Below are positions 1-64,000 of a stretch of DNA of 64,000 nucleotides, piece by piece; position 1 is the first letter of the stretch, and every line of letters starts with the position of its first letter. The stretch covers positions 2,666,001 to 2,730,000 of the forward strand of contig NZ_CP103289.1 in assembly GCF_024757985.1 (NCBI RefSeq). Reading direction: 5' to 3'. The DNA is from Cellulomonas sp. NS3 (GTDB lineage: Bacteria > Actinomycetota > Actinomycetes > Actinomycetales > Cellulomonadaceae). The notes under the pieces were generated by a model. The model had not been told where the DNA came from, ran no database searches, and saw nothing but the letters and a program-made list of their open reading frames with translations. The translations under genes were made by a program, and so were the position numbers.

Positions 1-19
1 CGCCGAGTCCCCGCCGGGC

Positions 20-967
20 TCAGAGCCCCGCCGCTCCCAGGTGCAGCTCGGCGAGCGGCTCGGCGTCGAGCACGTCGCCGACCACCGCGGCGACCGTGAG
101 CGCGTGCAGCGTCGGCAGCGCCGCGCGCAGGAGCACCGGGTCGGGGTCGTCCTCCGCACCGACCAGCGCGGCCGTGACGTCGAGCACCGCGACGAGCTGG
201 GCGTGCAGGCGTCCCGTGCCGTAGGCGGCCCACGCACCCGCGTGCATCGCGCGGGCCCACCGCCCGGGCGGCCACCCGACGGCCGCGAGCCGGTCGAGCG
301 TGACCTCGCGGCGGGCCAGCGCCGCGCACAGGTCGGCGACCGCGTCCGCCCGGGGTCCGTGCGACTCCGCCGGAGGGACGAGGGGGGTCCCGACGTCCCC
401 CAGCGCGGCGTGCCAGGGCCCGCCGAGCACGAGCGCGTCGCGCGCCCCGAGGTCGGGCGACGCCCACCAGACGCCCACGACGCCCGCGGCCGCTGCGGCG
501 GGCGCCGGCACGACGTCGCCGCCCGCCACCGCGGCACCCGGTGCGGCGGGCCACGCGGCGGCCTCGCGGGTCACGAGTCGGACGACGTCCGCGACCCGGC
601 CGAGCCGGCTGCGCGCGAGCGTCCGCGCCGAGCCGGGGGCGCCGTGCGCCGCGTCCCGCAGCAGCGCCGGCGTCGTGGGGGTCCGGGAGTCGAGGTCCTC
701 GACCGACTGCCACGCGGCCGCCCGCTCCCCCGGTGCCACGTCGAGGACCGCGAGCCCGAGGTGCGTCAGCGCGGCGTCGGTCAGCCGGAACGTCGCGCTG
801 AGCGCCCCCAGCAGGTCACGGGCCGCGGGGTGGCATGCGGCGTCGGTCGCGAGCACGGTCGGCGAGGACAGCGTGTACACCGGGGCCTCGCCTCCATGCG
901 GGAACTCGGACAGCACGACCGTAAACGCCCGCAGCCCGACCGAGCGGACGAATCCCCCGTGTGCCAC
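20..967 (-). CDS. Hypothetical protein, about 315 aa
   Basis: I do not recognise this protein. The frame from the GTG at 967 to the TGA at 20-22 has normal composition: mixed hydrophobic and charged residues with Val, Leu and Asp and no Arg/Pro-rich shadow look. Upstream of about 967 the same frame turns into Arg/Ser/Pro shadow sequence, so the start was placed at GTG 967 (protein begins VAHGGFVRSVG), although no clear ribosome site precedes it. The protein is Ala-rich and probably helical, with no signal peptide or clear membrane segment. It lies 82 bp after the next minus-strand gene (1050-1751) and may share its transcript. Start uncertain. Confidence 0.5.
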   Translation of the reverse strand: MAHGGFVRSVGLRAFTVVLSEFPHGGEAPVYTLSSPTVLATDAACHPAARDLLGALSATFRLTDAALTHLGLAVLDVAPGERAAAWQSVEDLDSRTPTTPALLRDAAHGAPGSARTLARSRLGRVADVVRLVTREAAAWPAAPGAAVAGGDVVPAPAAAAAGVVGVWWASPDLGARDALVLGGPWHAALGDVGTPLVPPAESHGPRADAVADLCAALARREVTLDRLAAVGWPPGRWARAMHAGAWAAYGTGRLHAQLVAVLDVTAALVGAEDDPDPVLLRAALPTLHALTVAAVVGDVLDAEPLAELHLGAAGL

Positions 968-1049
968 GGCACCCGTGCGGCGCGGCCCTCGGGGGTCACC
1001 CGGCTGGGCGACCCGTCCGGCGCCCGACGGCGGCGCAGGGTCCGGCCCG

Positions 1050-1751
1050 TCAGGCCCCGGTGCCGCCGTCGAGGTGCTCCTCGAGCTGCTCCCGTGTGAT
1101 GCCGACGTGGTCGGCGATGTGGGTGCGCGTCTGGACGCGTGCGGCGTCGACGCCCCGCACGGCCTCGCGCACGAGGTCGGGATCGACCGCCGTCCCGCGC
1201 GCCGCGAGCTCGCGCAGCAGGCGGTCCCCGTGGGTCGCGTACCAGGCGGCGGCGAGGTCGGCCCGGCTCGGCTCGAGGGCGAGGACCGCACGGCACAGCG
1301 CGCCCGTCGCGGCGACGAGCCCCGGACCGTCCGAGTGGGTGAGCCACGCGGCGACGAGCCGGGTCTCCCGCCGGGCGTCGGTGTCGTCGTCGGCGGGCAG
1401 GTGCCGGAACGTGCGGCGCAGGTCGAGCGCGACCTGCATGCGCGTGTCCCAGTCCCACGAGCCGACGGCCTCGGTCGAGGTGGCGAGCGCGAGGGTCCAC
1501 GGCTCGTCGTGGCCGTGCTGGACCGCCTCGATCGCCCGGAACCGCAGCAGGTGCGCGCCGCACTGCCCGGCGGAGGCCGTGCGCCGCGCGGCCCGGTGCC
1601 CGGTGCGGGGGCGCTCCTGACCGGCCTCGGCGGTGGCCCAGGCGCCGTCGTCGTCCGCCGCGGGCGCCGCAGCGGCCCGGGTCCGGTCGACGAGCTCGAG
1701 GATCGGGCCGGCCCACTCGTCGGGCAGCGGGGCGTGCGCACGCGGGGTCAT
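1050..1751 (-). CDS. Hypothetical protein, 233 aa
   Basis: No family recognised. The start is ATG 1751 with a GAGGAG-type ribosome site about 8 nt upstream; the frame ends at 1050. The protein is hydrophilic and acidic, with no signal peptide or membrane helix. It contains Trp-rich stretches (an EPWTLALA segment, then SWDWDTRM around residue 95-100) and ends in a charged helix with an EQLEEH motif. It is probably cytoplasmic. It precedes the unrecognised 20-967 gene on the same strand and is divergent from the ArsR gene at 1884, with about 130 bp between starts. A role linked to either neighbour is only a guess. Confidence 0.65.
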   Translation of the reverse strand: MTPRAHAPLPDEWAGPILELVDRTRAAAAPAADDDGAWATAEAGQERPRTGHRAARRTASAGQCGAHLLRFRAIEAVQHGHDEPWTLALATSTEAVGSWDWDTRMQVALDLRRTFRHLPADDDTDARRETRLVAAWLTHSDGPGLVAATGALCRAVLALEPSRADLAAAWYATHGDRLLRELAARGTAVDPDLVREAVRGVDAARVQTRTHIADHVGITREQLEEHLDGGTGA

Positions 1752-1847
1752 CGGGCGTCTCCTCGGCGTCGTCTCACGGTCGGTGCCCGTGGGCGGGAAC
1801 GCGCCGGACGGACCTCGGCAGCCTACGGCGGGCCAGGGACATAGGCC

Positions 1848-1877
1848 TTGTTTTATATAAGTACCCACCGATATCCT
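1848..1877 (+). promoter_or_regulatory. Predicted promoter of arsR, leaderless
   Basis: A -35-like TTGTTT (1848-1853) and a -10-like TATCCT (1872-1877) are separated by 18 bp. Six bases later comes the GTG at 1884 that fits the ArsR N-terminus, so transcription is predicted to start at the start codon. The spacer is conspicuously AT-rich for this genome and holds two small palindromes, TTATATAA (1853-1860) and GATATC (1870-1875). These could be part of an operator for the ArsR protein itself. Motif reading only. Confidence 0.5.
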
Positions 1878-1883
1878 CTCGCC

Positions 1884-2240
1884 GTGCACGCCTTCGACGT
1901 CCTGGGTGACCCGGTCCGCCGCCGGATCCTCGAGCTGCTGCTCGAGGACGAGCGGTCGTCCGGCGACGTCACGGCCGTCATCCGCGCCGAGTTCGGCATC
2001 AGCCAGCCCGCCGTGTCCCAGCACCTGCGGGTGCTCCGGGAGAACGGCTTCGCCCGCGTGCGGGCCGAGGGCGCGCGGCGCCTGTACGCCGTCGAGGCAC
2101 GTCCGCTCCAGGACGTCGACCGCTGGCTGCAGCCGTTCCGCGAGTTCTGGGACCAGCGCCTCGACGCGCTCGGCACCGAGCTCGCCCGGGGGCGCCGGGA
2201 CCGGCGCGCCCGCACGTCCACCGAGAGGACCGCACCATGA
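1884..2240 (+). CDS. ArsR-family winged-helix transcriptional regulator
   Basis: DNA-binding repressor of the ArsR/SmtB type, 118 aa from GTG 1884. The N-terminus HAFDVLGDPVRRRILELL is the classic first helices of the family. The recognition helix lies in GISQPAVSQHLRVLRENG, and the wing in ARVRAEGARRLYAV. No Cys-based metal site is visible, so it belongs to the non-metal subgroup often paired with SRPBCC proteins. An in-frame ATG at 1848 would lie inside the predicted promoter, so GTG 1884 is preferred. The stop overlaps the start of the SRPBCC gene by 4 bp (ATGA), so the two are translationally coupled. Autoregulation is likely by family precedent. Confidence 0.85.
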   Translation: MHAFDVLGDPVRRRILELLLEDERSSGDVTAVIRAEFGISQPAVSQHLRVLRENGFARVRAEGARRLYAVEARPLQDVDRWLQPFREFWDQRLDALGTELARGRRDRRARTSTERTAP

Positions 2241-2848
2241 TCGACCTGCTCCACGAGCTCGCCGCGCTCCACCGCGGCGTCGCGCGCGACGACGACGCGC
2301 AGACCGTCTCCGTGACGGTCGCCCGCACCTACGACGCCGAGACCGAGGACGTCTGGGAGGCGCTGACGGACCCTGCGCGGCTCGCCCGCTGGTTCTCCCC
2401 GGTGACCGGCGACCTGCGGGTCGGCGGCTCGTTCCAGATCGAGGGGAACGCGAGCGGCGACATCCTGCGTTGCGAGCGGCCGGCGCTCCTCGAGGTGACG
2501 TTCGGCATGCCCGACAGCGTCGTCGCGGTGACCCTCGCGCAGGAGGCCGACCGGACGACGGTCGAGCTCGTGCACACCGTGCCGCTCGCCATCGCGGGCA
2601 GCGGTGCCGGCGCGCTGTTCGTCGGTCCCGGGTGGGACGGGGCGCTCGTCCAGCTCGGCCGAGGCCTGCGCGGCGAGGCCACGGGCGACCCGCTCGCGTT
2701 CGCGGGGTCGCCCGAGATGATCGAGCTCAACCGCGGCTCGATCGACGCCTGGGCCGAGGCCGTCGAGAGGTCCGGCACGGCGACGCCCGACGACGTGGCG
2801 GGTGGTCGCGCGGCGGCGGAGGCGCAGTACACGACGACCGAGCCCTGA
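2237..2848 (+). CDS. SRPBCC (AHSA1/START-like) domain protein
   Basis: 203 aa protein with the helix-grip fold of the AHSA1/SRPBCC superfamily. Diagnostic segments are VARTYDAETEDVWEALTDPARLARWFSP (about residues 27-54), then alternating strands through LLEVTFGMPDSVVAVTL and TTVELVHTVPL. These proteins bind small hydrophobic ligands; the substrate here is unknown. It is cytoplasmic, with no signal peptide. It overlaps the upstream ArsR gene by 4 bp, an arrangement widespread in actinobacteria where the ArsR member represses the pair. A strong hairpin follows at 2871. Confidence 0.85.
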   Translation: MIDLLHELAALHRGVARDDDAQTVSVTVARTYDAETEDVWEALTDPARLARWFSPVTGDLRVGGSFQIEGNASGDILRCERPALLEVTFGMPDSVVAVTLAQEADRTTVELVHTVPLAIAGSGAGALFVGPGWDGALVQLGRGLRGEATGDPLAFAGSPEMIELNRGSIDAWAEAVERSGTATPDDVAGGRAAAEAQYTTTEP

Positions 2849-2870
2849 GGGCCGCCGGCGCGTGCGCGCG

Positions 2871-2905
2871 GGCCGGGCCGACGTGCGCCCCACGTCGGCC
2901 CGGCC
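2871..2905 (+). terminator. Hairpin terminator after arsR-SRPBCC
   Basis: A perfect 15-bp inverted repeat (2871-2885 with 2891-2905) with a 5-nt loop starts 23 bp after the SRPBCC stop. There is no U-tract, as is usual in very GC-rich actinobacteria. A TACGTT hexamer immediately after it (2906-2911) may be the -10 of the kinase gene. Confidence 0.7.
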
Positions 2906-2975
2906 TACGTTCGTGAGCACGACTCGCACGGGGGCGCTCTGGAGTCGGTCGCCCGTGCGCACGAGGAGGAGCACC

Positions 2976-4457
2976 GTGGGAGCAGCACCCGACCTCGACA
3001 CCGGCGTGGTCCTCGCCGACCGCTACCGGCTCGACGAGGTGCTCGGGCGGGGTGGCATGGCGACCGTCCACCGCGCGCACGACCTCGTCCTGGGCCGCGA
3101 CGTCGCGGTCAAGCTCTTCCCGCCCGTCGCCGAGGGCGCCGAGGAGCTCCAGCGACACAAGGCCGAGATGCGCGTGCTCGCCCGGCTCGACCACCCCGGC
3201 CTCGTCACGCTGCACGACGCCGGCAGCGTGCCCGCGGGCGGTCCGCTGCGGCAGACGTACCTCGTCATGGAGCTCGTGCCGGGCCGCACGCTAGCGGACC
3301 GGCTGCTCGTCGGCGCACTGCCCCCGGCCCACGTCGCGCACCTGGGGCGGCAGGTCGCCGAGGCGCTCGTCGTCGTCCACGCGGCGGACGTGGTGCACCG
3401 GGACATCAAGCCCGCGAACGTCCTGCTCGCCGGCGCGGGCGACCGGGCCGGCGGCGGGCTCGCTCCGGCGGGCGACGAGGGTCGTGGCGCCGGCGAGCTC
3501 CGGGCGAAGCTCGCAGACTTCGGGATCGCCCGGCTCTCCGACGGCGCACGGCTGACGGTCACCGGGACCACGCTGGGCACCGCGAGCTACCTGAGCCCTG
3601 AGCAGGCCACGGGCTCGGCGGTCGGTCCTGCGAGCGACGTCTACTCCCTCGGGCTCGTCCTGCTCGAGTGCCTCACGGGCGAGCGGGCGTTCACCGGCAC
3701 CGCGCTCGAGGCCGCCACGGCGCGCCTGCTGAGCTCGCCGGCGGTCCCGGGCAGGTTCGGCGCCGCGTGGTCGGACCTCCTCAGCGAGATGACGGCGCGC
3801 GACCCCGACGACCGCCCGCCGGCGGCAGAGGTCGCCGTGCGCCTCGCCGTGCTGGCCGAGGAACCGGCGGGCACGGGGGCCGCGCCCGCGCCGACCGTGG
3901 CGTCACCGGTCGCGGCCTCGCCGACCGGGGCGTCGCCGGTCTCGCCCGCACCGAGCGTGGGCTCACCGGTCGCGCCCTCGGCGACCGCCAGCTCACCGGT
4001 CGTGCCCTCGCCGACCGTGGGCTCTCCGGTGGTGCCCTCGCCGCGCCCCACCGGTCCGGGCTCGACCGCCGTGCTGCCCGTGGCGACCGGGCCCGGCGGA
4101 GCGGTCCCGACCGATCCCGTCGCCGCGCAGCCGGGAGCGGACGACCCCGCGGCGGGCTCGCACGGCTCGACCCCGAGCCCGTCGACTTCGTCGGCGCCGT
4201 CCGCGACGGGAGCCCGGCCCGCCCGACCCTCCGCGCCCGTCACCGTCGGAGGCACGGCGCCGGCCCGCGACGGCGACCGGCGCGCGCGCCGCGGCACCCG
4301 CCTGGCGGCAGTGGCGCTGCTGCTCTGCGCGGGCGGCGCGACGGTCCTGGCCACCCAGGCGTCGGGCGACGCCCCGCCGGTGCCGCCGTCGTACCCGGTC
4401 GTCGAGGGCGCCCTCGGCGACGCGCTCGCGGACCTGCAGCGGAGCGTGCAGCCGTGA
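2976..4457 (+). CDS. Membrane-anchored serine/threonine protein kinase (PknB family)
   Basis: 493 aa. GTG 2976 is chosen because AGGAGG (2964-2969) lies 6 nt upstream. The N-terminal Hanks-type kinase shows a glycine loop GRGGMATV (residues 24-31), invariant Lys46 (VAVKLF), catalytic loop HRDIKPAN (141-148), DFG (181-183) and a SPEQ activation-segment end. A Gly/Ala-rich stretch of about 20 extra residues sits between catalytic loop and DFG, which is unusual. Residues about 300-430 are a Pro/Ser/Thr/Val linker made of imperfect SPVxPSPTVG-like repeats. One membrane helix follows (about 443-461), then a short external tail of about 30 aa without PASTA domains. It overlaps the lipoprotein gene by GTGA, suggesting a sensor pair. 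Confidence 0.93.
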   Translation: MGAAPDLDTGVVLADRYRLDEVLGRGGMATVHRAHDLVLGRDVAVKLFPPVAEGAEELQRHKAEMRVLARLDHPGLVTLHDAGSVPAGGPLRQTYLVMELVPGRTLADRLLVGALPPAHVAHLGRQVAEALVVVHAADVVHRDIKPANVLLAGAGDRAGGGLAPAGDEGRGAGELRAKLADFGIARLSDGARLTVTGTTLGTASYLSPEQATGSAVGPASDVYSLGLVLLECLTGERAFTGTALEAATARLLSSPAVPGRFGAAWSDLLSEMTARDPDDRPPAAEVAVRLAVLAEEPAGTGAAPAPTVASPVAASPTGASPVSPAPSVGSPVAPSATASSPVVPSPTVGSPVVPSPRPTGPGSTAVLPVATGPGGAVPTDPVAAQPGADDPAAGSHGSTPSPSTSSAPSATGARPARPSAPVTVGGTAPARDGDRRARRGTRLAAVALLLCAGGATVLATQASGDAPPVPPSYPVVEGALGDALADLQRSVQP

Positions 4458-4963
4458 GGGCCGGACGGACCGGCGCCCTGCTGGCCCCGGCGCTCGGCCT
4501 CGTGCTCGTGCTCGCGGGCTGCGGCCAGGGCGCGGAGCTCGACCCCGACCGCGCCGGGGTGCTCCAGCAGGCGGTGCTGACGGTGTCCGAGGAGGCCGCC
4601 GCGGGCCGCTACGACTCCGCGCAGGCCGCGCTGGCCGAGGTCCGCGACGAGCTCGAGACGGCGGTCGACGCGGGCGAGGTGTCGACCGCGCGCTACCGCC
4701 AGATCGACGACGCGCTCGACCGCACGGACCAGGAGGTCACCGCCGCGCTGGAGGCTCAGGCGGCCGCGCGCGCCGCCGAGCAGGCGGCTGCGGAGCAGGC
4801 GGCCGCCGAGCAGGCCGCCGCCGAGCAGGCCGCCGCCGAGCAGGCCGCCGCCGCCGCGCGAGCGGCCGCCGAGCAGGAGGCTGCGGCGCGCGCCGCGCAG
4901 GACGAGGAAGGCGAGGCCGAGAAGGGGCCCAAGGGCAAGGGGAAGAAGGACGACGACGACTGA
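4454..4963 (+). CDS. Putative lipoprotein with Ala/Glu/Gln repeat
   Basis: 169 aa, starting at GTG 4454, which overlaps the kinase stop. The N-terminus has an Arg-containing n-region, a hydrophobic core and the lipobox LVLAGC, so export and lipid attachment at Cys are predicted. After a short helical domain (about residues 25-95) comes a coiled-coil-like tract of EQAAA repeats encoded by a 15-bp tandem repeat. It ends in a Lys/Asp-rich tail of alternating charge. No family recognised. The overlap with the kinase gene suggests co-expression, and it could be the extracellular partner of the kinase (inference). Confidence 0.8.
   Translation: MRAGRTGALLAPALGLVLVLAGCGQGAELDPDRAGVLQQAVLTVSEEAAAGRYDSAQAALAEVRDELETAVDAGEVSTARYRQIDDALDRTDQEVTAALEAQAAARAAEQAAAEQAAAEQAAAEQAAAEQAAAAARAAAEQEAAARAAQDEEGEAEKGPKGKGKKDDDD
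4778..4852 (+). repeat. 15-bp tandem repeat, five units, in the lipoprotein gene
   Basis: Five consecutive 15-bp units beginning GAGCAGGC encode EQAAA five times. The last three units are identical at DNA level and the first two differ at one to three bases. The unit is a multiple of 3, so copy-number change would keep the frame and lengthen the predicted coiled coil. Confidence 0.9.
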
Positions 4964-4967
4964 CGGG

Positions 4968-4981
4968 GTGGAGCGCTCCAC
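4968..4981. promoter_or_regulatory. LacI/CelR-type palindromic operator
   Basis: GTGGAGCGCTCCAC is a perfect 14-bp palindrome with a central CG. It closely resembles the TGGGAGCGCTCCCA sites bound by CelR/CebR-type LacI regulators of actinobacterial cellulose and cellobiose genes. It lies 10 bp upstream of the -35 of the predicted promoter for the SpoIIE-type phosphatase. As a hairpin it would have only a 5-bp stem, so an operator is more likely than a terminator. Confidence 0.55.
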
Positions 4982-4990
4982 GGTCATCCC

Positions 4991-5019
4991 TTGATCCGTG
5001 GGCACCACCGGCCGATAGT
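4991..5019 (+). promoter_or_regulatory. Predicted housekeeping promoter of the phosphatase operon
   Basis: TTGATC (4991-4996), a 17-bp spacer, then GATAGT (5014-5019): one of the best sigma-70-like matches in the window. The predicted start near 5026 gives a leader of about 95 nt before GTG 5121, which has its own GGAGGG ribosome site. Confidence 0.6.
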
Positions 5020-5120
5020 GCCTGAGGGACGCGGCGCAGGTCACCGCGCCCTGGGGCGCCCGCGACGCGTCCGACGACCGACGCCCGGGATCCCTCGGGT
5101 CGAACCCGGAGGGAGGGTCC

Positions 5121-7292
5121 GTGCCCGGCAGCAGGTCCGGCCTCGATCCGTCCGAGCCGATCGCCCCGCCCGCCGCGGAGCCGTCGGAGCCGACGTCCCC
5201 GGCGGCGCGCGCCCGCTCCGACGACCCGGTACCACACGCTCCCGCCGGCCCGGACCTCGCGTCCGCGCTGGGCCGGGACGGCGTCGAGTCCGCCCAGATC
5301 GGCACGTACGCGTGGGACCTCGCGACCGGCGAGCTGGCACTCGACGAGCAGCTCCTGACCGTGTTCGGGTTCGACCCGGACGAGTTCGACGGAACCATCG
5401 GAGCGGTCGGCCAGCGGCTGCACCCGCACGACCGGCCCCGCGTCGCGCGCGCGTTCGAGCTCGCGGTCGAGGGGCAGGGCTACCTCGAGCTCGAGTTCCG
5501 CGTCCTGGTCCCCCACGCCGACGCGCGCTGGGTGCTGGCCCGCGGGCGGCTCGTGCAGGACCACGACGGCCGCCCGTCGCGCGCGGTCGGTGCGGCCTTC
5601 GACGCGACGGCGCGCCAGCAGGGCGAGGCGCGCACGGCACGCCTGCTCGAGGCGATGCCGACGGCGTTCTTCTCGGTGGACGCGGAGTGGCGCTTCACCT
5701 ACGTGAACAGCGAGGGCGAGCAGCTCCTGCGCCGGCCGCGCGAGGAGCTCCTGGGCGGCACGCTGTGGGACCTCTTCCCCGAGACGCGCGGCACCGCGTT
5801 CGAGACCGGCTACCTGCGCGCGGCCCACACGGGCGAGACCGTCGGCTTCGAGGCGCACCACCCCGCGCCGCTCGACGCGATCTTCGAGGTGCGGGCCTGG
5901 CCGGGGCCCGACGGCCTCGCGGTCTACCTGCAGGACGTCACCGAGCGGCACCGTGCCCAGCGCGCCACGGAGCAGACGGCACGGCTCGAGCGCCTCAAGG
6001 CGCAGGTCACGGACCGGCTCACCGAGACCCTCGACGTCGACCAGTCGGTCTCCCGGCTCGCACCGCTGCTCGTGCCGACGCTCGCGGACTGGTGCATCGT
6101 GACCGTCGTCGACCACGCCGACGACCCGGGCACGCCGCCCGTGATGCGCGACGTCGGCTTCGCGCACCGCGACGCCCGCCAGCTCCCGCTCGTGTCGCGG
6201 TACGCCGGCCGCCGCCTGGAGTCGATCCGCGACGACTCGTACGTCGAGCGATCGCTGCGCACCGCACAGCTCGTCGAGGTGCGCAGCGGCGCGACCGAGG
6301 CGGTGCGGGCCGTCCTCGCACCCGGTGAGGCGCGCGACCTGATCACGCGGCTCGCACCGGGCAGCGGCGCCGTGGTGCCGCTGCGGGGACGCGGCCGCAC
6401 GCTCGCCCTCGTGACGCTGTTCAACGGCCGCGAGCGCGGGCCGATGACCCGTCAGGAGCTGCGCACCGCGCAGGACCTCGCGGGGCGGGCCGGCCTCGCG
6501 CTCGACAACGCCCGCCTGTACCGCCAGCAGCGGCACCTCGCCGAGGAGCTCCAGCGGTCGCTGCTCGCGGAGCCCGCCGGACCCGAGCACGTGCAGATCG
6601 TGGCCCGCTACGTCCCGGCCGCCGAGGCGGCGGAGGTCGGGGGTGACTGGTACGACGCGTTCCCGCAGCGCAGCGGCGACACGGTCGTCGTCATCGGCGA
6701 CGTGCTCGGGCACGACAGCGCCGCGGCCGCGACCATGGGTCAGCTCCGTGCGGCGCTCCGCGGCATCGCGGTCGCGACCGGCGCCGGTCCCGCCGAGCTG
6801 CTCGGCGTCGTGGACCAGACGATGCACACGCTGCGCACCCCCACGATGGCCACGGCGTTCGTCGCACGCCTCGAGCACTCGTGCGAGCAGGCGGAGCGCG
6901 GCGAGGCGACCGTCCGGTGGTCGAACGCGGGCCACCCCTCCCCCGTGCTCATCGGCCCGGACGGGAGCGTCGAGGACGTCGTCGGCGTACGGCCCGACCT
7001 GCTGCTCGGCGTCGACCCGGACGCCACCCGGTCGGAGGCCACGCTCACGCTGCAGCCGGGCGCGACGCTCGTGCTGTTCACGGACGGGCTCGTCGAGCGG
7101 CGCGACGAGGGGATCAGCGAGGGCCTGGCCCGGCTGCGGTCGACGCTCGAGGAGCTCGCGGGCCGCGACCTGCACAGCCTCTGCGACGAGGTCGTGGCCC
7201 GGATGCTGCCGTCGCGCCCGAAGGACGACGTCGTGGTGCTCGCGCTGCGCCTCGACCCGGTGGAGGCGCGGTCCCCGGAGGCGGCCCGGTGA
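5121..7292 (+). CDS. PAS-PAS-GAF-SpoIIE (PP2C-type) serine phosphatase
   Basis: 723 aa, GTG start with GGAGGG upstream. Domain order: a disordered Pro/Ser-rich start (1-50), PAS-like domain (about 53-160), second PAS (about 171-285, with FFSVDAEWRFTYVN), GAF (about 288-480), then a SpoIIE/PP2C catalytic domain (about 490-720). Metal-binding motifs are visible as EVGGDWYDAF (about residue 503) and IGDVLGHDSAAAATM (about 525). By family it removes phosphate from an anti-anti-sigma (STAS) protein to release a sigma factor. It overlaps by GTGA the RsbW-like gene that would rephosphorylate such a target. No STAS or sigma gene adjoins; the nearest STAS protein is at 29113-29958. Confidence 0.93.
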   Translation: MPGSRSGLDPSEPIAPPAAEPSEPTSPAARARSDDPVPHAPAGPDLASALGRDGVESAQIGTYAWDLATGELALDEQLLTVFGFDPDEFDGTIGAVGQRLHPHDRPRVARAFELAVEGQGYLELEFRVLVPHADARWVLARGRLVQDHDGRPSRAVGAAFDATARQQGEARTARLLEAMPTAFFSVDAEWRFTYVNSEGEQLLRRPREELLGGTLWDLFPETRGTAFETGYLRAAHTGETVGFEAHHPAPLDAIFEVRAWPGPDGLAVYLQDVTERHRAQRATEQTARLERLKAQVTDRLTETLDVDQSVSRLAPLLVPTLADWCIVTVVDHADDPGTPPVMRDVGFAHRDARQLPLVSRYAGRRLESIRDDSYVERSLRTAQLVEVRSGATEAVRAVLAPGEARDLITRLAPGSGAVVPLRGRGRTLALVTLFNGRERGPMTRQELRTAQDLAGRAGLALDNARLYRQQRHLAEELQRSLLAEPAGPEHVQIVARYVPAAEAAEVGGDWYDAFPQRSGDTVVVIGDVLGHDSAAAATMGQLRAALRGIAVATGAGPAELLGVVDQTMHTLRTPTMATAFVARLEHSCEQAERGEATVRWSNAGHPSPVLIGPDGSVEDVVGVRPDLLLGVDPDATRSEATLTLQPGATLVLFTDGLVERRDEGISEGLARLRSTLEELAGRDLHSLCDEVVARMLPSRPKDDVVVLALRLDPVEARSPEAAR

Positions 7293-7678
7293 GGACCGAC
7301 GCGCGCCTCGAGCTGCACCTCGAGGCCGACCCCAGCGCACCGCACCGCGGCCGGCACTGGGTCGTGCCGGTCCTGCGCGACCAGGACGCCCCCGAGTCCG
7401 CCGTCGACCTCGTCGAGCTCCTGACCAGCGAGGTCGTGACGAACGCCGTGAAGTACGGGTCCGCCGACCACGGCATCGTGCTCTCGGTGGGCTGGGCCGA
7501 CAGCCGCGTCACGGTCCGGGTGACCGACGCGAACCCGTCGGCCCCGGTGGTGCACCGCTCGGCCCCCGAGGACCTCGGGGGCCGCGGCATGGAGCTCGTC
7601 GAGCTGCTCGCGGAGTCGTGGGGGGTCGAGTCCCACGCGGGCGGCAAGACGGTCTGGTTCACGGTGCACGCGGCCTGA
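7289..7678 (+). CDS. RsbW-type ATP-binding protein (anti-sigma kinase family)
   Basis: 129 aa, one GHKL/HATPase domain. The N-box is ELLTSEVVTNAVKYG (residues 44-58), the G1-like segment VRVTDANP and the glycine loop LGGRGMELVELL. Length and pattern fit single-domain RsbW/SpoIIAB-like regulators that bind a sigma factor and phosphorylate a STAS antagonist. It starts within the stop of the SpoIIE phosphatase (GTGA), so kinase and phosphatase of one switch are made together. The target is not encoded alongside, so which sigma factor it controls cannot be told. Confidence 0.88.
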   Translation: MRTDARLELHLEADPSAPHRGRHWVVPVLRDQDAPESAVDLVELLTSEVVTNAVKYGSADHGIVLSVGWADSRVTVRVTDANPSAPVVHRSAPEDLGGRGMELVELLAESWGVESHAGGKTVWFTVHAA

Positions 7679-7684
7679 GGCCGT

Positions 7685-7711
7685 GCGCGGCGCGACCGGG
7701 CCGCGCCGTGC
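7685..7711. terminator. Hairpin between convergent genes
   Basis: A 10-bp stem with one G-U pair (7685-7694 with 7702-7711) and a 7-nt loop lies 6 bp after the RsbW-like stop. It is in the 64-bp gap before the convergent phosphatase gene, so it could serve both. Confidence 0.45.
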
Positions 7712-7742
7712 CCGGTGCCGGGCCCGCAGGTCGACCGCGCGG

Positions 7743-9452
7743 TCAGGGCGTGCGCGCGACGACGTCGTCGAGCTGCACGACGAGCGGGGTGCCCGTCGCG
7801 GAGCTCGACAGGTACAGGTTCGCGCCGATCTCCCCCGCGGCCTGCAGCCCTGCGGTCGCGTCGGTCGTCGTCACCTGCCACGTCGCCGGCTCCGGGTCCC
7901 CGGCGCGCCAGACGCGCGCCCGCACGGTCGTCGGCGACGTGCCGGTCACCTGGACGCGGACCTGCAGCCGTGTGCCGGGCACGTGGGTCAGACCGGGGAC
8001 GAGGGTCGCCGGCGCGAGCACCGTCTCGCCCGACCCCGCGGTCCGCGTGAGCGCGACGGCCACCGCGCCGGTCGAGCGGAGGTGCACCTTCGCCCGGTAG
8101 CCCCCGACCGCGGGGACGCGCCGCCCGTCGACCGAGACGTACAGCCCGCCGCCCGTCGTGGCGCGGTCGGTCGTCGCGGTGAGCGTGAGGTCGGTCGACG
8201 CCGAGAAGACGGGGAGCGCGAGGTCGCGCCCGGCACCGGCACCGAGCTGCACGCGCGCGGCGCCGCCCGAGACGGAGTACCCGGTGCCGCTCGTGCGCCA
8301 CGCACCGCCCGTCTCGGCGCTGCCGAGGCCGGACGCCACCGCGCGGGTGAAGGTGTCGGCGGCGAACGGCGCGCCGCCGGGATCCGGCGTCCCGCCGATC
8401 GTGAACGCGTCGGTGAACGTGCCGCCGTCGGCCCGCGCGAAGGCCGCCGTGAGCGTCGTCGCGGTCACACGCACGTCGAGCACGCCCCACGTGGACGTCG
8501 CGAGGCCTGAGGCGGCCGCGAAGTAGGGCGCCTCGGCGTCCGCGGGGTTGACGTCGCGCTGCACGACCCCGCCCGTCCCGACGGTCGCGAAGACCGTGCC
8601 CGCGCCCTTCACCATGGTCCCGTCGGCGTCGACGACGCAGTCGAGGTCGGCGGTGCCGGGCGTCATCCGCGTGCAGCCGGTCCCGTGCCCGAGCTGCTTC
8701 GTGCGCTGGTAGAGGTGCTCGTGCCCGTGCAGCACCAGGTCGACGTCCGAGGCGAGCAGCAGGTTGAGCAGGTCGGGGCCCATGTCGCACGGGTACTGGC
8801 CCATCGACAGGCACGGGGTGTGCGACCCGACGACGACCCACGGGATCTGCTCGGCCCGCGCACCGTCGATCGCCGCGGCCGTCCACGCGTACCGCGACGA
8901 GCCCGCGGTGTAGGACGCGAGACCCTCGGGGAACGTCAGGCCGGGCGAGATCATCACGTACCGCACGAGCGGGTCCTGCGCGGGCACGTCGACGTACCAC
9001 TGGCGGCCGTAGGTCCCGACGAGCCCGGGGAGCTGGTTGGGCAGGCACGAGGAGAAGTCGTTGATGTGGCCGTTGGCCCCGTTGGACTCGTGGTTCCCCG
9101 CCAGGAGCTGGAACGGGAAGCCCGCGCCGACGTGCTGGGTCACGAGGTCGCACCACGCCTGCTCGCCGCCGACCGCCCCGTACGAGAGGTCGCCGAGCGC
9201 GAGGTTCAGGTCCGGTGCCAGGCTGCCGATCAGGCCGAGCACCGCGCGGGACTGCGGGCCCGCGCCGTAGTCGCCCGCAGCGGTGAAGTGCACCTCCACC
9301 TCCGCCGCGCCGGCGCCCACCTCGCCGACAGCGGCGGGCGGCCTCGCGGAGAGCCCGGCGGGTGCGCCACCGACGTCCGTCGCGAGCGTGAGGGTGAGCG
9401 CCGTGGCCGCGAGGGTCGCGACGAGCGGGGCGAGGGCGGGGCGGTGCGTCAT
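7743..9452 (-). CDS. Secreted calcineurin-like metallophosphatase
   Basis: 569 aa from ATG 9452 with CGGAGG upstream. It has a signal peptide (hydrophobic stretch ending near ATDVGGAPA). The metallophosphoesterase domain (about residues 50-340) has all motifs: GDYG, GDLSYG, GNHES, VVVGSHTP and LHGHEHLYQR, giving a two-metal site. It resembles purple-acid-phosphatase-like extracellular enzymes, and Cys pairs suggest an oxidised exported protein. The C-terminal 200 residues (from about PFAADTFTR) form a beta-rich jelly-roll-like module of a kind often appended to actinobacterial secreted hydrolases. The substrate is unknown; a phosphate-scavenging role is plausible alongside the 5'-nucleotidase at 17647. 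Confidence 0.9.
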   Translation of the reverse strand: MTHRPALAPLVATLAATALTLTLATDVGGAPAGLSARPPAAVGEVGAGAAEVEVHFTAAGDYGAGPQSRAVLGLIGSLAPDLNLALGDLSYGAVGGEQAWCDLVTQHVGAGFPFQLLAGNHESNGANGHINDFSSCLPNQLPGLVGTYGRQWYVDVPAQDPLVRYVMISPGLTFPEGLASYTAGSSRYAWTAAAIDGARAEQIPWVVVGSHTPCLSMGQYPCDMGPDLLNLLLASDVDLVLHGHEHLYQRTKQLGHGTGCTRMTPGTADLDCVVDADGTMVKGAGTVFATVGTGGVVQRDVNPADAEAPYFAAASGLATSTWGVLDVRVTATTLTAAFARADGGTFTDAFTIGGTPDPGGAPFAADTFTRAVASGLGSAETGGAWRTSGTGYSVSGGAARVQLGAGAGRDLALPVFSASTDLTLTATTDRATTGGGLYVSVDGRRVPAVGGYRAKVHLRSTGAVAVALTRTAGSGETVLAPATLVPGLTHVPGTRLQVRVQVTGTSPTTVRARVWRAGDPEPATWQVTTTDATAGLQAAGEIGANLYLSSSATGTPLVVQLDDVVARTP

Positions 9453-9583
9453 GGCGGCCTCCGGGCGGCAGGGACTCCCGCGCCCACACCACCACGAACC
9501 CGGACGAAGCGGAACAGGCCGCGGGGGTGAAGCGCAGCGCCCGGTGCGGCCGGGTGCGCCCGCCGGGGACCGCCCGACGCGCC

Positions 9584-9817
9584 TCAGCCCGCGGGGCAGA
9601 CCCAGCGGCCGCGCGCGGCGACGAACGCGAGCTCGCCCGGGCGGCCCGCGAGGGGGGCGCGCGCGAGCACGTAGTCCGCCTCGGGCGCGCCGTCGGGGCC
9701 GGGGTCGTGCGTGACGTCGGCGACGCCGACGGTGACCGTCTCGCCCGCGAGGACGGCCGAGGACCAGCTGAAGACGTGACCCTCGAGGATCCCGTCGAGA
9801 CACGTGTACTCCGGCAC
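9584..9817 (-). CDS. Small hypothetical protein, 77 aa
   Basis: Not recognised. GTG 9817 is preferred because GGGAGG sits about 6 nt upstream; a longer in-frame start exists at 9868 but overlaps a -10-like hexamer. The protein begins VPEYTCLDGILEG, looks like a small beta-rich domain (HVFSWSSAVLAGETVTVGVADV) and ends GRWVCPAG. It has two Cys and no signal peptide. A single small cytoplasmic domain is likely. It stands alone between the metallophosphatase and the GH81 region. Confidence 0.6.
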   Translation of the reverse strand: MPEYTCLDGILEGHVFSWSSAVLAGETVTVGVADVTHDPGPDGAPEADYVLARAPLAGRPGELAFVAARGRWVCPAG

Positions 9818-9866
9818 CGCGGACCTCCCGGTCGTGACCTGCCCGCCGTCGTGGTGGGCGGCGCTC

Positions 9867-9872
9867 ACGCTA
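9867..9872 (-). promoter_or_regulatory. -10 hexamer for the 77-aa gene
   Basis: TAGCGT on the minus strand. The predicted start at about 9860 gives a leader of about 43 nt to GTG 9817. No good -35 is seen. Confidence 0.35.
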
Positions 9873-10428
9873 CGGACGTGCGATGAACGGGCTGTGTCGT
9901 CGGCGTGACGGCCCGGACGCGGGCGCAGCGACCCCCGTGCGACCTGCGACGACGCCGCAGAACTTCACCCGTCCGCGCGACGGTCGGTGGTCGGGGTGCT
10001 CACCGCGATGTTTCGGGCGCATGTCGGGAGTACGTCGAACGGGTGAACCGCGGGACATCCATTGACTTCGGCGGGGCACGACCACACGCTGAGCCGTCAC
10101 CTAGTGACACGATTCACCTACCGAGAACCTCAGCGTGGAGGACTCCTCATGGGCAGCTCGAGCTCGCCTGCGGCCGCACCCGCCGCCGCCCCACCCCGTC
10201 CACGGACCGGGTCGGGCTGAACCACCGCCCGCACGCGACCCGGACGGGCCGGCCCAGCGCCGCCCCGCAACGCCGCGTCGGGCAGCACGACCGACCGACC
10301 AGATCCCGGCACGCACCACGCCGCCGGGGCTCGACCCGCTGACCGGGGGACGCGGGTGACCAGCGGGCTGCACCGGCCCGCGGCGGACGACGAACCCGTC
10401 GGCCGCCCTGTGCACGACCGAGATCGGG
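9873..10428. other. Long intergenic region upstream of the GH81 glucanase
   Basis: No convincing gene in about 550 bp. Items seen: a -35-like TTGACT at 10062-10067 without a good -10; an inverted repeat GTCAC-CTA-GTGAC (10096-10108); GAGGA-C-TCCTC (10138-10148) just before a short open frame; and a half-copy of the GH81 start palindrome (ACATCC near 10055). The region is long enough for a regulated promoter and a 5' leader. Confidence 0.5.
10149..10220 (+). other. Possible upstream open frame, 23 codons
   Basis: ATG 10149 is preceded directly by the inverted repeat GAGGACTCCTC, whose first half is also a strong ribosome site (GGAGGA). It reads MGSSSSPAAA followed by Pro/Arg residues and stops at 10220, about 220 bp before the GH81 start. 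It could be a leader peptide. Ala/Pro composition is common by chance in this genome, so support is weak. Confidence 0.2.
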
Positions 10429-10444
10429 AGACATCCGGATGTCT
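10429..10444. promoter_or_regulatory. 16-bp perfect palindrome across the GH81 start codon
   Basis: AGACATCCGGATGTCT is fully self-complementary, with a central CG, and contains the ATG (10439-10441) of the GH81 gene. As DNA it has the size and central CG of a LacI-family operator, and a LacI gene lies just downstream of the GH81 gene. As RNA it would form a 6-bp stem with a CCGG loop that buries the start codon. Confidence 0.55.
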
Positions 10445-13400
10445 GCAGGGAGAGAACCAACGACGCCGACCTGGCGGCACCGCACCCGCCCCCAGGGCCG
10501 CGTGCTCGTCGCGCTCGTCGTCCTCGCGGCACTGCTCGCCTACGTCCTCCAGGCGGCGGTCGCGCCGCGCGCGGACGCCGCGACCGTCGGGGCCGGCAGC
10601 TACGCCGAGGGCACGCCCACGGGCGGGGCCGTCCCGACGGAGTGCAACGGCACGCCGGTGACGAACCCCCGGGCGCACGTGACCGCGAACTTCCCCGCGG
10701 GCGCGGTCCCGACGAACGACTGGTGGACGTCGCTGCTGTGGCGCAAGTTCGACTGCGCGTCGATCTCCGAGAACCTCATGGCGCACCCGCTCGCGTTCCA
10801 CGCGTACACGGACGGGCTCGGGGTCAGCTACCCCACCACGGCGAGCATCTCGGGGACCGCGACGGGCGTCGGCGAGTACCACTACAGCTACACCGAGGAC
10901 TTCCGCCTCGGCATCGCGGGCCTGAGCTCCGACGGCAAGGTCGACGGCTACTCCGACTGGACCGTCAGCGAGCTGTGGACCAACGGCAGCAGCAGCCTGC
11001 GCACGACGTTCGGCCACGGCCTGCCCTTCGTCTACGCCACGAAGACCGGCGGGAACGCGACGCTCACGGGCAAGGCCGCCCCGACGGTGTGGAGCAACGC
11101 GAACGGCGCGGTCGGCTACACGATCAACGGGCACGACTACGCGGCGTTCGGCCCCTCGGGCTCGACGTGGACCGTCTCCGGCAGCACGCTGAGCTCCTCG
11201 CTCAACGGCGGCTCGTTCTTCTCGGTCGCCGTGCTGCCCACGTCGTCGGGCAGCTCGAACGCCGACCGGGTCGCGGCCCTCAACGCCTACGCGCCCTACG
11301 CGCACAACCACGTGACCGGCACCAAGGTCTCGTGGTCCTACGACGAGGCCAGCGCGAGGATGACCGCGACCTACGCGTTCACCACGACGGCACGGCAGGG
11401 CTCGGGGACGGGCACCGTCTACGCGCTCTACCCGCACCAGCGCGACCAGCTCAGCGGCGCCACGCCGAGCGCGTACTCCTACGTGTCGCCGCGCGGCCCG
11501 ATGCGCGTCGTGATCGGCAGCTCGCAGTTCCAGACCGTCGCGACCTTCAACGGCGTGCTGCCGCAGCTCGCGAACACGGGCTTCCCGGCCGGCTCCGCGG
11601 ACGCGACGCAGCTCAACGGGTACGTCGAGCAGGTCGCGACGGGTGACCCGTTCGCGGGCTTCGGCGACGACACCTACTGGACCGGCAAGGCGTTCGGCCG
11701 GATCTCCCAGGTTGCGCACATGGCGAACCTCACGGGGAACACCGCCGCGCGGGACCGCCTCGTCAGCGCGATGAAGACGCGCCTGACCGACTGGATGACC
11801 GCCTCGCCCGGCGAGACGACGCGCTCGTTCTGGTACAACCCGGCGTGGGGCACGCTCATCGGCTACCCGGCGTCCTACGGCTCCGACACCGACCTCAACG
11901 ACCACCACTTCCACTACGGCTACTACGTCGTGGGCGCCGCGACCGTCGCGCAGTTCGACCCCGCGTGGGCGGCCGACTCGGCGTACGGCGGCATGGTCAA
12001 CACGGTCATCAAGGACGCCGCGAACTGGGACCGCAGCGACACCCGCTTCCCGTTCCTGCGCGACTTCGACATCTACGCGGGCCACGACTGGGCGGCCGGC
12101 CACGGCGCGTTCGGGGCGGGCAACAACCAGGAGTCGTCGTCGGAGGGCATGAACTTCGCCAGCGGCCTCATCCAGTGGGGTCAGGTGACCGGCAACAAGG
12201 CGGTCCGCGACCTCGGCATCTACCTGTACACGACGCAGGCGTCGGCCATCGAGAACTACTGGTTCGACACCGACGACGAGGCGTTCCCCGCCGCGTTCGG
12301 CCACTCGACGGTCGGCATGGTCTGGGGCGACGGTGGCTCGTACTCGACGTGGTTCAGCGCCGAGCCCGAGATGATCCAGGGCATCAACCTGCTCCCGAGC
12401 ACCGCGGGCCACCTGTACCTGGGCTACGACCCGGCCTACATCACCCGCAACCTCGCCGAGCTCGAACGCAACAACGGCGGCCCCGCGACGGTGTGGAAGG
12501 ACATCATCTGGGCGTTCCAGGCCCTGGCCGACGCCCCGACCGCGCTCGCCCAGTTCCGCGCCCAGGCCGGCTCGTACGCCGTCGAGGAGGGCGAGTCGAA
12601 GGCGCACACCTTCTACTGGCTCAAGAACCTCGCGGGCCTCGGGACGGTCGACCGCTCGGTCACGGCGAACACCCCGCTGCACGCGGTCTTCGTCAAGAAC
12701 GGCGTGCGGACCTACCAGGCGGCCAACATGAGCGGCAGCCCGATCACGGTGCGGTTCTCCAACGGCGTGACGCTCAACGTCCCCGCCCGCTCGGTGACGG
12801 CGTCCACGACGTCGGCGCCGACCGACACCACGGCACCCTCCGTGCCGGGCGGCCTGACCGCGTCGGGCACGACGTCGAGCGCGACCACGCTGTCGTGGAG
12901 CGCGTCGAACGACGGCTCGGGCGGCACGGGCGTCGCGAGCTACGAGGTGCTGCGCGGCGGCTCGGTCGTGGGCACGGTGACCGGGACGACGTACACGGCG
13001 ACCGGGCTGTCCCCCGCGACGGCGTACAGCTTCACCGTGCGCGCGGTCGACGGGGCCGGGAACCGCTCGGCCGCGAGCAACGCGGTCGCGGTGACGACGA
13101 GCCCGTCCTCGGGCGGTGACACCACGGCGCCGTCGGTCCCCTCGGGCCTCGCGGCCTCGGGCACGACCGCCTCGGCGACGACGCTCGCGTGGAACGCCTC
13201 GACCGACGCCGTCGGCGTCACCGGGTACGACGTGCTCCGGAACGGCTCGGTGATCGGCTCGACCGCGAGCCGGACGTTCACCGTGACGGGCCTGTCCCCC
13301 GCGACCGCCTACGCGTTCGCGGTCCGGGCCTACGACGCGGCCGGCAACCGGTCCGCCGCGAGCGCCGCGGTGAACGTGACGACCGCGTCGTCGAGCACGG

Positions 13401-13810
13401 GCGTGGACGCCACGTCCCGCATCCAGGCCGAGGCTTACAGCGGGATGGTCGGCGTGCAGAAGGAGGCGACGCAGGACGTCGACGGCGGCGAGAACATCGC
13501 GTGGATCGCGAACGGCGACCACGTCCGCTTCGACAACGTCAACTTCGGGACGACGCCGCGCGGCACCTTCAGCGCACGGGTCGCCTCCGGGGCGGGCGGG
13601 TCGATCAGCGGGCTCGTCAACGTGCGGCTCGGCAGCGCGACCGCGCCGCCGATCGGCAGCTTCGCGGTCGGCAACACCGGCGGCTGGCAGTCGTGGCGCA
13701 CGATCCCGGCCAACATCCAGCCGACGACCGGCGTGCACACCGTGTACCTGACGTTCGAGTCCGGCCAGCCGGCCGACTTCCTCAACGTCAACTGGTTCAC
13801 GTTCCGCTAG
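10439..13810 (+). CDS. Secreted GH81 endo-1,3-beta-glucanase with two FN3 and a CBM6
   Basis: 1123 aa, ATG start with GGGAG 8 nt upstream. It has a signal peptide (Arg-rich start, hydrophobic core VLVALVVLAALLAYVL, end near ADA-AT). The GH81 catalytic region (about 45-760) is marked by GHDWAAGHGAFG (about 548) and the QESSSEG box (Glu565, Glu569) that carries the acidic active-site residues. Two fibronectin type III modules follow (about 796-885 and 894-983, each starting DTTAPSVP). A C-terminal CBM6 comes last (about 990-1123, RIQAEAYSG to NVNWFTFR). It hydrolyses laminarin or fungal beta-1,3-glucan outside the cell. A LacI gene lies convergent at 13991. Confidence 0.95.
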   Translation: MSAGREPTTPTWRHRTRPQGRVLVALVVLAALLAYVLQAAVAPRADAATVGAGSYAEGTPTGGAVPTECNGTPVTNPRAHVTANFPAGAVPTNDWWTSLLWRKFDCASISENLMAHPLAFHAYTDGLGVSYPTTASISGTATGVGEYHYSYTEDFRLGIAGLSSDGKVDGYSDWTVSELWTNGSSSLRTTFGHGLPFVYATKTGGNATLTGKAAPTVWSNANGAVGYTINGHDYAAFGPSGSTWTVSGSTLSSSLNGGSFFSVAVLPTSSGSSNADRVAALNAYAPYAHNHVTGTKVSWSYDEASARMTATYAFTTTARQGSGTGTVYALYPHQRDQLSGATPSAYSYVSPRGPMRVVIGSSQFQTVATFNGVLPQLANTGFPAGSADATQLNGYVEQVATGDPFAGFGDDTYWTGKAFGRISQVAHMANLTGNTAARDRLVSAMKTRLTDWMTASPGETTRSFWYNPAWGTLIGYPASYGSDTDLNDHHFHYGYYVVGAATVAQFDPAWAADSAYGGMVNTVIKDAANWDRSDTRFPFLRDFDIYAGHDWAAGHGAFGAGNNQESSSEGMNFASGLIQWGQVTGNKAVRDLGIYLYTTQASAIENYWFDTDDEAFPAAFGHSTVGMVWGDGGSYSTWFSAEPEMIQGINLLPSTAGHLYLGYDPAYITRNLAELERNNGGPATVWKDIIWAFQALADAPTALAQFRAQAGSYAVEEGESKAHTFYWLKNLAGLGTVDRSVTANTPLHAVFVKNGVRTYQAANMSGSPITVRFSNGVTLNVPARSVTASTTSAPTDTTAPSVPGGLTASGTTSSATTLSWSASNDGSGGTGVASYEVLRGGSVVGTVTGTTYTATGLSPATAYSFTVRAVDGAGNRSAASNAVAVTTSPSSGGDTTAPSVPSGLAASGTTASATTLAWNASTDAVGVTGYDVLRNGSVIGSTASRTFTVTGLSPATAYAFAVRAYDAAGNRSAASAAVNVTTASSSTGVDATSRIQAEAYSGMVGVQKEATQDVDGGENIAWIANGDHVRFDNVNFGTTPRGTFSARVASGAGGSISGLVNVRLGSATAPPIGSFAVGNTGGWQSWRTIPANIQPTTGVHTVYLTFESGQPADFLNVNWFTFR

Positions 13811-13824
13811 ACCGCTCGACCGCA

Positions 13825-13860
13825 GCACCGGCCCGGCAGCGCGCGCTGCCGGGCCGGTGC
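13825..13860. terminator. Strong hairpin between GH81 and lacI genes
   Basis: A perfect 16-bp stem (13825-13840 with 13845-13860) with a GCGC loop, 14 bp after the GH81 stop. It lies in the gap between convergent genes and could end both transcripts. Confidence 0.8.
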
Positions 13861-13990
13861 CGTGTGGTGGGTGCGTGGCACGCGGCACGTCGACGGCGGG
13901 GCGACCGCGGCGCGCGTGCGGCCGCGGGGGCGCCGGGCAAGGCCGGCCGTCGGGCGCCCGGCGCGGCCGCGGTCGGCGCCGCCCGCCGGG

Positions 13991-14977
13991 TCACGTCGAG
14001 GCGCGCTGCACCACGTGGAAGAGGTCGTCCGGCGCCCGCAGCGACACGCTCGAGCCGTCGAGGGCCGCGAGCACGGCGCGCGTGAGGTGCTCGGCCTGCG
14101 CGTCCGTCGCCTGCCACACCGTCGTGAGCGCCGGCGCCGCGAGCCCGGCCGCGGGGATGTCGTCCACCCCGATCACCGCGACCTCCTCGGGGATCCGCAG
14201 ACCCTCCGCGCGCAGGGCCGCGAGGACCGCGAGCGCGACCTCGTCGTTGTACGCGACCACGCCCGTGACCGGCTCGGGCCCCGCCCGCCAGGCGCGCACC
14301 GCGGCGGTCGCGGACGCGACGTCGAGCTCGACCGCGTGCGGCTGCGGCTCCGGCAGCCCGTGGGCCTCGCACGCGAGCCGCGCACCGGCGAGCCGCCGGT
14401 CGGCGAACGCGGCGAGGCGCTCGTCGGCCGGCGCGGCGTACCCGAGCACGCGGTGCCCCCGCCCGGCGAGGTGCTCGACCTGCAGCCGGCCGATCCCCGT
14501 CTGCGGCACCGAGAAGCTCTCGGGGTGCGGGTCCTCGTCGAGCGAGCTCGTGAGCACCTGGATCCCGGCGCGGCGCATCGCCTGCTCCTCGTCGTCCGTG
14601 AACGCCGTGAGCCCGACGACCGCGCGCGGGGTCACGGCGCGCCACAGCTCGCCGATGGGCCGGCGACCGCGGTCGTGGTGCACGAGCATCGACAGCCCCC
14701 GGTCGGCGAGCTCGCTCGCGAGGTGGTCGAGCAGCGTGTCGATGACCGGGCCGACCGGCCAGTTCGGCAGGACGCAGAGCACGAGGTCGCTGCGGCCCAT
14801 GCGCAGCGCGCGGCCCGCGACCGACGGGGTGTAGCCGAGGCGCGCGGCCGCGTCGCGGACCCGCTTGCGCGTCGCCTCGGGGATCGCCACGTCGGGGCGG
14901 GCGTTGAGGACGTAGCTCACGGTCGTCCGAGACACGCCGCTCTCGCGCGCCACATCGGCACCGGTGACGCCTGGCAC
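13991..14977 (-). CDS. LacI-family transcriptional regulator
   Basis: 328 aa from GTG 14977 with AGGAGG 5-6 nt upstream. The N-terminal LacI helix-turn-helix is clear: VTGADVARESGVSRTTVSYVLNARPDV, with hinge region RVRDAAARLGYTPSVAGRALR (residues 4-58). A periplasmic-binding-protein-like sensor domain follows, ending with the family signature VAVIGVDDIPAAGLAAPALTTV. It probably binds a sugar or glycan oligomer. Its position beside the GH81 glucanase suggests it controls that gene. The palindromes at 10429-10444 and 4968-4981 are candidate sites in the window. Confidence 0.92.
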   Translation of the reverse strand: MPGVTGADVARESGVSRTTVSYVLNARPDVAIPEATRKRVRDAAARLGYTPSVAGRALRMGRSDLVLCVLPNWPVGPVIDTLLDHLASELADRGLSMLVHHDRGRRPIGELWRAVTPRAVVGLTAFTDDEEQAMRRAGIQVLTSSLDEDPHPESFSVPQTGIGRLQVEHLAGRGHRVLGYAAPADERLAAFADRRLAGARLACEAHGLPEPQPHAVELDVASATAAVRAWRAGPEPVTGVVAYNDEVALAVLAALRAEGLRIPEEVAVIGVDDIPAAGLAAPALTTVWQATDAQAEHLTRAVLAALDGSSVSLRAPDDLFHVVQRAST

Positions 14978-15017
14978 GGATCCTCCTCGACGCCGCCGAC
15001 AGCACGTTCAAGCGGTC

Positions 15018-15023
15018 ACCCTA
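15018..15023 (-). promoter_or_regulatory. -10 hexamer of lacI
   Basis: TAGGGT on the minus strand, about 34 nt of leader before GTG 14977, which has its own Shine-Dalgarno. No clear -35. The rest of the 14978-15253 gap holds nothing else convincing apart from the inverted repeat at 15204-15218. Confidence 0.35.
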
Positions 15024-15203
15024 ACGTCGAGCCCGCACCCGGCACAGCAGGTTCCGCCGCGGGCTGCGGGCGGCGGTCGACCGCGGGGGCGCCCCTGACC
15101 AGGACCGGGGCTGCGCACGGTCCTCCCGACGGTCCTCGTGCGACCCCGCGCCGCCCAGGGCCGGACGTCCTGCGACCTGCCACCGAGGGGTGACGGGACG
15201 GGC

Positions 15204-15218
15204 ACGGTCTGGGACCGT
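15204..15218. repeat. Inverted repeat upstream of the hydrolase operon
   Basis: ACGGTC-TGG-GACCGT, 6-bp arms with a 3-bp centre, about 35 bp before the hydrolase start at 15254. Two direct copies of ACGGTCCTC lie further upstream (about 15118-15140). Possible regulator site; function unknown. Confidence 0.35.
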
Positions 15219-15253
15219 CAGGGGTCGGAGCACCGGTGCGCGGAGGAGACGGC

Positions 15254-15976
15254 ATGGCCACGTTCGTCCTGATCCACGGAGCCGGCGACGTCGGCTGGTA
15301 CTGGCACCTCGTCGAGGCGGAGCTGCGTGCGCGGGGCCACGACGTCGTCGCGCCCGACCTCCCGTGCGACGACGACACCGCGGGGCTCGTCGAGTACACC
15401 GACGCCGTCGTGGCGGCGGTCGAGCGGTCCCGCGCCGAGGCGGAGCCACCGGGCCTGAGTCCCGACCTCGTCGTCGTCGCGCAGTCGTTCGGCGGCTTCA
15501 CCGCGCCGCTGGTCTGCGAGCGCCTCCCGGCGCGGCTGCTCGTGCTCGTCGCCGCGATGATCCCCGCGCCCGGCGAGGTCCCCGCGGAGCACACCGAGAA
15601 CACCCGCTACGCCGACGACGCGTGGGACGGCTACGGCGACGAGACCGAGGTCTTCTACCCCGACGTGCCGCGCGCCCTCGCGCTCGAGGCGCAGCGCCGG
15701 GCGCCCCGGCAGTCGGAGGCCCGGATGCACGAGCCGTCGCCCCTGCGCGCGTGGCCCCACGTCCCGACGCGCGTGCTGCTGTGCCGCGACGACCGCGTGC
15801 TCACGGCACGGTACCTGCGGCGCGTCGCCCGCGAGCGCCTCGGCATCACGCCGGACGAGATCGACGGCGGGCACACCCCGGCGCTGAGCCGCCCGCGCGA
15901 GCTCGCCGACCGCCTCGAGGCCTACGCGGCCGAGCAGGGGCTCGCCGGGACCGGTCCACAGCCGGGGCGGACGTGA
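15254..15976 (+). CDS. Alpha/beta-fold hydrolase
   Basis: 240 aa, ATG 15254 with GGAGGAG upstream. The alpha/beta-hydrolase pattern is FVLIHGAGDVGWYW (oxyanion region, residues 4-17) and a nucleophile elbow around VVVAQSFGGFTAPL (Ser in QSFGG), with a C-terminal catalytic His in DGGHTPALSRP. It resembles the small esterases related to plant methyl-ester and salicylate esterases, also seen at 27084. No signal peptide, so intracellular. Its stop overlaps the start of a methyltransferase gene (GTGA), making a two-gene operon. The substrate cannot be inferred. Confidence 0.88.
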   Translation: MATFVLIHGAGDVGWYWHLVEAELRARGHDVVAPDLPCDDDTAGLVEYTDAVVAAVERSRAEAEPPGLSPDLVVVAQSFGGFTAPLVCERLPARLLVLVAAMIPAPGEVPAEHTENTRYADDAWDGYGDETEVFYPDVPRALALEAQRRAPRQSEARMHEPSPLRAWPHVPTRVLLCRDDRVLTARYLRRVARERLGITPDEIDGGHTPALSRPRELADRLEAYAAEQGLAGTGPQPGRT

Positions 15977-16875
15977 CGGGCGGCGTCCCGACGAGCGACG
16001 ACGCCCCGACGCCGTACGGTGCCGCGGTGACGGGCGATCCCTCGAGAGCCGGCGACGCCGCGCAGGCCGACGACACCGCGGTGGCCGGCGGCTACGACGC
16101 GGAGCTGCGCCGCTACGACCCGGTGCTCCGCAGCGCCGCGGCGGTGCGGCGGGGCGAGCGCGTGCTCGACATCGGCTGCGGGGCGGGCCGGACCACGCGG
16201 GACGCCGCCCGCGCGTCGGTGACCGGGCGCGCGCTCGGCGTCGACGTGTCAGCGCCCGCGATCGCGCGTGCCCGGGCGACCGCCCGCACGGAGGGGCCGG
16301 ACACCGTGGCGTTCGAGGAGGGTGACGCGCAGGTGCACCCGCTCCCGTCCGACGGCTTCGACGTCGCGATCAGCAGGTTCGGCACGATGTTCTTCGACGA
16401 TCCCGTGGCGGCGTTCGGGAACGTGCGCCGCGCCCTGGCTCCCGCCGGGCGGCTGGCGATGCTCGTCTGGCAGGCGCCGGGGCGCAACGCGTGGCACGTC
16501 GAGCTCCGGGCGGCGCTCGACGGTCCCGACGGCCCGGCCGACGCCCGGGGGCCCGCGTCGGGGCCGCGCTCGGTCCCTGACCCGTTCTCGCTCGGCGAGC
16601 CGGACGTGGTCCGCGCCGTCCTGCGCGCGGCGGGGTTCGCCGACGTCGCCCTGGCGGACGTGCGCGAGCCCCTGTGCTTCGGCCCCGACGTGCCCTCGGC
16701 CCTCGCCTGGGTCCGCGGCTTCACGTGCACCGCCTCCGCCCTCGCGGGCCTCGACGCCGACGCGACCGCCCGCGCCCTCGACCGTCTCCGTGCGACGCTC
16801 GCCGGCCACCAGCGCGACGACGGCGTCTGGTTCGACGGCCGCGCCTGGCTCGTCACCGCGCGTCGCGACGCGTGA
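15973..16875 (+). CDS. Class I SAM-dependent methyltransferase
   Basis: 300 aa from GTG 15973. An alternative in-frame GTG at 16027 would remove a low-complexity Asp/Ala-rich start. The Rossmann motif I VLDIGCGAGRTTRDAA is followed by GVDVSAPAIARARA (motif II acidic residue) and a motif IV region FDVAISRFGTMFFDDPVAAFGNVRRAL, typical of methyltransferase type 11/UbiE-like enzymes. The target is probably a small molecule. Co-translated with the upstream hydrolase, so the two may act on the same compound (inference). Confidence 0.88.
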   Translation: MTGGVPTSDDAPTPYGAAVTGDPSRAGDAAQADDTAVAGGYDAELRRYDPVLRSAAAVRRGERVLDIGCGAGRTTRDAARASVTGRALGVDVSAPAIARARATARTEGPDTVAFEEGDAQVHPLPSDGFDVAISRFGTMFFDDPVAAFGNVRRALAPAGRLAMLVWQAPGRNAWHVELRAALDGPDGPADARGPASGPRSVPDPFSLGEPDVVRAVLRAAGFADVALADVREPLCFGPDVPSALAWVRGFTCTASALAGLDADATARALDRLRATLAGHQRDDGVWFDGRAWLVTARRDA

Positions 16876-16987
16876 GCGCCGGCCGGGACCGTCGGCCGTG
16901 GCGTGGCGCGCTCCGGCCGTGGTCGACTGGTCGACGAGGCGGTCCGTCCGCGACCGCCCGCGTGCGAGCAGCACGGGAGGTCCGGCG

Positions 16988-17470
16988 ATGACCGACTCGA
17001 CCCCGCGCGGGCTCCCTCCGCGCCCCCCGCTCGCGGCCCGGCGCGTCGGCTACGTCGTGTCCGCGGTCGCCGGCGTCGTCCTGCTGTGGCTGGTCAACGT
17101 GCGCCCCGGGTGGGAGGCGGTGCCGTTCCTGACCGCCGAGACCGCGACGGTGCTGGGGGTCGTCGACGCCGCGGTCGCTGCGGGCGTGCTCGCGAACCTC
17201 GTGTTCGTCGCCGCGGACCCGCCGTGGCTCCGGGCCCTCGGGGACGTCCTCGTCGACGTCGTCGGCCTCGTCGCGCTCGTGGCGCTGTGGCGGACGTTCC
17301 CGTTCGCCTTCGCGCCCGGGCCCGTCGACTGGGCGACGGTCGCGCACGTGGCGCTGGGGATCTCGGTCGCCGGGACGCTGATCGGGATCGCCGTCGGGCT
17401 GGTCCGGCTCCGGCAGTCCCTCCCGCCACCGCGGAACGACGTCCGCACCGCGGTGCCGCGCCACCCCTGA
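16988..17470 (+). CDS. Small integral membrane protein, hypothetical
   Basis: 160 aa, ATG 16988 with GGGAGG 8-9 nt upstream. Four predicted membrane helices: VGYVVSAVAGVVLLWLV, ATVLGVVDAAVAAGVLANLVFV, VLVDVVGLVALVALW and VAHVALGISVAGTLIGIAVGL. The termini are charged and probably cytoplasmic. No family recognised. It stands 112 bp after the methyltransferase gene and could be in the same transcript. Confidence 0.75.
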   Translation: MTDSTPRGLPPRPPLAARRVGYVVSAVAGVVLLWLVNVRPGWEAVPFLTAETATVLGVVDAAVAAGVLANLVFVAADPPWLRALGDVLVDVVGLVALVALWRTFPFAFAPGPVDWATVAHVALGISVAGTLIGIAVGLVRLRQSLPPPRNDVRTAVPRHP

Positions 17471-17646
17471 CCGCGCCCGGCGCGCCGCCGGAAACCCTCA
17501 CCGCGTCCCGCGCGCGGACCACGCCGCCGACACCCTCGTGGACGGCCGGCCGTCGGGTCCCGGGCCTCCCCGGGGTCGCCCTGCGCGGCGTACGGTCGAG
17601 CGGAGGGACGGGCGGCCTCCGTCCACGGGCTCGACGGGGAGACATC

Positions 17647-19395
17647 ATGGGGAACGGACCTCTCGTGCGTGGGGCGCTCGCCGCCGTCGTCGCGACGACG
17701 CTGGCGGGCCTCGCCGTGGCGACGACCGGCAGCACCGCGACCGCCGACCGGGGCGGGTACCGGCCCCGCACCGTCGACGTGCAGCTGCTGGCGCTCAACG
17801 ACTTCCACGGGGCGCTCGAGCCGCCGTCGGGGTCGGCCGGCCGCGTGCAGGTCGGCCCGGCGGTGGGCACCGACCCGGCGCCGACGGTGGACGCGGGCGG
17901 CGCGGAGTACCTCGCGACCCAGCTCGCGCAGCTCGCGGCGGAGCAGCGCAAGCGCCACACCATCACGGTCGCGGCCGGTGACCTCATCGGGGCGTCGCCC
18001 CTGCTCTCGGCGGCGTTCCACGACGAGCCGACGATCGAGTCGCTCGGCCTCGCGGGCCTCGACTACGCGAGCGTCGGGAACCACGAGTTCGACGAGGGCG
18101 CCGCCGAGCTGCTGCGGATCCAGCGGGGCGGTTGCCACCCGGTCGACGGCTGCGCCGACGGGACGCCGTACGCGGGTGCCGACTTCCAGTACCTGTCCGC
18201 CAACGCCTTCGTGACGGCGACCGGCGAGCCGCTGCTGCCGCCGTACGCGATCCACCGCGTCGGCGCCGTGCGCGTCGGGTTCATCGGCATGACGCTCGAG
18301 GGCACGGCGGACATCGTGAGCCAGGAGGGCGTCGCCGGTCTGGAGTTCACCGACGAGGTCGCCACCGCCAACCGGTACGCCGCGCAGCTGCAGCGGCGCG
18401 GCGTCGAGGCGATCGTCGTCCTGCTGCACGAGGGCGGCACGCAGACCGGTCCGGACGCCTGGGACGTCGACGGGTGCGCGGGCCTGACCGGCCCGATCGT
18501 CGAGATCGCCGCAGGCTTCAGCGACGCCATCGACGTCGTGGTGAGCGGGCACACCCACCAGGCGTACCGCTGCGACCTGGACGGCACGCTCGTCACGAGC
18601 GCCGGCTCGAACGGGCGGCTCGTCACCGACATCGACCTCACGGTCGACCGCCGCACCGGCGACGTGGTGACCGCCACCGCCGACAACGTGGTCGTCACGC
18701 GTGACGTCGCACCCGACGCCCGGCAGTCCGCGCTCATCGCGCGGTACGGCGAGGTGCTCGGCCCGATCGCCGACGAGGTGGTCGGCGAGACCACGACCGC
18801 GCTCACGCGCGAGCAGGAGACCCTGCTCCCGGGCGCTCTCGGGGAGTCCGCGCTGGGCGACGTGATCGCCGACGCGCAGCTCGACGCGACGGACGACGAG
18901 GCGGGCGCGGTCGCCGCGCTGATGAACCCGGGCGGTGTCCGGGCCGACCTCGACGCGGGCCCGGTCACGTACGAGGAGGCGTTCACGGTGCAGCCGTTCG
19001 CGAACAACCTCGTGACGCTCGACCTGACGGGTGCCCAGCTGCAGTGCGTGCTCGAGCAGCAGCTCCAGGTCGGCCGCACCCTGTACCCGTCCGCCACGCT
19101 GACCTACGCCGTCGACCCGGCGGGCACGACGGCACCCGCGGGCACGGACCCGTGCACGGGCACCCGGGTCGTCGACGCGACGGTGGCGATCGGCGGGGTC
19201 CCCGTCGACGCGGCCGCCACCTACCGGATCACCGTGAACAGCTTCCTCGCAGGCGGCGGCGACGGCTTCAGCACGCTGACGCTGGGAACGAACCGGACGA
19301 CGGGTCCGATCGACCTCGACGCCCTGATCGCCTACCTGGGCGCGAACCGTCCGCTCGCCGCCCCGACCGACGACCGCATCATCGTCACCGGCTGA
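17647..19395 (+). CDS. Secreted 5'-nucleotidase / UshA-type metallophosphoesterase
   Basis: 582 aa, ATG with GGGGAGAC upstream. It has a signal peptide (GALAAVVATTLAGLAVATTGSTATA). The N-terminal metallophosphatase domain has NDFHG (Asn51, Asp52, His54), GDLIG, GNHEFDEG (about 144-151) and VSGHTHQAY (about 299). The C-terminal 5'-nucleotidase domain (about 380-580) ends in the substrate-binding NSFLAGGGDGF motif. No C-terminal anchor is visible, so it is probably released. It cleaves nucleotides or related phosphate esters outside the cell for phosphate and nucleoside recovery. Monocistronic by spacing. Confidence 0.94.
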   Translation: MGNGPLVRGALAAVVATTLAGLAVATTGSTATADRGGYRPRTVDVQLLALNDFHGALEPPSGSAGRVQVGPAVGTDPAPTVDAGGAEYLATQLAQLAAEQRKRHTITVAAGDLIGASPLLSAAFHDEPTIESLGLAGLDYASVGNHEFDEGAAELLRIQRGGCHPVDGCADGTPYAGADFQYLSANAFVTATGEPLLPPYAIHRVGAVRVGFIGMTLEGTADIVSQEGVAGLEFTDEVATANRYAAQLQRRGVEAIVVLLHEGGTQTGPDAWDVDGCAGLTGPIVEIAAGFSDAIDVVVSGHTHQAYRCDLDGTLVTSAGSNGRLVTDIDLTVDRRTGDVVTATADNVVVTRDVAPDARQSALIARYGEVLGPIADEVVGETTTALTREQETLLPGALGESALGDVIADAQLDATDDEAGAVAALMNPGGVRADLDAGPVTYEEAFTVQPFANNLVTLDLTGAQLQCVLEQQLQVGRTLYPSATLTYAVDPAGTTAPAGTDPCTGTRVVDATVAIGGVPVDAAATYRITVNSFLAGGGDGFSTLTLGTNRTTGPIDLDALIAYLGANRPLAAPTDDRIIVTG

Positions 19396-19493
19396 GAGCA
19401 CCCGAGGGCCGGGACGAGCTGGGACGAACCGGGCGGACCGCACCTTCGGGCGGAGCCTCGCCAGGGCCCGGGGCCTCCCGCACAATGGTCCGG

Positions 19494-21155
19494 GTGAACC
19501 CGTCCTCCGGGGTCTCGACCACGACCGGGGCACCGGCCCGCCCGTTCGCGGTGCTCGTGGTCGGCACGCGCAACGTGTGCCGCTCACCCGCCGCCGAGCG
19601 GCTCCTGCGCGCGCGGCTCGGCGAGCACGGTGACGTCGTGATCCTGAGCGCGGGGACGGAGGCGACGGCCGACGGTGACCTGCCCGCACCGCTCGTCGAG
19701 CACCTCGGCTCCGTGGGCGCGGACGCGGACGCGCACGAGGCGCGCGAGCTCGACCCGGAGCTCGTGCGCTCGGCGGACGTCGTCCTGACCGCGACGCGGC
19801 AGGAGCGCGCCGCGGTCGTGCGCACAGTGCCCTCGGCCATCCGGCGCACGTTCACGCTGCGGGAGCTCGCCCGCGTGGCGCGTGCCCTGGGTCCGGAGGT
19901 CCTCCCCGAGGGCGACGTCGCGGGACGCCTGTCCGCGCTCGTCGACGCCGCGGCCCGGCACCGCACGCCGACCTCTCCGCGCGCCGCCGGCGACGACGAC
20001 CTGCTCGACCCCTACGGCCGCGACGAGGCCGCGTACGCGACCGCGTTCGACCAGGTGCTCGCCGCGGTCGAGGGCATCGCGGAGACGGTCCGCCCCGAGC
20101 TCGCCGCCGAGCACCCCGCCCCGGGGCACGACGAGCGCCCGCTGCCGGCCGTGCGCGCCGGGCGGAGCGTCCTGCGGACCGTCGCCCTCGCCGCCCTCGT
20201 GTCCCTGCTGCTGCTCGTCGTCGCGGGGACGACCGGCGCCCTCGTCGCGGTCGACCGCCTGGACAGCCGGGTCCAGCGCTTCCCGGACCCGTTCGCGGAC
20301 CTTCCCACGCGTCCGCCGGCGCCCGCTCCCCCGGCCGCGGGCTCGACCACCGAGCCGGCGCTCACGGTCCTCGTGCTCGGCGCCAGCGCGGACGACGCGG
20401 GTGGGGACGGCGCGAGTGGGGACGCCGCCGGCCCGGGCGGCGCCGCCGGGACGGACGTCGTGCTGCTCGCCCACGTCGCCGCGGACCGCCGCAGCGCGCA
20501 GGTCGTCGCGCTCCCCCCGGACCTCCACGTCGGGGTCCCGGGCTCCGAGCCCGCACCGCTGCGCTCGGCGGCCGCGCTCGGCGGGCCCCCGGGTGCGGTG
20601 CAGGCCGTCGAACAGCTCACGGGCGTGCGCGTCGACCACGTCGCGCTGACCGACGCCGAGACCTTCGCGCGGGTCACCGAGACGCTCGGCGGGGTCGACC
20701 TCGACGTGACGGACGACGTCGTGGTCCGCGGCCGCGTCGCGGTCCCGACCGGCCGGCACCGGCTGACCGGCGGCCTCGCCCTCGCGTGGATGCAGGACAC
20801 CGACGACGACGCCGCCCGGGCCGAGCGCGGGCAGCTCTGGCTGCGCGCGATCCTCGACCGGCTCGGCCACGACGACGTCCGCTCCGACCCGACGACGTGG
20901 CTCGCGCTGCTCGACGTCCTGTCGGGCTCGGTGGCGGTCGACGAGGGCCTCGACCGCGGCGCGATGCTGGGCCTGCTCACGAGCCTGCGCACGCTGCGAC
21001 CCGGCGACGTCCAGGTGGTCACGGCCCCGACGACGGCCGGCACCGCCGCGGACGGCTCCCCGACCGTGGTGCCGGACCCCGGCCCGTTCGCCGCACTCAT
21101 GGACGCGCTGCGCTCCGACACCCTCGACGAGCACCTGGCCGGGGCACCGGGCTGA
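19494..21155 (+). CDS. Fusion of degenerate LMW tyrosine-phosphatase fold, membrane helix and LCP domain
   Basis: 553 aa from GTG 19494; ATG 19485 is an in-frame alternative. Residues 17-200 follow the low-molecular-weight protein tyrosine phosphatase fold. However, the P-loop reads VVGTRNVCRSPAAE where the family has VCxGNxCRSPxAE: the nucleophilic Cys is Gly24 and the loop Gly is Arg26. The general-acid loop DPY (172-174) is kept. A membrane helix spans about 229-252. Residues about 289-553 match LytR-CpsA-Psr proteins, but the PRD motif is PPD (341-343) and the Arg-rich YVRxR motif is WMQDT (432-436). The outer domain is extracellular. Both enzymes look inactive, suggesting a binding or sensing role in wall-polymer attachment. 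A CACAAT hexamer 7 nt upstream hints at a leaderless start. Confidence 0.85.
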   Translation: MNPSSGVSTTTGAPARPFAVLVVGTRNVCRSPAAERLLRARLGEHGDVVILSAGTEATADGDLPAPLVEHLGSVGADADAHEARELDPELVRSADVVLTATRQERAAVVRTVPSAIRRTFTLRELARVARALGPEVLPEGDVAGRLSALVDAAARHRTPTSPRAAGDDDLLDPYGRDEAAYATAFDQVLAAVEGIAETVRPELAAEHPAPGHDERPLPAVRAGRSVLRTVALAALVSLLLLVVAGTTGALVAVDRLDSRVQRFPDPFADLPTRPPAPAPPAAGSTTEPALTVLVLGASADDAGGDGASGDAAGPGGAAGTDVVLLAHVAADRRSAQVVALPPDLHVGVPGSEPAPLRSAAALGGPPGAVQAVEQLTGVRVDHVALTDAETFARVTETLGGVDLDVTDDVVVRGRVAVPTGRHRLTGGLALAWMQDTDDDAARAERGQLWLRAILDRLGHDDVRSDPTTWLALLDVLSGSVAVDEGLDRGAMLGLLTSLRTLRPGDVQVVTAPTTAGTAADGSPTVVPDPGPFAALMDALRSDTLDEHLAGAPG

Positions 21156-21192
21156 CCAGGGACGACGCCCCTCGCTGCACCGTCACGCGGCT

Positions 21193-22380
21193 TCAGCGGA
21201 TCTCAGGTCCGCCAGGACCGGCGTCCGCGACGACCACACGGTCGCGCCCGGCGACCTTGGCCTCGTAGAGCGCGGCGTCCGCCGCGGCGTAGAGGTGATC
21301 GAGGTCGCACGGCTCGCGCGTGTGCGCGACACCGATGCTGACCGTCATCGGGAGGTTCCCCGCGGGGGCGACGAACGGGGTCTCCCGGACGGTGGCGTGC
21401 AGGGCACGCGCCAGGTCGACCACGCCGTCCCGCGGGCCCGGGAGGAGGACCGCGAGCTCGTCGCCGCCGATCCGGGCAACCGTGCCACCGCCGCGCACGA
21501 CGGACCGGACGAGCTGGGCGACGTGCACGAGGGCGGCATCGCCGACCGGGTGGCCGTGGGTGTCGTTGAGCTGCTTGAAGCGATCGAGGTCGACGAGGAC
21601 GAGCCCCGCGCCCTCGGCAGGCTGCGTTGAGCGCTGCCGTGCCGCCGTGCCCGCCTCCGTGCGCAGCAGCTCCGCCGACTGCTCCAGGACGCGTCGGGTG
21701 GCGAGCCCTGTGAGCGAGTCGCTCGACGCGACCTGGCTCAGCCGGCAGACGAGCTCGTCCTGGTGCCGGACCGCCGCCCGGAGCGCCGTCGTCGTCATCA
21801 CGACGACCGCAGCCATGGACGCCAGGTCGGCAGCGGCCGAACCCGAGGGCTGGGTCGCGAGGATGACCGTGGACGACCCGACGAGCGCGAGGACGGAGAC
21901 GGTCCAGGCGACGAGGTGGCGCAGGTGCGCCGCGGCGAAGATCACGGGGAGCATGAACCACGCGAGCCCGCCGAAGGTCGAGTTCCCGGTCAGGTTCGAC
22001 GTCGTGGTGTTGACCACGAGCGCGGCCAGGCACAGTGCCGTGTACGCCGGTCCCGGCACGATCTCCGGCCGGCGGCGCAGGAGCAGCGCGAGCCCGACCA
22101 TGACGAGCGCACCGACCGCCGTCCACGCGACGCTCGCCGCGGAGCCCTGGTAGTCGCCCAGCACCCGCGGCAGGGTCTCGAGCGCGACCGTCGCGACGCC
22201 ACCCACGAGACACATCACCGAGGCGGTCCGCCCGGCGGCGACAGCGTCGCGGGGGCCGAACAGCTCGTGGGTGTGCACGTCGACCCATCGGCCGACCGGC
22301 GCGTCGCTCCAGCTCTTCGCGCCGATGTCACCCCAGGACGTGCCCGTCCGCGCGGCCGGGGCGTCGTCCACGTCCGGCAC
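21193..22380 (-). CDS. Membrane diguanylate cyclase (GGDEF domain)
   Basis: 395 aa, GTG 22380 with GAGGAC close upstream. About six membrane helices (residues 50-215; segments such as VAWTAVGALVMVGLALLL and HLVAWTVSVLALVGSSTVIL) form an unclassified sensor. The GGDEF domain follows (about 225-390): SDSLTGLATRR, DLDRFKQLNDTHGHPVGD, and RIGGDELAVLL with an intact GGDEL active site near residue 303. The residues five positions before it are RGGG rather than RxxD, so product inhibition through the I-site is probably absent. It should make cyclic di-GMP. Convergent with the LCP fusion gene, which ends 37 bp away. Confidence 0.93.
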   Translation of the reverse strand: MPDVDDAPAARTGTSWGDIGAKSWSDAPVGRWVDVHTHELFGPRDAVAAGRTASVMCLVGGVATVALETLPRVLGDYQGSAASVAWTAVGALVMVGLALLLRRRPEIVPGPAYTALCLAALVVNTTTSNLTGNSTFGGLAWFMLPVIFAAAHLRHLVAWTVSVLALVGSSTVILATQPSGSAAADLASMAAVVVMTTTALRAAVRHQDELVCRLSQVASSDSLTGLATRRVLEQSAELLRTEAGTAARQRSTQPAEGAGLVLVDLDRFKQLNDTHGHPVGDAALVHVAQLVRSVVRGGGTVARIGGDELAVLLPGPRDGVVDLARALHATVRETPFVAPAGNLPMTVSIGVAHTREPCDLDHLYAAADAALYEAKVAGRDRVVVADAGPGGPEIR

Positions 22381-22419
22381 CGTCCTCAGGTCGTCGGGGG
22401 TCTGATGAGCGAGCAGCCC

Positions 22420-22448
22420 ACGCTAGCGACGCCGCGCCCGCCTGTCCG
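22420..22448 (-). promoter_or_regulatory. Predicted promoter of the GGDEF gene
   Basis: On the minus strand, CGGACA (22443-22448), a 17-bp spacer, then TAGCGT (22420-22425). Predicted start about 22413, leader about 33 nt. Confidence 0.4.
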
Positions 22449-22651
22449 GTCGCTCGGCGCGCCCCCGAGGTCGGCGACGCAACGGCACCGGAGTCTGCCA
22501 GGTGTGAGGAAGATGAACGTGTGCGGAAGGCTCCGCGACCGTGCGGTTCCCGTGCACGGTTCGGCCCGATCGGAGGTGTGAAGTGGTGCCAGCACGCAGT
22601 GGCGAGGCTCGGATGGACCCTCGGCCTGCGCCCACCACCCGAGGAGGACAG

Positions 22652-23161
22652 ATGTTCGTTCTGGTGCGCCACGCGCACGCGGGCGACAAGCACCGCTGGG
22701 CCGGACCTGACGTCGCACGCCCGCTCACGCACCGCGGCCAGGTGAGCGCCGCCCACGTCGCCGACGTGCTCGCCGGCCTCGGCGTCACGCGCCTGCTCAG
22801 CAGCCCGGCGCTGCGGTGCGTGCAGACGCTGACGCCGACGGCCGGGCGCACGTCGATCCCCATCGAGACGATCCAGGCGCTCGGGGTCGGGGCCCCCGTC
22901 GCCGAGCTCCTGGTGCTCCTGCGGTCGCGGGCCGTCGTGGGAGCGGCGCTCTGCACGCACGGGGAGACCCTCGCTGACCTGTCCACGGCGTGGCTCGGCT
23001 CGGAGTCGGTCCGCGTCGACGACGCCGGTCCGGGCGAGGGGCTCACGTCCACCCCCAAGGGCGCGTGCTGGGTCGTCGAGAACTATCCCGGCCGGGACGC
23101 GACGGCGCGCTACGTGCCTCCCGCAGCCGGGGAGACCGACGAACCGAGCCCGCGGCCGTGA
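22652..23161 (+). CDS. SixA-like histidine phosphatase
   Basis: 169 aa, ATG with GAGGAGGA 5-6 nt upstream. A compact histidine-phosphatase domain: the N-terminal RHAHAG (Arg6, His7) gives the phospho-accepting His, and CTHGETLADL gives the second catalytic His. The short length and the RHAxAG motif match the SixA branch, which dephosphorylates phospho-His on proteins, though nucleotide-type substrates are also known in the superfamily. Cytoplasmic. It stands alone, divergent from the GGDEF gene. Confidence 0.87.
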   Translation: MFVLVRHAHAGDKHRWAGPDVARPLTHRGQVSAAHVADVLAGLGVTRLLSSPALRCVQTLTPTAGRTSIPIETIQALGVGAPVAELLVLLRSRAVVGAALCTHGETLADLSTAWLGSESVRVDDAGPGEGLTSTPKGACWVVENYPGRDATARYVPPAAGETDEPSPRP

Positions 23162-23269
23162 TCGACCAGGAGCGCCCGACGCCGCCGGTGCGCACCGCTC
23201 GCCTGCCCCGGCGCGGGCTCCTGCCTGGCCGCTGAGGCCTGGTCGCGGCGGCCGCCTCGCCACCTCGTC

Positions 23270-23340
23270 GTGGAGCGCGCGTGGTCGCCGCCGTACAGCT
23301 GGGCGCGGAACATGATGAGCGACCTCGGCAACGTCGGTTG
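23270..23340 (+). pseudogene. Remnant of a DUF998-type membrane protein
   Basis: A stretch of about 24 codons reads ERAWSPPYSWARNMMSDLGN and then VGCG. This is very like the first loop of DUF998 membrane proteins, which carry a YSxxxNxISDLG pattern after the first helix. No full helix precedes it and the frame turns into low-complexity sequence after it, so only a fragment remains. Family match from memory. Confidence 0.4.
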
Positions 23341-23389
23341 CGGACCCCGGGGGGGCCGACCACCCGCTCGGGCACGGACCGGGACGGCC

Positions 23390-23420
23390 GCCCGGGGAGC
23401 CGACGAGCAGCTCCCCGGGC
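23390..23420 (-). terminator. Hairpin after the metalloprotease gene
   Basis: An 11-bp perfect stem (23390-23400 with 23410-23420) and a 9-nt loop, 24 bp downstream of the protease stop on the minus strand. Confidence 0.6.
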
Positions 23421-23443
23421 ACCCAGCGGTCAGCGCGGCTGCC

Positions 23444-25501
23444 TCACCAGACCCGGACCACGCCGTAGGCCAGGGTGTCGTCCCGGAACGTCACCTCGTA
23501 GCGCGCCGGGCCCTGCGTCATCAGGACGTTCGGCGCCCCCTGCTCGGCGACACCGTCGTTCCCGGGGTCGCCGAAGACCGTCGCCCCGGTGCCGTCCACG
23601 TCGAACAGGAAGTCCTCCACCGGGTGCGCGCCGAACGCGGTGGTGACCCGCCAGGTGTGGTCGGCGACGAGCTCCATCGGGACCGCCGCCCACCCGGTGC
23701 TGATCCCCCGGAGCGTCATCGCGGGGTACGTGCTGACGAAGTCTCCACCACCGCCCGCGTCGCGGACCACGGTGTACCGGAGCGAGGCGAGGTCGAACGT
23801 CACGGTGTACGTGCCGGCCGCGGGCACCCGGACGTCCGCTCCGTCCTGGTCGGCGACGCCGTCCGGCTCGGCGTCTCCGTAGGCGCCACCGTCCGGCAGG
23901 ACCACGATCCGGAAGCGTTCGTCCGGCTCCTCGCCGAACTGCGCCTGGGCGGTCCAGGTGCCGGGTGCGCCGGGGACCTCGGTCATCGGCGCCGGCGTCC
24001 AGGCGTTGTGGGTGCCCATCAGGTGCGGGGTCTGCGTCCGCGCGCCCAGCTCGACGTGCACGACCGCGCCCTCGGGCCCCGACTGCTCGGTGCGGATCCG
24101 GACGCCCGACGCCCGGTCGGTGAACGTCTGACCGACGCGCAGCGGTGCGTCGTCGACCCCGCCGCCGGGCATCGTGTCGAGGAGCGAGCCCGCCCAGCCG
24201 TCGCCCCGGCGGATCGTCACCCCGTCCATCAGCGCCGGGTAGTCGGCGACCTTCGCGTCCCATAGCCCGTGCGGGCGCCGGACGTCGACGTCGTAGGACA
24301 GGCCCGACGCGAGCGGGATGCGCAGGAGCTGGGGCTGGTCGGTCCGCACCTCCGAGGGGGCGAGCGTGTACGTGCCCGACGCGGTCACGGTCGTCACGTT
24401 GGCCTCCGGGATCCAGCCGAGGCGGGCCTTGTGGCGGGCCGAGAACTCCATCTGGTTGAAGGCGTTGCCCATCGTGTCGAACGGGTCCCCGTACTCCTCG
24501 ACCCGGCACGAGCCGCCGTCCTCCTCGATCGCGCTCGGGAGGCCGGCCGGGGTGGTGCACTGGAGCGCGGACGCGTGCCCGAGGCCGAGGTTGTGCCCGA
24601 GCTCGTGCTGGAGGACCGCGCGCGTCGCGTCGGGGCCGCTGAACAGGTTCACCGACACCTGCCCGCCGATGTACGCCCAGCCGCCGAACCAGCAGCCGCG
24701 GTCCGCGGAGTCGAGCAGGAACGCCACGCGGTCGTACCCGGTCAGGTCGATCCCGGCGGCCTGCACGGCGGCGAACCCGGCCTGCTCCTCCGCGGAGCAC
24801 GGGGTGTCGGCGGGAACGGTCAGGTAGCCGTACACGTCGCCGTCGGGACGGTCGCGCCCGCGCAGCTCGAGCTGGGACCACGAGCTCTCGCGGAAGAAGC
24901 TCGCGACGGAGCCGGGGCCGGTGAAGACGAGGTCGCGGACCTCGTCGACGGACATCGGCGCCGGCCCCGCGTCCCCGAGGCGCAGCAGGACGACGGCGAC
25001 GGTGTCCTCCTCCGACATGAGCGGTGCGGCGGCGGCGGTCAGCTCGCGGACGGCGGTCGCGTCGATCGTCGGGGTCTCCTCCGTCGCGTCCGGCGGCGCC
25101 GTGGTCACGGTCCCGGTGACCGCGACGCGCTGGCCGGGGACGACGTCGTCGAGCAGCGCCGGGTCGGCCTCGACGCGCACGCGGTCGCCGTCGGCCAGGC
25201 GCACGAACTCCTGGGTCGCGTCCTGGGGCAGCGCCTCGTCGTGCGCGGCGTGGGGGGTCGCGGCGCGTGCGCCGGGTCCCGGTCGGTCGGCCGGGTGGAC
25301 GGGCGGGTCGACCTGGCGGATCTCGTAGGTCCCGACGACCGTGCTCGGCGATGACGCGGCGGGGGTGTCCGTGCCCGCCGCAGCGGGCGTCGCAGCGGCG
25401 AGCGCGAGGAGGAGACCGGTCAGGGTCGCGAGGGCCGTGCGTGGTCGGTGGTGCGAAGGCGGCAGTCCGGCGGTGGGCTGCGGCGCCTGGCTCTGGTGCA
25501 T
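23444..25501 (-). CDS. Secreted zinc metalloprotease with two C-terminal beta modules
   Basis: 685 aa from ATG 25501. It has a signal peptide (LATLTGLLLALAAATPAAAG). A pro-region with an OB-like segment (about 95-155) precedes the metzincin-like protease domain, whose zinc motif HELGHNLGLGH is at 299-309 with a Met-turn-like DPFDTMGN near 340. It is closest to the M11/M6-type secreted proteases. The last 200 residues hold two related beta modules (about 490-580 and 595-685), each with a W-x-P pattern, a D-x-D-G-x-A-D/E segment and a closing strand (LRYTVVR, LAYGVVRV). They resemble starch- or glycan-binding modules. No clear Shine-Dalgarno. Probably digests extracellular protein, perhaps docked on glycan. 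Confidence 0.88.
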   Translation of the reverse strand: MHQSQAPQPTAGLPPSHHRPRTALATLTGLLLALAAATPAAAGTDTPAASSPSTVVGTYEIRQVDPPVHPADRPGPGARAATPHAAHDEALPQDATQEFVRLADGDRVRVEADPALLDDVVPGQRVAVTGTVTTAPPDATEETPTIDATAVRELTAAAAPLMSEEDTVAVVLLRLGDAGPAPMSVDEVRDLVFTGPGSVASFFRESSWSQLELRGRDRPDGDVYGYLTVPADTPCSAEEQAGFAAVQAAGIDLTGYDRVAFLLDSADRGCWFGGWAYIGGQVSVNLFSGPDATRAVLQHELGHNLGLGHASALQCTTPAGLPSAIEEDGGSCRVEEYGDPFDTMGNAFNQMEFSARHKARLGWIPEANVTTVTASGTYTLAPSEVRTDQPQLLRIPLASGLSYDVDVRRPHGLWDAKVADYPALMDGVTIRRGDGWAGSLLDTMPGGGVDDAPLRVGQTFTDRASGVRIRTEQSGPEGAVVHVELGARTQTPHLMGTHNAWTPAPMTEVPGAPGTWTAQAQFGEEPDERFRIVVLPDGGAYGDAEPDGVADQDGADVRVPAAGTYTVTFDLASLRYTVVRDAGGGGDFVSTYPAMTLRGISTGWAAVPMELVADHTWRVTTAFGAHPVEDFLFDVDGTGATVFGDPGNDGVAEQGAPNVLMTQGPARYEVTFRDDTLAYGVVRVW

Positions 25502-25534
25502 GGGGCGGATCCGTTTCGTCGTCAGCGGGCGGGT

Positions 25535-25560
25535 CGCCGGCGTGAGGCGCCGGCGTGAGG
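25535..25560. repeat. 13-bp perfect tandem duplication
   Basis: CGCCGGCGTGAGG occurs twice back to back, 34 bp upstream of the protease start codon. It could be a regulator site or a chance duplication. Confidence 0.6.
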
Positions 25561-25828
25561 TGGTGCGCGAGCACGTCCGGGGCCCTCGCCGCGGCGCGCA
25601 GGGCGGGAGCGGGAGGGTCGGCCGGGTCCGGGAGGTGCGGGATGCGCGGCGCCGGTCGGCCGGGTCGGCCGTCCGGTGTGCGGCTGGTCGTGTGGTGGCG
25701 GTCGGAGGCGCGACGACGCGTGGGCGCCGTGCGCGAGCGCTCCACCCCGTTCCGGCGTCCCCGTCCCTGCGGGGGCAGCAGGGGGACGGGTGTCGTCGGG
25801 AAGCGCGTCGACGTCGTCAAGCCGATGA

Positions 25829-25840
25829 GAGAGCGCTCTC
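25829..25840. promoter_or_regulatory. LacI/CelR-type operator palindrome
   Basis: GAGAGCGCTCTC, a perfect 12-bp palindrome with central CG and the GAGCGCTC core of actinobacterial CelR/CebR-type sites. It lies 35 bp before a truncated start (25875, plus) and about 330 bp before the protease start (minus). Confidence 0.5.
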
Positions 25841-25874
25841 ACCGGTGCCTGAAGTCTCGCGGGAGGGAACAGAC

Positions 25875-25919
25875 ATGTCAACGCAATCCGGACACCGAGG
25901 GCCCTCGCGGACCGGGTGA
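25875..25919 (+). pseudogene. Truncated 5' end of a lost gene, 14 codons
   Basis: GGGAGGGA (25861-25868) at good spacing precedes ATG 25875, which reads MSTQSGHRGPSRTG and stops at 25919. The initiation signals are among the best in the region and sit just downstream of a sugar-type operator, but the frame ends at once. The polar, Arg-containing beginning resembles the n-region of a secreted hydrolase. Most simply, the rest of such a gene was deleted; a genuine 14-residue peptide is the alternative. Confidence 0.35.
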
Positions 25920-25998
25920 ACCGGCGCTCCGGCAAGGCGTCGGAGCTGCGCCGCGCAGTCCTGCGGAGATCTGCCGCTGTGCGAGCGGGTGGTGCCGC

Positions 25999-26994
25999 TC
26001 AAAGACCCTGCGGTGCAGCCGTGGTGCTGGCGGTGGCGTCACGCACCGCGCTGACTCGGAGGCGGTCGGAGAGAGCGAGCACCTCGTCGCGCAGGGCGTC
26101 CGGGGTGATCACCTCGAAGTCCCAGCCGAGCCCGGCCAGCATGCGGGCCATCCCGTCCAGGCGCTCGGCGCGCGTCTCGAGGAGCACACCGTCGACGTGC
26201 TCGCTCAGCCGTCCCGCACTCCGGGGCAGTCGCTCGCGCGCATCCGCAAGGGTGGTCCGCAGCACGACGGAGACCTCGTGCGACCACCTGACCGCCGCGA
26301 TGCCCGACACGACCTGCGTTCTGGCGTCGAAGTCAGCGGGCACGACGTAGGAGCCGTCGCCCAGCGTGACGGAGGCGATGCGGTCCAAGCGGAAGGTCCG
26401 CACGTCGTCACGGCCGTAGTCGTGTCCGGTGACGTACCACCGGGCGGAGTGGAAGACCAAGCCGTAGACATCGAGCTCCCGCTGCGACTCCCGCCCGTCC
26501 CAGGCGGTGTACGTGATCACGACGGTGCGCCGCGCTTGCGCAGCCGAGGCCAGACCGAGCAGCGTGTCGGCGCCGGCGGGAGCGGTGGCGCGCACCGGGG
26601 TCGTGAACTGTGCGGTCGCCAGCAGACTGTCGAGCCGCCGTCCCAGCGCACGCGGCAGCACACGCGACACCTTGGCCAGGGCGCTCGCCGTCGCTGCGTG
26701 GTCGGTGGTGGCAAGCCCGGCGCGCTCCGCGACCCTGAGGCCCAGGACGACGGCGACGGCCTCGTCGTCGGTCAGCATCAGCGGCGGCAGCTTGTAGCCC
26801 GGTGAGAGCCGGTAGCCGCCGTACCGGCCCCGCTGCGCCTGCACCGGGATGCCGAGGTCGGCGAGGTGCTCGGCATAGCGCCGGACCGTGCGCTCGTCGA
26901 CCCCGAGCCGAGCAGCGAGATCGCCGACCGTGCGCTGTCCGCCCGTCTGGAGCAGCTCCAGCATGGCGAGCACGCGAGCGGTCGGGCGGGTCAC
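25999..26994 (-). CDS. WYL-domain transcriptional regulator with DeoR-type HTH
   Basis: 331 aa from GTG 26994, with AGGAGG upstream. The N-terminal winged helix is RVLAMLELLQTGGQRTVGDLAARLGVDERTVRRYAEHLADLGIPV with the wing RGRYGGYRL (residues 5-65). A WYL ligand-binding domain follows (about 150-215, with VITYTAWDGRESQRELDVYGLVF and ARWYVTGHD), then the WYL C-terminal extension. Such proteins sense nucleotides or small ligands and often control the divergent neighbour, here the esterase gene 89 bp away. Confidence 0.92.
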   Translation of the reverse strand: MTRPTARVLAMLELLQTGGQRTVGDLAARLGVDERTVRRYAEHLADLGIPVQAQRGRYGGYRLSPGYKLPPLMLTDDEAVAVVLGLRVAERAGLATTDHAATASALAKVSRVLPRALGRRLDSLLATAQFTTPVRATAPAGADTLLGLASAAQARRTVVITYTAWDGRESQRELDVYGLVFHSARWYVTGHDYGRDDVRTFRLDRIASVTLGDGSYVVPADFDARTQVVSGIAAVRWSHEVSVVLRTTLADARERLPRSAGRLSEHVDGVLLETRAERLDGMARMLAGLGWDFEVITPDALRDEVLALSDRLRVSAVRDATASTTAAPQGL

Positions 26995-27070
26995 GATCCT
27001 CCTCGGCGCTGCCAGACACAGTGGTGATGCAGCCTGTGCATACCGGGCGGAACATGTCCACAATCCACTC

Positions 27071-27076
27071 TAGCGT
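27071..27076 (+). promoter_or_regulatory. -10 hexamer giving a leaderless esterase transcript
   Basis: TAGCGT ends 7 nt before ATG 27084 and no Shine-Dalgarno is present, so the transcript probably begins at the start codon. The 26995-27083 gap also holds a minus-strand -10-like TATGCA (27037-27042) for the WYL gene. No convincing -35 for either. Confidence 0.45.
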
Positions 27077-27083
27077 CGGCGCC

Positions 27084-27824
27084 ATGAACACCACCACCTA
27101 CGTCCTCGTCCCCGGCTTCTGGCTCGGCGCCTGGGTCTGGAAGCCCGTCGCCGACTCGCTGAGGGAGCGCGGCCACGTCGTGCACGCCGTCGACCTCACA
27201 GGCATGGGCGAGCGCGCCCACCTCGCCTCACCCGAGACCACCTTGACGACCCACATCGACGACGTCGTGCACCTGCTCGAGCAGCAGGACCTGCACGACG
27301 TCGTGCTCGTCGGCCACAGCTACGGCGCCCTGGTGACGACCGGTGCAGCGGATCGCATGCCTGAGCGCGTGGCACGCCTGATCTACGTCGACTCGGGGCC
27401 CCTGCCGGACGGCATGGCACAGGCCGACTTCGAGGGACCCGACGCGCGCGCGGTCAACGACGAGCTGGTCACGACACACGGCGCGGGCTGGAAGCTCCCG
27501 CCGCCTCCCTGGGCCGCACTCGCCGCCGAGGTGCCCGAGGTCGACGACACGGCGGTCGCCGCGCTGGTCGAGGGCTCACAGCCCCAGCCCTGGCTCACCG
27601 CAACCCAGCCGGTCGCGCTCACCGGCGCCTGGGAGGCGCTGCCACGGACGGGCGTGCTGTGCAGCTTCGGCCTCGAGCAGCTGCATCAGATGGCACCTCA
27701 CGCAACGGTGTTCGCGCACATGGTCAACGGTGACTGGACCTACGTCGAGCTTCCGACGTGGCACTGGCCGATGGTGAGCCGACCGGCGGAGCTCGCCGAG
27801 GTGCTGGAGTCGGTCGGCCGCTAG
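27084..27824 (+). CDS. Alpha/beta hydrolase, salicylate-esterase-like
   Basis: 246 aa. The N-terminus TTYVLVPGFWLGAWVWKPVADSLRERGH, the nucleophile elbow VVLVGHSYGALV (Ser about residue 79) and the late PTWHWPMVSRPAELAEVL (catalytic His) match the plant methyl-esterase/EstC-like branch of alpha/beta hydrolases. Cytoplasmic, no signal peptide. Divergent from the WYL regulator, which may control it. It ends at the stop of a decayed minus-strand frame. Confidence 0.9.
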   Translation: MNTTTYVLVPGFWLGAWVWKPVADSLRERGHVVHAVDLTGMGERAHLASPETTLTTHIDDVVHLLEQQDLHDVVLVGHSYGALVTTGAADRMPERVARLIYVDSGPLPDGMAQADFEGPDARAVNDELVTTHGAGWKLPPPPWAALAAEVPEVDDTAVAALVEGSQPQPWLTATQPVALTGAWEALPRTGVLCSFGLEQLHQMAPHATVFAHMVNGDWTYVELPTWHWPMVSRPAELAEVLESVGR

Positions 27825-28086
27825 GCCCCTGGCGCCCGGATGCGCGTCAGATCGGAACGGCGGAAGCCGATGGCGGGCGGTGGTCCGTCGACGACGTTCG
27901 CGACGACGAAGGTCCGTCCGGGTGTCCCGGTGCGCACGGGCAGGGCCGGGCCAGGTGCAGGGTGCCGTCGTGGATGCCGCCGGTGACGGCGTCGAGGACG
28001 GGACCTGCGACCTCGTCGGTGGTCAGGGTGCCGCGGTCGGCCGGCTGGTCGGGCCACGCGGTGTCCAGCGAGCCCCGCGCGCCCAC
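27821..28086 (-). pseudogene. Frameshifted fragment of an unidentified gene
   Basis: On the minus strand the frame from about 28086 reads WPDQPADRGTLTTDEVAGPV and on to DAVTGGIHDGTLHLARP, gene-like in composition, then becomes Pro/Ser noise. In the next frame the sequence continues sensibly as RTFVVANVVDGPPPAIGFRR and stops at 27821. A single-base frameshift near 27960 would join them. No family recognised. A sequencing error in a real short gene is an alternative. The rest of the 27825-28162 gap holds nothing else. Confidence 0.3.
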
Positions 28087-28162
28087 GTCGGCCCGAGCTC
28101 CTGTCCAGCCGCGGAGGGCATCCCTCGCGGAAGCCCGCGCTGCCTCTCACACCCTCGGACCG

Positions 28163-29116
28163 TCAGGAGTGCAGGGGCGAGTCCAGGCCGACACTGAACC
28201 GCACGGTGTAGCCGTGCCGGTCGGTCCTGTGGTGCAGGTCGGCGATCAGCTGGTGCAGGATCCACATGCCGCGCCCTGACGGGCTGTCGAGCGGGGGTGC
28301 GCACAGCCCGACGAGCGGGTGCGGGCCCTGGCCCGAGTCGCTGACCGTGACCGTGAGTCGTCCACCGGCCGTCCACACCTTCACCGACACGGGCACGCGA
28401 CCGTGCCGGAAGCCGTTCGTCACCGTCTCGCTGACCGCGAGCACGGCGGCCTGGATCGCCGCCGGGGGCAGCCCCGCTGCGGTTCCGAGCTCGTGCACCG
28501 CTCGTCGCGCCGCGTGAGCCGACGGATCGTGCAACGCGAGCTGCGGCGGGGTCGCCTCGATCGGGTGCGGGGGCAGGTCGAGGTAGCCGCCGATGTGCTC
28601 GTCGAGGTCGGCGAACCGTCCGCTGGGACGCCGACCGGCACCGTCGAGGACGTGCTCGTGGCTCGCCGACAGGTCCTCGAGCATCGTGTGGTCGAGCCGC
28701 TCGGTGTCGTACGCGCAGGTGCCCAGCACGCGGTACGGGGCCAGCACGTAGTTCGCGGCGGCCTCGTACCGTCGCCACTCCTGCCACTGGAGCTCGCTCA
28801 TGGCCGGCATCTGGTTGACGACCCGGACCCGGGACCGCGTCGCGTCGAGCGTGGTGAGGACCTGCTGGAACCGGTGGAGGTCACGACCGGGAAAGCGCTC
28901 GCGCCCCGCCTGCGGCACCGCACGGACACCGGCGACGTCCGGGACCGCGGCGAGCATCGCGTCCACGAACGCCGGCTCCCCGACCACCAGGATCTCGTCG
29001 CCCGCCGCGGCGCCGTCGCGCACGAACGGCACCATCAGGTCGACGAGCGCCTCCGGGCCGGCGTGCAGCACCAGCTCGTGCTCGAAGCTGCGTCCGGGGG
29101 ACGTCGTGGAGGTCAT
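28163..29116 (-). CDS. MEDS-domain anti-sigma kinase (RsbA/RsbW-like)
   Basis: 317 aa from ATG 29116. The N-terminal MEDS/DcmR-like sensory domain (about 10-170) includes HELVLHAGPEALVDLMVPFVRDGAAAGDEILVV, then FPGRDLHRFQQVLTTL. The C-terminal GHKL ATPase domain (about 200-317) has AAVLAVSETVTNGFRHG (N-box), VTVSDSGQGP and SGRGMWILHQL. This architecture is that of the RsbA-type anti-sigma regulators of actinobacteria. It would bind a sigma factor and phosphorylate a STAS antagonist. It overlaps by ATGA the upstream MEDS-STAS gene, so sensor, antagonist and kinase are one unit. Confidence 0.92.
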   Translation of the reverse strand: MTSTTSPGRSFEHELVLHAGPEALVDLMVPFVRDGAAAGDEILVVGEPAFVDAMLAAVPDVAGVRAVPQAGRERFPGRDLHRFQQVLTTLDATRSRVRVVNQMPAMSELQWQEWRRYEAAANYVLAPYRVLGTCAYDTERLDHTMLEDLSASHEHVLDGAGRRPSGRFADLDEHIGGYLDLPPHPIEATPPQLALHDPSAHAARRAVHELGTAAGLPPAAIQAAVLAVSETVTNGFRHGRVPVSVKVWTAGGRLTVTVSDSGQGPHPLVGLCAPPLDSPSGRGMWILHQLIADLHHRTDRHGYTVRFSVGLDSPLHS

Positions 29117-29958
29117 GACACCGCCCTCGTGACGACGTTCCGGAGTCCGAGCGTGGCGGCGAGCCAGCAGGTCAGCGGCTCGGCGTCCACCAGCGTCACG
29201 GAGACGTCCAGGGACCGGGCGGCCCGGTCGAGCGCGAGGAGGCCGGCGTGGTCGATGAACCGCAGCTCCGCGACGCTCACGGTCGTACGGGCGCGGAGCT
29301 CCGGCCCGATCGTCAGCAGCGCGTCGTACAGGGCGTCGGCCGACGCGACGTCGACGTCGCCGACGAGCGCGAGCCCGGCGCGGGCGTCCGCGCGCAGGCG
29401 GAACGGCGACAGGGCACCGCGCGTGAGCGCGTGCACGCGGGCGGCCTCGGCCACGGCTCGGTCGCCGAGGTCGTCGACGTCGTACCCGCAGAGCACGATC
29501 AGCGGGTTGTCGAGCGCGTACCGGTCGATGAGGTGCTCGGACCGGATCCAGTGCCGGCGCCCGTCGGGGTCCCGGACCAGGTCGTCGACGTCCGTGAACA
29601 GCCGCAGGCCGGTGAACCCGTCCTCCACCGCGCCACGGGTCATGCGGTCGACCTGCAGCAGGGCACTGCTCGACAGCAGCGCGCTGCTCGCGCCGGTCTG
29701 CGCCGACGGGGCCGTGAGCTCCGTGCGCACGGGCCGCCGGACGCCCTCCGGGCGGCCGACCTCCGCGACGTCCGACACGGTCGCGTACCCCAGGCTCTGT
29801 GACGTCACCTTCAGGAACGCGACGCGCTCGCGGCATCCGAGGCCCTCCGCGACGTACGCGCGCGCCGCCTCGACGTCCTCCTCGATGCCGTGGAACGGCC
29901 AGCACACGTGGTCCCCAGGCGAGCGCCCGGTCACGGACGTGACCACCCGCTGCGACAT
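29113..29958 (-). CDS. MEDS-STAS anti-anti-sigma factor
   Basis: 281 aa, ATG 29958 with a GGGGG ribosome-like site. The MEDS domain (residues about 10-170) starts PGDHVCWPFHGIEEDVEAARAYVAEGL, typical of DcmR-like sensors. The STAS domain follows (about 185-281): LALVGDVDVASADALYDALL and VSVAELRFIDHAGLLALDRAARSL. In classic antagonists the phospho-accepting Ser lies in a DSSG-type motif; here the position reads DHAG, so the usual Ser is missing and a phosphorylation switch is doubtful. It is translated just before the MEDS-kinase, with 4-bp overlap. Confidence 0.88.
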   Translation of the reverse strand: MSQRVVTSVTGRSPGDHVCWPFHGIEEDVEAARAYVAEGLGCRERVAFLKVTSQSLGYATVSDVAEVGRPEGVRRPVRTELTAPSAQTGASSALLSSSALLQVDRMTRGAVEDGFTGLRLFTDVDDLVRDPDGRRHWIRSEHLIDRYALDNPLIVLCGYDVDDLGDRAVAEAARVHALTRGALSPFRLRADARAGLALVGDVDVASADALYDALLTIGPELRARTTVSVAELRFIDHAGLLALDRAARSLDVSVTLVDAEPLTCWLAATLGLRNVVTRAVS

Positions 29959-30473
29959 GACGACCCCCGAGCCCAGGCGCGCGGTCCCGACGCACGCCGA
30001 GCACCGATCGTGCCACGACGCTCGAGCCGACGCGCGCGGACTCGGACGACGATCTCGCCCGGCGCAGCCGACCGCGGGCCGAGCGGCCAGCCCGGCGAAC
30101 ACCGACGCCGGAGGGCGGTCTCGCGACCACCGATGCCGGCCCCCGGCGGCCCACCCGACGGCGCGTCTGGACCGAAGCCGCGAGGCAGCCAGACGTGCGG
30201 CACGCCGACGTCGGCCCGTAGAGACGATCGGCAGCGGACCTCACCGAACGCCGTTCCGGTCCCTGACGCGGACGAGGTCATGGCGCGCGATGTCGACGCG
30301 CGCGCACGGGCACCCTGACTCGGGCCCGCTCTGGTGCTCACGGGCTCGCAGGGCGCCGACCTGCGATCGCGCGACGTTGGAGCCCCGGTGTCGAGCCTGC
30401 AGCGCGCCCGGCCGTGCGGTCCAACTCGCACGTCCGGGTCCGTCCACCCGCAACTCAGGATCCACCGCGCAGA
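29959..30473. other. Intergenic stretch without a supported gene
   Basis: About 515 bp between the MEDS operon and the tRNA. All frames are Arg/Pro-rich and low in hydrophobic residues, with no start preceded by a good ribosome site. The MEDS operon promoter must lie near 29959-30100, but no clear hexamers were found. Confidence 0.5.
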
Positions 30474-30506
30474 AGAGGCCCGCCCCCACACTCGGGACGA
30501 GCCTCT
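30474..30506 (-). terminator. Hairpin downstream of tRNA-Pro
   Basis: On the minus strand AGAGGC and CGTCCC pair with GGGGCG and GCCTCT across a one-nt symmetric internal loop, with a loop of about 7 nt, then a short CUUC run. It begins 18 nt after the tRNA 3' end. Confidence 0.5.
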
Positions 30507-30523
30507 GACCTGCTGACACACTG

Positions 30524-30597
<74 letters not shown>

Positions 30598-30599
30598 CT

Positions 30600-30627
30600 G
30601 GCCCGCGAACGGGCCTCGGAAAGAATA
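30600..30627 (-). promoter_or_regulatory. tRNA-Pro promoter region
   Basis: TATTCT on the minus strand (30622-30627) is a good -10, with predicted start near 30615, 18 nt before the tRNA. A small hairpin GGCCCG-CGAA-CGGGCC (30600-30615) covers the leader and may guide processing. No strong -35. Confidence 0.5.
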
Positions 30628-30650
30628 CCGCACCCGGGCCCGGGCGCCGG

Positions 30651-31763
30651 TCACCGACCGCCGGCCACCTCGTCCGCACCGGCGGCGGGCGCCTTCGCCG
30701 CGGCCCGCGCGAGCCGGCGCTCCGCGATCACGTCGAGCTCGGCGGCGACGACGCCGAGCAGGAACAGGTCGCCGAGCAGCCCGAGCGTCGCCGCCCACTC
30801 GTCGATCCGGAACAGGAAGATCTGCGTCACGAGCAGGCTGAGCAGGACGGCGCGCCGGAACCAGCGGTAGCCCTCCTCCCGGTCGCGCCGCACGAGCGCC
30901 AGCCCGCGCAGCGCGCACAGCACCGAGGCGAGGCCGCTCACGAGCATCCCGGTGACGACCCAGCCGGGCACGTCGGCGCCCGCGGACCACGCGTAGATCC
31001 CGCGCCCGACCGTGGCCGCCCCGGTCAGCGTGAGGGCCCCCACGGTGATCCACGGGACCCAGCGCGCGCGCACGAGGTGACGGGTCGCCCGCACGATCCA
31101 GCGGGCGACGGTGCCGATGACGTCGGGCAGCTCCTCGGCGTCATCGGACACGCGGTCGAGCAGCGCACCCACCTCCGTCGCGGCGGGCAGGTCCCCCGCG
31201 TCGGAGACGAGGCCGCGCGCGTGCCGGCGCGCCCGGGGGCTGAACCCGCCCGCGACCCCCGCGACGGCGTGGTCGACCGCACCCGCGAGGGCCTCCGAGG
31301 GGTGCCGCGGGGACCGGCGGTGCATCGCCTCGACGAGCAGCACGAGGCCGACGACCACGACGTAGATCAGCGCGGCCGTCGGCTCGTAGAAGTAGTCGTT
31401 GTCGGACGTAACGAACTTGCCGATCTCGTCGACGAACAGCCCGAAGCCGACCCCGCCGACGAGCGCGACGACGGGCCGCACGACCGGACCCGCGTAGGAG
31501 AGCGACAGCACGATCGCGACCGCGAGCAACAGCCCGCCCCACAGGACGTGCGCGACGTGCAGCCCGCCGCCGCCGAGCTGCGGGTAGCCGCTGACCGCGA
31601 GCAGGCCCCGCGTGAGCAGCACCGTGCTGACCGTCGCGACGAGGAACCCCGCGAGGTGCTTGGTCGCGGACGGGTCGCGCGGGAGCCCGAGGCGCAGCAG
31701 GACGTGCCGGTCGCGCACGCCGTGGCCCGCGCCCGGCCCGGCGCCGCGTGGCGCCCCGCTCAC
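30651..31763 (-). CDS. Multi-pass membrane protein, hypothetical
   Basis: 370 aa from GTG 31763, which overlaps the der stop (GTGA). About eight membrane helices: [78 protein letters not shown], then after a cytoplasmic stretch of about 80 aa a second set ending [47 protein letters not shown] is a striking polar-in-membrane segment that may be functional. Its family is not identified. It ends the long cell-division/tyrosine operon, so it is probably co-transcribed with der. Confidence 0.85.
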
Positions 31764-33304
31764 CGCTTGCGCTTCTCCCGCACCCGGACGGAGATCGAGA
31801 TCGGCGTGCCCTCGAAGCCGAACGTCTCGCGCAGGCGACGCTCGATGTAACGGCGGTAGCCGGCCTCGAGGAACCCGGTCGCGAAGATCACGAAGCGCGG
31901 CGGTCGCGTGCTCGCCTGCGTGGCGAACAGGATGCGCGGCTGCTTGCCCCCGCGCAGGGGGTGCGGGTGGCCCGCGACGAGCTCACCGAGGAACGCGTTG
32001 AGCTTGCCCGTCGGGATGCGGGTGTCCCACGAGGCGAGCGACCGCTCGAGCGCGGGCACGAGCCGGTCGGTGTGCCAGCCGGTCTTCGCCGAGAAGTTCA
32101 CGCGCGGCGCCCACTGCACCTGCACGAGGTCCTGCTCGATCTCGCGCTCGAGGAACGGGCGGCGGTCCTCGTCCATGAGGTCCCACTTGTTGTACGCGAT
32201 GACGAGCGCGCGGCCCGCCTCGATGACCTGCGAGATCACGCGCGTGTCCTGCTCGGTGATCTTGACGCTCGCGTCGACGAGGACGACCGCGACCTCGGCC
32301 TTCTCGATCGCCGCCTGGGTGCGCAGCGACGCGTAGAAGTCGGCGCCCGACGTCTGGTGCACGCGCCGGCGGATGCCCGCCGTGTCGACGAACACCCACG
32401 GCCGGCCCTTGAGCTCGACGACCTCGTCGACCGGGTCGCGCGTGGTCCCGGCGACGGAGTCGACGACGACGCGCTCCTCGCCGAGCACCTTGTTCAGGAG
32501 CGACGACTTGCCGACGTTCGGGCGCCCGACGAGCGCGACCCGGCGGGGGCCGCCCTCGGGGATCGCGGCGCCGTGCTTCGAGACGGTGGGCAGCGCGTCC
32601 ATCGCGGCGTCGAGCAGGTCGCCGGTGCCGCGGCCGTGCAGCGCCGACACCGGGTGCGGCTCGCCGAGCCCGAGGCTCCAGAGCTCGGTCGCGTCGGCCT
32701 CGACGCGCGGGCCGTCGACCTTGTTGGCGCACAGCACGACCGGCTTGCCGGACTTCCGGAGCAGGCGCACGACGCGCTCGTCGGTCGCGGTCGGGCCGAC
32801 GGTCGCGTCGACCACGAAGAGCACGGCGTCGGCGAGCGAGATCGCGACCTCGGCCTGCTCGGCGACGCGCGCCTCGATGCCGGCGACGTCGACCTCCCAG
32901 CCGCCCGTGTCGACGAGCGTGAACCGGCGCCCGGCCCACTCGGCCGGGTAGCTCACGCGGTCGCGCGTCACGCCGGGCTTGTCCTCGACGACGGCCTCGC
33001 GGCGGCCGAGGATGCGGTTGACCAGGGTCGACTTGCCGACGTTCGGCCGGCCGACGACCGCGAGGACGGGCAGGGGTGCGGACGGTGCGGCGCCGTCCTC
33101 GTCGAGCCCGTCGCCGGACAGCAGCGCGAGGTCCTCGTCCTCGAGCTCGTACTCCGCGAGGCCGACACGCAGGGCCTCCTCGCGCTGGGCGTCGGTCAGC
33201 TCGGTCTCGGCGCCGGCTGCGGCAGGTGCGTCGGTTCCCGGGACCGCGGGCGCGGCCGGCGCGGTCTCGTCGGGCAGGCCCGTGGTCGGGTCGGTCTGGC
33301 TCAT
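31760..33304 (-). CDS. der: Ribosome biogenesis GTPase Der (EngA)
   Basis: 514 aa from ATG 33304. Two tandem GTPase domains: first G1 GRPNVGKST (85-93), DTGG, NKVD (194-197); second G1 GRPNVGKSS (260-267), DTAG, NKWD (372-375). The C-terminal KH-like domain ends in the basic tail REKRKR. An acidic N-terminal extension of about 75 residues is longer than in Der from other phyla but usual in actinobacteria. It acts in assembly of the 50S subunit. It follows the acyltransferase gene by 34 bp and overlaps the membrane-protein gene. Confidence 0.96.
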
Positions 33305-33338
33305 GGGCCCCATCCTCCCCCGAGCACGGCTCGCTGGA

Positions 33339-34070
33339 CTAATGCGGGCCCGGCGCCGCCCCGCGGGGACCACGCGTCGCCTCGGGGTCGTCGGTGGGCA
33401 GCGCGAGCCCCGTGCGCGCGGCGGCGCCCGTCACGTGCGCGGCGAGCCCCGTCCGGATCGCCTCCTGCGCGGCCGCCAGCGCCTCGCGCCGGGACGCACC
33501 CGGCGCCGCGGCCAGGTCCAGCGGCGCACCGTACTCGACCGCGAGCCGGCGCCGGGGAGCGGGCAGGTGCCGCACGGACTCACCGGTCCGCCGGGTGCCG
33601 AGCACCGCGACCGGCAGCACCGTCGCGCCCGAGTTCACGGCGAGCCACGCGATGCCGGCCCGCGCGCTGGTCACGTCACCACGGCCCCGGTTGCCCTCGG
33701 GGAACACCCCGACGACGCCGCCGTCCTTGAGGACCGCGAGCGCGGTGGTCAGCGCGGGACGGCCGTTGGCGCGGTCGACCGGGATCTGCCGGCACCAGCG
33801 CAGGACGGTGCCGACCGGTCCGCGGAACATCTCGTGCTTGACGAGCAGGTTCACCGACCGCGGCACCACGCCGAAGAGGATCGGCCCGTCGAGCACCCCC
33901 AGGTGGTTGGCCGCGAGCAGCACGGGCCCCTCGGCGGGCACGTGCTCCGTCCCGCTCACGTGCGTGTCCCACACGACGTGCGCGAGCAGGCGCCCGATCC
34001 ACTGCCCGCGCGCGTGCCCGGGGGCGACGGCGGCGCCGCCCGCGACCGCGCGGACCCCCGCGGCGCTCAT
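33339..34070 (-). CDS. 1-acylglycerol-3-phosphate acyltransferase family protein (PlsC-like)
   Basis: 243 aa, ATG 34070 overlapping the cmk stop (ATGA). Acyltransferase motifs: NHLGVLD (HX4D, about residues 56-62), the substrate-binding [11 protein letters not shown] (about 125-133), and a preceding [16 protein letters not shown]. It transfers a fatty acyl chain to lysophosphatidic acid or a related acceptor at the inner membrane face. Its place between cmk and der is the usual one in actinobacteria. Confidence 0.92.
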
Positions 34071-34816
34071 GCCCGGACGCCGGTCGCGCGGGCGACGACC
34101 TCCAGCACGGCGCGCACCGTCTGCTCGAAGTCGAGGTCCGAGGAGTCGACGGTGACGACGCCGTCCGCCGCGGTGTGGAACGTCGAGACGGTCGCGTCGT
34201 CGGCGTCGCGACGCAGCACCTGGTCCCGCGTCGCCTCGACCGCAGCGGCGTCGTCCGAGCCGTGCACGTCACGCGCGCGGCGCGCGAGCCGGGCCTCCTC
34301 GCTCGCGGTCAGCAGGAGGCGCACGTCGGCGTCGGGGGCGATCACGGTCGTGATGTCGCGCCCCTCGGCCACGACGCCGCGTCCCTGCGAGAACGACCCG
34401 GGCGAGCCCTCCGCGGCGATCGCCTCGCGCTGGAGGCGCCCGAGCTCGGCCCGCACGTCGAGGTTGGTGGCGACCGCGCTGACCGCCGCCGAGATGCGCG
34501 TCTCGCGGATCGCGGCCGCGACGTCGTGCTCCCCGACGTGCACCGTCGGGGCGTCCGGGTCCACGCCGACGGCGAGCGGCATGTCCCGGACGGTCGCGGC
34601 GACCGCCGCGGTGTCGTCGAGCGGCACCCCGGTCTCGAGGCACCACCACGTCGCCGCGCGGTACATCGCCCCGGTGTCGAGGAACGCGAGCCGGAGCCGG
34701 CGGGCCACCTCGCGCGAGACGCTCGACTTCCCGGACCCGGAGGGCCCGTCGACCGCCACGACCACCGTGCGCCCGCTCGTCGCGGGCACCTGCGTGCTCA
34801 ACTCACCAGCCTCCAT
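34067..34816 (-). CDS. cmk: (d)CMP kinase
   Basis: 249 aa from ATG 34816. An alternative TTG at 34801 overlaps the tyrA stop and has GGAGG upstream, so the first five residues are uncertain. Walker A GPSGSGKSS is at 24-32, followed by DTGAMYRA. The family motif is GRGVVAEGRDITTVIAPDADVRLLLTA, and the nucleotide-binding region contains RRDADDAT. It phosphorylates CMP and dCMP for nucleic acid precursors. It overlaps tyrA upstream by 19 bp and the acyltransferase gene downstream by 4 bp. Confidence 0.95.
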   Translation of the reverse strand: MEAGELSTQVPATSGRTVVVAVDGPSGSGKSSVSREVARRLRLAFLDTGAMYRAATWWCLETGVPLDDTAAVAATVRDMPLAVGVDPDAPTVHVGEHDVAAAIRETRISAAVSAVATNLDVRAELGRLQREAIAAEGSPGSFSQGRGVVAEGRDITTVIAPDADVRLLLTASEEARLARRARDVHGSDDAAAVEATRDQVLRRDADDATVSTFHTAADGVVTVDSSDLDFEQTVRAVLEVVARATGVRA

Positions 34817-35913
34817 CCGCGGGCCGTCAGCTCCGCCTCCAGGTGTTCCGAGCGACCCGGGAGGACCGAGATCGCCGCCATGCCGACCGGGCGGCCCGCC
34901 GAGTGCTCGAGCTGCAGGTCCTCGAGGTTGACCCCCGCGTGCCCGACGTCCGTGAGCAGCCGCGCGAGCTCGCCCGGGCTGTCGGGCACGAGCACCGTCA
35001 CGACCTCGTACGTGCGCTGCGCGCCCCCGTGCTTGCCGGGCACCCGCGCGACGCCCGTGTTGCCGTCGCCGATGACCTGCGCGACGGTCGCGAGCGCGCC
35101 GAGCTCGATCTCGTCCCACGTCGCCGCCGCGTCGATCTGGTCGAGCGCGTCGATCACGGTGTCGAGGTCCCCGCGCAGCGCCCGCAGCACGTCGCGCACG
35201 GCGCCCGCGTTGCCCGCGAGGATCGACGTCCACAGCGCCGGGTCGCTCGCCGCGAGCCGGGTCACGTCGCGCAGGCCCTGCCCCGCGAGCCCGAGCGCCT
35301 CGGGCGGCGTCGTGCGCAGCCGTGCGGCGACGAGGCTCGCGGCGACCTGTGGGACGTGCGAGACGACGGCCACCGCGGCGTCGTGCGCGGCGGCGTCCAT
35401 CGTGACCGGGACGGCCCCGAGGTCGACCGCGAGCGCGCGCACCGCCAGGACGGCCTCGGGCGTCGACTTCCCCGAGCCGACCACGACCCACGGCCGGCCG
35501 ACGAACAGGTCGGGCACCGCCGCGGACGGGCCCGAGCGCTCACGACCCGCCATGGGGTGCGAGCCGACGAACCGGGTCAGGTCCGCCCCCCACGCCCGGA
35601 GCTCGTCGAGCACGACGCCCTTGACGCTCGCGACGTCGGTCACGACCGCGCCGGGGTGCGCGGCGAGCTCGTCGCGCACGACCTGCGCCGTGACGTCCGG
35701 CGGCGCCGCGACGACGACGAGCGCGGGCGGCTCGTCGTCCGGGTGGGCCGGGCGGCCCGCGCCGACGTCCCGCGCGAGCGCGAGCGCGGTGCGCGACGGG
35801 TCGTGCAGCACGACGTCGACGCCGCGCGTCGCGAGGCCCAGCCCCACGGACGCACCGAGCAGCCCGGTGCCGACCACGCGCACCGGGCCGCGCGTGGCGA
35901 CCGCTGAGCTCAC
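34798..35913 (-). CDS. tyrA: Prephenate dehydrogenase
   Basis: 371 aa from GTG 35913, overlapping the rluB stop (GTGA). The NAD-binding Rossmann motif VVGTGLLGASVG is near residue 13. The substrate region GSHPMAGRERSGP and VVVVSHVPQVAAS-type helices are typical of TyrA. A C-terminal ACT domain (about 290-371, VTVLVPDSPGELARLLTDVGHAGVNLEDL) suggests feedback control by tyrosine. It converts prephenate to 4-hydroxyphenylpyruvate. Confidence 0.95.
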   Translation of the reverse strand: MSSAVATRGPVRVVGTGLLGASVGLGLATRGVDVVLHDPSRTALALARDVGAGRPAHPDDEPPALVVVAAPPDVTAQVVRDELAAHPGAVVTDVASVKGVVLDELRAWGADLTRFVGSHPMAGRERSGPSAAVPDLFVGRPWVVVGSGKSTPEAVLAVRALAVDLGAVPVTMDAAAHDAAVAVVSHVPQVAASLVAARLRTTPPEALGLAGQGLRDVTRLAASDPALWTSILAGNAGAVRDVLRALRGDLDTVIDALDQIDAAATWDEIELGALATVAQVIGDGNTGVARVPGKHGGAQRTYEVVTVLVPDSPGELARLLTDVGHAGVNLEDLQLEHSAGRPVGMAAISVLPGRSEHLEAELTARGWRLVS

Positions 35914-36971
35914 ATCCCCACCTGCGTCATGAGCGAGCCGAGCTCCTCCTTGCCGAGCACGCGGGTCTTGCCGGGGCGCAGGTCGCCGAGCTTGATCGGG
36001 CCCACCTGGGTCCGCACGAGGCGGGTGACCGGGTGGCCGACCTCCTCGAACATGCGCCGCACGATGCGGTTGCGACCCTCGTGCAGCACGACCTCGATGA
36101 GCGCCGCCTGGGGCGTCGAGTCGACGATGCGGTACCGGTCGACCTTCGCGAGCCCGTCCTCGAGCTCGACGCCGTGCAGCATCTTGTTCGCGACGTTGCC
36201 CGCCACGTGCCCCTCGACGTGCGCGAGGTACGTCTTGGCGACCTCGTGCGACGGGTGCGACAGGCGGTTCGCGAGCTCGCCGTCGTTCGTCAGCAGCAGC
36301 AGCCCCTCGGTCTCGGCGTCGAGCCGTCCGACGTGGAACAGGCGCTCCTCGCGGTGCGCGACGAGCTCCGCGAGCGACGGGCGCCCCTCCGGGTCGTGCA
36401 TCGTCGAGACGACGCCGAGCGGCTTGTTCAGCGCGATCGTGATCAGCGACGTGTCGAGCTGGATGCGCAGCCCGTCGAGGTGGATGACCGCCGTCTTCGG
36501 GTCGACGCGCACGCCGAGCTCGCGCACGAGCACGCCGTCGACCGTCACCCGCCCGTCGGCGATCAGGTCCTCGCACGCGCGCCGCGAGCCCAGGCCCGCA
36601 GTCGCGAGCACCTTCTGCAGGCGCACGCCCTCGGGGTCGTGCACGTCGCGCAGCGGCTCGGCCGCCGGCGCGGGCCGCGTCCGGCGTGCGGGCTGCGCAC
36701 CCCGGGGTGCCGCGGTGCGCGAGCCGCGCTGCGGGACGCCGCGACCGGAGCCGGCGCCGGCGCGCTCGCCGCCGGAGCGGGGGCCGCCCGTGCGCTCGCC
36801 GCCACCGCGCGACGGGCCGCCGCGCTCGCCGCTCCGCTCCCCCGCACGCTCGCCGCCGCCCTGACCGCGGCCTGCGCCGCCGCCCTGCCCGCCGCGTCCC
36901 GTGCGTCCCGTGCCTCCGCCGGCTCGCTCAGGTCGCCCTGTGCCACCGCGCCGTCCGTCCGATGCGCTCAT
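35910..36971 (-). CDS. rluB: Large-subunit pseudouridine synthase (RluB-like)
   Basis: 353 aa from ATG 36971. The first 100 residues are a disordered Gly/Arg/Glu-rich tract (repeats such as GGERAGERSGERGG). Then come an S4 RNA-binding domain (VRLQKVLATAGLGSRRACEDLIADGRVTVDG) and the RsuA/RluB catalytic domain with VGRLDAETEGLLLLTNDG (catalytic Asp in GRLD) and NRIVRRMFEEVGHPVTRL. It isomerises a uridine in 23S rRNA. It overlaps scpB (ATGA) and tyrA (GTGA). The RG-rich extension probably adds RNA contacts. Confidence 0.95.
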   Translation of the reverse strand: MSASDGRRGGTGRPERAGGGTGRTGRGGQGGGAGRGQGGGERAGERSGERGGPSRGGGERTGGPRSGGERAGAGSGRGVPQRGSRTAAPRGAQPARRTRPAPAAEPLRDVHDPEGVRLQKVLATAGLGSRRACEDLIADGRVTVDGVLVRELGVRVDPKTAVIHLDGLRIQLDTSLITIALNKPLGVVSTMHDPEGRPSLAELVAHREERLFHVGRLDAETEGLLLLTNDGELANRLSHPSHEVAKTYLAHVEGHVAGNVANKMLHGVELEDGLAKVDRYRIVDSTPQAALIEVVLHEGRNRIVRRMFEEVGHPVTRLVRTQVGPIKLGDLRPGKTRVLGKEELGSLMTQVGM

Positions 36972-37753
36972 CGTGCCTCTCCGTTCGCCCTGTCCACGCC
37001 CTCGAGCGTGTCGATGTCTGGTAGGTAGGGCGCGAGCGGTGGCAGCTCGTCCAGGCTCGCGAGTCCCATCCGCTCCAGGAAGTATCCCGTGGTCTCGTAC
37101 AGCACCGCACCGGTCGTCGGCTCGGTGCCCGCCTCGGTGACCAGCCCGCGCGCCGTGAGCGTCCGCACGACACCGTCCACGTTGACCCCGCGCACCCCGG
37201 AGACCTGCCCACGCGTGACCGGCTGGCGGTACGCGATCACCGCCAGCGTCTCGAGCGCGGCCTGCGTGAGCCGCGCGGTCTGCCCCTCGAGCACGAAGCG
37301 CCCCACGACGTCCGCGTACGGCGACGCCGAGTAGATGCGCCACCCCGCGCCCGCGAGCCGCAGCTCGAAGCCGCGCGGGCGACCGCCGTGGTCCCCGCGG
37401 TACTCCGCGGCCAGCTCGTCGAGCAGCTCCTCGACGCGCGCGGTCGGCAGCGCGAGCACCGAGGCGAGGCGGACGGCGGGGATGGGCTCGTCGGCGACCA
37501 TGAGCACGGCCTCGAGCGCCGCGAGGGCACCGCCGGGCAGCTCGTCGACGTCGAACGCGAGCTCGTCGGCGGCGACGTCGGTCGGCGCGCCGGCCAGGGC
37601 GTCGAGCGCGGACGGACCGGCCGGGAGGGAGGGAGCGGACGGGTCGGCCGGAAGGGAGGGAGCGGACGGGTCGGCAGGGGCGTCGGCAGCGACCGGGTCG
37701 GCTGCGGGCGTCGCGTCGTGCGGGACCGCGTCGGACGGCGGGACCTGGCTCAT
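36968..37753 (-). CDS. scpB: Segregation and condensation protein B
   Basis: 261 aa from ATG 37753, overlapping scpA by 4 bp. A low-complexity Asp/Pro/Ala start (about 1-75, with an internal DNA repeat) precedes the two winged-helix domains of ScpB: LAALEAVLMVADEPIPAVRLASVL and QAALETLAVIAYRQPVTRGQVSGVRGVNVDGVVRTL, with the GRFVLEGQTARL link. It forms the SMC-ScpAB condensin complex with ScpA. Confidence 0.95.
   Translation of the reverse strand: MSQVPPSDAVPHDATPAADPVAADAPADPSAPSLPADPSAPSLPAGPSALDALAGAPTDVAADELAFDVDELPGGALAALEAVLMVADEPIPAVRLASVLALPTARVEELLDELAAEYRGDHGGRPRGFELRLAGAGWRIYSASPYADVVGRFVLEGQTARLTQAALETLAVIAYRQPVTRGQVSGVRGVNVDGVVRTLTARGLVTEAGTEPTTGAVLYETTGYFLERMGLASLDELPPLAPYLPDIDTLEGVDRANGEAR
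37627..37675 (-). repeat. 27-bp direct repeat in scpB
   Basis: Two near-identical 22-bp blocks at 27-bp spacing (from 37627 and 37654) encode DPSAPSLPA twice in the disordered start of ScpB. The period is a multiple of 3, so unit changes keep the frame. Confidence 0.7.
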
Positions 37754-38772
37754 GCGGTGGGCTCCTGCGGCGGGTCGGTCGGGTCGACGGGGAGGTCGGC
37801 GGTCGTCGGTGGCACCGTGGCGCCCGCGGTGGCCGCGTCGCCGGGCTCGTCGGAGGCGCCGGGCTCGTCGAGGGCGCCGGGCTCGTCGAAGTCGTCGGAC
37901 ACCTCGACGTCGCCCTCCTCGGCCCCGGTCCAGCGCACCGTGAGCTCGCCGAGCGGCTCGACCTGGTCGAACCCGACCGCGCCCTCCCGGAACAGCTCGA
38001 GCAGCGCGAGGAACCGCGCGACCACGACGATCGTCGCGTCCGCGTCGGCGGTCAGCGCCCGGAACGACAGCGCCCCGCCGTGCCGCAGCCGGTCGACGAG
38101 CACCGCGGCCTGCTCGCGCACCGAGACCGCCGGGGCGTGCAGGTGGCTGATGTCGACGCCGGGCGGCGGGGCCTTGGGCGCGAGCGCCCTGGCCGCCAGC
38201 GCGGCGAGCTCGTCGGGCCCGATCTGCCACACGAGCTCGGGCAGCAGCGCCGCGAGCTGCGGCTCGAGCGTGACCGTCCGGGGGAAGCGCCGCGCCTCGG
38301 CCGCGAGCCGCTCGCCGAGGTCGCGTGCGACGACCTTGTACGCGCGGTACTGCAGCAGCCGGGCGAACAGCAGGTCGCGCGCCTCGAGCAGCTCGAGGTC
38401 CTCGGCGTCCTCGACGTCGCCCGAGGGCAGCAGCCGCGCGGCCTTGAGGTCGAGCAGCGTCGCGGCGACGACGAGGAACTCGCTCGCCTGGCTCAGGTCC
38501 CACGACGTGCCGCCCTCGGCCGCCGCCCGCTCGGCCGCACGGATGTGCGCGATGAACTCGTTCGTCACCTGCCCGAGCGAGACCTCGGTGATGTCGAGCT
38601 TGTGCTTCGCGATCAGCCCGAGGAGCAGGTCGAACGGGCCCGAGAAGTTCGTGAGGTGGACCTCGAAGCCGCCGGCACCGGGCGCGGCACGTCCGGGGAC
38701 CTCGGGCAGCGGGGGCGTCGTCGCGCTTGCGGAGGCCGCCTCAGGCGGCGTCGCCACGGGCGATGAGCTCAC
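37750..38772 (-). CDS. scpA: Segregation and condensation protein A
   Basis: 340 aa from GTG 38772, which lies 32 bp inside the end of the ParA gene. The N-terminal ScpA domain is FEVHLTNFSGPFDLLLGLIAKHKLDITEVSLGQVTNEFI, then FLVVAATLLDLKAARLLP, with a C-terminal winged helix around ATIVVVARFLALLELFREG. An acidic Pro/Glu/Asp tail (about 290-340), with repeats of DEPGA, is longer than usual. It is the kleisin subunit of SMC-ScpAB. Confidence 0.95.
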   Translation of the reverse strand: MSSSPVATPPEAASASATTPPLPEVPGRAAPGAGGFEVHLTNFSGPFDLLLGLIAKHKLDITEVSLGQVTNEFIAHIRAAERAAAEGGTSWDLSQASEFLVVAATLLDLKAARLLPSGDVEDAEDLELLEARDLLFARLLQYRAYKVVARDLGERLAAEARRFPRTVTLEPQLAALLPELVWQIGPDELAALAARALAPKAPPPGVDISHLHAPAVSVREQAAVLVDRLRHGGALSFRALTADADATIVVVARFLALLELFREGAVGFDQVEPLGELTVRWTGAEEGDVEVSDDFDEPGALDEPGASDEPGDAATAGATVPPTTADLPVDPTDPPQEPTA

Positions 38773-39613
38773 GGGCCAGCTGCCGGTACGCCGTGGCGCC
38801 GCTGTGGGTCGGCGCGTAGGTGGTGATGGGCTCCGCGGCGACGGAGGAGTCCGGGAACTTGACCGTCCGGCCGATCACGGTGTGCAGGAGGGTGTCGCCG
38901 AAGGCCTCGTTGAGCCGGGCCACGACCTCGCGCGCGTGCAGCGTCCGAGGGTCGTACATCGTGGCCAGTATCCCGTCGACCTCGAGGCGCGGGTTGAGCC
39001 GGTCGCGGACCTTCTCGATCGTCTCGATGAGCAGCGCGACCCCGCGCAGCGCGAAGAACTCGCACTCGAGCGGGATGAGCACGCCGTGCGCGGCCGTGAG
39101 CGCGTTCACGGTGAGCAGGCCGAGCGACGGCTGGCAGTCGATGAGCACCACGTCGTACTCGTCGGTCACGGGACGCAGGACGCGCGCCAGCACGGACTCC
39201 CGCGCGACCTCGCCGACGAGCTGGACCTCGGCCGCCGAGAGGTCGATGTTCGCGGGGAGCAGGTCCAGGCCGGGGACCGCCGTCGCGTGGATGACCTCGT
39301 GGATCGACGCGTGCGGCTCCATCAAGAGGTTGTAGACCGTCCGGTCGAGCTCGTGCGGGCTGACCCCGAGCCCGACCGACGCGGCGCCCTGGGGGTCGAA
39401 GTCGACGATCAGGACACGGCGGCCGTACTCCGCGAGCGACGCCGCGAGGTTGATGGTCGAGGTCGTCTTGCCGACCCCGCCCTTCTGGTTGCACATCGCG
39501 ATCACGCGGGCCGGGCCGTGGCTCGGGAGGGGCGCCGGGAGGGGGAACTCGGGCAGCGCTCGCCCGACGGGGTCGAGGATCGCCTCGGTCGTCTGCTCGC
39601 TCGCCACGCGCAC
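38741..39613 (-). CDS. ParA/Soj-family chromosome-partitioning ATPase
   Basis: 290 aa from GTG 39613; GTG 39607 is equally in frame and fits the predicted transcript start better. Deviant Walker A KGGVGKTT at 44-51, then DFDPQGAAS, and Walker B VVLIDCQPSLG. No ParB follows; instead it is joined to scpA, the usual arrangement of this second ParA paralogue in actinobacteria, so a role with condensin in chromosome organisation is likely. Confidence 0.92.
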   Translation of the reverse strand: MRVASEQTTEAILDPVGRALPEFPLPAPLPSHGPARVIAMCNQKGGVGKTTSTINLAASLAEYGRRVLIVDFDPQGAASVGLGVSPHELDRTVYNLLMEPHASIHEVIHATAVPGLDLLPANIDLSAAEVQLVGEVARESVLARVLRPVTDEYDVVLIDCQPSLGLLTVNALTAAHGVLIPLECEFFALRGVALLIETIEKVRDRLNPRLEVDGILATMYDPRTLHAREVVARLNEAFGDTLLHTVIGRTVKFPDSSVAAEPITTYAPTHSGATAYRQLARELIARGDAA

Positions 39614-39619
39614 AACCTA
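39614..39619 (-). promoter_or_regulatory. -10 hexamer of the parA-scpAB operon
   Basis: TAGGTT on the minus strand ends exactly 6 nt before GTG 39607, predicting a leaderless transcript. A perfect GCTCGCT-C-AGCGAGC inverted repeat (39627-39641) lies where the -35 would be and may be a regulator site. The rest of the 39614-39765 gap to the xerD end has no gene. Confidence 0.4.
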
Positions 39620-39765
39620 CCGGAGGGCTCGCTCAGCGAGCGTGCGACAGACCGCACGCACGCGCGGTTCTCGTGCGGCCGGGCCAGGCGACGGGCGGGG
39701 CGACCGGGCCCGTCGACGGCCCGCGTCCGGTGCGGCCAGGCCCACGGACGGCCCCGGGACCGACC

Positions 39766-40743
39766 TCAGCGACCCGCCGGCTCGCGGCGGAGCGCCCGCG
39801 GGTGCGCGGTCGCGTAGACCTCCCGCAGCGTGTCCCGCGTCACGAGCGTGTAGACCTGCGTCGTGGTCACCGACGCGTGCCCGAGCAGCTCCTGGACCAC
39901 GCGCACGTCGGCCCCGCCCGCGAGCAGGTGGGTCGCGAACGAGTGGCGCAGCGTGTGCGGGGACACGTGGGCCGACGCCGGCAGCTGCGCGCGCTCGGCC
40001 GAGGCCCGCAGCACCGCCCACGCGCTCTGCCGGCTCAGGCGCGAGCCCCGCGTGTTGAGGAACAGCGCGCTCGTCCCGCGCCCGGCCGCCGCCAGCGCGG
40101 GACGCCCGCGCACGACGTACGCCTCGACCGCCTCGACCGCGTAGCTGCCGACGGGGACGACCCGCTCCTTGCTGCCCTTCCCGAGCAGGCGCACCGCCGA
40201 GCGCCCCGGGGTCAGGTCGAGGTCGTCGACGTCGAGCCCGACCGCCTCGGAGATCCGGGCTCCGGTCGAGTACAGGAGCTCGAGCAGCGCACGGTCGCGC
40301 AGCGGCCCCGGCCCGTCGCCCGCCCCGGCCGCCTCGAGCAGCCGCTCCACGTCGTCGGTCGAGATCGCCTTGGGCAGCCGGCGCGGCTGCGCGGGCGGGC
40401 GGACGGCGCTCGCCGCGTCGGTCCCCGTGAGGCCCTCGAGCGCGCAGAAGCGGTGCCACCCGCGGACGGCGACGACCGCGCGCGCCGCCGAGGACGCCGA
40501 CAGCAGCGCTCCCCCGTCGGAGCCGGTGCGCACCACGAGCACGAAGTCCTCGACGTCGCGCTCGGTCACGTCCGCCGGCGCGCGCCGGCCCGCGGCCTTG
40601 AGGTACTGCACGTACCGCGCGAGGTCCCGGCGGTAGGCACCGAGGGTGTTGGTCGACAGGCCGCGCTCGACGGTCAGGTGCGCGAGGTAGTCCCGCACGG
40701 CGTCGTGCAGGGGCCCCGCGGGGTCCGGCCGGTCCTCGGGCAT
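39766..40743 (-). CDS. xerD: Site-specific tyrosine recombinase XerD
   Basis: 325 aa from ATG 40743. The N-terminal core-binding domain is about 10-115 ([24 protein letters not shown]). The catalytic domain has the tyrosine-recombinase set: Arg163 (TGARISE), Lys in GKGSKE (about 189-192), His263 and Arg266 (HTLRHSFA), His289 (LGHASVTTT) and Tyr298. With XerC it resolves chromosome dimers at dif. It lies 13 bp after ctaB and before parA; the setting is core chromosome, not a mobile element. Confidence 0.95.
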
Positions 40744-40756
40744 CGACCGGCCGCGA

Positions 40757-41821
40757 TCAGAGGGGGAGGAAGACGTCCACCGCGACGGCGACGCACAGGA
40801 GCGTGAGGTAGGTGATCGAGCCGTGGAACACCTTCATCGCGCCGAGCTTGCCGCGCGACGGGTCCTGGGCGCGCCGCAGGAGGCCGATGCAGGACCAGAG
40901 GAACCAGGCGCCGAGCCCGAGCGCGACGACGCAGTAGACCCACGTCATGCCGGCCACGGGGACGAGCAGGAGCGAGCACGCGATCATCGCGATCGTGTAC
41001 GCGATCATCTCGCGGGCGACCTTGGTGTCGGCCGCGACGACGGGGAGCATCGGGACCCCCGCGGCGGCGTACTCGCGCCGGAACTTCATCGACAGCGGCC
41101 AGTAGTGCGGCGGGGTCCAGAAGAAGATGACGCCGAACAGCAGCGCCGCGGCCCACGAGACGGTGCCCGTGACCGCGGACCAGCCGATGAGCACGGGCAT
41201 GCAGCCGGCGGCGCCGCCCCAGACGATGTTCTGCGCGGTGCGCCGCTTGAGGATCATCGTGTAGCCGACGACGTAGATCGCGATGGCGCCGAACGTGAGC
41301 CACGCGGCGGCCGGGTTGACGACGAGCGCGAACCAGACGATCGACAGCGCCCCGAGCACGAGGCCGAACACCAGCGCGGCGCGCGGGGTGATCTCCCCCG
41401 TGACGAGCGGCCGGCGCTTCGTGCGGTTCATGACCTCGTCGATGTCGCGGTCGAGGTAGCAGTTGAGTGTGTTCGCCGAGCCGGCGGCGGCCGCTCCCCC
41501 GAGGAGCGTCGCGAGGACGAGGCCCACGGACGGGAACCCGCGCTCGGCCAGGATCATCGTCGGGAGCGTCGTGACGAGCAGCAGCTCGATGATGCGCGGC
41601 TTGGTCAGGGCGACGTACGCCCCGAGGTGGCGCAGGACCCGACGCGCCCGGTCGGCGGCGCCGGCGTCCGCGGTCCGCGCGGCGGTGGGGGCGACGTTCA
41701 CGACGGTGGGCCGCCACGGGGTCGCTCGTCCGGACGCTCCGGCGTCGTCCAGGGGGGCGGGGCTCGTGGTGCGCACGCGCTGCGGTCTTCCGTTCGTCTC
41801 GTCGGGTGGTCGCCCGGCCAT
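40757..41821 (-). CDS. ctaB: Protoheme IX farnesyltransferase
   Basis: 354 aa from ATG 41821. A -10-like TACGAT (41820-41825) overlaps that ATG, so the true start may be GTG 41776. The conserved part begins near residue 60. UbiA-family prenyltransferase with about eight or nine helices; the allylic-diphosphate motif is [19 protein letters not shown] (120-138), and the second conserved loop is [14 protein letters not shown]. It makes heme O for cytochrome oxidase. Divergent from tkt, as in many actinobacteria. Confidence 0.94.
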
Positions 41822-41903
41822 CGTACGGCCCCGCTCCCCGCGGACCGCCCCCGGACCGCGACCCGCGCACTGCGGGGCGGTGTGAGATCGGTCGCCTTGC
41901 CTC

Positions 41904-41932
41904 TGACGCTGGCGCCGGGAAAGCGCTATCCG
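41904..41932 (+). promoter_or_regulatory. Predicted tkt promoter with LacI-like operator
   Basis: TGACGC (41904-41909), 17-bp spacer, TATCCG (41927-41932). Overlapping the -10 is GGAAAGCGCTATCC (41918-41931), a near-palindrome with the AAGCGCT core of LacI/GalR-family operators. A second -10-like TAGGCT lies at 41973-41978. The leader to GTG 42107 would be about 130-165 nt. The rest of the ctaB-tkt gap shows nothing else. Confidence 0.4.
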
Positions 41933-42106
41933 CTACGGTGGGACGGCACCGCGCGCGACGAGGAATGCGAGATAGGCTCGATATGCACAGTGCGCCGCGA
42001 GGCCGTCGGCCCCGCCCGGACGCCATGTGACCGGCACCCACCGAGGGTCGCCCGGCCAGTTCGATCGACGCCCCGAGCATCGAGCCCGCGGCGGGAATGA
42101 GGTGCG

Positions 42107-44275
42107 GTGAACGCGAAGGCCCCCCAGGCACAGACCGTCGGTTGGACCGAGCTCGACCACAAGGCGGTCGACACCGTCCGGGTCCTCGCGGCCGACGCGG
42201 TGGAGAAGGTCGGCAACGGCCACCCCGGCACGGCGATCAGCCTCGCGCCCGCCGCGTACCTGCTCTACCAGAACGTCCTGCGCCACGACCCCGCGGACCC
42301 GCACTGGCTCGGCCGCGACCGCTTCGTCCTCTCGGCGGGCCACTCGAGCCTGACGCAGTACATCCAGCTCTACCTGGCCGGGTTCGGCCTCGAGCTCGAG
42401 GACATCGCGGCGCTGCGCACGTGGGGCTCGAAGACCCCGGGCCACCCCGAGTACAAGCACACCGAGGGCGTCGAGATCACGACCGGCCCGCTCGGGCAGG
42501 GGCTCGCCAGCGCCGTCGGCTTCGCGATGGCCGCGCGCCGCGAGCGCGGGCTCCTCGACCCCGAGGCGCCCGCGGGCGAGAGCCCGTTCGACCACCACGT
42601 CTACGTGATCGCCTCCGACGGCGACCTGCAGGAGGGCGTCACGAGCGAGGCGTCGTCGATCGCCGGGACGCAGAAGCTCGGCAACCTGATCGTGCTGTGG
42701 GACGACAACCACATCTCGATCGAGGGCGACACCGAGATCGCGTTCACCGAGGACGTCCTCAAGCGCTACGAGGCGTACGGCTGGCACGTCCAGTTCATCG
42801 ACTGGACCGCGGGCGCGGACGGCTACGTCGAGGACGTCGACGCGCTGCACGCCGCGATCGAGGCCGCCAAGGCCGTCACCGACCGCCCGTCGTTCATCGG
42901 TCTGCGCACGATCATCGCGTGGCCGTCGCCGACGAAGCAGAACACGCACGGGTCGCACGGCTCGAAGCTCGGCACCGACGAGGTCCGCGGCCTCAAGGAG
43001 GCCCTCGGCTTCGACCCCTCGACGACGTTCGACGTGGCGCCCGAGGTCATCCAGCACACCCGCAAGGCGCTCGAGCGCGGCACGCAGGCGCAGGCCGAGT
43101 GGGCACCGAAGTTCGAGGCGTGGCGCGCCGCCAACCCCGACCGCGCGGCGCTGCTCGACCGGCTGCGCGCCGGTGAGCTCCCGGCGGGCTGGGCCGACGC
43201 GCTCCCGACGTTCCCCGCCGGCAAGGCCGTCGCGACGCGTGCGGCGTCCGGCGAGGTGCTCTCGGCGCTCGCCGACGTGCTGCCCGAGCTCTGGGGCGGC
43301 TCGGCCGACCTGGCCGGCTCGAACAACACGACGATGAAGGGCCAGCCCTCGTTCCTGCCCGCCGAGCGCTCGACGCACGAGTTCTCCGGCGACGAGTTCG
43401 GCCGCACCCTGCACTTCGGGATCCGCGAGCACGCGATGGGCTCGATCCTCTCGGGCATCGTGCTGCACGGCCTGACGCGTGCGTACGGCGGCACGTTCTT
43501 CACGTTCAGCGACTACATGCGCGGCGCCGTGCGGCTCGCGGCGCTCATGGGCGTGCCGGCGATCTACGTGTGGACGCACGACTCGATCGGCCTCGGCGAG
43601 GACGGCCCGACGCACCAGCCCGTCGAGCACCTCACCGCCGTCCGGGCCATCCCCGGTCTGGCCGTCGTCCGCCCGGCCGACGCCAACGAGACGACCGCCG
43701 CGTGGAAGGCCACGCTCGAGCGCACCGACGGCCCGGTCGGCCTCATCCTCACGCGGCAGAACGTCCCGACGTTCCCGCGCGGCGAGGACGGCTTCGCCGG
43801 CGCCGAGGGAGTCGCGCGCGGCGCCTACGTGCTGCTCGAGTCGAGCACGCCGACCCCCGAGGTCATCCTCATCGGCACAGGCTCCGAGGTGCAGCTCGCC
43901 GTCGCGGCGCGCGAGACGCTCGAGGCGGCCGGCATCGGCACCCGCGTCGTCTCGGCGCCCTGCCTCGAGTGGTTCACCGAGCAGGACGAGGACTACCGCG
44001 AGCAGGTCCTGCCCGCGTCCGTGCGTGCCCGCGTCTCGGTCGAGGCCGGCATCGCGCTGTCGTGGCACAAGATCGTCGGCGACGCGGGCCGCAGCGTCTC
44101 GCTCGAGCACTACGGCGCCTCCGCGGCGTACGAGACGCTGTACGAGGAGTTCGGCATCACCGCCGACGCCGTCGTCGCCGCCGCGCACGAGTCGATCGCC
44201 GCCGCCTCGGGCGACGCCGCACCGACCTCCTCCGGCGCGACGCCCACGGAGAGCGGCACCGGCGACCAGCGCTGA
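42107..44275 (+). CDS. tkt: Transketolase
   Basis: 722 aa from a GTG with a GAGG-type site upstream. Thiamine-diphosphate fold: [13 protein letters not shown] near residue 35, the cofactor loop [13 protein letters not shown], the pyrimidine domain with [11 protein letters not shown] and [18 protein letters not shown], and the C-terminal domain [16 protein letters not shown]. It moves two-carbon units between pentose-phosphate-pathway sugars. First gene of tkt-tal-zwf-opcA-pgl, the standard actinobacterial order. Confidence 0.96.
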
Positions 44276-44340
44276 CACGTCGCCGACATCACGGCGCCCG
44301 CACCACCGGGCACCGGCAACAGCAGGGAAGGGGAACCACC

Positions 44341-45462
44341 ATGGCACCGTCCGGCAGCAGCTCTCTCGACCGCCTCACCGCGGCCGGGGTCGCGATCTGG
44401 CTCGACGACCTCTCGCGCGAGCGACTCCGCACGGGGAACCTCGCCGAGCTCGTCGAGACGCGCGGCGTCGTCGGCGTGACGACGAACCCGACGATCTTCG
44501 CGAGCGCGCTCGCGAAGGGCGACGCCTACGACGAGCAGCTCCGTGAGCTCGCCGGCCAGGGCGCCGACGTCGACACGGCCGTCTTCACGATCACGACCGA
44601 CGACGTGCGGGAGGCGGCCGACGTGCTGCGCCCGCTGCACGAGAGCACGGGCGGCGTCGACGGTCGCGTGTCGATCGAGGTGGACCCCCGGCTCGCTCGC
44701 GACGCCGAGGGCACCGTCGCGTCGGCCAAGGCGCTGTGGACGACGGTCGACCGGCCCAACGTCCTCATCAAGATCCCGGCGACCCAGGCGGGTCTCGCGG
44801 CGATCACCTCCGTGCTCGGCGAGGGGATCAGCGTCAACGTGACGCTGATCTTCTCGCTCGAGCGGTACCGCCTCGTGCTCGACGCGTTCCTCGAGGGTCT
44901 GGAGAAGGCGCAGGCCAACGGGCACGAGCTGGCGCCGATCGCGTCCGTCGCGTCGTTCTTCGTCTCGCGCGTCGACGCGGCGATCGACCCGCGGCTCGAC
45001 GAGATCGGGACCCCTGAGGCCGCGGAGCTGCGCGGCAAGGCGGCGATCGCGAACGCCCGCCTCGCCTACGGCGTGTACGAGGACGTCATCGCCTCGGAGC
45101 GCTGGCAGCGGCTCGCGGACGCCGGTGCCCGTCCGCAGCGTCCGCTGTGGGCGTCGACCGGCGTGAAGGACAAGGCCTACCCCGACACGCGCTACGTCGA
45201 CGAGCTCGTCGTCGCCGGCGTGGTCAACACGATGCCCGAGGCCACGCTCCAGGCGGTCACCGACCACGGCGACATCCACGGCGACACGGTGACGGGCACG
45301 CAGGCCGAGGCGCAGGCCGTGATCGACGGCCTCGCGACGCTGGGCATCGAGATCGACGAGGTCACCGAGACGCTCGAGACCGAGGGCGTGTCGAAGTTCG
45401 AGGCCAGCTGGCAGGAGCTGCTCGCGACGGTCACCGAGGGCCTCGCACGGGTGAGCCGGTGA
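44341..45462 (+). CDS. tal: Transaldolase
   Basis: 373 aa, ATG with GGGAAGGGGA upstream. GVTTNPTIF (45-53) and [12 protein letters not shown], with the Schiff-base Lys144, place it in the TalB/TalAB class of about 370 aa found in actinobacteria. It moves a dihydroxyacetone unit from sedoheptulose-7-phosphate to glyceraldehyde-3-phosphate. Its last codons overlap zwf (GTGA). Confidence 0.96.
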
Positions 45463-47000
45463 GCCCCTCGAAGGTCTCGGCGGCGAACAACCCGCTGCGC
45501 GACCCGCGCGACCGTCGGCTGCCGAGGATCGCGGGGCCGTGCGGCCTCGTGATCTTCGGCGTCACGGGCGACCTCGCGCGCAAGAAGCTCATGCCGGCGG
45601 TCTACGACCTCACCAACCGGGGGCTGCTGCCCCCGGGCTTCGCGCTCACGGGGTTCGCCCGCCGCGACTGGGAGGACCAGGACTTCGCGCAGATCGTGCA
45701 CGACTCGGTCAAGGAGCACGCGCGCACGCCGTTCCGCGAGGCGACGTGGCGCCAGCTCGCCGAGGGCATCCGGTTCGTCCAGGGCACGTTCGACGACGAC
45801 TCGGCGTTCGACCGGCTCCGCGAGACCGTCGAGGACCTCGACGCCAAGCGCGGGACGGGCGGCAACCACGCGTTCTACCTGTCGGTGCCGCCGAGCTCCT
45901 TCCCGGTGGTCTGCCAGCAGCTCGCGCGCTCGGGGCTCTCGCAGCCCCGCGAGGGTGCCTGGCGCCGCGTCGTCATCGAGAAGCCGTTCGGCCACGACCT
46001 GCAGAGCGCGCGCGAGCTCAACGACGTCGTCTCCGAGGTCTTCCGCCCGGACGACGTCTTCCGGATCGACCACTACCTCGGCAAGGAGACGGTCCAGAAC
46101 CTGCTCGCGCTGCGGTTCGCGAACCAGCTGTTCGAGCCGATCTGGAACTCGCACTACGTCGACCACGTCCAGATCACGATGGCCGAGGACATCGGCATCG
46201 GCGGGCGCGCCGGCTACTACGACGGCATCGGGGCGGCGCGCGACGTCATCCAGAACCACCTCCTGCAGCTCCTCGCACTGACCGCGATGGAGGAGCCGGT
46301 GTCGTTCGACGCCGACGACCTCCGCGCCGAGAAGGAGAAGGTCCTCTCGGCGGTCCGGCTCCCCCGCGACCTGGGCCGGCACACGTCGCGCGGCCAGTAC
46401 GTCGCCGGGTGGCAGGGCGCCGAGGAGGTCGTCGGGTACCTCGAGGAGGAGGGCTTCTCAAGCACCTCGACGACGGAGACGTTCGCGGCCGTCCGGCTCG
46501 ACATCGACACCCGCCGCTGGGCCGGCGTGCCGTTCTACCTGCGCACCGGCAAGCGCCTCGGGCGCCGCGTCACGGAGATCGCCGTCGTGTTCAAGCGCGC
46601 CCCGCACCTGCCGTTCGAGACGACCGCGACCGAGGAGCTCGGCCAGAACGCGCTCGTCATCCGGGTCCAGCCCGACGAGGGCGTGACGCTGCGGTTCGGC
46701 GCGAAGGTCCCCGGCACCGCGATGGCCGTCCGCGACGTCACGATGGACTTCGGGTACGGGCACGCGTTCACGGAGTCCTCCCCCGAGGCCTACGAGCGGC
46801 TCATCCTCGACGTCCTGCTCGGCGACCCGCCGCTGTTCCCGCGGCACGAGGAGGTCGAGCTGTCCTGGAAGATCCTCGACCCGATCACCTCGTACTGGGC
46901 GTCCAAGGGCGCGCCCGACCCGTACCGCTCGGGCACGTGGGGCCCCGACTCCGCTGACGAGATGATGGCCCGCGACGGCCGTGCCTGGAGGCTCCCGTGA
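45459..47000 (+). CDS. zwf: Glucose-6-phosphate 1-dehydrogenase
   Basis: 513 aa from GTG 45459. The NADP-binding [10 protein letters not shown] (about 34-43), EKPFG (174-178) and the substrate signature RIDHYLGKE (202-210, with the catalytic His) are intact. First oxidative step of the pentose-phosphate pathway and an NADPH source. Overlaps tal and opcA by 4 bp each; OpcA is needed for its assembly in several actinobacteria. Confidence 0.97.
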
Positions 47001-47914
47001 TCATCGACCTGCCCGGCACGAGCACGCGGGCGATCAACCGCCGGCTCGTCAAGGCGCGCGACGAGGGCGGCGCGGTCGCGCTCGGCCGCGTGCTCACGCT
47101 GATCATCGACGTCGACGGCCACGACGCCGAGGAGGCGATCGAGGCGGCGAACGACGCGAGCCGCGAGCACCCGTGCCGCGTCATCGTCATCGCCGAGGAC
47201 ACCACCGCGGGCGAGTCCCGGCTCGACGCGCAGATCCGGCTCGGCGGCGACGCCGGCGCGAGCGAGGTCATCGTCCTGCGCCCGGTCGGGCCGCTCGCCC
47301 AGCACCTCGACACGCTCGTGATGCCGCTCCTGCTGCCGGACGCGCCCATCGTGGTGTGGTGGCCGTACGAGATCCCCGAGGACCCGGCCCAGCACCCGCT
47401 CGGCCGCATGGCCCAGCGCCGGATCACGGACTCGACGCAGTGCGCGAAGCCGGGCGAGGTCCTGCGCCGGCTCGCGCAGGTCTACGCCGAGGGCGACACC
47501 GACCTCGCGTGGACGCGCGCGACCCTGTGGCGCGGGCTCATCGCGGCGACACTCGACCAGCCGCCGTACGAGCAGGTCCAGCGGGTCGTCGTCTCGGGCG
47601 AGAGCACGCACCCGTCGGTCGACCTCATCGCCGCGTGGCTCGCGCAGTCGCTGCGCTGCCCCGTCGAGGTCGAGCGCATCGCCGACGCCCCGGCGATCAC
47701 GACGGTCCGGCTCGAGCGCGCCTCCGGCCCGATCGTCCTGGACCGCCCGGACGGCAAGACGGCCGCGCTCATCCAGCCCGACCAGCCCGAGCACCGCATC
47801 GCCCTGCCGATCCGGCAGCTGCGCGAGTGCCTCGCCGAGGAGCTGCGCCGGCTCGACGCCGACGAGGTCTACGGCGAGGTGCTGCAGAAGGGCCTCGCGA
47901 GGTTGAGCTCATGA
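46997..47914 (+). CDS. opcA: Glucose-6-phosphate dehydrogenase assembly protein OpcA
   Basis: 305 aa, GTG start overlapping zwf. Characteristic segments: VALGRVLTLIIDV, REHPCRVIVIAED, IRLGGDAGASEVIVLRP, LPDAPIVVWWPYEIPEDPAQHPLGRMAQRRITDS and DLAWTRATLWRGLIA. OpcA acts as an allosteric/assembly factor for G6PDH and, in cyanobacteria, as its redox effector. The family is confined mainly to actinobacteria and cyanobacteria. Confidence 0.96.
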   Translation: MIIDLPGTSTRAINRRLVKARDEGGAVALGRVLTLIIDVDGHDAEEAIEAANDASREHPCRVIVIAEDTTAGESRLDAQIRLGGDAGASEVIVLRPVGPLAQHLDTLVMPLLLPDAPIVVWWPYEIPEDPAQHPLGRMAQRRITDSTQCAKPGEVLRRLAQVYAEGDTDLAWTRATLWRGLIAATLDQPPYEQVQRVVVSGESTHPSVDLIAAWLAQSLRCPVEVERIADAPAITTVRLERASGPIVLDRPDGKTAALIQPDQPEHRIALPIRQLRECLAEELRRLDADEVYGEVLQKGLARLSS

Positions 47915-48717
47915 GCACCCCGTCCCCCGAGCCGTCCGTGACGGCTCCCGAGCGGCAGCCGCACCACCGGCGCCGCGTCGTCGTGCACCCGGACGCCGGG
48001 ACGCTCGCGGAGGCGGTCGCGGCGCGGCTGCTGACGCGGCTGCTCGACGTGCAGTCGCTGCACTCCCCCGTCCACGTCGGCCTGACCGGGGGGACCGTCG
48101 GCATCGAGCTGCTCCGGGCCGTGGCCCGCAGCCCGATCCGCGACGTCGTCGACTGGTCCGGCGTGCACGTGTGGTGGGGCGACGAGCGCTTCCTGCCGTC
48201 CGGGGACCCGGACCGCAACGAGACGCAGGCACGCGACGCGCTGCTCGCCGGCCTCGCGGACGTGCTGCCGGCGGAGAACGTGCACGCGATGCCCCCGCTC
48301 GGTGACGGGGTCGACACCCCCGAGCAGTCCGCGGAGGCGTACGCCGCCGAGCTCGCGCGCTTCGCCGCCGACGGTGCCGCCGCACCGGAGCTCGACGTGC
48401 TGCTGCTCGGGATGGGACCGGACGGGCACGTCGCGTCGCTGTTCCCCGGGCACGACGCGCTCACGGTGACCGGGACGCCCACCGTCGACGTGCACGGCTC
48501 GCCGAAGCCGCCGCCCGAGCGCGTGTCGCTGACGTTCGAGGCGATCAACGCCGCGCACCAGGTGTGGTTCGTGGTCGCCGGCGCCGAGAAGGCCGAGCAG
48601 CTCGGCGCAGCGCTCTCGGGTGCCGACGTCGCCGCCACGCCGGCCGCGGGGGCGTACGGGCGCGAGCGGACGCTGTGGCTCGTCGACGCCGCCGCCGCCG
48701 CGGGCATCCCGGCCTGA
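47911..48717 (+). CDS. pgl: 6-phosphogluconolactonase
   Basis: 268 aa, ATG 47911 overlapping opcA (ATGA). NagB/RpiA/Pgl-fold: VHVGLTGGTVGIELL, VHVWWGDERFLPSGDPDRNETQARDALL, and the signature LLLGMGPDGHVASLFPGH with the catalytic His. It hydrolyses 6-phosphogluconolactone, completing the oxidative branch started by zwf. Last gene before a strong terminator. Confidence 0.95.
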   Translation: MSTPSPEPSVTAPERQPHHRRRVVVHPDAGTLAEAVAARLLTRLLDVQSLHSPVHVGLTGGTVGIELLRAVARSPIRDVVDWSGVHVWWGDERFLPSGDPDRNETQARDALLAGLADVLPAENVHAMPPLGDGVDTPEQSAEAYAAELARFAADGAAAPELDVLLLGMGPDGHVASLFPGHDALTVTGTPTVDVHGSPKPPPERVSLTFEAINAAHQVWFVVAGAEKAEQLGAALSGADVAATPAAGAYGRERTLWLVDAAAAAGIPA

Positions 48718-48735
48718 GGCTTCCGCCGGGCACGA

Positions 48736-48771
48736 CGAAGGGCGCCTGACCTCGCGGTCAGGCGCCCTTCG
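48736..48771. terminator. Bidirectional terminator between pgl and rbpA
   Basis: A perfect 16-bp stem (48736-48751 with 48756-48771) and TCGC loop, 18 bp after pgl and 26 bp after the convergent rbpA. Confidence 0.85.
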
Positions 48772-48797
48772 CGCTGCCTGTCGGTGGTGCGCTCGCG

Positions 48798-49145
48798 TCA
48801 GCCCCCGCGGCGGGCGCGGAGCGCGGCGAGGGCCTCGTCGAGGATCGCCTCGCCGTCCTCGTCGGAGCGACGCTCCTTCACGTAGGCGAGGTGCGTCTTG
48901 TACGGCTCGTTCTTCGAGGGCGACGGCGGGTTCGCCTCGTCCTGCCCGGCCGGGAAGCCGCAGCGCGGGCAGTCCCACGTCACGGGCGCCTCGGCAGCGG
49001 CCTCCTCGGCGAAGCTGGGCCGGGTCTCGTGCCCGTTGGCGCACCAGTAGGAGATCCAGACGCGCGGCGCGCTGTCCCCCCGCTCGGCCTCGCCCATCGG
49101 GCCCGCACCGACACGCGAACCCCGGATCGCGCTTCCACTCGCCAC
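48798..49145 (-). CDS. rbpA: RNA polymerase-binding protein RbpA
   Basis: 115 aa from GTG 49145. MASGSAIRGSRVGAGPMGEAERG is the conserved N-terminal tail and basic linker. The core domain has CANGHETRPSF and CPRCGFPAG (zinc-ribbon-like Cys pairs). The C-terminal helix (THLAYVKERRSDEDGEAILDEAL) is the sigma-interacting domain. It binds group 1 sigma factors and RNA polymerase and stabilises open complexes; restricted to actinobacteria. It follows secG by 9 bp. Confidence 0.97.
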   Translation of the reverse strand: MASGSAIRGSRVGAGPMGEAERGDSAPRVWISYWCANGHETRPSFAEEAAAEAPVTWDCPRCGFPAGQDEANPPSPSKNEPYKTHLAYVKERRSDEDGEAILDEALAALRARRGG

Positions 49146-49154
49146 GAGGGCCCC

Positions 49155-49397
49155 CTAGCTCACGCGCTGGATCAGGCCCAGCAGCACGATGATGATCGCC
49201 CACACGATCGCGACGGTGACGGTGATGCGGTTGAGGTTGCGCTCGGCGACCCCGGAGCTGCCTGCGCTGCTCGTGATGCCACCGCCGAACATGTCCGACA
49301 GACCGCCGCCCTTGCCCTTGTGCAGCAGGACCAGCGGGATCAGCAGGACGCTGGTCAGCACCAGCAGGATCTGGAAGGTGATGCGCAAGGCGTCCAC
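49155..49397 (-). CDS. secG: Preprotein translocase subunit SecG
   Basis: 80 aa, GTG 49397. Two helices, ITFQILLVLTSVLLIPLVLLH and ITVTVAIVWAIIIVLLGLI, flank the conserved loop KGKGGGLSDMFGGGITSSAGSSGVAERNLNR. It assists SecYE protein export. It sits after tpiA as in most actinobacteria, separated by a terminator and with its own likely promoter. Confidence 0.95.
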   Translation of the reverse strand: MDALRITFQILLVLTSVLLIPLVLLHKGKGGGLSDMFGGGITSSAGSSGVAERNLNRITVTVAIVWAIIIVLLGLIQRVS

Positions 49398-49467
49398 GTC
49401 GGCGTCGGTTCCTCACTCGTTCTGGGACGTCACCCGAAGGTGGGTGCGGTACAGGTGACCGCGGTAC

Positions 49468-49498
49468 AGGGTAGGCGACGCCGGCACTGGAAGGCCAA
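49468..49498 (-). promoter_or_regulatory. Possible secG-rbpA promoter
   Basis: Minus-strand TTGGCC (49493-49498), 19-bp spacer, TACCCT (49468-49473). The -10 partly overlaps one of two direct copies of GCGGTACAGG (49446-49455 and 49461-49470). Leader about 65 nt. Confidence 0.35.
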
Positions 49499-49508
49499 CA
49501 TCGCCACG

Positions 49509-49543
49509 GGACGGGTGCGCGCTCGTCGAGCGCGCACCCGTCC
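49509..49543 (-). terminator. Hairpin after tpiA
   Basis: A perfect 15-bp stem (49509-49523 with 49529-49543) and 5-nt loop, 17 bp past the tpiA stop. It probably ends most of the gap-pgk-tpiA transcript before secG. Confidence 0.75.
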
Positions 49544-49559
49544 GCGGTGGTACAGGGAC

Positions 49560-50354
49560 CTACAGGCCGACGTTGTGCGCCTGGAAGCGCGCGATCTTCG
49601 CGAACTCCTCGGGGTCGAGGCTCGCGCCGCCGACGAGGGCGCCGTCGACGTCCTCCTTGTCGAGGATCGAGGCCACGTTCGAGGACTTCACCGAGCCGCC
49701 GTAGAGCACGCGGACGGCGTCGGCGATCTCGGCCGAGTAGAGCTCCGCGAGGCGGGCACGGATCGCCGCGGCGACCTCCTGCGCGTCCTCGGGCGTCGCG
49801 ACCTCACCGGTGCCGATGGCCCAGACGGGCTCGTACGCGATGACGACCTTCGCGACCTGCTCGGGCGTGAGCCCGGCGAGCGAGCCCTCGAGCTGCGCGA
49901 GCGTGTAGGAGACCTGCTCGCCGGCCTTGCGGACGTCCAGGCCCTCGCCGACGCAGACGATCGGGACGATGCCCGCGCCGAAAGCCGCGACGGCCTTCGC
50001 CGCGACGACCGCGTCCGACTCCGCGTGGTACTCACGGCGCTCCGAGTGGCCGACGGCGACGTAGCTGACGCCGAGCTTCGCGAGCTGCGCGGCCGAGACC
50101 TCGCCGGTGTAGGCACCGCTCGCGTGCGCCGAGACGTCCTGCGCCCCGTAGCCGATCTCGAGCTTGTCGGCGTCGACGAGCGTCTGCACGGAGCGGATCG
50201 CCGTGAACGACGGCAGCACGACGACCTCGGCGGCCGCGAAGTCGTGCTTCGCGTCCTTGAGCGACCACGCGAGCTTCTGCACGAGGTGGATCGCCTCGTT
50301 GTGGTCGAGGTTGAGCTTCCAGTTGCCCGCGATGAGCGGGATGCGCGTTGCCAT
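49560..50354 (-). CDS. tpiA: Triosephosphate isomerase
   Basis: 264 aa, ATG 50354 with GGAGGGC upstream. TIM-barrel residues: Asn11 and Lys13 (AGNWKLN), His103 (VGHSERR), Glu175 ([11 protein letters not shown]), and the phosphate-binding YGGSVK. It interconverts dihydroxyacetone phosphate and glyceraldehyde-3-phosphate. It starts 4 bp after pgk. Confidence 0.97.
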
Positions 50355-50358
50355 GAGA

Positions 50359-51558
50359 TCAGCCCTCCAGGACGGCGATGCCGGGGAGGGTCTTGCCCTC
50401 GAGGAACTCGAGGCTGGCGCCGCCACCCGTCGAGATGTGACCGAAGCCGGCCTCGTCGAAGCCGAGGATCCGGACGGCGGCGGCGGAGTCGCCACCGCCG
50501 ACGATCGTGAACGCGCCGTTCGCGCCGGCGTCGATGATGGCCTGCGCCACCGCACGCGTGCCGCCCGAGAACGCCTCGAACTCGAACACGCCCGCGGGCC
50601 CGTTCCAGACGACCGTCTTCGCGTCGACGAGCTTGCTGCGGAAGAGCTCGGCGGACGCCGGGCCGATGTCGAGGCCGATGCGCTCGTCGGGGATCGCGTC
50701 GGCCGCGACCACGTCGTGCGGGGAGTCCGCCGCGAAGGCGTCCGCGACGACGATGTCCGTCGGGAGGACGATCTCGACGCCGCGCTCCTCGGCCTGCGCC
50801 AGGTAGCCCTTGACGGTCTCGATCTGGTCCTCCTCGAGCAGCGACTTCCCGACCGAGTAGCCCTTCGCCGCGAGGAAGGTGAAGACCATGCCGCCGCCGA
50901 TGAGCAGGCGGTCCGCCTTGGTCAGCAGGTTCGCGATGACGCCGAGCTTGTCGGAGACCTTCGAGCCGCCGAGCACGACCGCGTAGGGGCGCTCCGGGTC
51001 CTCGGTCGCCTTGCGCAGCGAGTCGACCTCCTTGAGGACGAGCTTGCCGACCGCGGCGGGCAGCACCTGCGCGACGTCGTAGACCGACGCCTGCTTGCGG
51101 TGCACGACGCCGAAGCCGTCGGAGACGTACGCGTCCGCGAGGGAGGCGAGCTCGCCGGCGAGCTCCGCACGCTCCGCGTCGACCTTCGAGGTCTCGCGCG
51201 GGTCGAAGCGGATGTTCTCGAGCAGAGCGATCTCGCCGTCACCGAGCGCGGCGACGGTCTCGCGCGCCGACTCGCCGATGGTGTCCTCCGCGAGCGCGAC
51301 AGGCTTGCCCAGCAGCTCGCCCAGCCGGGCGGCGACGGGCGCGAGCGAGTACTTGTCCTCCGGGGCGCCCTTGGGGCGGCCCAGGTGGGCGGTCACGACC
51401 ACGCGGGCGCCGGCGTCGAGCAGCGCCGTGAGCGTGGGGAGCGCCGCGCGCACGCGGCCGTCGTCCGTGATCGTCGTGCCGTCGAGCGGCACGTTGAAGT
51501 CGGAACGGACGAGGACGCGCTTGCCGCGCAGGTCCCCGAGGTCCTCGATGGTCTTCAT
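50359..51558 (-). CDS. pgk: Phosphoglycerate kinase
   Basis: 399 aa, ATG 51558 with a short AGGA site. [14 protein letters not shown], the basic patch [27 protein letters not shown], and the nucleotide-binding WNGPAGVFE and [11 protein letters not shown] are all present. Makes ATP from 1,3-bisphosphoglycerate. Second gene of gap-pgk-tpiA. Confidence 0.97.
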
Positions 51559-51618
51559 GGTCCTACTTCCTGACTCGGGGCAGCGGGGCACGAGCCCGAC
51601 CGCCCGGGACATGACGAC

Positions 51619-51664
51619 GTCCGCGTGCGCCCCGCGACCCGAGGGCCGTGCGGCGCACGCGGAC
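51619..51664 (-). other. Large hairpin between gap and pgk
   Basis: 13-bp perfect arms (51619-51631 and 51652-51664) enclose a 20-nt loop in the 136-bp gap between the gap stop and pgk start. It could stabilise or process the gap message, or partly terminate transcription to set the gap:pgk ratio. Confidence 0.5.
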
Positions 51665-51694
51665 GCATTGTCGTGCTGGTGGGGGGACGACGCG

Positions 51695-52948
<1,254 letters not shown>

Positions 52949-53929
52949 CTACAGGTCGAGCAGCTCCGGCGCGAGGCCCGCCTCGGTGTCCGGGATGCCC
53001 AGCTCGGCGGCCCGCTTGTCGGCCGTCGCGAGCAGGCGGCGGATCCGTCCGGCGACCGCGTCCTTGGTCAGCACGGGGTCCGCGAGCTTCCCGAGCTCCT
53101 CGAGCGACGCCTGCTTGTGCGCGAGCCGCAGCTCGCCGGCCTCGCGCAGGTGCTCGGGCAGGTCGGCACCGAGGATCTCGAACGCACGCTCGACGCGGGC
53201 CCCCGCGGCCACCGCCGCGCGCGCCGACCGGCGCAGGTTCGCGTCGTCGAAGTTGGCGAGCCGGTTCGCGGTGCCCCGCACCTCGCGGCGCACGCGCCGC
53301 TCCTCCCACACGAGCATCGTGTCGTGCGCGCCGAGCCGGGCCAGCATCGCGCTGATCGCGTCGCCGTCCCGGATCACCACGCGATCGACCCCGCGCACCT
53401 CGCGCGCCTTCGCGGTGATGCCGAGCCGGCGTGCGGCCCCGACCAGCGCGAGCGCCGCCTCGGGTCCCGGGCACGTGATCTCGAGCGACGACGACCGCCC
53501 CGGCTCCGTCAGCGAGCCGTGCGCGAGGAACGCCCCACGCCACGCCGCCTCGGCCTCCCCGACACCGGCGGACACGACCTGGGGCGGCAGCCCGCGCACC
53601 GGGCGGCCGCGGTTGTCGAGCAGGCCGGTCTGCCGCGCGAGCGACTCCCCGTCCTTGACGACCCGCACCACGTACCGGCTGCCGCGGCGCAGCCCGCCGG
53701 CCGAGACCACGATGACGTCGCTGCCGTGCCCGTAGACCTCGGCGATCGCCTGGCGCAGCCGTCGGGCCGCGATCCCCGTGTCCAGCTCGGCCTCGATCAC
53801 GATGCGGCCGGAGATGATGTGCAGCCCGCCCGCGAACCTCAGGGTCGCGGAGACCTCGGCCTTGCGGCAGGACGTCTTGTCCACCTGGAGCCGTGCCAGC
53901 TCATCCTTCACCTGTGCCGTCAGCGCCAT
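52949..53929 (-). CDS. whiA: Sporulation/division regulator WhiA
   Basis: 326 aa, ATG 53929. N-terminal LAGLIDADG-like domain ([12 protein letters not shown] to [13 protein letters not shown]), then a linker and a C-terminal helix-turn-helix ([33 protein letters not shown]). WhiA is a DNA-binding regulator of cell division; it is kept in non-sporulating Gram-positives too. It follows yvcK by 25 bp in the rapZ-yvcK-whiA block. Confidence 0.96.
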
Positions 53930-53954
53930 GGCGTCATCCTGCCACCACCTGAGG

Positions 53955-54944
53955 TCAGCTCGTGCGGGTACCGACGTCCCCGAGGTAGCCCTCCACGACG
54001 TCCCGCAGCGCCGCCGCGAGACGCAGCGGGTCGTGCCGCGCGGACCCGTCCCCGACCCGGACCTGACGCAGCAGGACGCGCGCGCCGAACGCCGCTGCCC
54101 TGGTCATGAGCACGTCGACGTCGTCGACCGCACCGGGGTCGGCGACGATCGCGTCCAGGTGCAGCCCGGGCGCGTGCTCGTGCAGCACGGCGAGGTGCTC
54201 CTCGGCGCACATGCCCGCGGTCTCCCCCGCGTCCGGCGAGAGGTTGAGCACGACGACGCGCCGCGCCGCGGTCCGGTGCAGCGCGGCCGAGAGCTCCGGC
54301 ACCAGCAGGTGGGGCAGCACGGACGTGAACCACGAGCCCGGCCCGAGGACCACCCAGTCCGCCGCGTCGACCGCGGCGACCGCCTCGACGCACGCGGGCG
54401 GCGACCCCGGGACGAGGCGCACCTGCGCGATGCGGTCCGTCGTGACCGCCACCGCGCTCTGCCCGCGCACCACGCTCGTCCGGCCCGTGCCGTCCTCGAC
54501 GTCCGCCTCGATGTCGAGCGGCACCGCCGACATCGGCAGCACCCGACCGCGCGCCCCGAGCAGCTTCCCGACCCAGTCGAGTCCCTCGACGGTGTCGTCG
54601 AGGAGCTCCCACAGCGCGACGATCAGCAGGTTGCCGACCGCGTGCCGGTCGAGGTCGCCCGACGAGGAGAAGCGGTGCTGGAGCACGTCACGCCACGTCC
54701 GGCCCCAGTCGGAGTCGTCGCACAGGGCGGCGAGCGCCATGCGCAGGTCCCCGGGTGGCAGCACGCCCAGCTCGTCCCGCAGGCGGCCCGACGAGCCGCC
54801 GTCGTCCGCGACCGTCACCACCGCGGTGAGCCGGTCCGACATGAGCCGCAGCGCCGACAGCGTCGCCGAGAGCCCGTGCCCTCCCCCGAGCGCCACGAAC
54901 GCCGGGGCCAGGTAGGTCGGGTCCGCCGCGCGTGCCGCGCTCAT
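53955..54944 (-). CDS. yvcK: YvcK-family gluconeogenesis/cell-shape factor
   Basis: 329 aa, ATG 54944 overlapping the rapZ stop (ATGA). CofD-like fold: [15 protein letters not shown] (19-33), [27 protein letters not shown], and [19 protein letters not shown]. Known members bind UDP-sugars and influence growth on gluconeogenic carbon and cell-wall precursor flow. Placement between rapZ and whiA is conserved from firmicutes to actinobacteria. Confidence 0.95.
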
Positions 54945-55885
54945 TCCTTGCCGAGGTCGCGCGCGGTCACGGTCACGCGCTGACCCCGCTCCCGCAGGCG
55001 GCGGGCGAGCGCGTCGCTGACCGCCACGGAGCGGTGCTTGCCGCCCGTGCAGCCGACGGCGATCGTGACGTAGCGCTTCTCCTCGTGCAGGTAGCCGGCG
55101 AGCACCGGCTCCAGCGCGGACGCGTAGCGGTCGACGAAGTCGGTCGCGCCCGGCAGCCCCAGCACGTAGTTGCGGACGGGCTCGTCCCGGCCGGTGAGGT
55201 GGCGCAGCTCGGTGATCCAGTACGGGTTGGACAGGAAGCGGACGTCGACGACGTGGTCGGCGTCGAGCGGCAGGCCGTACTTGAAGCCGAACGACACGAT
55301 GTTGACGCGCAGCACGTCCTCGCCGTCGCCCGTGACCGCCGAGCGCACCTCGCGCGCGAGGTCGTGGACGCTCAGCTCGGAGGTGTCGATCAGCACGTCG
55401 GCGCGCTCGCGGATGTCCGCGAGGAGCGCGCGCTCGGCCTCGATCCCGTCGAGGATCCGCCCGTCGCCCTGGAGCGGGTGCGGCCGGCGCACCTGCTCGA
55501 AGCGGCGGACCAGGACCTCGTCGGAGGAGTCGAGGAAGAGGATCCGGTAGTCGGTGCCGGTCGCGCGCAGCCCGGCGAGCACCTCGGCGAGGTCCGCGAA
55601 GAACTCCCGCGTCCGCACGTCGACGACCGCCGCGATCCGCTGCTGGCCGCCGCCTGGGCCGCCCTTCGCCACGAGACCGACGAGGTGGACGAGCATCTGC
55701 GCCGGGAGGTTGTCGACGACGTACCAGTCGAGGTCCTCCAGCACCGCCGCGGCGCGGGTGCGGCCGGCGCCGGACATGCCCGTGATGATCAGGACCTGGG
55801 GAGCGATCAGGCGCGGCGCCTCCGCGGCCGCCTCGAGGGCGGGGATCCCGGAGGGGACGGTGATCGGCGAGGGCTCGTCGCTCAT
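54941..55885 (-). CDS. rapZ: RapZ-family nucleotide-binding protein
   Basis: 314 aa, ATG 55885. The P-loop reads GMSGAGRT (36-43) with Arg where most nucleotide-binding P-loops have Lys; this substitution is, as I recall, usual in actinobacterial members. Conserved WYVVDNLP, FLDSSDEVLVRRFEQVRRPHPL and the C-terminal FGFKYGLPLDADHVVDVRFLSNPYW and CTGGKHRSVAV are present. In E. coli RapZ is an RNase adapter for GlmZ; the role in actinobacteria is less clear. Confidence 0.95.
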   Translation of the reverse strand: MSDEPSPITVPSGIPALEAAAEAPRLIAPQVLIITGMSGAGRTRAAAVLEDLDWYVVDNLPAQMLVHLVGLVAKGGPGGGQQRIAAVVDVRTREFFADLAEVLAGLRATGTDYRILFLDSSDEVLVRRFEQVRRPHPLQGDGRILDGIEAERALLADIRERADVLIDTSELSVHDLAREVRSAVTGDGEDVLRVNIVSFGFKYGLPLDADHVVDVRFLSNPYWITELRHLTGRDEPVRNYVLGLPGATDFVDRYASALEPVLAGYLHEEKRYVTIAVGCTGGKHRSVAVSDALARRLRERGQRVTVTARDLGKE

Positions 55886-55903
55886 AGGCTCAGCATGCCA
55901 GCC

Positions 55904-58009
55904 TCACCCGCGGCCCGTCGGGGACGCGGACGCGACCACGCCGTGCGCGTCGTCCGCCGCAACGCCACCCGACGGCGCCGCGCCGGCCTCCGCGGCAGCC
56001 ACCGCGTCGCCGGCCCCACCGCCGCCGAGGGCCGCGACCACCGCCGCGGCCGTGCGCTCCCCCATCCCCGGCACCGACATGATCTCCTCGACCGAGGCCG
56101 CCTTGAGCCGCTTGAGGGAGCCGAACTGCTTGAGCAGCGCGGCCGAGCGCGCGGGCCCGAGACCCGGCACCGAGTCGAGCGCCGAGACGGTCATGCCCTT
56201 GCTGCGCCGCTTGCGGTGCGCCGTGATCGCGAACCGGTGCGCCTCGTCGCGCAGGCGCTGGAGCAGGTAGAGGCCCTCCGAGCTGCGCTGCAGGATCACC
56301 GGGTAGTCGTCGCCCGGCACCCAGACCTCCTCGAGCCGCTTCGCGAGCCCGCACAGCGCGACGTCGTCGATGCCGAGCTCCGCGAGCGCGGCCGCGGCGG
56401 CGGCGACCTGCGGCGGGCCGCCGTCGACGACCACGAGGTTCGGCGGGTACGCGAACCGCTGCGGGCGGCCGGTCGTGGCGTCGACCGGTCCGGAGCGGCG
56501 CAGCGCCTCGTCGTCGTCCTCGTCGGGCATGCCCTGGCCCAGGTCCATGTCGCCCGACTCGGCACGCTCGGCGAGGTAGCGCCGGAACCGCCGGGTGATC
56601 ACCTCGTGCATCGCGGCCGTGTCGTCGCGCGCGCCCTCGCCCTCCGGGCCCCGGATCGAGAACTGGCGGTACTCGCTCTTGCGCGCCATGCCGTCCTCGA
56701 AGACCACCATCGACGCGACCTGGTACGTCCCCTGGTTGTGCGAGACGTCGTAGCACTCGATGCGCAGCGGCGCGGTCGGCAGGTCGAGCGCCTCCTGGAT
56801 CTCGCGGAGCGCCTGGCTGCGCGTCGTGAGGTCACCCGCGCGGCGGGTGCGGTGCAGCGCGAGCGCGTGCTCGGCGTTGCGTCGCACCGTCTCCGCGAGC
56901 TCCCGCTTGTCGCCGCGCTGCGGCACGCGGACCTCGACCCGGCTCCCCCGCAGCCCCGTGAGCCACGCCTGCACACCGGGGACGTCCGGAGGCAGCACGG
57001 GGACGAGCACCTCCCGGGGCACGGCGCGCGACTCGCGCACCTCGGCGGCGCCCGGTCCGGGGCCGGCGAGCACCTCGTCGCCGTAGACCTGCTGGAGCAG
57101 GTGCTCGACGAGCTCGGCGTCGGTGACGTCCTCGACCTTCTCGACGACCCAGCCGCGCTGGCCGCGGATGCGCCCGTCGCGCACGTGGAACACCTGCACG
57201 GCGGCCTCGAGCTCGTCGCCGACGAGGGCGAAGATGTCCGCGTCCGTGCCGTCGGCGAGCACCACGGCGTTGCGCTCGGTCGCCCGCTCGAGCGCCGCGA
57301 TGTCGTCCCGGAGCCGGGCCGCCTGCTCGTAGTCGAGCTCCGCCGCCGCCTCGCGCATGCGCGTCGTCAGCCGGCGCGTGAACTTGGCGGTGTCACCCGC
57401 CATGAAGTCGCAGAAGTCGCGCGCGAGGTCCGCGTGGTCCTCGGGCGAGATCCGCCCGACGCACGGCGCCGAGCACTTGTCGATGTACCCGAGCAGGCAC
57501 GGGCGGCCCTGCTGGTTCGCGCGCTTGAAGACCCCGGCCGAGCACGTCCGCACGGGGAACACCCGCAGCAGCAGGTCGACGGTCTCGCGGATCGCCCACG
57601 CGTGCGCGTACGGCCCGAAGTACCGGGTCCCCGCCCGCTTGGCCCCGCGCATGACCTGCACGCGCGGGAACTTGTCCGCCAGCGTGACCGCGAGGTACGG
57701 GTAGCTCTTGTCGTCGCGGTACTTGACGTTGAACCGCGGGTCGAACTCCTTGATCCAGGAGTACTCGAGCGCGAGCGCCTCGACCTCGGTGCCGACGACC
57801 GTCCACTGCACGGAGGCCGCCGTGGTGACCATCTGCTGCGTGCGCTGGTGCAGGCCCGCGACGTCCTGGAAGTAGCTGTTGAGGCGCGAGCGCAGGCTCT
57901 TCGCCTTGCCGACGTAGATGACCCGGCCGTGCTCGTCACGGAAGCGGTAGACGCCCGGGGAGTCGGGGATCTCGCCCGGGGCAGGACGGTAGGTCGCGGG
58001 ATCGGCCAT
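55904..58009 (-). CDS. uvrC: Excinuclease ABC subunit C
   Basis: 701 aa from ATG 58009. GIY-YIG nuclease (about 14-95: [25 protein letters not shown]), Cys-rich segment ([29 protein letters not shown]), UVR motif ([20 protein letters not shown]), RNase H-like domain ([34 protein letters not shown]) and two helix-hairpin-helix motifs near 610-660. It makes both incisions in nucleotide excision repair. The tail after HhH is Ala/Gly-rich. It precedes rapZ by 18 bp. Confidence 0.97.
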
Positions 58010-58015
58010 GCCACG

Positions 58016-58021
58016 AGCCTA
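58016..58021 (-). promoter_or_regulatory. -10 hexamer giving a leaderless uvrC transcript
   Basis: TAGGCT on the minus strand ends exactly 6 nt before ATG 58009, and no Shine-Dalgarno is present. No recognisable -35. The intergenic region is shared with the divergent osmC gene. Confidence 0.5.
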
Positions 58022-58113
58022 AGTCGGGGCGCCCACAGCGGACGTCACGCGTTCGCGGGCGGCGGACACCCCGTCGCGCGCGCGTGCCCGCCCGGGCACG
58101 TCCGCCGTCGCGC

Positions 58114-58119
58114 TAGCGT
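58114..58119 (+). promoter_or_regulatory. -10 hexamer giving a leaderless osmC transcript
   Basis: TAGCGT ends exactly 6 nt before ATG 58126; no Shine-Dalgarno. It mirrors the uvrC promoter on the other strand. Confidence 0.5.
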
Positions 58120-58125
58120 GGGCCG

Positions 58126-58662
58126 ATGGGACCCCTTCACACGTTCGCCGCCGAGGTCGTCTGGACGGGCGCCGGCACGAGCGGGACGACGAGCTACACC
58201 GCGTACGGCCGCGAGCACGAGGTGCTGATCGGGGACAAGCCCCCGCTCCCCGGGTCCTCGGACCCGGCGTTCCGCGGCGACCCCGACCGCTACAGCCCCG
58301 AGGAGCTGCTCGTCGCGGCGGTCGCGCAGTGCCACATGCTCTGGTTCCTGCACCTCGCCGCGACGGCCGGGGTCGTCGTCACCGGGTACCGGGACAGCGC
58401 GAGCGGGACGATGCGCGTCGAGGCGGCCGGGCACGGGCAGTTCACGGAGGTCGTCCTGCGTCCGCGCGTGACCGTGGCGGCGGGGACCGCGGAACCCGGG
58501 TCCGACCTCGCCGACCTGCACGCCCGCGCGCACGAGCACTGCTTCATCGCGCGCTCGGTGAACTTCCCCGTGCGGCACGCGCCGACCCCGGTGCACGTCG
58601 GCCCGCCCGGCGCGGCGGTCGACGTGGGCGGCGCGCCCGTGCCGCGCGGCGTCCTCGGCTGA
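58126..58662 (+). CDS. OsmC/Ohr-family peroxide-reducing protein
   Basis: 178 aa. OsmC fold with the two redox Cys in AVAQCHMLWFLHLA (about residue 69) and HEHCFIARSVNFPV (about 142). The sequence SPEELLVAAVAQCHM is the family signature. It reduces organic hydroperoxides using thiols. Single gene, divergent from uvrC, so an oxidative-damage link is possible but not shown. Confidence 0.92.
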   Translation: MGPLHTFAAEVVWTGAGTSGTTSYTAYGREHEVLIGDKPPLPGSSDPAFRGDPDRYSPEELLVAAVAQCHMLWFLHLAATAGVVVTGYRDSASGTMRVEAAGHGQFTEVVLRPRVTVAAGTAEPGSDLADLHARAHEHCFIARSVNFPVRHAPTPVHVGPPGAAVDVGGAPVPRGVLG

Positions 58663-58829
58663 GGTCGACGGGTCCCACGCGACCCGGGAGGTCGCTCGTG
58701 GTGCGGCCGAGGAGTCCCGCGCCGCACGCCAGGTCGGTCGCCGTCGTGCCGTGAAGAGCCCAGTGCCGCTCGGCCGAGCGGAGCCTGCCGCGCCGCCGGG
58801 CAGACGTGCCTGCGCCCACCCGGCGGACG

Positions 58830-61691
58830 TCAGGCGGACGCGAGCCGCGCCTCCGGCTCGAGCACCTCGGCGAGGAACCGGCCGGTGTGGCTCGCCGCGA
58901 CCTGCGCGACGCGCTCGGGGGTCCCCTCGGCGACGACCTTGCCGCCACCGCTGCCGCCCTCGGGTCCCATGTCGATGACCCAGTCGGCGTTCTTGATGAC
59001 GTCGAGGTTGTGCTCGATCACGATGACGCTGTTGCCCTTGTCGACGAGCGACTGCAGCATCGCGAGCAGCTTGCGGATGTCCTCGAAGTGCAGACCCGTC
59101 GTCGGCTCGTCGAGCACGTAGACCGTGCGGCCCGTCGAGCGCCGCTGCAGCTCGGTCGCGAGCTTGACGCGCTGCGCCTCGCCGCCCGACAGCGTCGGGG
59201 CCGGCTGGCCGAGGCGCACGTAGCCGAGGCCGACGTCCACGAGCGTGCGCAGGTGCCGGGAGATCGACGGGACGGCGGCGAAGAACTCCGCGGCCTCCTC
59301 GATCGGCATCGCGAGGACGTCGGCGACGGTCTTGCCCTTGAAGTGCACCTCGAGCGTCTCGCGGTTGTACCGCGCGCCGTGGCAGACCTCGCACGGCACG
59401 TAGACGTCGGGCAGGAAGTTCATCTCGATCTTCAGCGTGCCGTCGCCCGAGCACGCCTCGCAGCGCCCGCCCTTGACGTTGAACGAGAACCGCCCCGGGG
59501 TGTACCCGCGGACCTTGGCCTCGGTCGTCTCGGCGAACAGCTTGCGGACGTGGTCCCACACGCCGGTGTACGTCGCGGGGTTGGACCGCGGGGTGCGCCC
59601 GATCGGCCCCTGGTCGACGTGCACGACCTTGTCGAGATGCTCGAGCCCGGTCACCCGCTTGTGCCGGCCGGCGACCTGGCGTGCGCCGTTGAGCTCGTTC
59701 GCCATGACAGTGTAGAGGATCGAGTTGACGAGCGTCGACTTGCCCGAGCCCGAGACGCCGGTGACGGCCGTGAGGGTCCCGAGCGGGAACGAGACGTCGA
59801 TGCCGGTCAGGTTGTGCTCGCGCGCCCCCACGACCGTGACCTTGCGCTTGGGGTCGACCTTGCGGCGCGTGGCCGGCATCGGGATCGAGCGACGGCCGGA
59901 CAGGTAGGCGCCCGTGACCGACTCGGGCGACGCCAGGAGCCCCTCGAGGTCGCCCGAGTGCACGACGCGGCCGCCGTGCTCGCCCGCGCCCGGGCCGATG
60001 TCGACGATCCAGTCGGCCGTGCGGATGGTGTCCTCGTCGTGCTCGACGACGATCAGCGTGTTGCCGAGGTCGCGCAGGCGCGTGAGCGTGTCGATGAGGC
60101 GGCGGTTGTCGCGCTGGTGCAGCCCGATGCTCGGCTCGTCCAGGACGTACAGCACGCCCACGAGACCCGAGCCGATCTGCGTCGCGAGGCGGATGCGCTG
60201 GGCCTCACCGCCCGAGAGCGTCGCCGCGGGGCGCATGAGCGAGAGGTAGTCGAGGCCGACGTCGAGCAGGAAGCCGAGCCGGGCCTGGATCTCCTTGAGC
60301 ACCTGCGTCGCGATCGCCGCCTCGCGCTCGCTGAGCTGGAGCGCGTCGAGGAAGTCGCGCGCCTCGCGGATCGGCAGCGCGCAGACCTCGGCGATCGAGT
60401 GGCCGCCGACCCGGACCGCGAGCACCTCCGGCTTGAGCCGCGCACCGTCGCACACGGGGCACGGGACCTCGCGCATGTAGGCCTCGTACTTCTCCTTGCT
60501 CCACTCCGACTCGGTCTCGGCGTAGCGCCGCTCGAGGAACGTCACGACGCCCTCGAACCCGGTCGAGTACTGCCGCTCACGGCCCCAGCGGTTGCGGTAC
60601 TTGACGTGCACCTCGTGGTTCTCGCCGTACAGCACGGCCTTCTTCGCGCGCTCCGGCAGCGCCCGCCACGGGGCGTCCATCGAGAAGCCGAGGTCGCTCG
60701 CGAGCGCGGTCAGGACGCGCGTGAAGTACTCGCTCGAGACCTGGGACCAGGGCGCGACCGCGCCGTCGGCGAGCGACAGGTCCTCGTCGGGGATGACGAG
60801 GTCGGGGTCGACCTCGAGCCGCGAGCCGATGCCCGTGCACTCGGGGCACGCGCCGTAGGGGGCGTTGAACGAGAACGTGCGCGGCTCGATCTCCTCGAGC
60901 GTGAGCTGGTGGTCGTTCGGGCACGCCCGGTGCTCGGAGAACCGGCGCTCGCGCTCCGGGTCGTCCGCGCCGGCGTCGACCATCTCGGCGACGAGCAGGC
61001 CGCCCGCCAGGCCGAGGGCGGTCTCGACCGAGTCGGTGAGCCGGCGCTGCACGCCCTCACGCGCCACGAGGCGGTCGACGACCACCTCGATGTCGTGCTT
61101 GAGCTTCTTCTCGAGCGTCGGGGGGCTCGTGAGCTGGACGACCTCGCCGTCGACGCGGGCACGCGCGAAGCCCTTGGCCTGGAGCTCCTTGAACAGGTCC
61201 GCGTACTCGCCCTTGCGCCCGCGCACGACCGGCGCGAGGACCTGGTAGCGCGTCCCCTCGGGGAGCTCGAGCAGGCGGTCGACGATCTGCTGGGGCGTCT
61301 GCGCGGTGACCCGCTCGCCGCACACCGGGCAGTGCTGGGTCCCGGCGCGGGCGAACAGCAGGCGCAGGTAGTCGTAGACCTCGGTGATCGTGCCGACGGT
61401 CGACCGAGGGTTGCGGTTGGTCGACTTCTGGTCGATCGAGACCGCGGGCGAGAGGCCCTCGATGAAGTCGACGTCGGGCTTGTCCATCTGCCCGAGGAAC
61501 TGCCGCGCGTACGCCGAGAGGGACTCGACGTAGCGTCGCTGACCCTCGGCGAAGATCGTGTCGAACGCGAGCGACGACTTGCCCGAGCCGGAGAGCCCGG
61601 TGAAGACGATGAGGCTGTCCCGCGGGAGGTCGAGGTCGACGTTGCGGAGGTTGTGCTCGCGGGCCCCCTGGACCACCAGACGATCATTCAC
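58830..61691 (-). CDS. uvrA: Excinuclease ABC subunit A
   Basis: 953 aa from GTG 61691. Two ABC ATPase halves: Walker [10 protein letters not shown] (32-40) and GVSGSGKST (about 642), with signature motifs [12 protein letters not shown] and [12 protein letters not shown]. Zinc-finger Cys pairs include CPECTGIG and CEACSGDG. It recognises DNA damage and loads UvrB. The start lies at a predicted transcript start under a LexA-type box. Length is normal for the family. Confidence 0.98.
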
Positions 61692-61697
61692 CCCGAC

Positions 61698-61737
61698 ATG
61701 CTACGTCGACCCTCCGACATGCCGCACAGGTGTTCGA
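61698..61737 (-). promoter_or_regulatory. uvrA promoter with LexA (SOS) box
   Basis: Minus-strand -10 TAGCAT (61698-61703) ends 6 nt before GTG 61691, so a leaderless start is likely. At 61722-61737 the minus strand reads TCGAACACCTGTGCGG, which I count as 13 of 16 matches to the mycobacterial SOS consensus TCGAACRNRTGTTCGA. It sits over the -35, where LexA would block polymerase. uvrA is a classical SOS gene. Confidence 0.6.
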
Positions 61738-61807
61738 ACGGAACGTGACCAGCGCCACGCCGCCGGCGCCCGCAGGTGCCCGGCGGGTGCCCGGCGCGCA
61801 CCTCGCC

Positions 61808-61813
61808 GATGAT
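61808..61813 (+). promoter_or_regulatory. Possible -10 for a leaderless GH15 transcript
   Basis: GATGAT ends 6 nt before ATG 61820; match 4 of 6 to TATAAT. No Shine-Dalgarno. Confidence 0.3.
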
Positions 61814-61819
61814 GGACGG

Positions 61820-63658
61820 ATGCGCCCCCACACTCCCCCGCCGATCGGTGACTACGCGGTCCTCGGCGACGGGCACACCGCCGCGCTCGTGTCCCGCCGC
61901 GGCTCCGTCGACTGGCTCTGCCTGCCCCGGTTCGACTCGCCCGCGTCGTTCGCCGCGCTGCTCGGCACGCGCGAGCACGGGCGGTGGCTGCTCACCGTGC
62001 CCGACGCGACCGAGGTGTCCCGCACCTACGTCGAGGACTCCTTCGTCCTGCGGACGACGTACACCTCCCCCACGGGCACCGCGGTCGTGACGGACGCCAT
62101 GCCCGTCGGTGACGGCCGGGCCGACCTCGTCCGGCGCGTCGAGTGCACCGCAGGCACGGTGGCGGTCGAGCACGAGTGGGTCGTGCGGTTCGGCTACGGC
62201 GCGATCGTGCCGTGGGTGCACCACGTCCACGACGTCAACGGCGTCGAGGGCATCCAGGCCGTCGCCGGACCCGACTCGCTCCTCCTGCGCGGGGACCGCC
62301 TGCCGGTGCCGCACGGTCGGGTGCACCGCGACGAGTTCGAGCTCGCCGCCGGCGAGAGCGTCGAGCTCGCCGTCACCTGGACGCGCTCGTGGGACGAGGT
62401 GCCCCGGCGCCTGACGATCCCCGACCGGGTCGACGCGACGCTCGGCGCGTGGGGCGAGTGGGCGCGGCGCTGCGACTACACCGGCTCCTACCGCCCGCAG
62501 GTGGTCCGCTCGCTGCTCGTGCTGCGCCTGCTGACGCACGCCGAGACCGGCGGCATCGTCGCGGCGCCGACCACATCGCTGCCCGAGGACTTCGGCGGCG
62601 AGCGGAACTGGGACTACCGGTTCTGCTGGCTGCGGGACGCCGCGATGACGCTCGAGGCGCTGCTCGAGCACGGCTACCGCGACGAGGCGACCGCGTGGCG
62701 CGGCTGGCTCCTGCGGGCCGTCGCCGGCGACCCCGCGGACCTGCAGATCATGTACGGCGTCGACGGCGGGCGCGACCTGCCGGAGCGCACGCTCGACCAC
62801 CTGCCCGGCTACGCGGGCTCACGCCCGGTCCGGATCGGCAACGCGGCCGTCGGGCAGACCCAGAACGACGTGCTGGGCGAGGTGATGTGCGCGCTGCACG
62901 AGGCGCGCGCGGGCGGGCTCGCCGAGTCGGACGACTCGTGGGCGATGCAGCGGCACCTCGTCCGGGACCTCATCACGAGCTGGCGCGAGCCGGACCGCGG
63001 CATCTGGGAGGTCCGCGGCGAGCCGCGCCACTTCACGCACTCGAAGGTCATGTCGTGGGCCGCGCTCGACCGTGCCGTGCGGGCCGTCGAGGACCACGGC
63101 CTGCCGGGTCCCGTCGACGAGTGGCGCCGCGAGCGGGACGCCGTGCACGCGGACGTGCTCGAGCACGGCTGGGACGAGGAGCTCGGGACGTTCGTGCAGC
63201 ACTACGGCGCGACCCACACCGACGCGGCGCTGCTCCAGATGCTCCAGGTCGGGTTCCTGCCCCCGGACGACCCGCGCATGGTCTCGACCGTGGCCGCGAT
63301 CCGGCGCGAGCTCGAGGTCGCGCCCGGGTTCCTGCTCCGCTACCGCGCCGAGCGCACCGACGACGGCCTGGCCGGCAGCGAGCACCCGTTCCTGGCGTGC
63401 TCGTTCTGGCTGGCCGACGCGCTCGCCCGGCAGGGCGACGTCGCCGGGGCGAGCGCCGCGCTCGACACCCTCACGGCGCTCGGCGGCGAGCTCGGCCTGC
63501 TCGCGGAGGAGTACGACCCGGTCGACGGGCGCATGGCCGGCAACTACCCGCAGGCGCTCTCGCACCTGGCCCTCGTGCGCGCCGTCCGCAGCCACGACCG
63601 AGCGCTCTCCGGCGCGGAGCTGCAGCCGGTCGGCACCACCCTCGACGGTGCGTCGTGA
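61820..63658 (+). CDS. GH15-family glucoamylase/trehalase-type protein
   Basis: 612 aa from ATG 61820; a longer in-frame start at 61730 seems less likely. The N-terminal beta domain (IGDYAVLGDGHTAALVSRRGSVDWLCLPRFDSPASFAALLG) is joined to an (alpha/alpha)6 catalytic barrel with RNWDYRFCWLRDAAMTLEALLEHGY, FTHSKVMSWAALDRAV and a late EEYDPVDGRMAGNYPQALSHLALV. This is the intracellular GH15 type common in actinobacteria, characterised in mycobacteria as trehalase; a glucan-debranching role is the alternative. It overlaps the following metallo-hydrolase gene (GTGA). Confidence 0.92.
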   Translation: MRPHTPPPIGDYAVLGDGHTAALVSRRGSVDWLCLPRFDSPASFAALLGTREHGRWLLTVPDATEVSRTYVEDSFVLRTTYTSPTGTAVVTDAMPVGDGRADLVRRVECTAGTVAVEHEWVVRFGYGAIVPWVHHVHDVNGVEGIQAVAGPDSLLLRGDRLPVPHGRVHRDEFELAAGESVELAVTWTRSWDEVPRRLTIPDRVDATLGAWGEWARRCDYTGSYRPQVVRSLLVLRLLTHAETGGIVAAPTTSLPEDFGGERNWDYRFCWLRDAAMTLEALLEHGYRDEATAWRGWLLRAVAGDPADLQIMYGVDGGRDLPERTLDHLPGYAGSRPVRIGNAAVGQTQNDVLGEVMCALHEARAGGLAESDDSWAMQRHLVRDLITSWREPDRGIWEVRGEPRHFTHSKVMSWAALDRAVRAVEDHGLPGPVDEWRRERDAVHADVLEHGWDEELGTFVQHYGATHTDAALLQMLQVGFLPPDDPRMVSTVAAIRRELEVAPGFLLRYRAERTDDGLAGSEHPFLACSFWLADALARQGDVAGASAALDTLTALGGELGLLAEEYDPVDGRMAGNYPQALSHLALVRAVRSHDRALSGAELQPVGTTLDGAS

Positions 63659-64000
63659 CCTACACCGGCGACGTGCGTCCCGGCGGCCCCGCCGACGTGC
63701 GGGAGCTCGACGAGGTCGTGCTCCGCAAGCTCGCCGTCGGGCCGATGGCCAACAACGCCTACCTGCTCACGTGCCGCCGCAGCGGTGCGCAGCTCCTCGT
63801 CGACGCCGCCGACGAGCCCGCGCGGCTTGCCGAGCTGCTGCACGACGTCTCCGCGGCGTCGCGGCTCGACCTCGTCGTGACCACGCACCAGCACGCGGAC
63901 CACCACCGTGCGCTCGCGTCGGTCGTCGCGCTCACGGGCGCACCGGTGGCCGCCGGGGACGCCGACGCCGACGCGATCACGGCCGCGACGGGGGTCGCCG
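63655..64000 (+). CDS. Metallo-beta-lactamase-fold hydrolase, partial (runs off window)
   Basis: GTG 63655 overlaps the GH15 stop; the visible 115 codons continue past 64000. It reads LRKLAVGPMANNAYLLTCRRSGAQLLVDAADEP, then VVTTHQHADHHRAL, the HxHxDH metal motif of glyoxalase II-like MBL enzymes. The catalytic C-terminal half is outside the window, so the reaction cannot be named; a glyoxalase II or thioesterase-type hydrolase is likely. Confidence 0.85.
   Translation, partial: MTYTGDVRPGGPADVRELDEVVLRKLAVGPMANNAYLLTCRRSGAQLLVDAADEPARLAELLHDVSAASRLDLVVTTHQHADHHRALASVVALTGAPVAAGDADADAITAATGVA

Follow-up and report, generated by a model that had tools for sequence, protein, structure and literature searches.

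A fused LMW-PTP-like and LCP-like membrane protein of Cellulomonas and Actinotalea with key catalytic residues replaced in both domains: a candidate regulator of surface-glycopolymer assembly

The window, that is, the whole stretch of 64,000 nucleotides from Cellulomonas sp. NS3 that was analyzed, contains on its plus strand an open frame of 553 amino acids with a GTG start (19494-21155). Its product combines a domain resembling low-molecular-weight tyrosine phosphatases (LMW-PTPs), a predicted membrane helix and an LCP-like domain. The features of the locus, in window coordinates, are the following:

19481..19486, plus strand: CACAAT, a -10-like box that ends 7 nt before the GTG (comparison of orthologues)
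19494..21155, plus strand: LMW-PTP-like/TM/LCP-like fusion protein (open frame, Pfam, alignment)
19539..20099, plus strand: LMW-PTP-like domain, residues 16-202, predicted cytosolic (PF01451, Wzb fold; predicted topology)
19560..19586, plus strand: P-loop VGTRNVCRS, with Gly24 (codon 19563-19565) where the nucleophile Cys would stand (alignment)
20178..20264, plus strand: single predicted membrane helix, residues 229-257 (AlphaFold2, pLDDT <50; predicted topology)
20358..21128, plus strand: LCP-like domain, residues 289-545, predicted extracytoplasmic (PF03816, TagT fold; predicted topology)
20517..20519, plus strand: Pro342, replacing the catalytic Arg (TagT R118, A. oris LcpA R149) (alignment)
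20562..20564, plus strand: Arg357, at the Asn of the K-x-N motif (alignment)
20793..20801, plus strand: residues 434-436 (Q-D-T), replacing R-x-R (TagT R217/R219) (alignment)

The first-pass annotation had assigned an LMW-PTP fold, a membrane helix and an LCP domain to this single frame, and the Pfam search, the AlphaFold2 model and the fold matches bear this out. LMWPc (PF01451) was found at residues 20-124 with 54.9 bits (cut-off 23.2), LytR_cpsA_psr (PF03816) at residues 320-457 with 73.7 bits, above the curated cut-off, and the NCBIfam LCP model TIGR00350 scored 72.3 bits (cut-off 62.3). Genome-wide there are five matches to LMWPc and four to LCP, the fused protein being counted in both. 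The AlphaFold2 model of the window protein, built on a nine-row alignment of this protein and eight orthologues, has a mean pLDDT of 71.2 and a pTM of 0.51 and consists of two folded domains with a low-confidence helix at residues 229-257. When this predicted structure was compared by VIA-align, residues 16-200 matched Escherichia coli Wzb with Z 20.1 (LMW-PTP structures score Z 17.7-20.1 among the matches listed) and residues 260-544 matched TagT with Z 22.1. Since the residues N-terminal to the helix are rich in arginine, the phosphatase-like domain is predicted to lie inside and the LCP-like domain outside. A chance open frame is ruled out by the Pfam and fold matches and by the pattern of selection (see below).

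A box reading CACAAT, CACACT, CAGAAT or CAGACT lies 6-7 nt 5' of an in-frame start codon in all 14 distinct fused orthologues, and this supports GTG at 19494 as the true start of the fused gene. The pattern was picked post hoc, after the sequences had been viewed; about 0.0005 such boxes per seven positions are expected in the window, and none precedes any of the 46 other called window genes of at least 450 bases, whose starts are only roughly called. The location of the box suggests a promoter that would yield a leaderless transcript. A second conserved upstream block, ATAGCGGGC, is seen near the expected -35 location in seven of the 14 orthologues (L042, L044, L045, L046, L047, L049 and L053), in part in L041, and not in the window gene. 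A regulon sharing the block and the box was considered and rejected: in genomes G178 and G083 the strict pattern has a single occurrence per genome, at the fused gene, and it is absent from G179 and from the genome of strain NS3 (G000).

The neighbors of the fused gene in the window encode a 5'-nucleotidase and a GGDEF protein. The window also contains a gene for a GH81-type glycosyl hydrolase with fn3 and CBM6 domains (10502-13810, plus strand), beside which lies that of a LacI-type regulator (13991-14953, minus strand), and two adjoining genes for MEDS-domain proteins that overlap by four bases (28163-29958, minus strand), a histidine-kinase-like ATPase domain being present in one and a weak STAS-like match, below the cut-off, in the other.

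Among the matches listed, 200 genomes of its family yielded the full-length fused protein in nine, that of strain NS3 included, and it is present in two of seven genomes of its own genus; with so patchy a distribution, most relatives do without it. A scan of 84,980 species genomes, which used LCP-based patterns and could therefore miss diverged fusions, yielded 115 relatives, and the best 80 of them comprise 14 fused and 66 other proteins. These 14 come from 13 named genomes; Actinotalea solisilvae has two copies, and the rest belong to Cellulomonas. The match of the 66 others is confined to the part from residue 200 on, over the helix and the LCP domain. At E <= 1e-75, a cut-off that could miss diverged fusions, four of 396 genomes of the order match: two carry the fused protein, both belonging to the same family, and two carry tandem pairs (G228 and G426), so that no fused copy was seen outside the family among these genomes. 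Throughout, the 14 distinct fused orthologues are those of strain NS3 and of the 13 named Cellulomonas and Actinotalea genomes. The second A. solisilvae copy (L050) is excluded from all counts of 14 and from the trees, and the duplicates L054-L056 are excluded from the trees and from the comparison of residue conservation. The C. cellasea orthologue shares 84-86% of its residues with the window protein, and the other fused proteins share 52-60%, so that strain NS3 is probably close to C. cellasea.

The LCP tree places the fused sequences in one group with support 100/100, whose stem, 1.15 changes per site long, branches off among the family's unfused LCPs. In the PTP tree they also group together, with 100/99 when distant LMW-PTPs are left out and 88/78 when they are included, these being rough values from a bootstrap that had not settled. 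We read this history as probably one fusion, a burst of change and then constraint.

In the phosphatase-like domain, the nucleophile position is occupied by Gly in 14/14 distinct fused proteins and by Cys in 33/33 unfused LMW-PTPs of the family, all of which have the loop VCTGN[IV]CRS (13 of them are taken from loci and 20 were picked, non-randomly, from the better matches, covering 32 genomes in total). A C-x5-R P-loop with its nucleophile Cys is thus missing from the fused proteins. The window protein does have Gly24 for the Cys, Arg26 for the loop Gly and a DPY acid loop, as first described, but as features of the family only part of this stands: the loop Gly is lost in all 14 with six different residues in its place, Arg26 being present in two, and the Tyr of DPY is likewise present in two. 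The general-acid Asp172 is kept in 13, including the window protein, and is Phe in C. edaphi. The P-loop Arg is kept in ten proteins and replaced by Pro in three and by Asp in one; given these four losses, the conserved function of the fused family is probably not phosphotyrosine binding. Conserved and common to active LMW-PTPs are, among others, R118-T119-F120-T121 and D168-D169 of the fused protein, and its acidic DD-x-x-DP segment is retained. Compared with Wzb-type LMW-PTPs (PF01451), the fused proteins share the fold, Asn27 and Ser31 of the P-loop and the Asp-Pro of the acid loop; they differ in the nucleophile and the loop Gly (14/14 each), in the P-loop Arg (4/14) and in having a membrane helix and an LCP domain in addition.

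Positions of the LCP domain were numbered on TagT, with the offset checked on the 3mej alignment, and compared with 26 distinct unfused LCPs (23 close relatives and three further LCPs of the same genome). At the position of the catalytic R118, Pro stands in 14/14 fused proteins and Arg in 26/26 unfused ones; at R219, the fused proteins have T, D, S, A or G (14/14) and the unfused ones Arg (26/26). The R227 position (A. oris R266; Arg442 here) is Arg in 13/14 and 26/26, respectively, and R217 is Arg in nine of the 14 fused proteins and lost in five. Of the two metal-site aspartates of LCP transferases, D97 (Asp321 here) is kept in 14/14 fused and 26/26 unfused proteins, while D82 (position 298) is S, T or A in all fused ones. 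The K131 position is lost and the position of S. aureus LcpA R99 is changed, in both cases in 14/14. According to PMC6381275, A. oris LcpA requires both R149 and R266 (R118 and R227 of TagT) for glycosylation, and the R149A substitution abolishes its pyrophosphatase activity. One essential LCP arginine is lost and another is kept, and the earlier claim that the phosphate-handling arginines are gone therefore has to be corrected: PRD does read PPD and the YVRxR motif WMQDT, and R118 and R219 are absent throughout, but the claim was overstated, as an essential Arg (R227) and one metal-site Asp (D97) remain.

Homologues that for the most part keep the nucleophile Cys and the LCP arginines would have refuted the first-pass annotation. 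Among the fused ones the Cys was found in 0/14 and Arg at R118 or R219 in 0/14, all unfused relatives examined having these residues, and the annotation thus passed its own check. The losses are present in all 14 distinct orthologues, which excludes a local mutation or a sequencing error, and the replacements Gly24, Pro342 and Arg357 are fixed in 14/14. Because a defining catalytic feature of each known family is missing, we class the fused protein, on the evidence of its residues, as probably neither an active phosphatase nor an active transferase. With the LCP transferases (TagT, Cps2A and A. oris LcpA) it shares the fold and the D97 and R227 positions, and its LCP-like domain, too, is predicted to lie behind a membrane helix; it differs from them at the R118, R219, D82 and K131 positions in all 14 proteins and in the LMW-PTP-like domain, predicted to be cytosolic, that precedes the helix. 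Both LMW-PTP and LCP are known families. Neither an LMW-PTP/LCP fusion nor an LCP pseudoenzyme appears in the titles and abstract openings among the literature matches listed, subscription journals being mostly outside the scope of that search.

The best rival to this classification, which we nevertheless consider improbable, is that only the phosphatase part is a pseudoenzyme and the LCP part has been rewired, Arg357, Arg442 and Asp321 rebuilding a phosphate site with altered transfer or hydrolysis. Arg357 is Arg in 14/14 fused proteins and Asn in 26/26 distinct unfused LCPs. K135 and N137 of S. aureus LcpA align with the K-x-N of the unfused LCPs, so that Arg357 stands at the N137 position; R99, K135 and N137 are placed near candidate acceptor-sugar sites in a review (PMC7831098). 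The nearly invariant Arg at R227 and the invariant Asp at D97 would also suit such a site. On the other hand, the D82, R118, K131, R219 and LcpA R99 positions are changed in every fused protein, and the R118 counterpart is the very residue whose substitution inactivated A. oris LcpA (PMC6381275).

Next to the fused gene there is little that recurs. Apart from the gene itself, no gene family is common to more than four of 15 compared flanks, in a comparison based on rough gene calling that missed or misread the fused gene in three of the 15 loci. Relatives of nine proteins of polysaccharide loci, a kinase and an unfused PTP included, were found neither in flanks of up to 10 kb on either side of the 14 fused loci nor elsewhere in the 64-kb window; the nine queries were drawn from four loci and cover part of such genes. 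By these queries the fused gene is not located with BY-kinase or polysaccharide genes, and operon context was dropped as a clue to function, as the neighbors differ between loci and include no relatives of the polysaccharide-locus proteins.

The intact relatives have other surroundings. In strain NS3, an active-looking LMW-PTP gene lies 3 kb from that of a Wzz/BY-kinase. Besides its Wzz and AAA domains, this kinase carries the Tyr-rich sequence YTYYDY near the C-terminus. The kinase sequence contains EAFRRLR, which we take to be an instance of the E-x2-R-x2-R interface motif. This polysaccharide locus also has, near the kinase and LMW-PTP genes, a sugar transferase gene and a DUF4012 gene:

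G000 C1:3711032-3712753 (L180:7533-9254), minus strand: DUF4012 gene, between the genes of the BY-kinase and the active-looking LMW-PTP
G000 C1:3713044-3713616: gene of the active-looking LMW-PTP

All nine fused-bearing genomes tested contain an unfused LMW-PTP with VCTGN[IV]CRS as well as a relative of this kinase. Positions compared by eye show the kinase and unfused PTP genes no more than 5 kb apart in eight of 14 genomes, among them four of the nine fused-bearing ones; in the other five of the nine the kinase gene was not found within that distance, three of these being cases of different contigs. Genes of close unfused LCPs and LMW-PTPs adjoin in G099, G079, G112 and G146, mostly convergently. 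Of 89 loci of unfused relatives, 23 of which had flanks of 1.5 kb or less, eight contain a PTP in the stretch around the LCP.

Two genomes of another family, G228 and G426 (tandem loci L207 and L208, regions L209 and L210), have a relative of the BY-kinase, an LMW-PTP and an LCP in that order on one strand. The PTP stop codon is followed by six bases and then by the ATG of the LCP gene in the same frame, and the active-site motifs of both proteins are intact. Such tandem PTP-LCP genes occur in two of 24 genomes of that family at E <= 1e-65. In G426, a frame on the opposite strand lies between kinase and PTP and is presumably transposase-like. The tandem genes were rejected as the direct ancestor, since in the trees their domains fall outside the fused group; by analogy they show a possible route, in which loss of a single stop codon could yield such a fusion.

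A comparable set of parts is known from Streptococcus pneumoniae cps2A-D. There, according to PMC12220298, the BY-kinase, the phosphatase and the LCP are separate proteins, cps2A is the first gene of the locus, and the phosphatase CpsB is of the PHP type and not an LMW-PTP. The fused protein likewise brings together a phosphatase and an LCP, which in G228 and G426 have genes of their own next to that of a BY-kinase; unlike the pneumococcal system, it is one chain, has lost key catalytic residues of both enzymes and has no relative of the kinase alongside.

The intact paralogues near the Wzz/BY-kinase and the kinase/PTP/LCP gene rows point to exopolysaccharide control, and these neighborhoods strengthen the tie of LMW-PTP and LCP proteins to polymer export that the first-pass annotation had drawn from other bacteria. 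In such bacteria the BY-kinase is reset by a Wzb-like LMW-PTP, and attachment of the polymer to the wall is the task of an LCP ligase. We propose, giving it about an even chance, that the fused protein is a conserved pseudoenzyme serving as a non-catalytic membrane regulator of surface-glycopolymer assembly; its role as a regulatory scaffold we infer from sequence comparison, which itself shows the domain order, the lost residues, the purifying selection, one tree group and the setting of the intact genes. Against the proposal we count the unconserved flanks, the lack of polysaccharide-locus relatives alongside, the patchy presence and the loss of the P-loop Arg in 4/14.

Several of these points would also fit a protein that has left the exopolysaccharide pathway, its co-opted folds now serving a generic sensor or binding protein of the envelope whose partners are unrelated: the flanks are unconserved and free of relatives of the nine polysaccharide-locus proteins, the gene has its own conserved promoter-like box, and its distribution is patchy. 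We give this reading a small chance, as the kinase relative and the active-looking LMW-PTP are kept in 9/9 tested fused-bearing genomes, and R118-T119-F120-T121 and D168-D169 are conserved as in active LMW-PTPs.

The pattern of selection bears on whether the gene is functional at all. Between the window gene and its C. cellasea orthologue, dN/dS is 0.20 for the whole gene, 0.21 for the PTP part and 0.21 for the LCP part; three other close pairs gave 0.18-0.30, 0.17-0.35 and 0.16-0.22, respectively. Purifying selection holds both domains. The loss of active-site residues in both domains and the patchy presence might be taken to mark a decaying relic of a fusion that has not yet been lost. We disfavor this reading and regard it as very unlikely: ratios of 0.16-0.35 in both domains of four pairs argue against simple decay, none of the 14 distinct sequences contains an internal stop, new residues have become invariant, and the promoter-like box is conserved. 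It is hardly credible that the phosphatase part acts through the P-loop Cys29 retained in the window protein instead of the lost nucleophile, as only six of the 14 fused proteins have Cys at position 29, the others having Gly, Ser or Tyr there.

For the preferred reading, a non-catalytic regulator, we envisage the following course. Two enzymes of the exopolysaccharide-control type, a Wzb-like LMW-PTP and an LCP ligase, would have been joined by a single fusion within or near Cellulomonadaceae; key catalytic residues of both domains had gone by the time the known members separated, and their replacements then became fixed. On the predicted cytosolic side, the pseudo-phosphatase could dock on the BY-kinase and compete with the retained active phosphatase. 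A review (PMC12220298) states that the octamer of the phosphorylated kinase falls apart and that its oligomerization surface is then free to engage the LMW-PTP. Docking of this kind would not need the nucleophile, and the retained acidic DD-x-x-DP segment would be compatible with it. On the predicted outer side, the pseudo-LCP could hold a lipid-linked polymer or an acceptor without transferring it, and the lipid-linked substrate may be held via Arg442. A single membrane-spanning chain would couple the state of the polymer outside to that of the kinase inside.

A more specific form of the proposal, which we hold to be doubtful, is a two-sided sensor: outside, wall acceptor or lipid-linked polymer would be read by the pseudo-LCP; inside, the pseudo-phosphatase would signal by occupying the surface of the BY-kinase on which the phosphatase docks. 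If this is true, two dead enzymes of one pathway would have become a receptor for that pathway.

In summary, two enzyme domains of one pathway type, one predicted inside and the other outside the membrane, have been fused, both were stripped of key catalytic residues in one ancestor, and new residues have become fixed. If the role proposed here is true, the fused protein would offer a direct route to the coupling, in actinobacteria, of the control of polymer synthesis by a tyrosine kinase with the attachment of the polymer outside. The intact kinase-PTP-LCP gene rows, for their part, are a simple setting for studying how BY-kinases and LCP ligases are linked.
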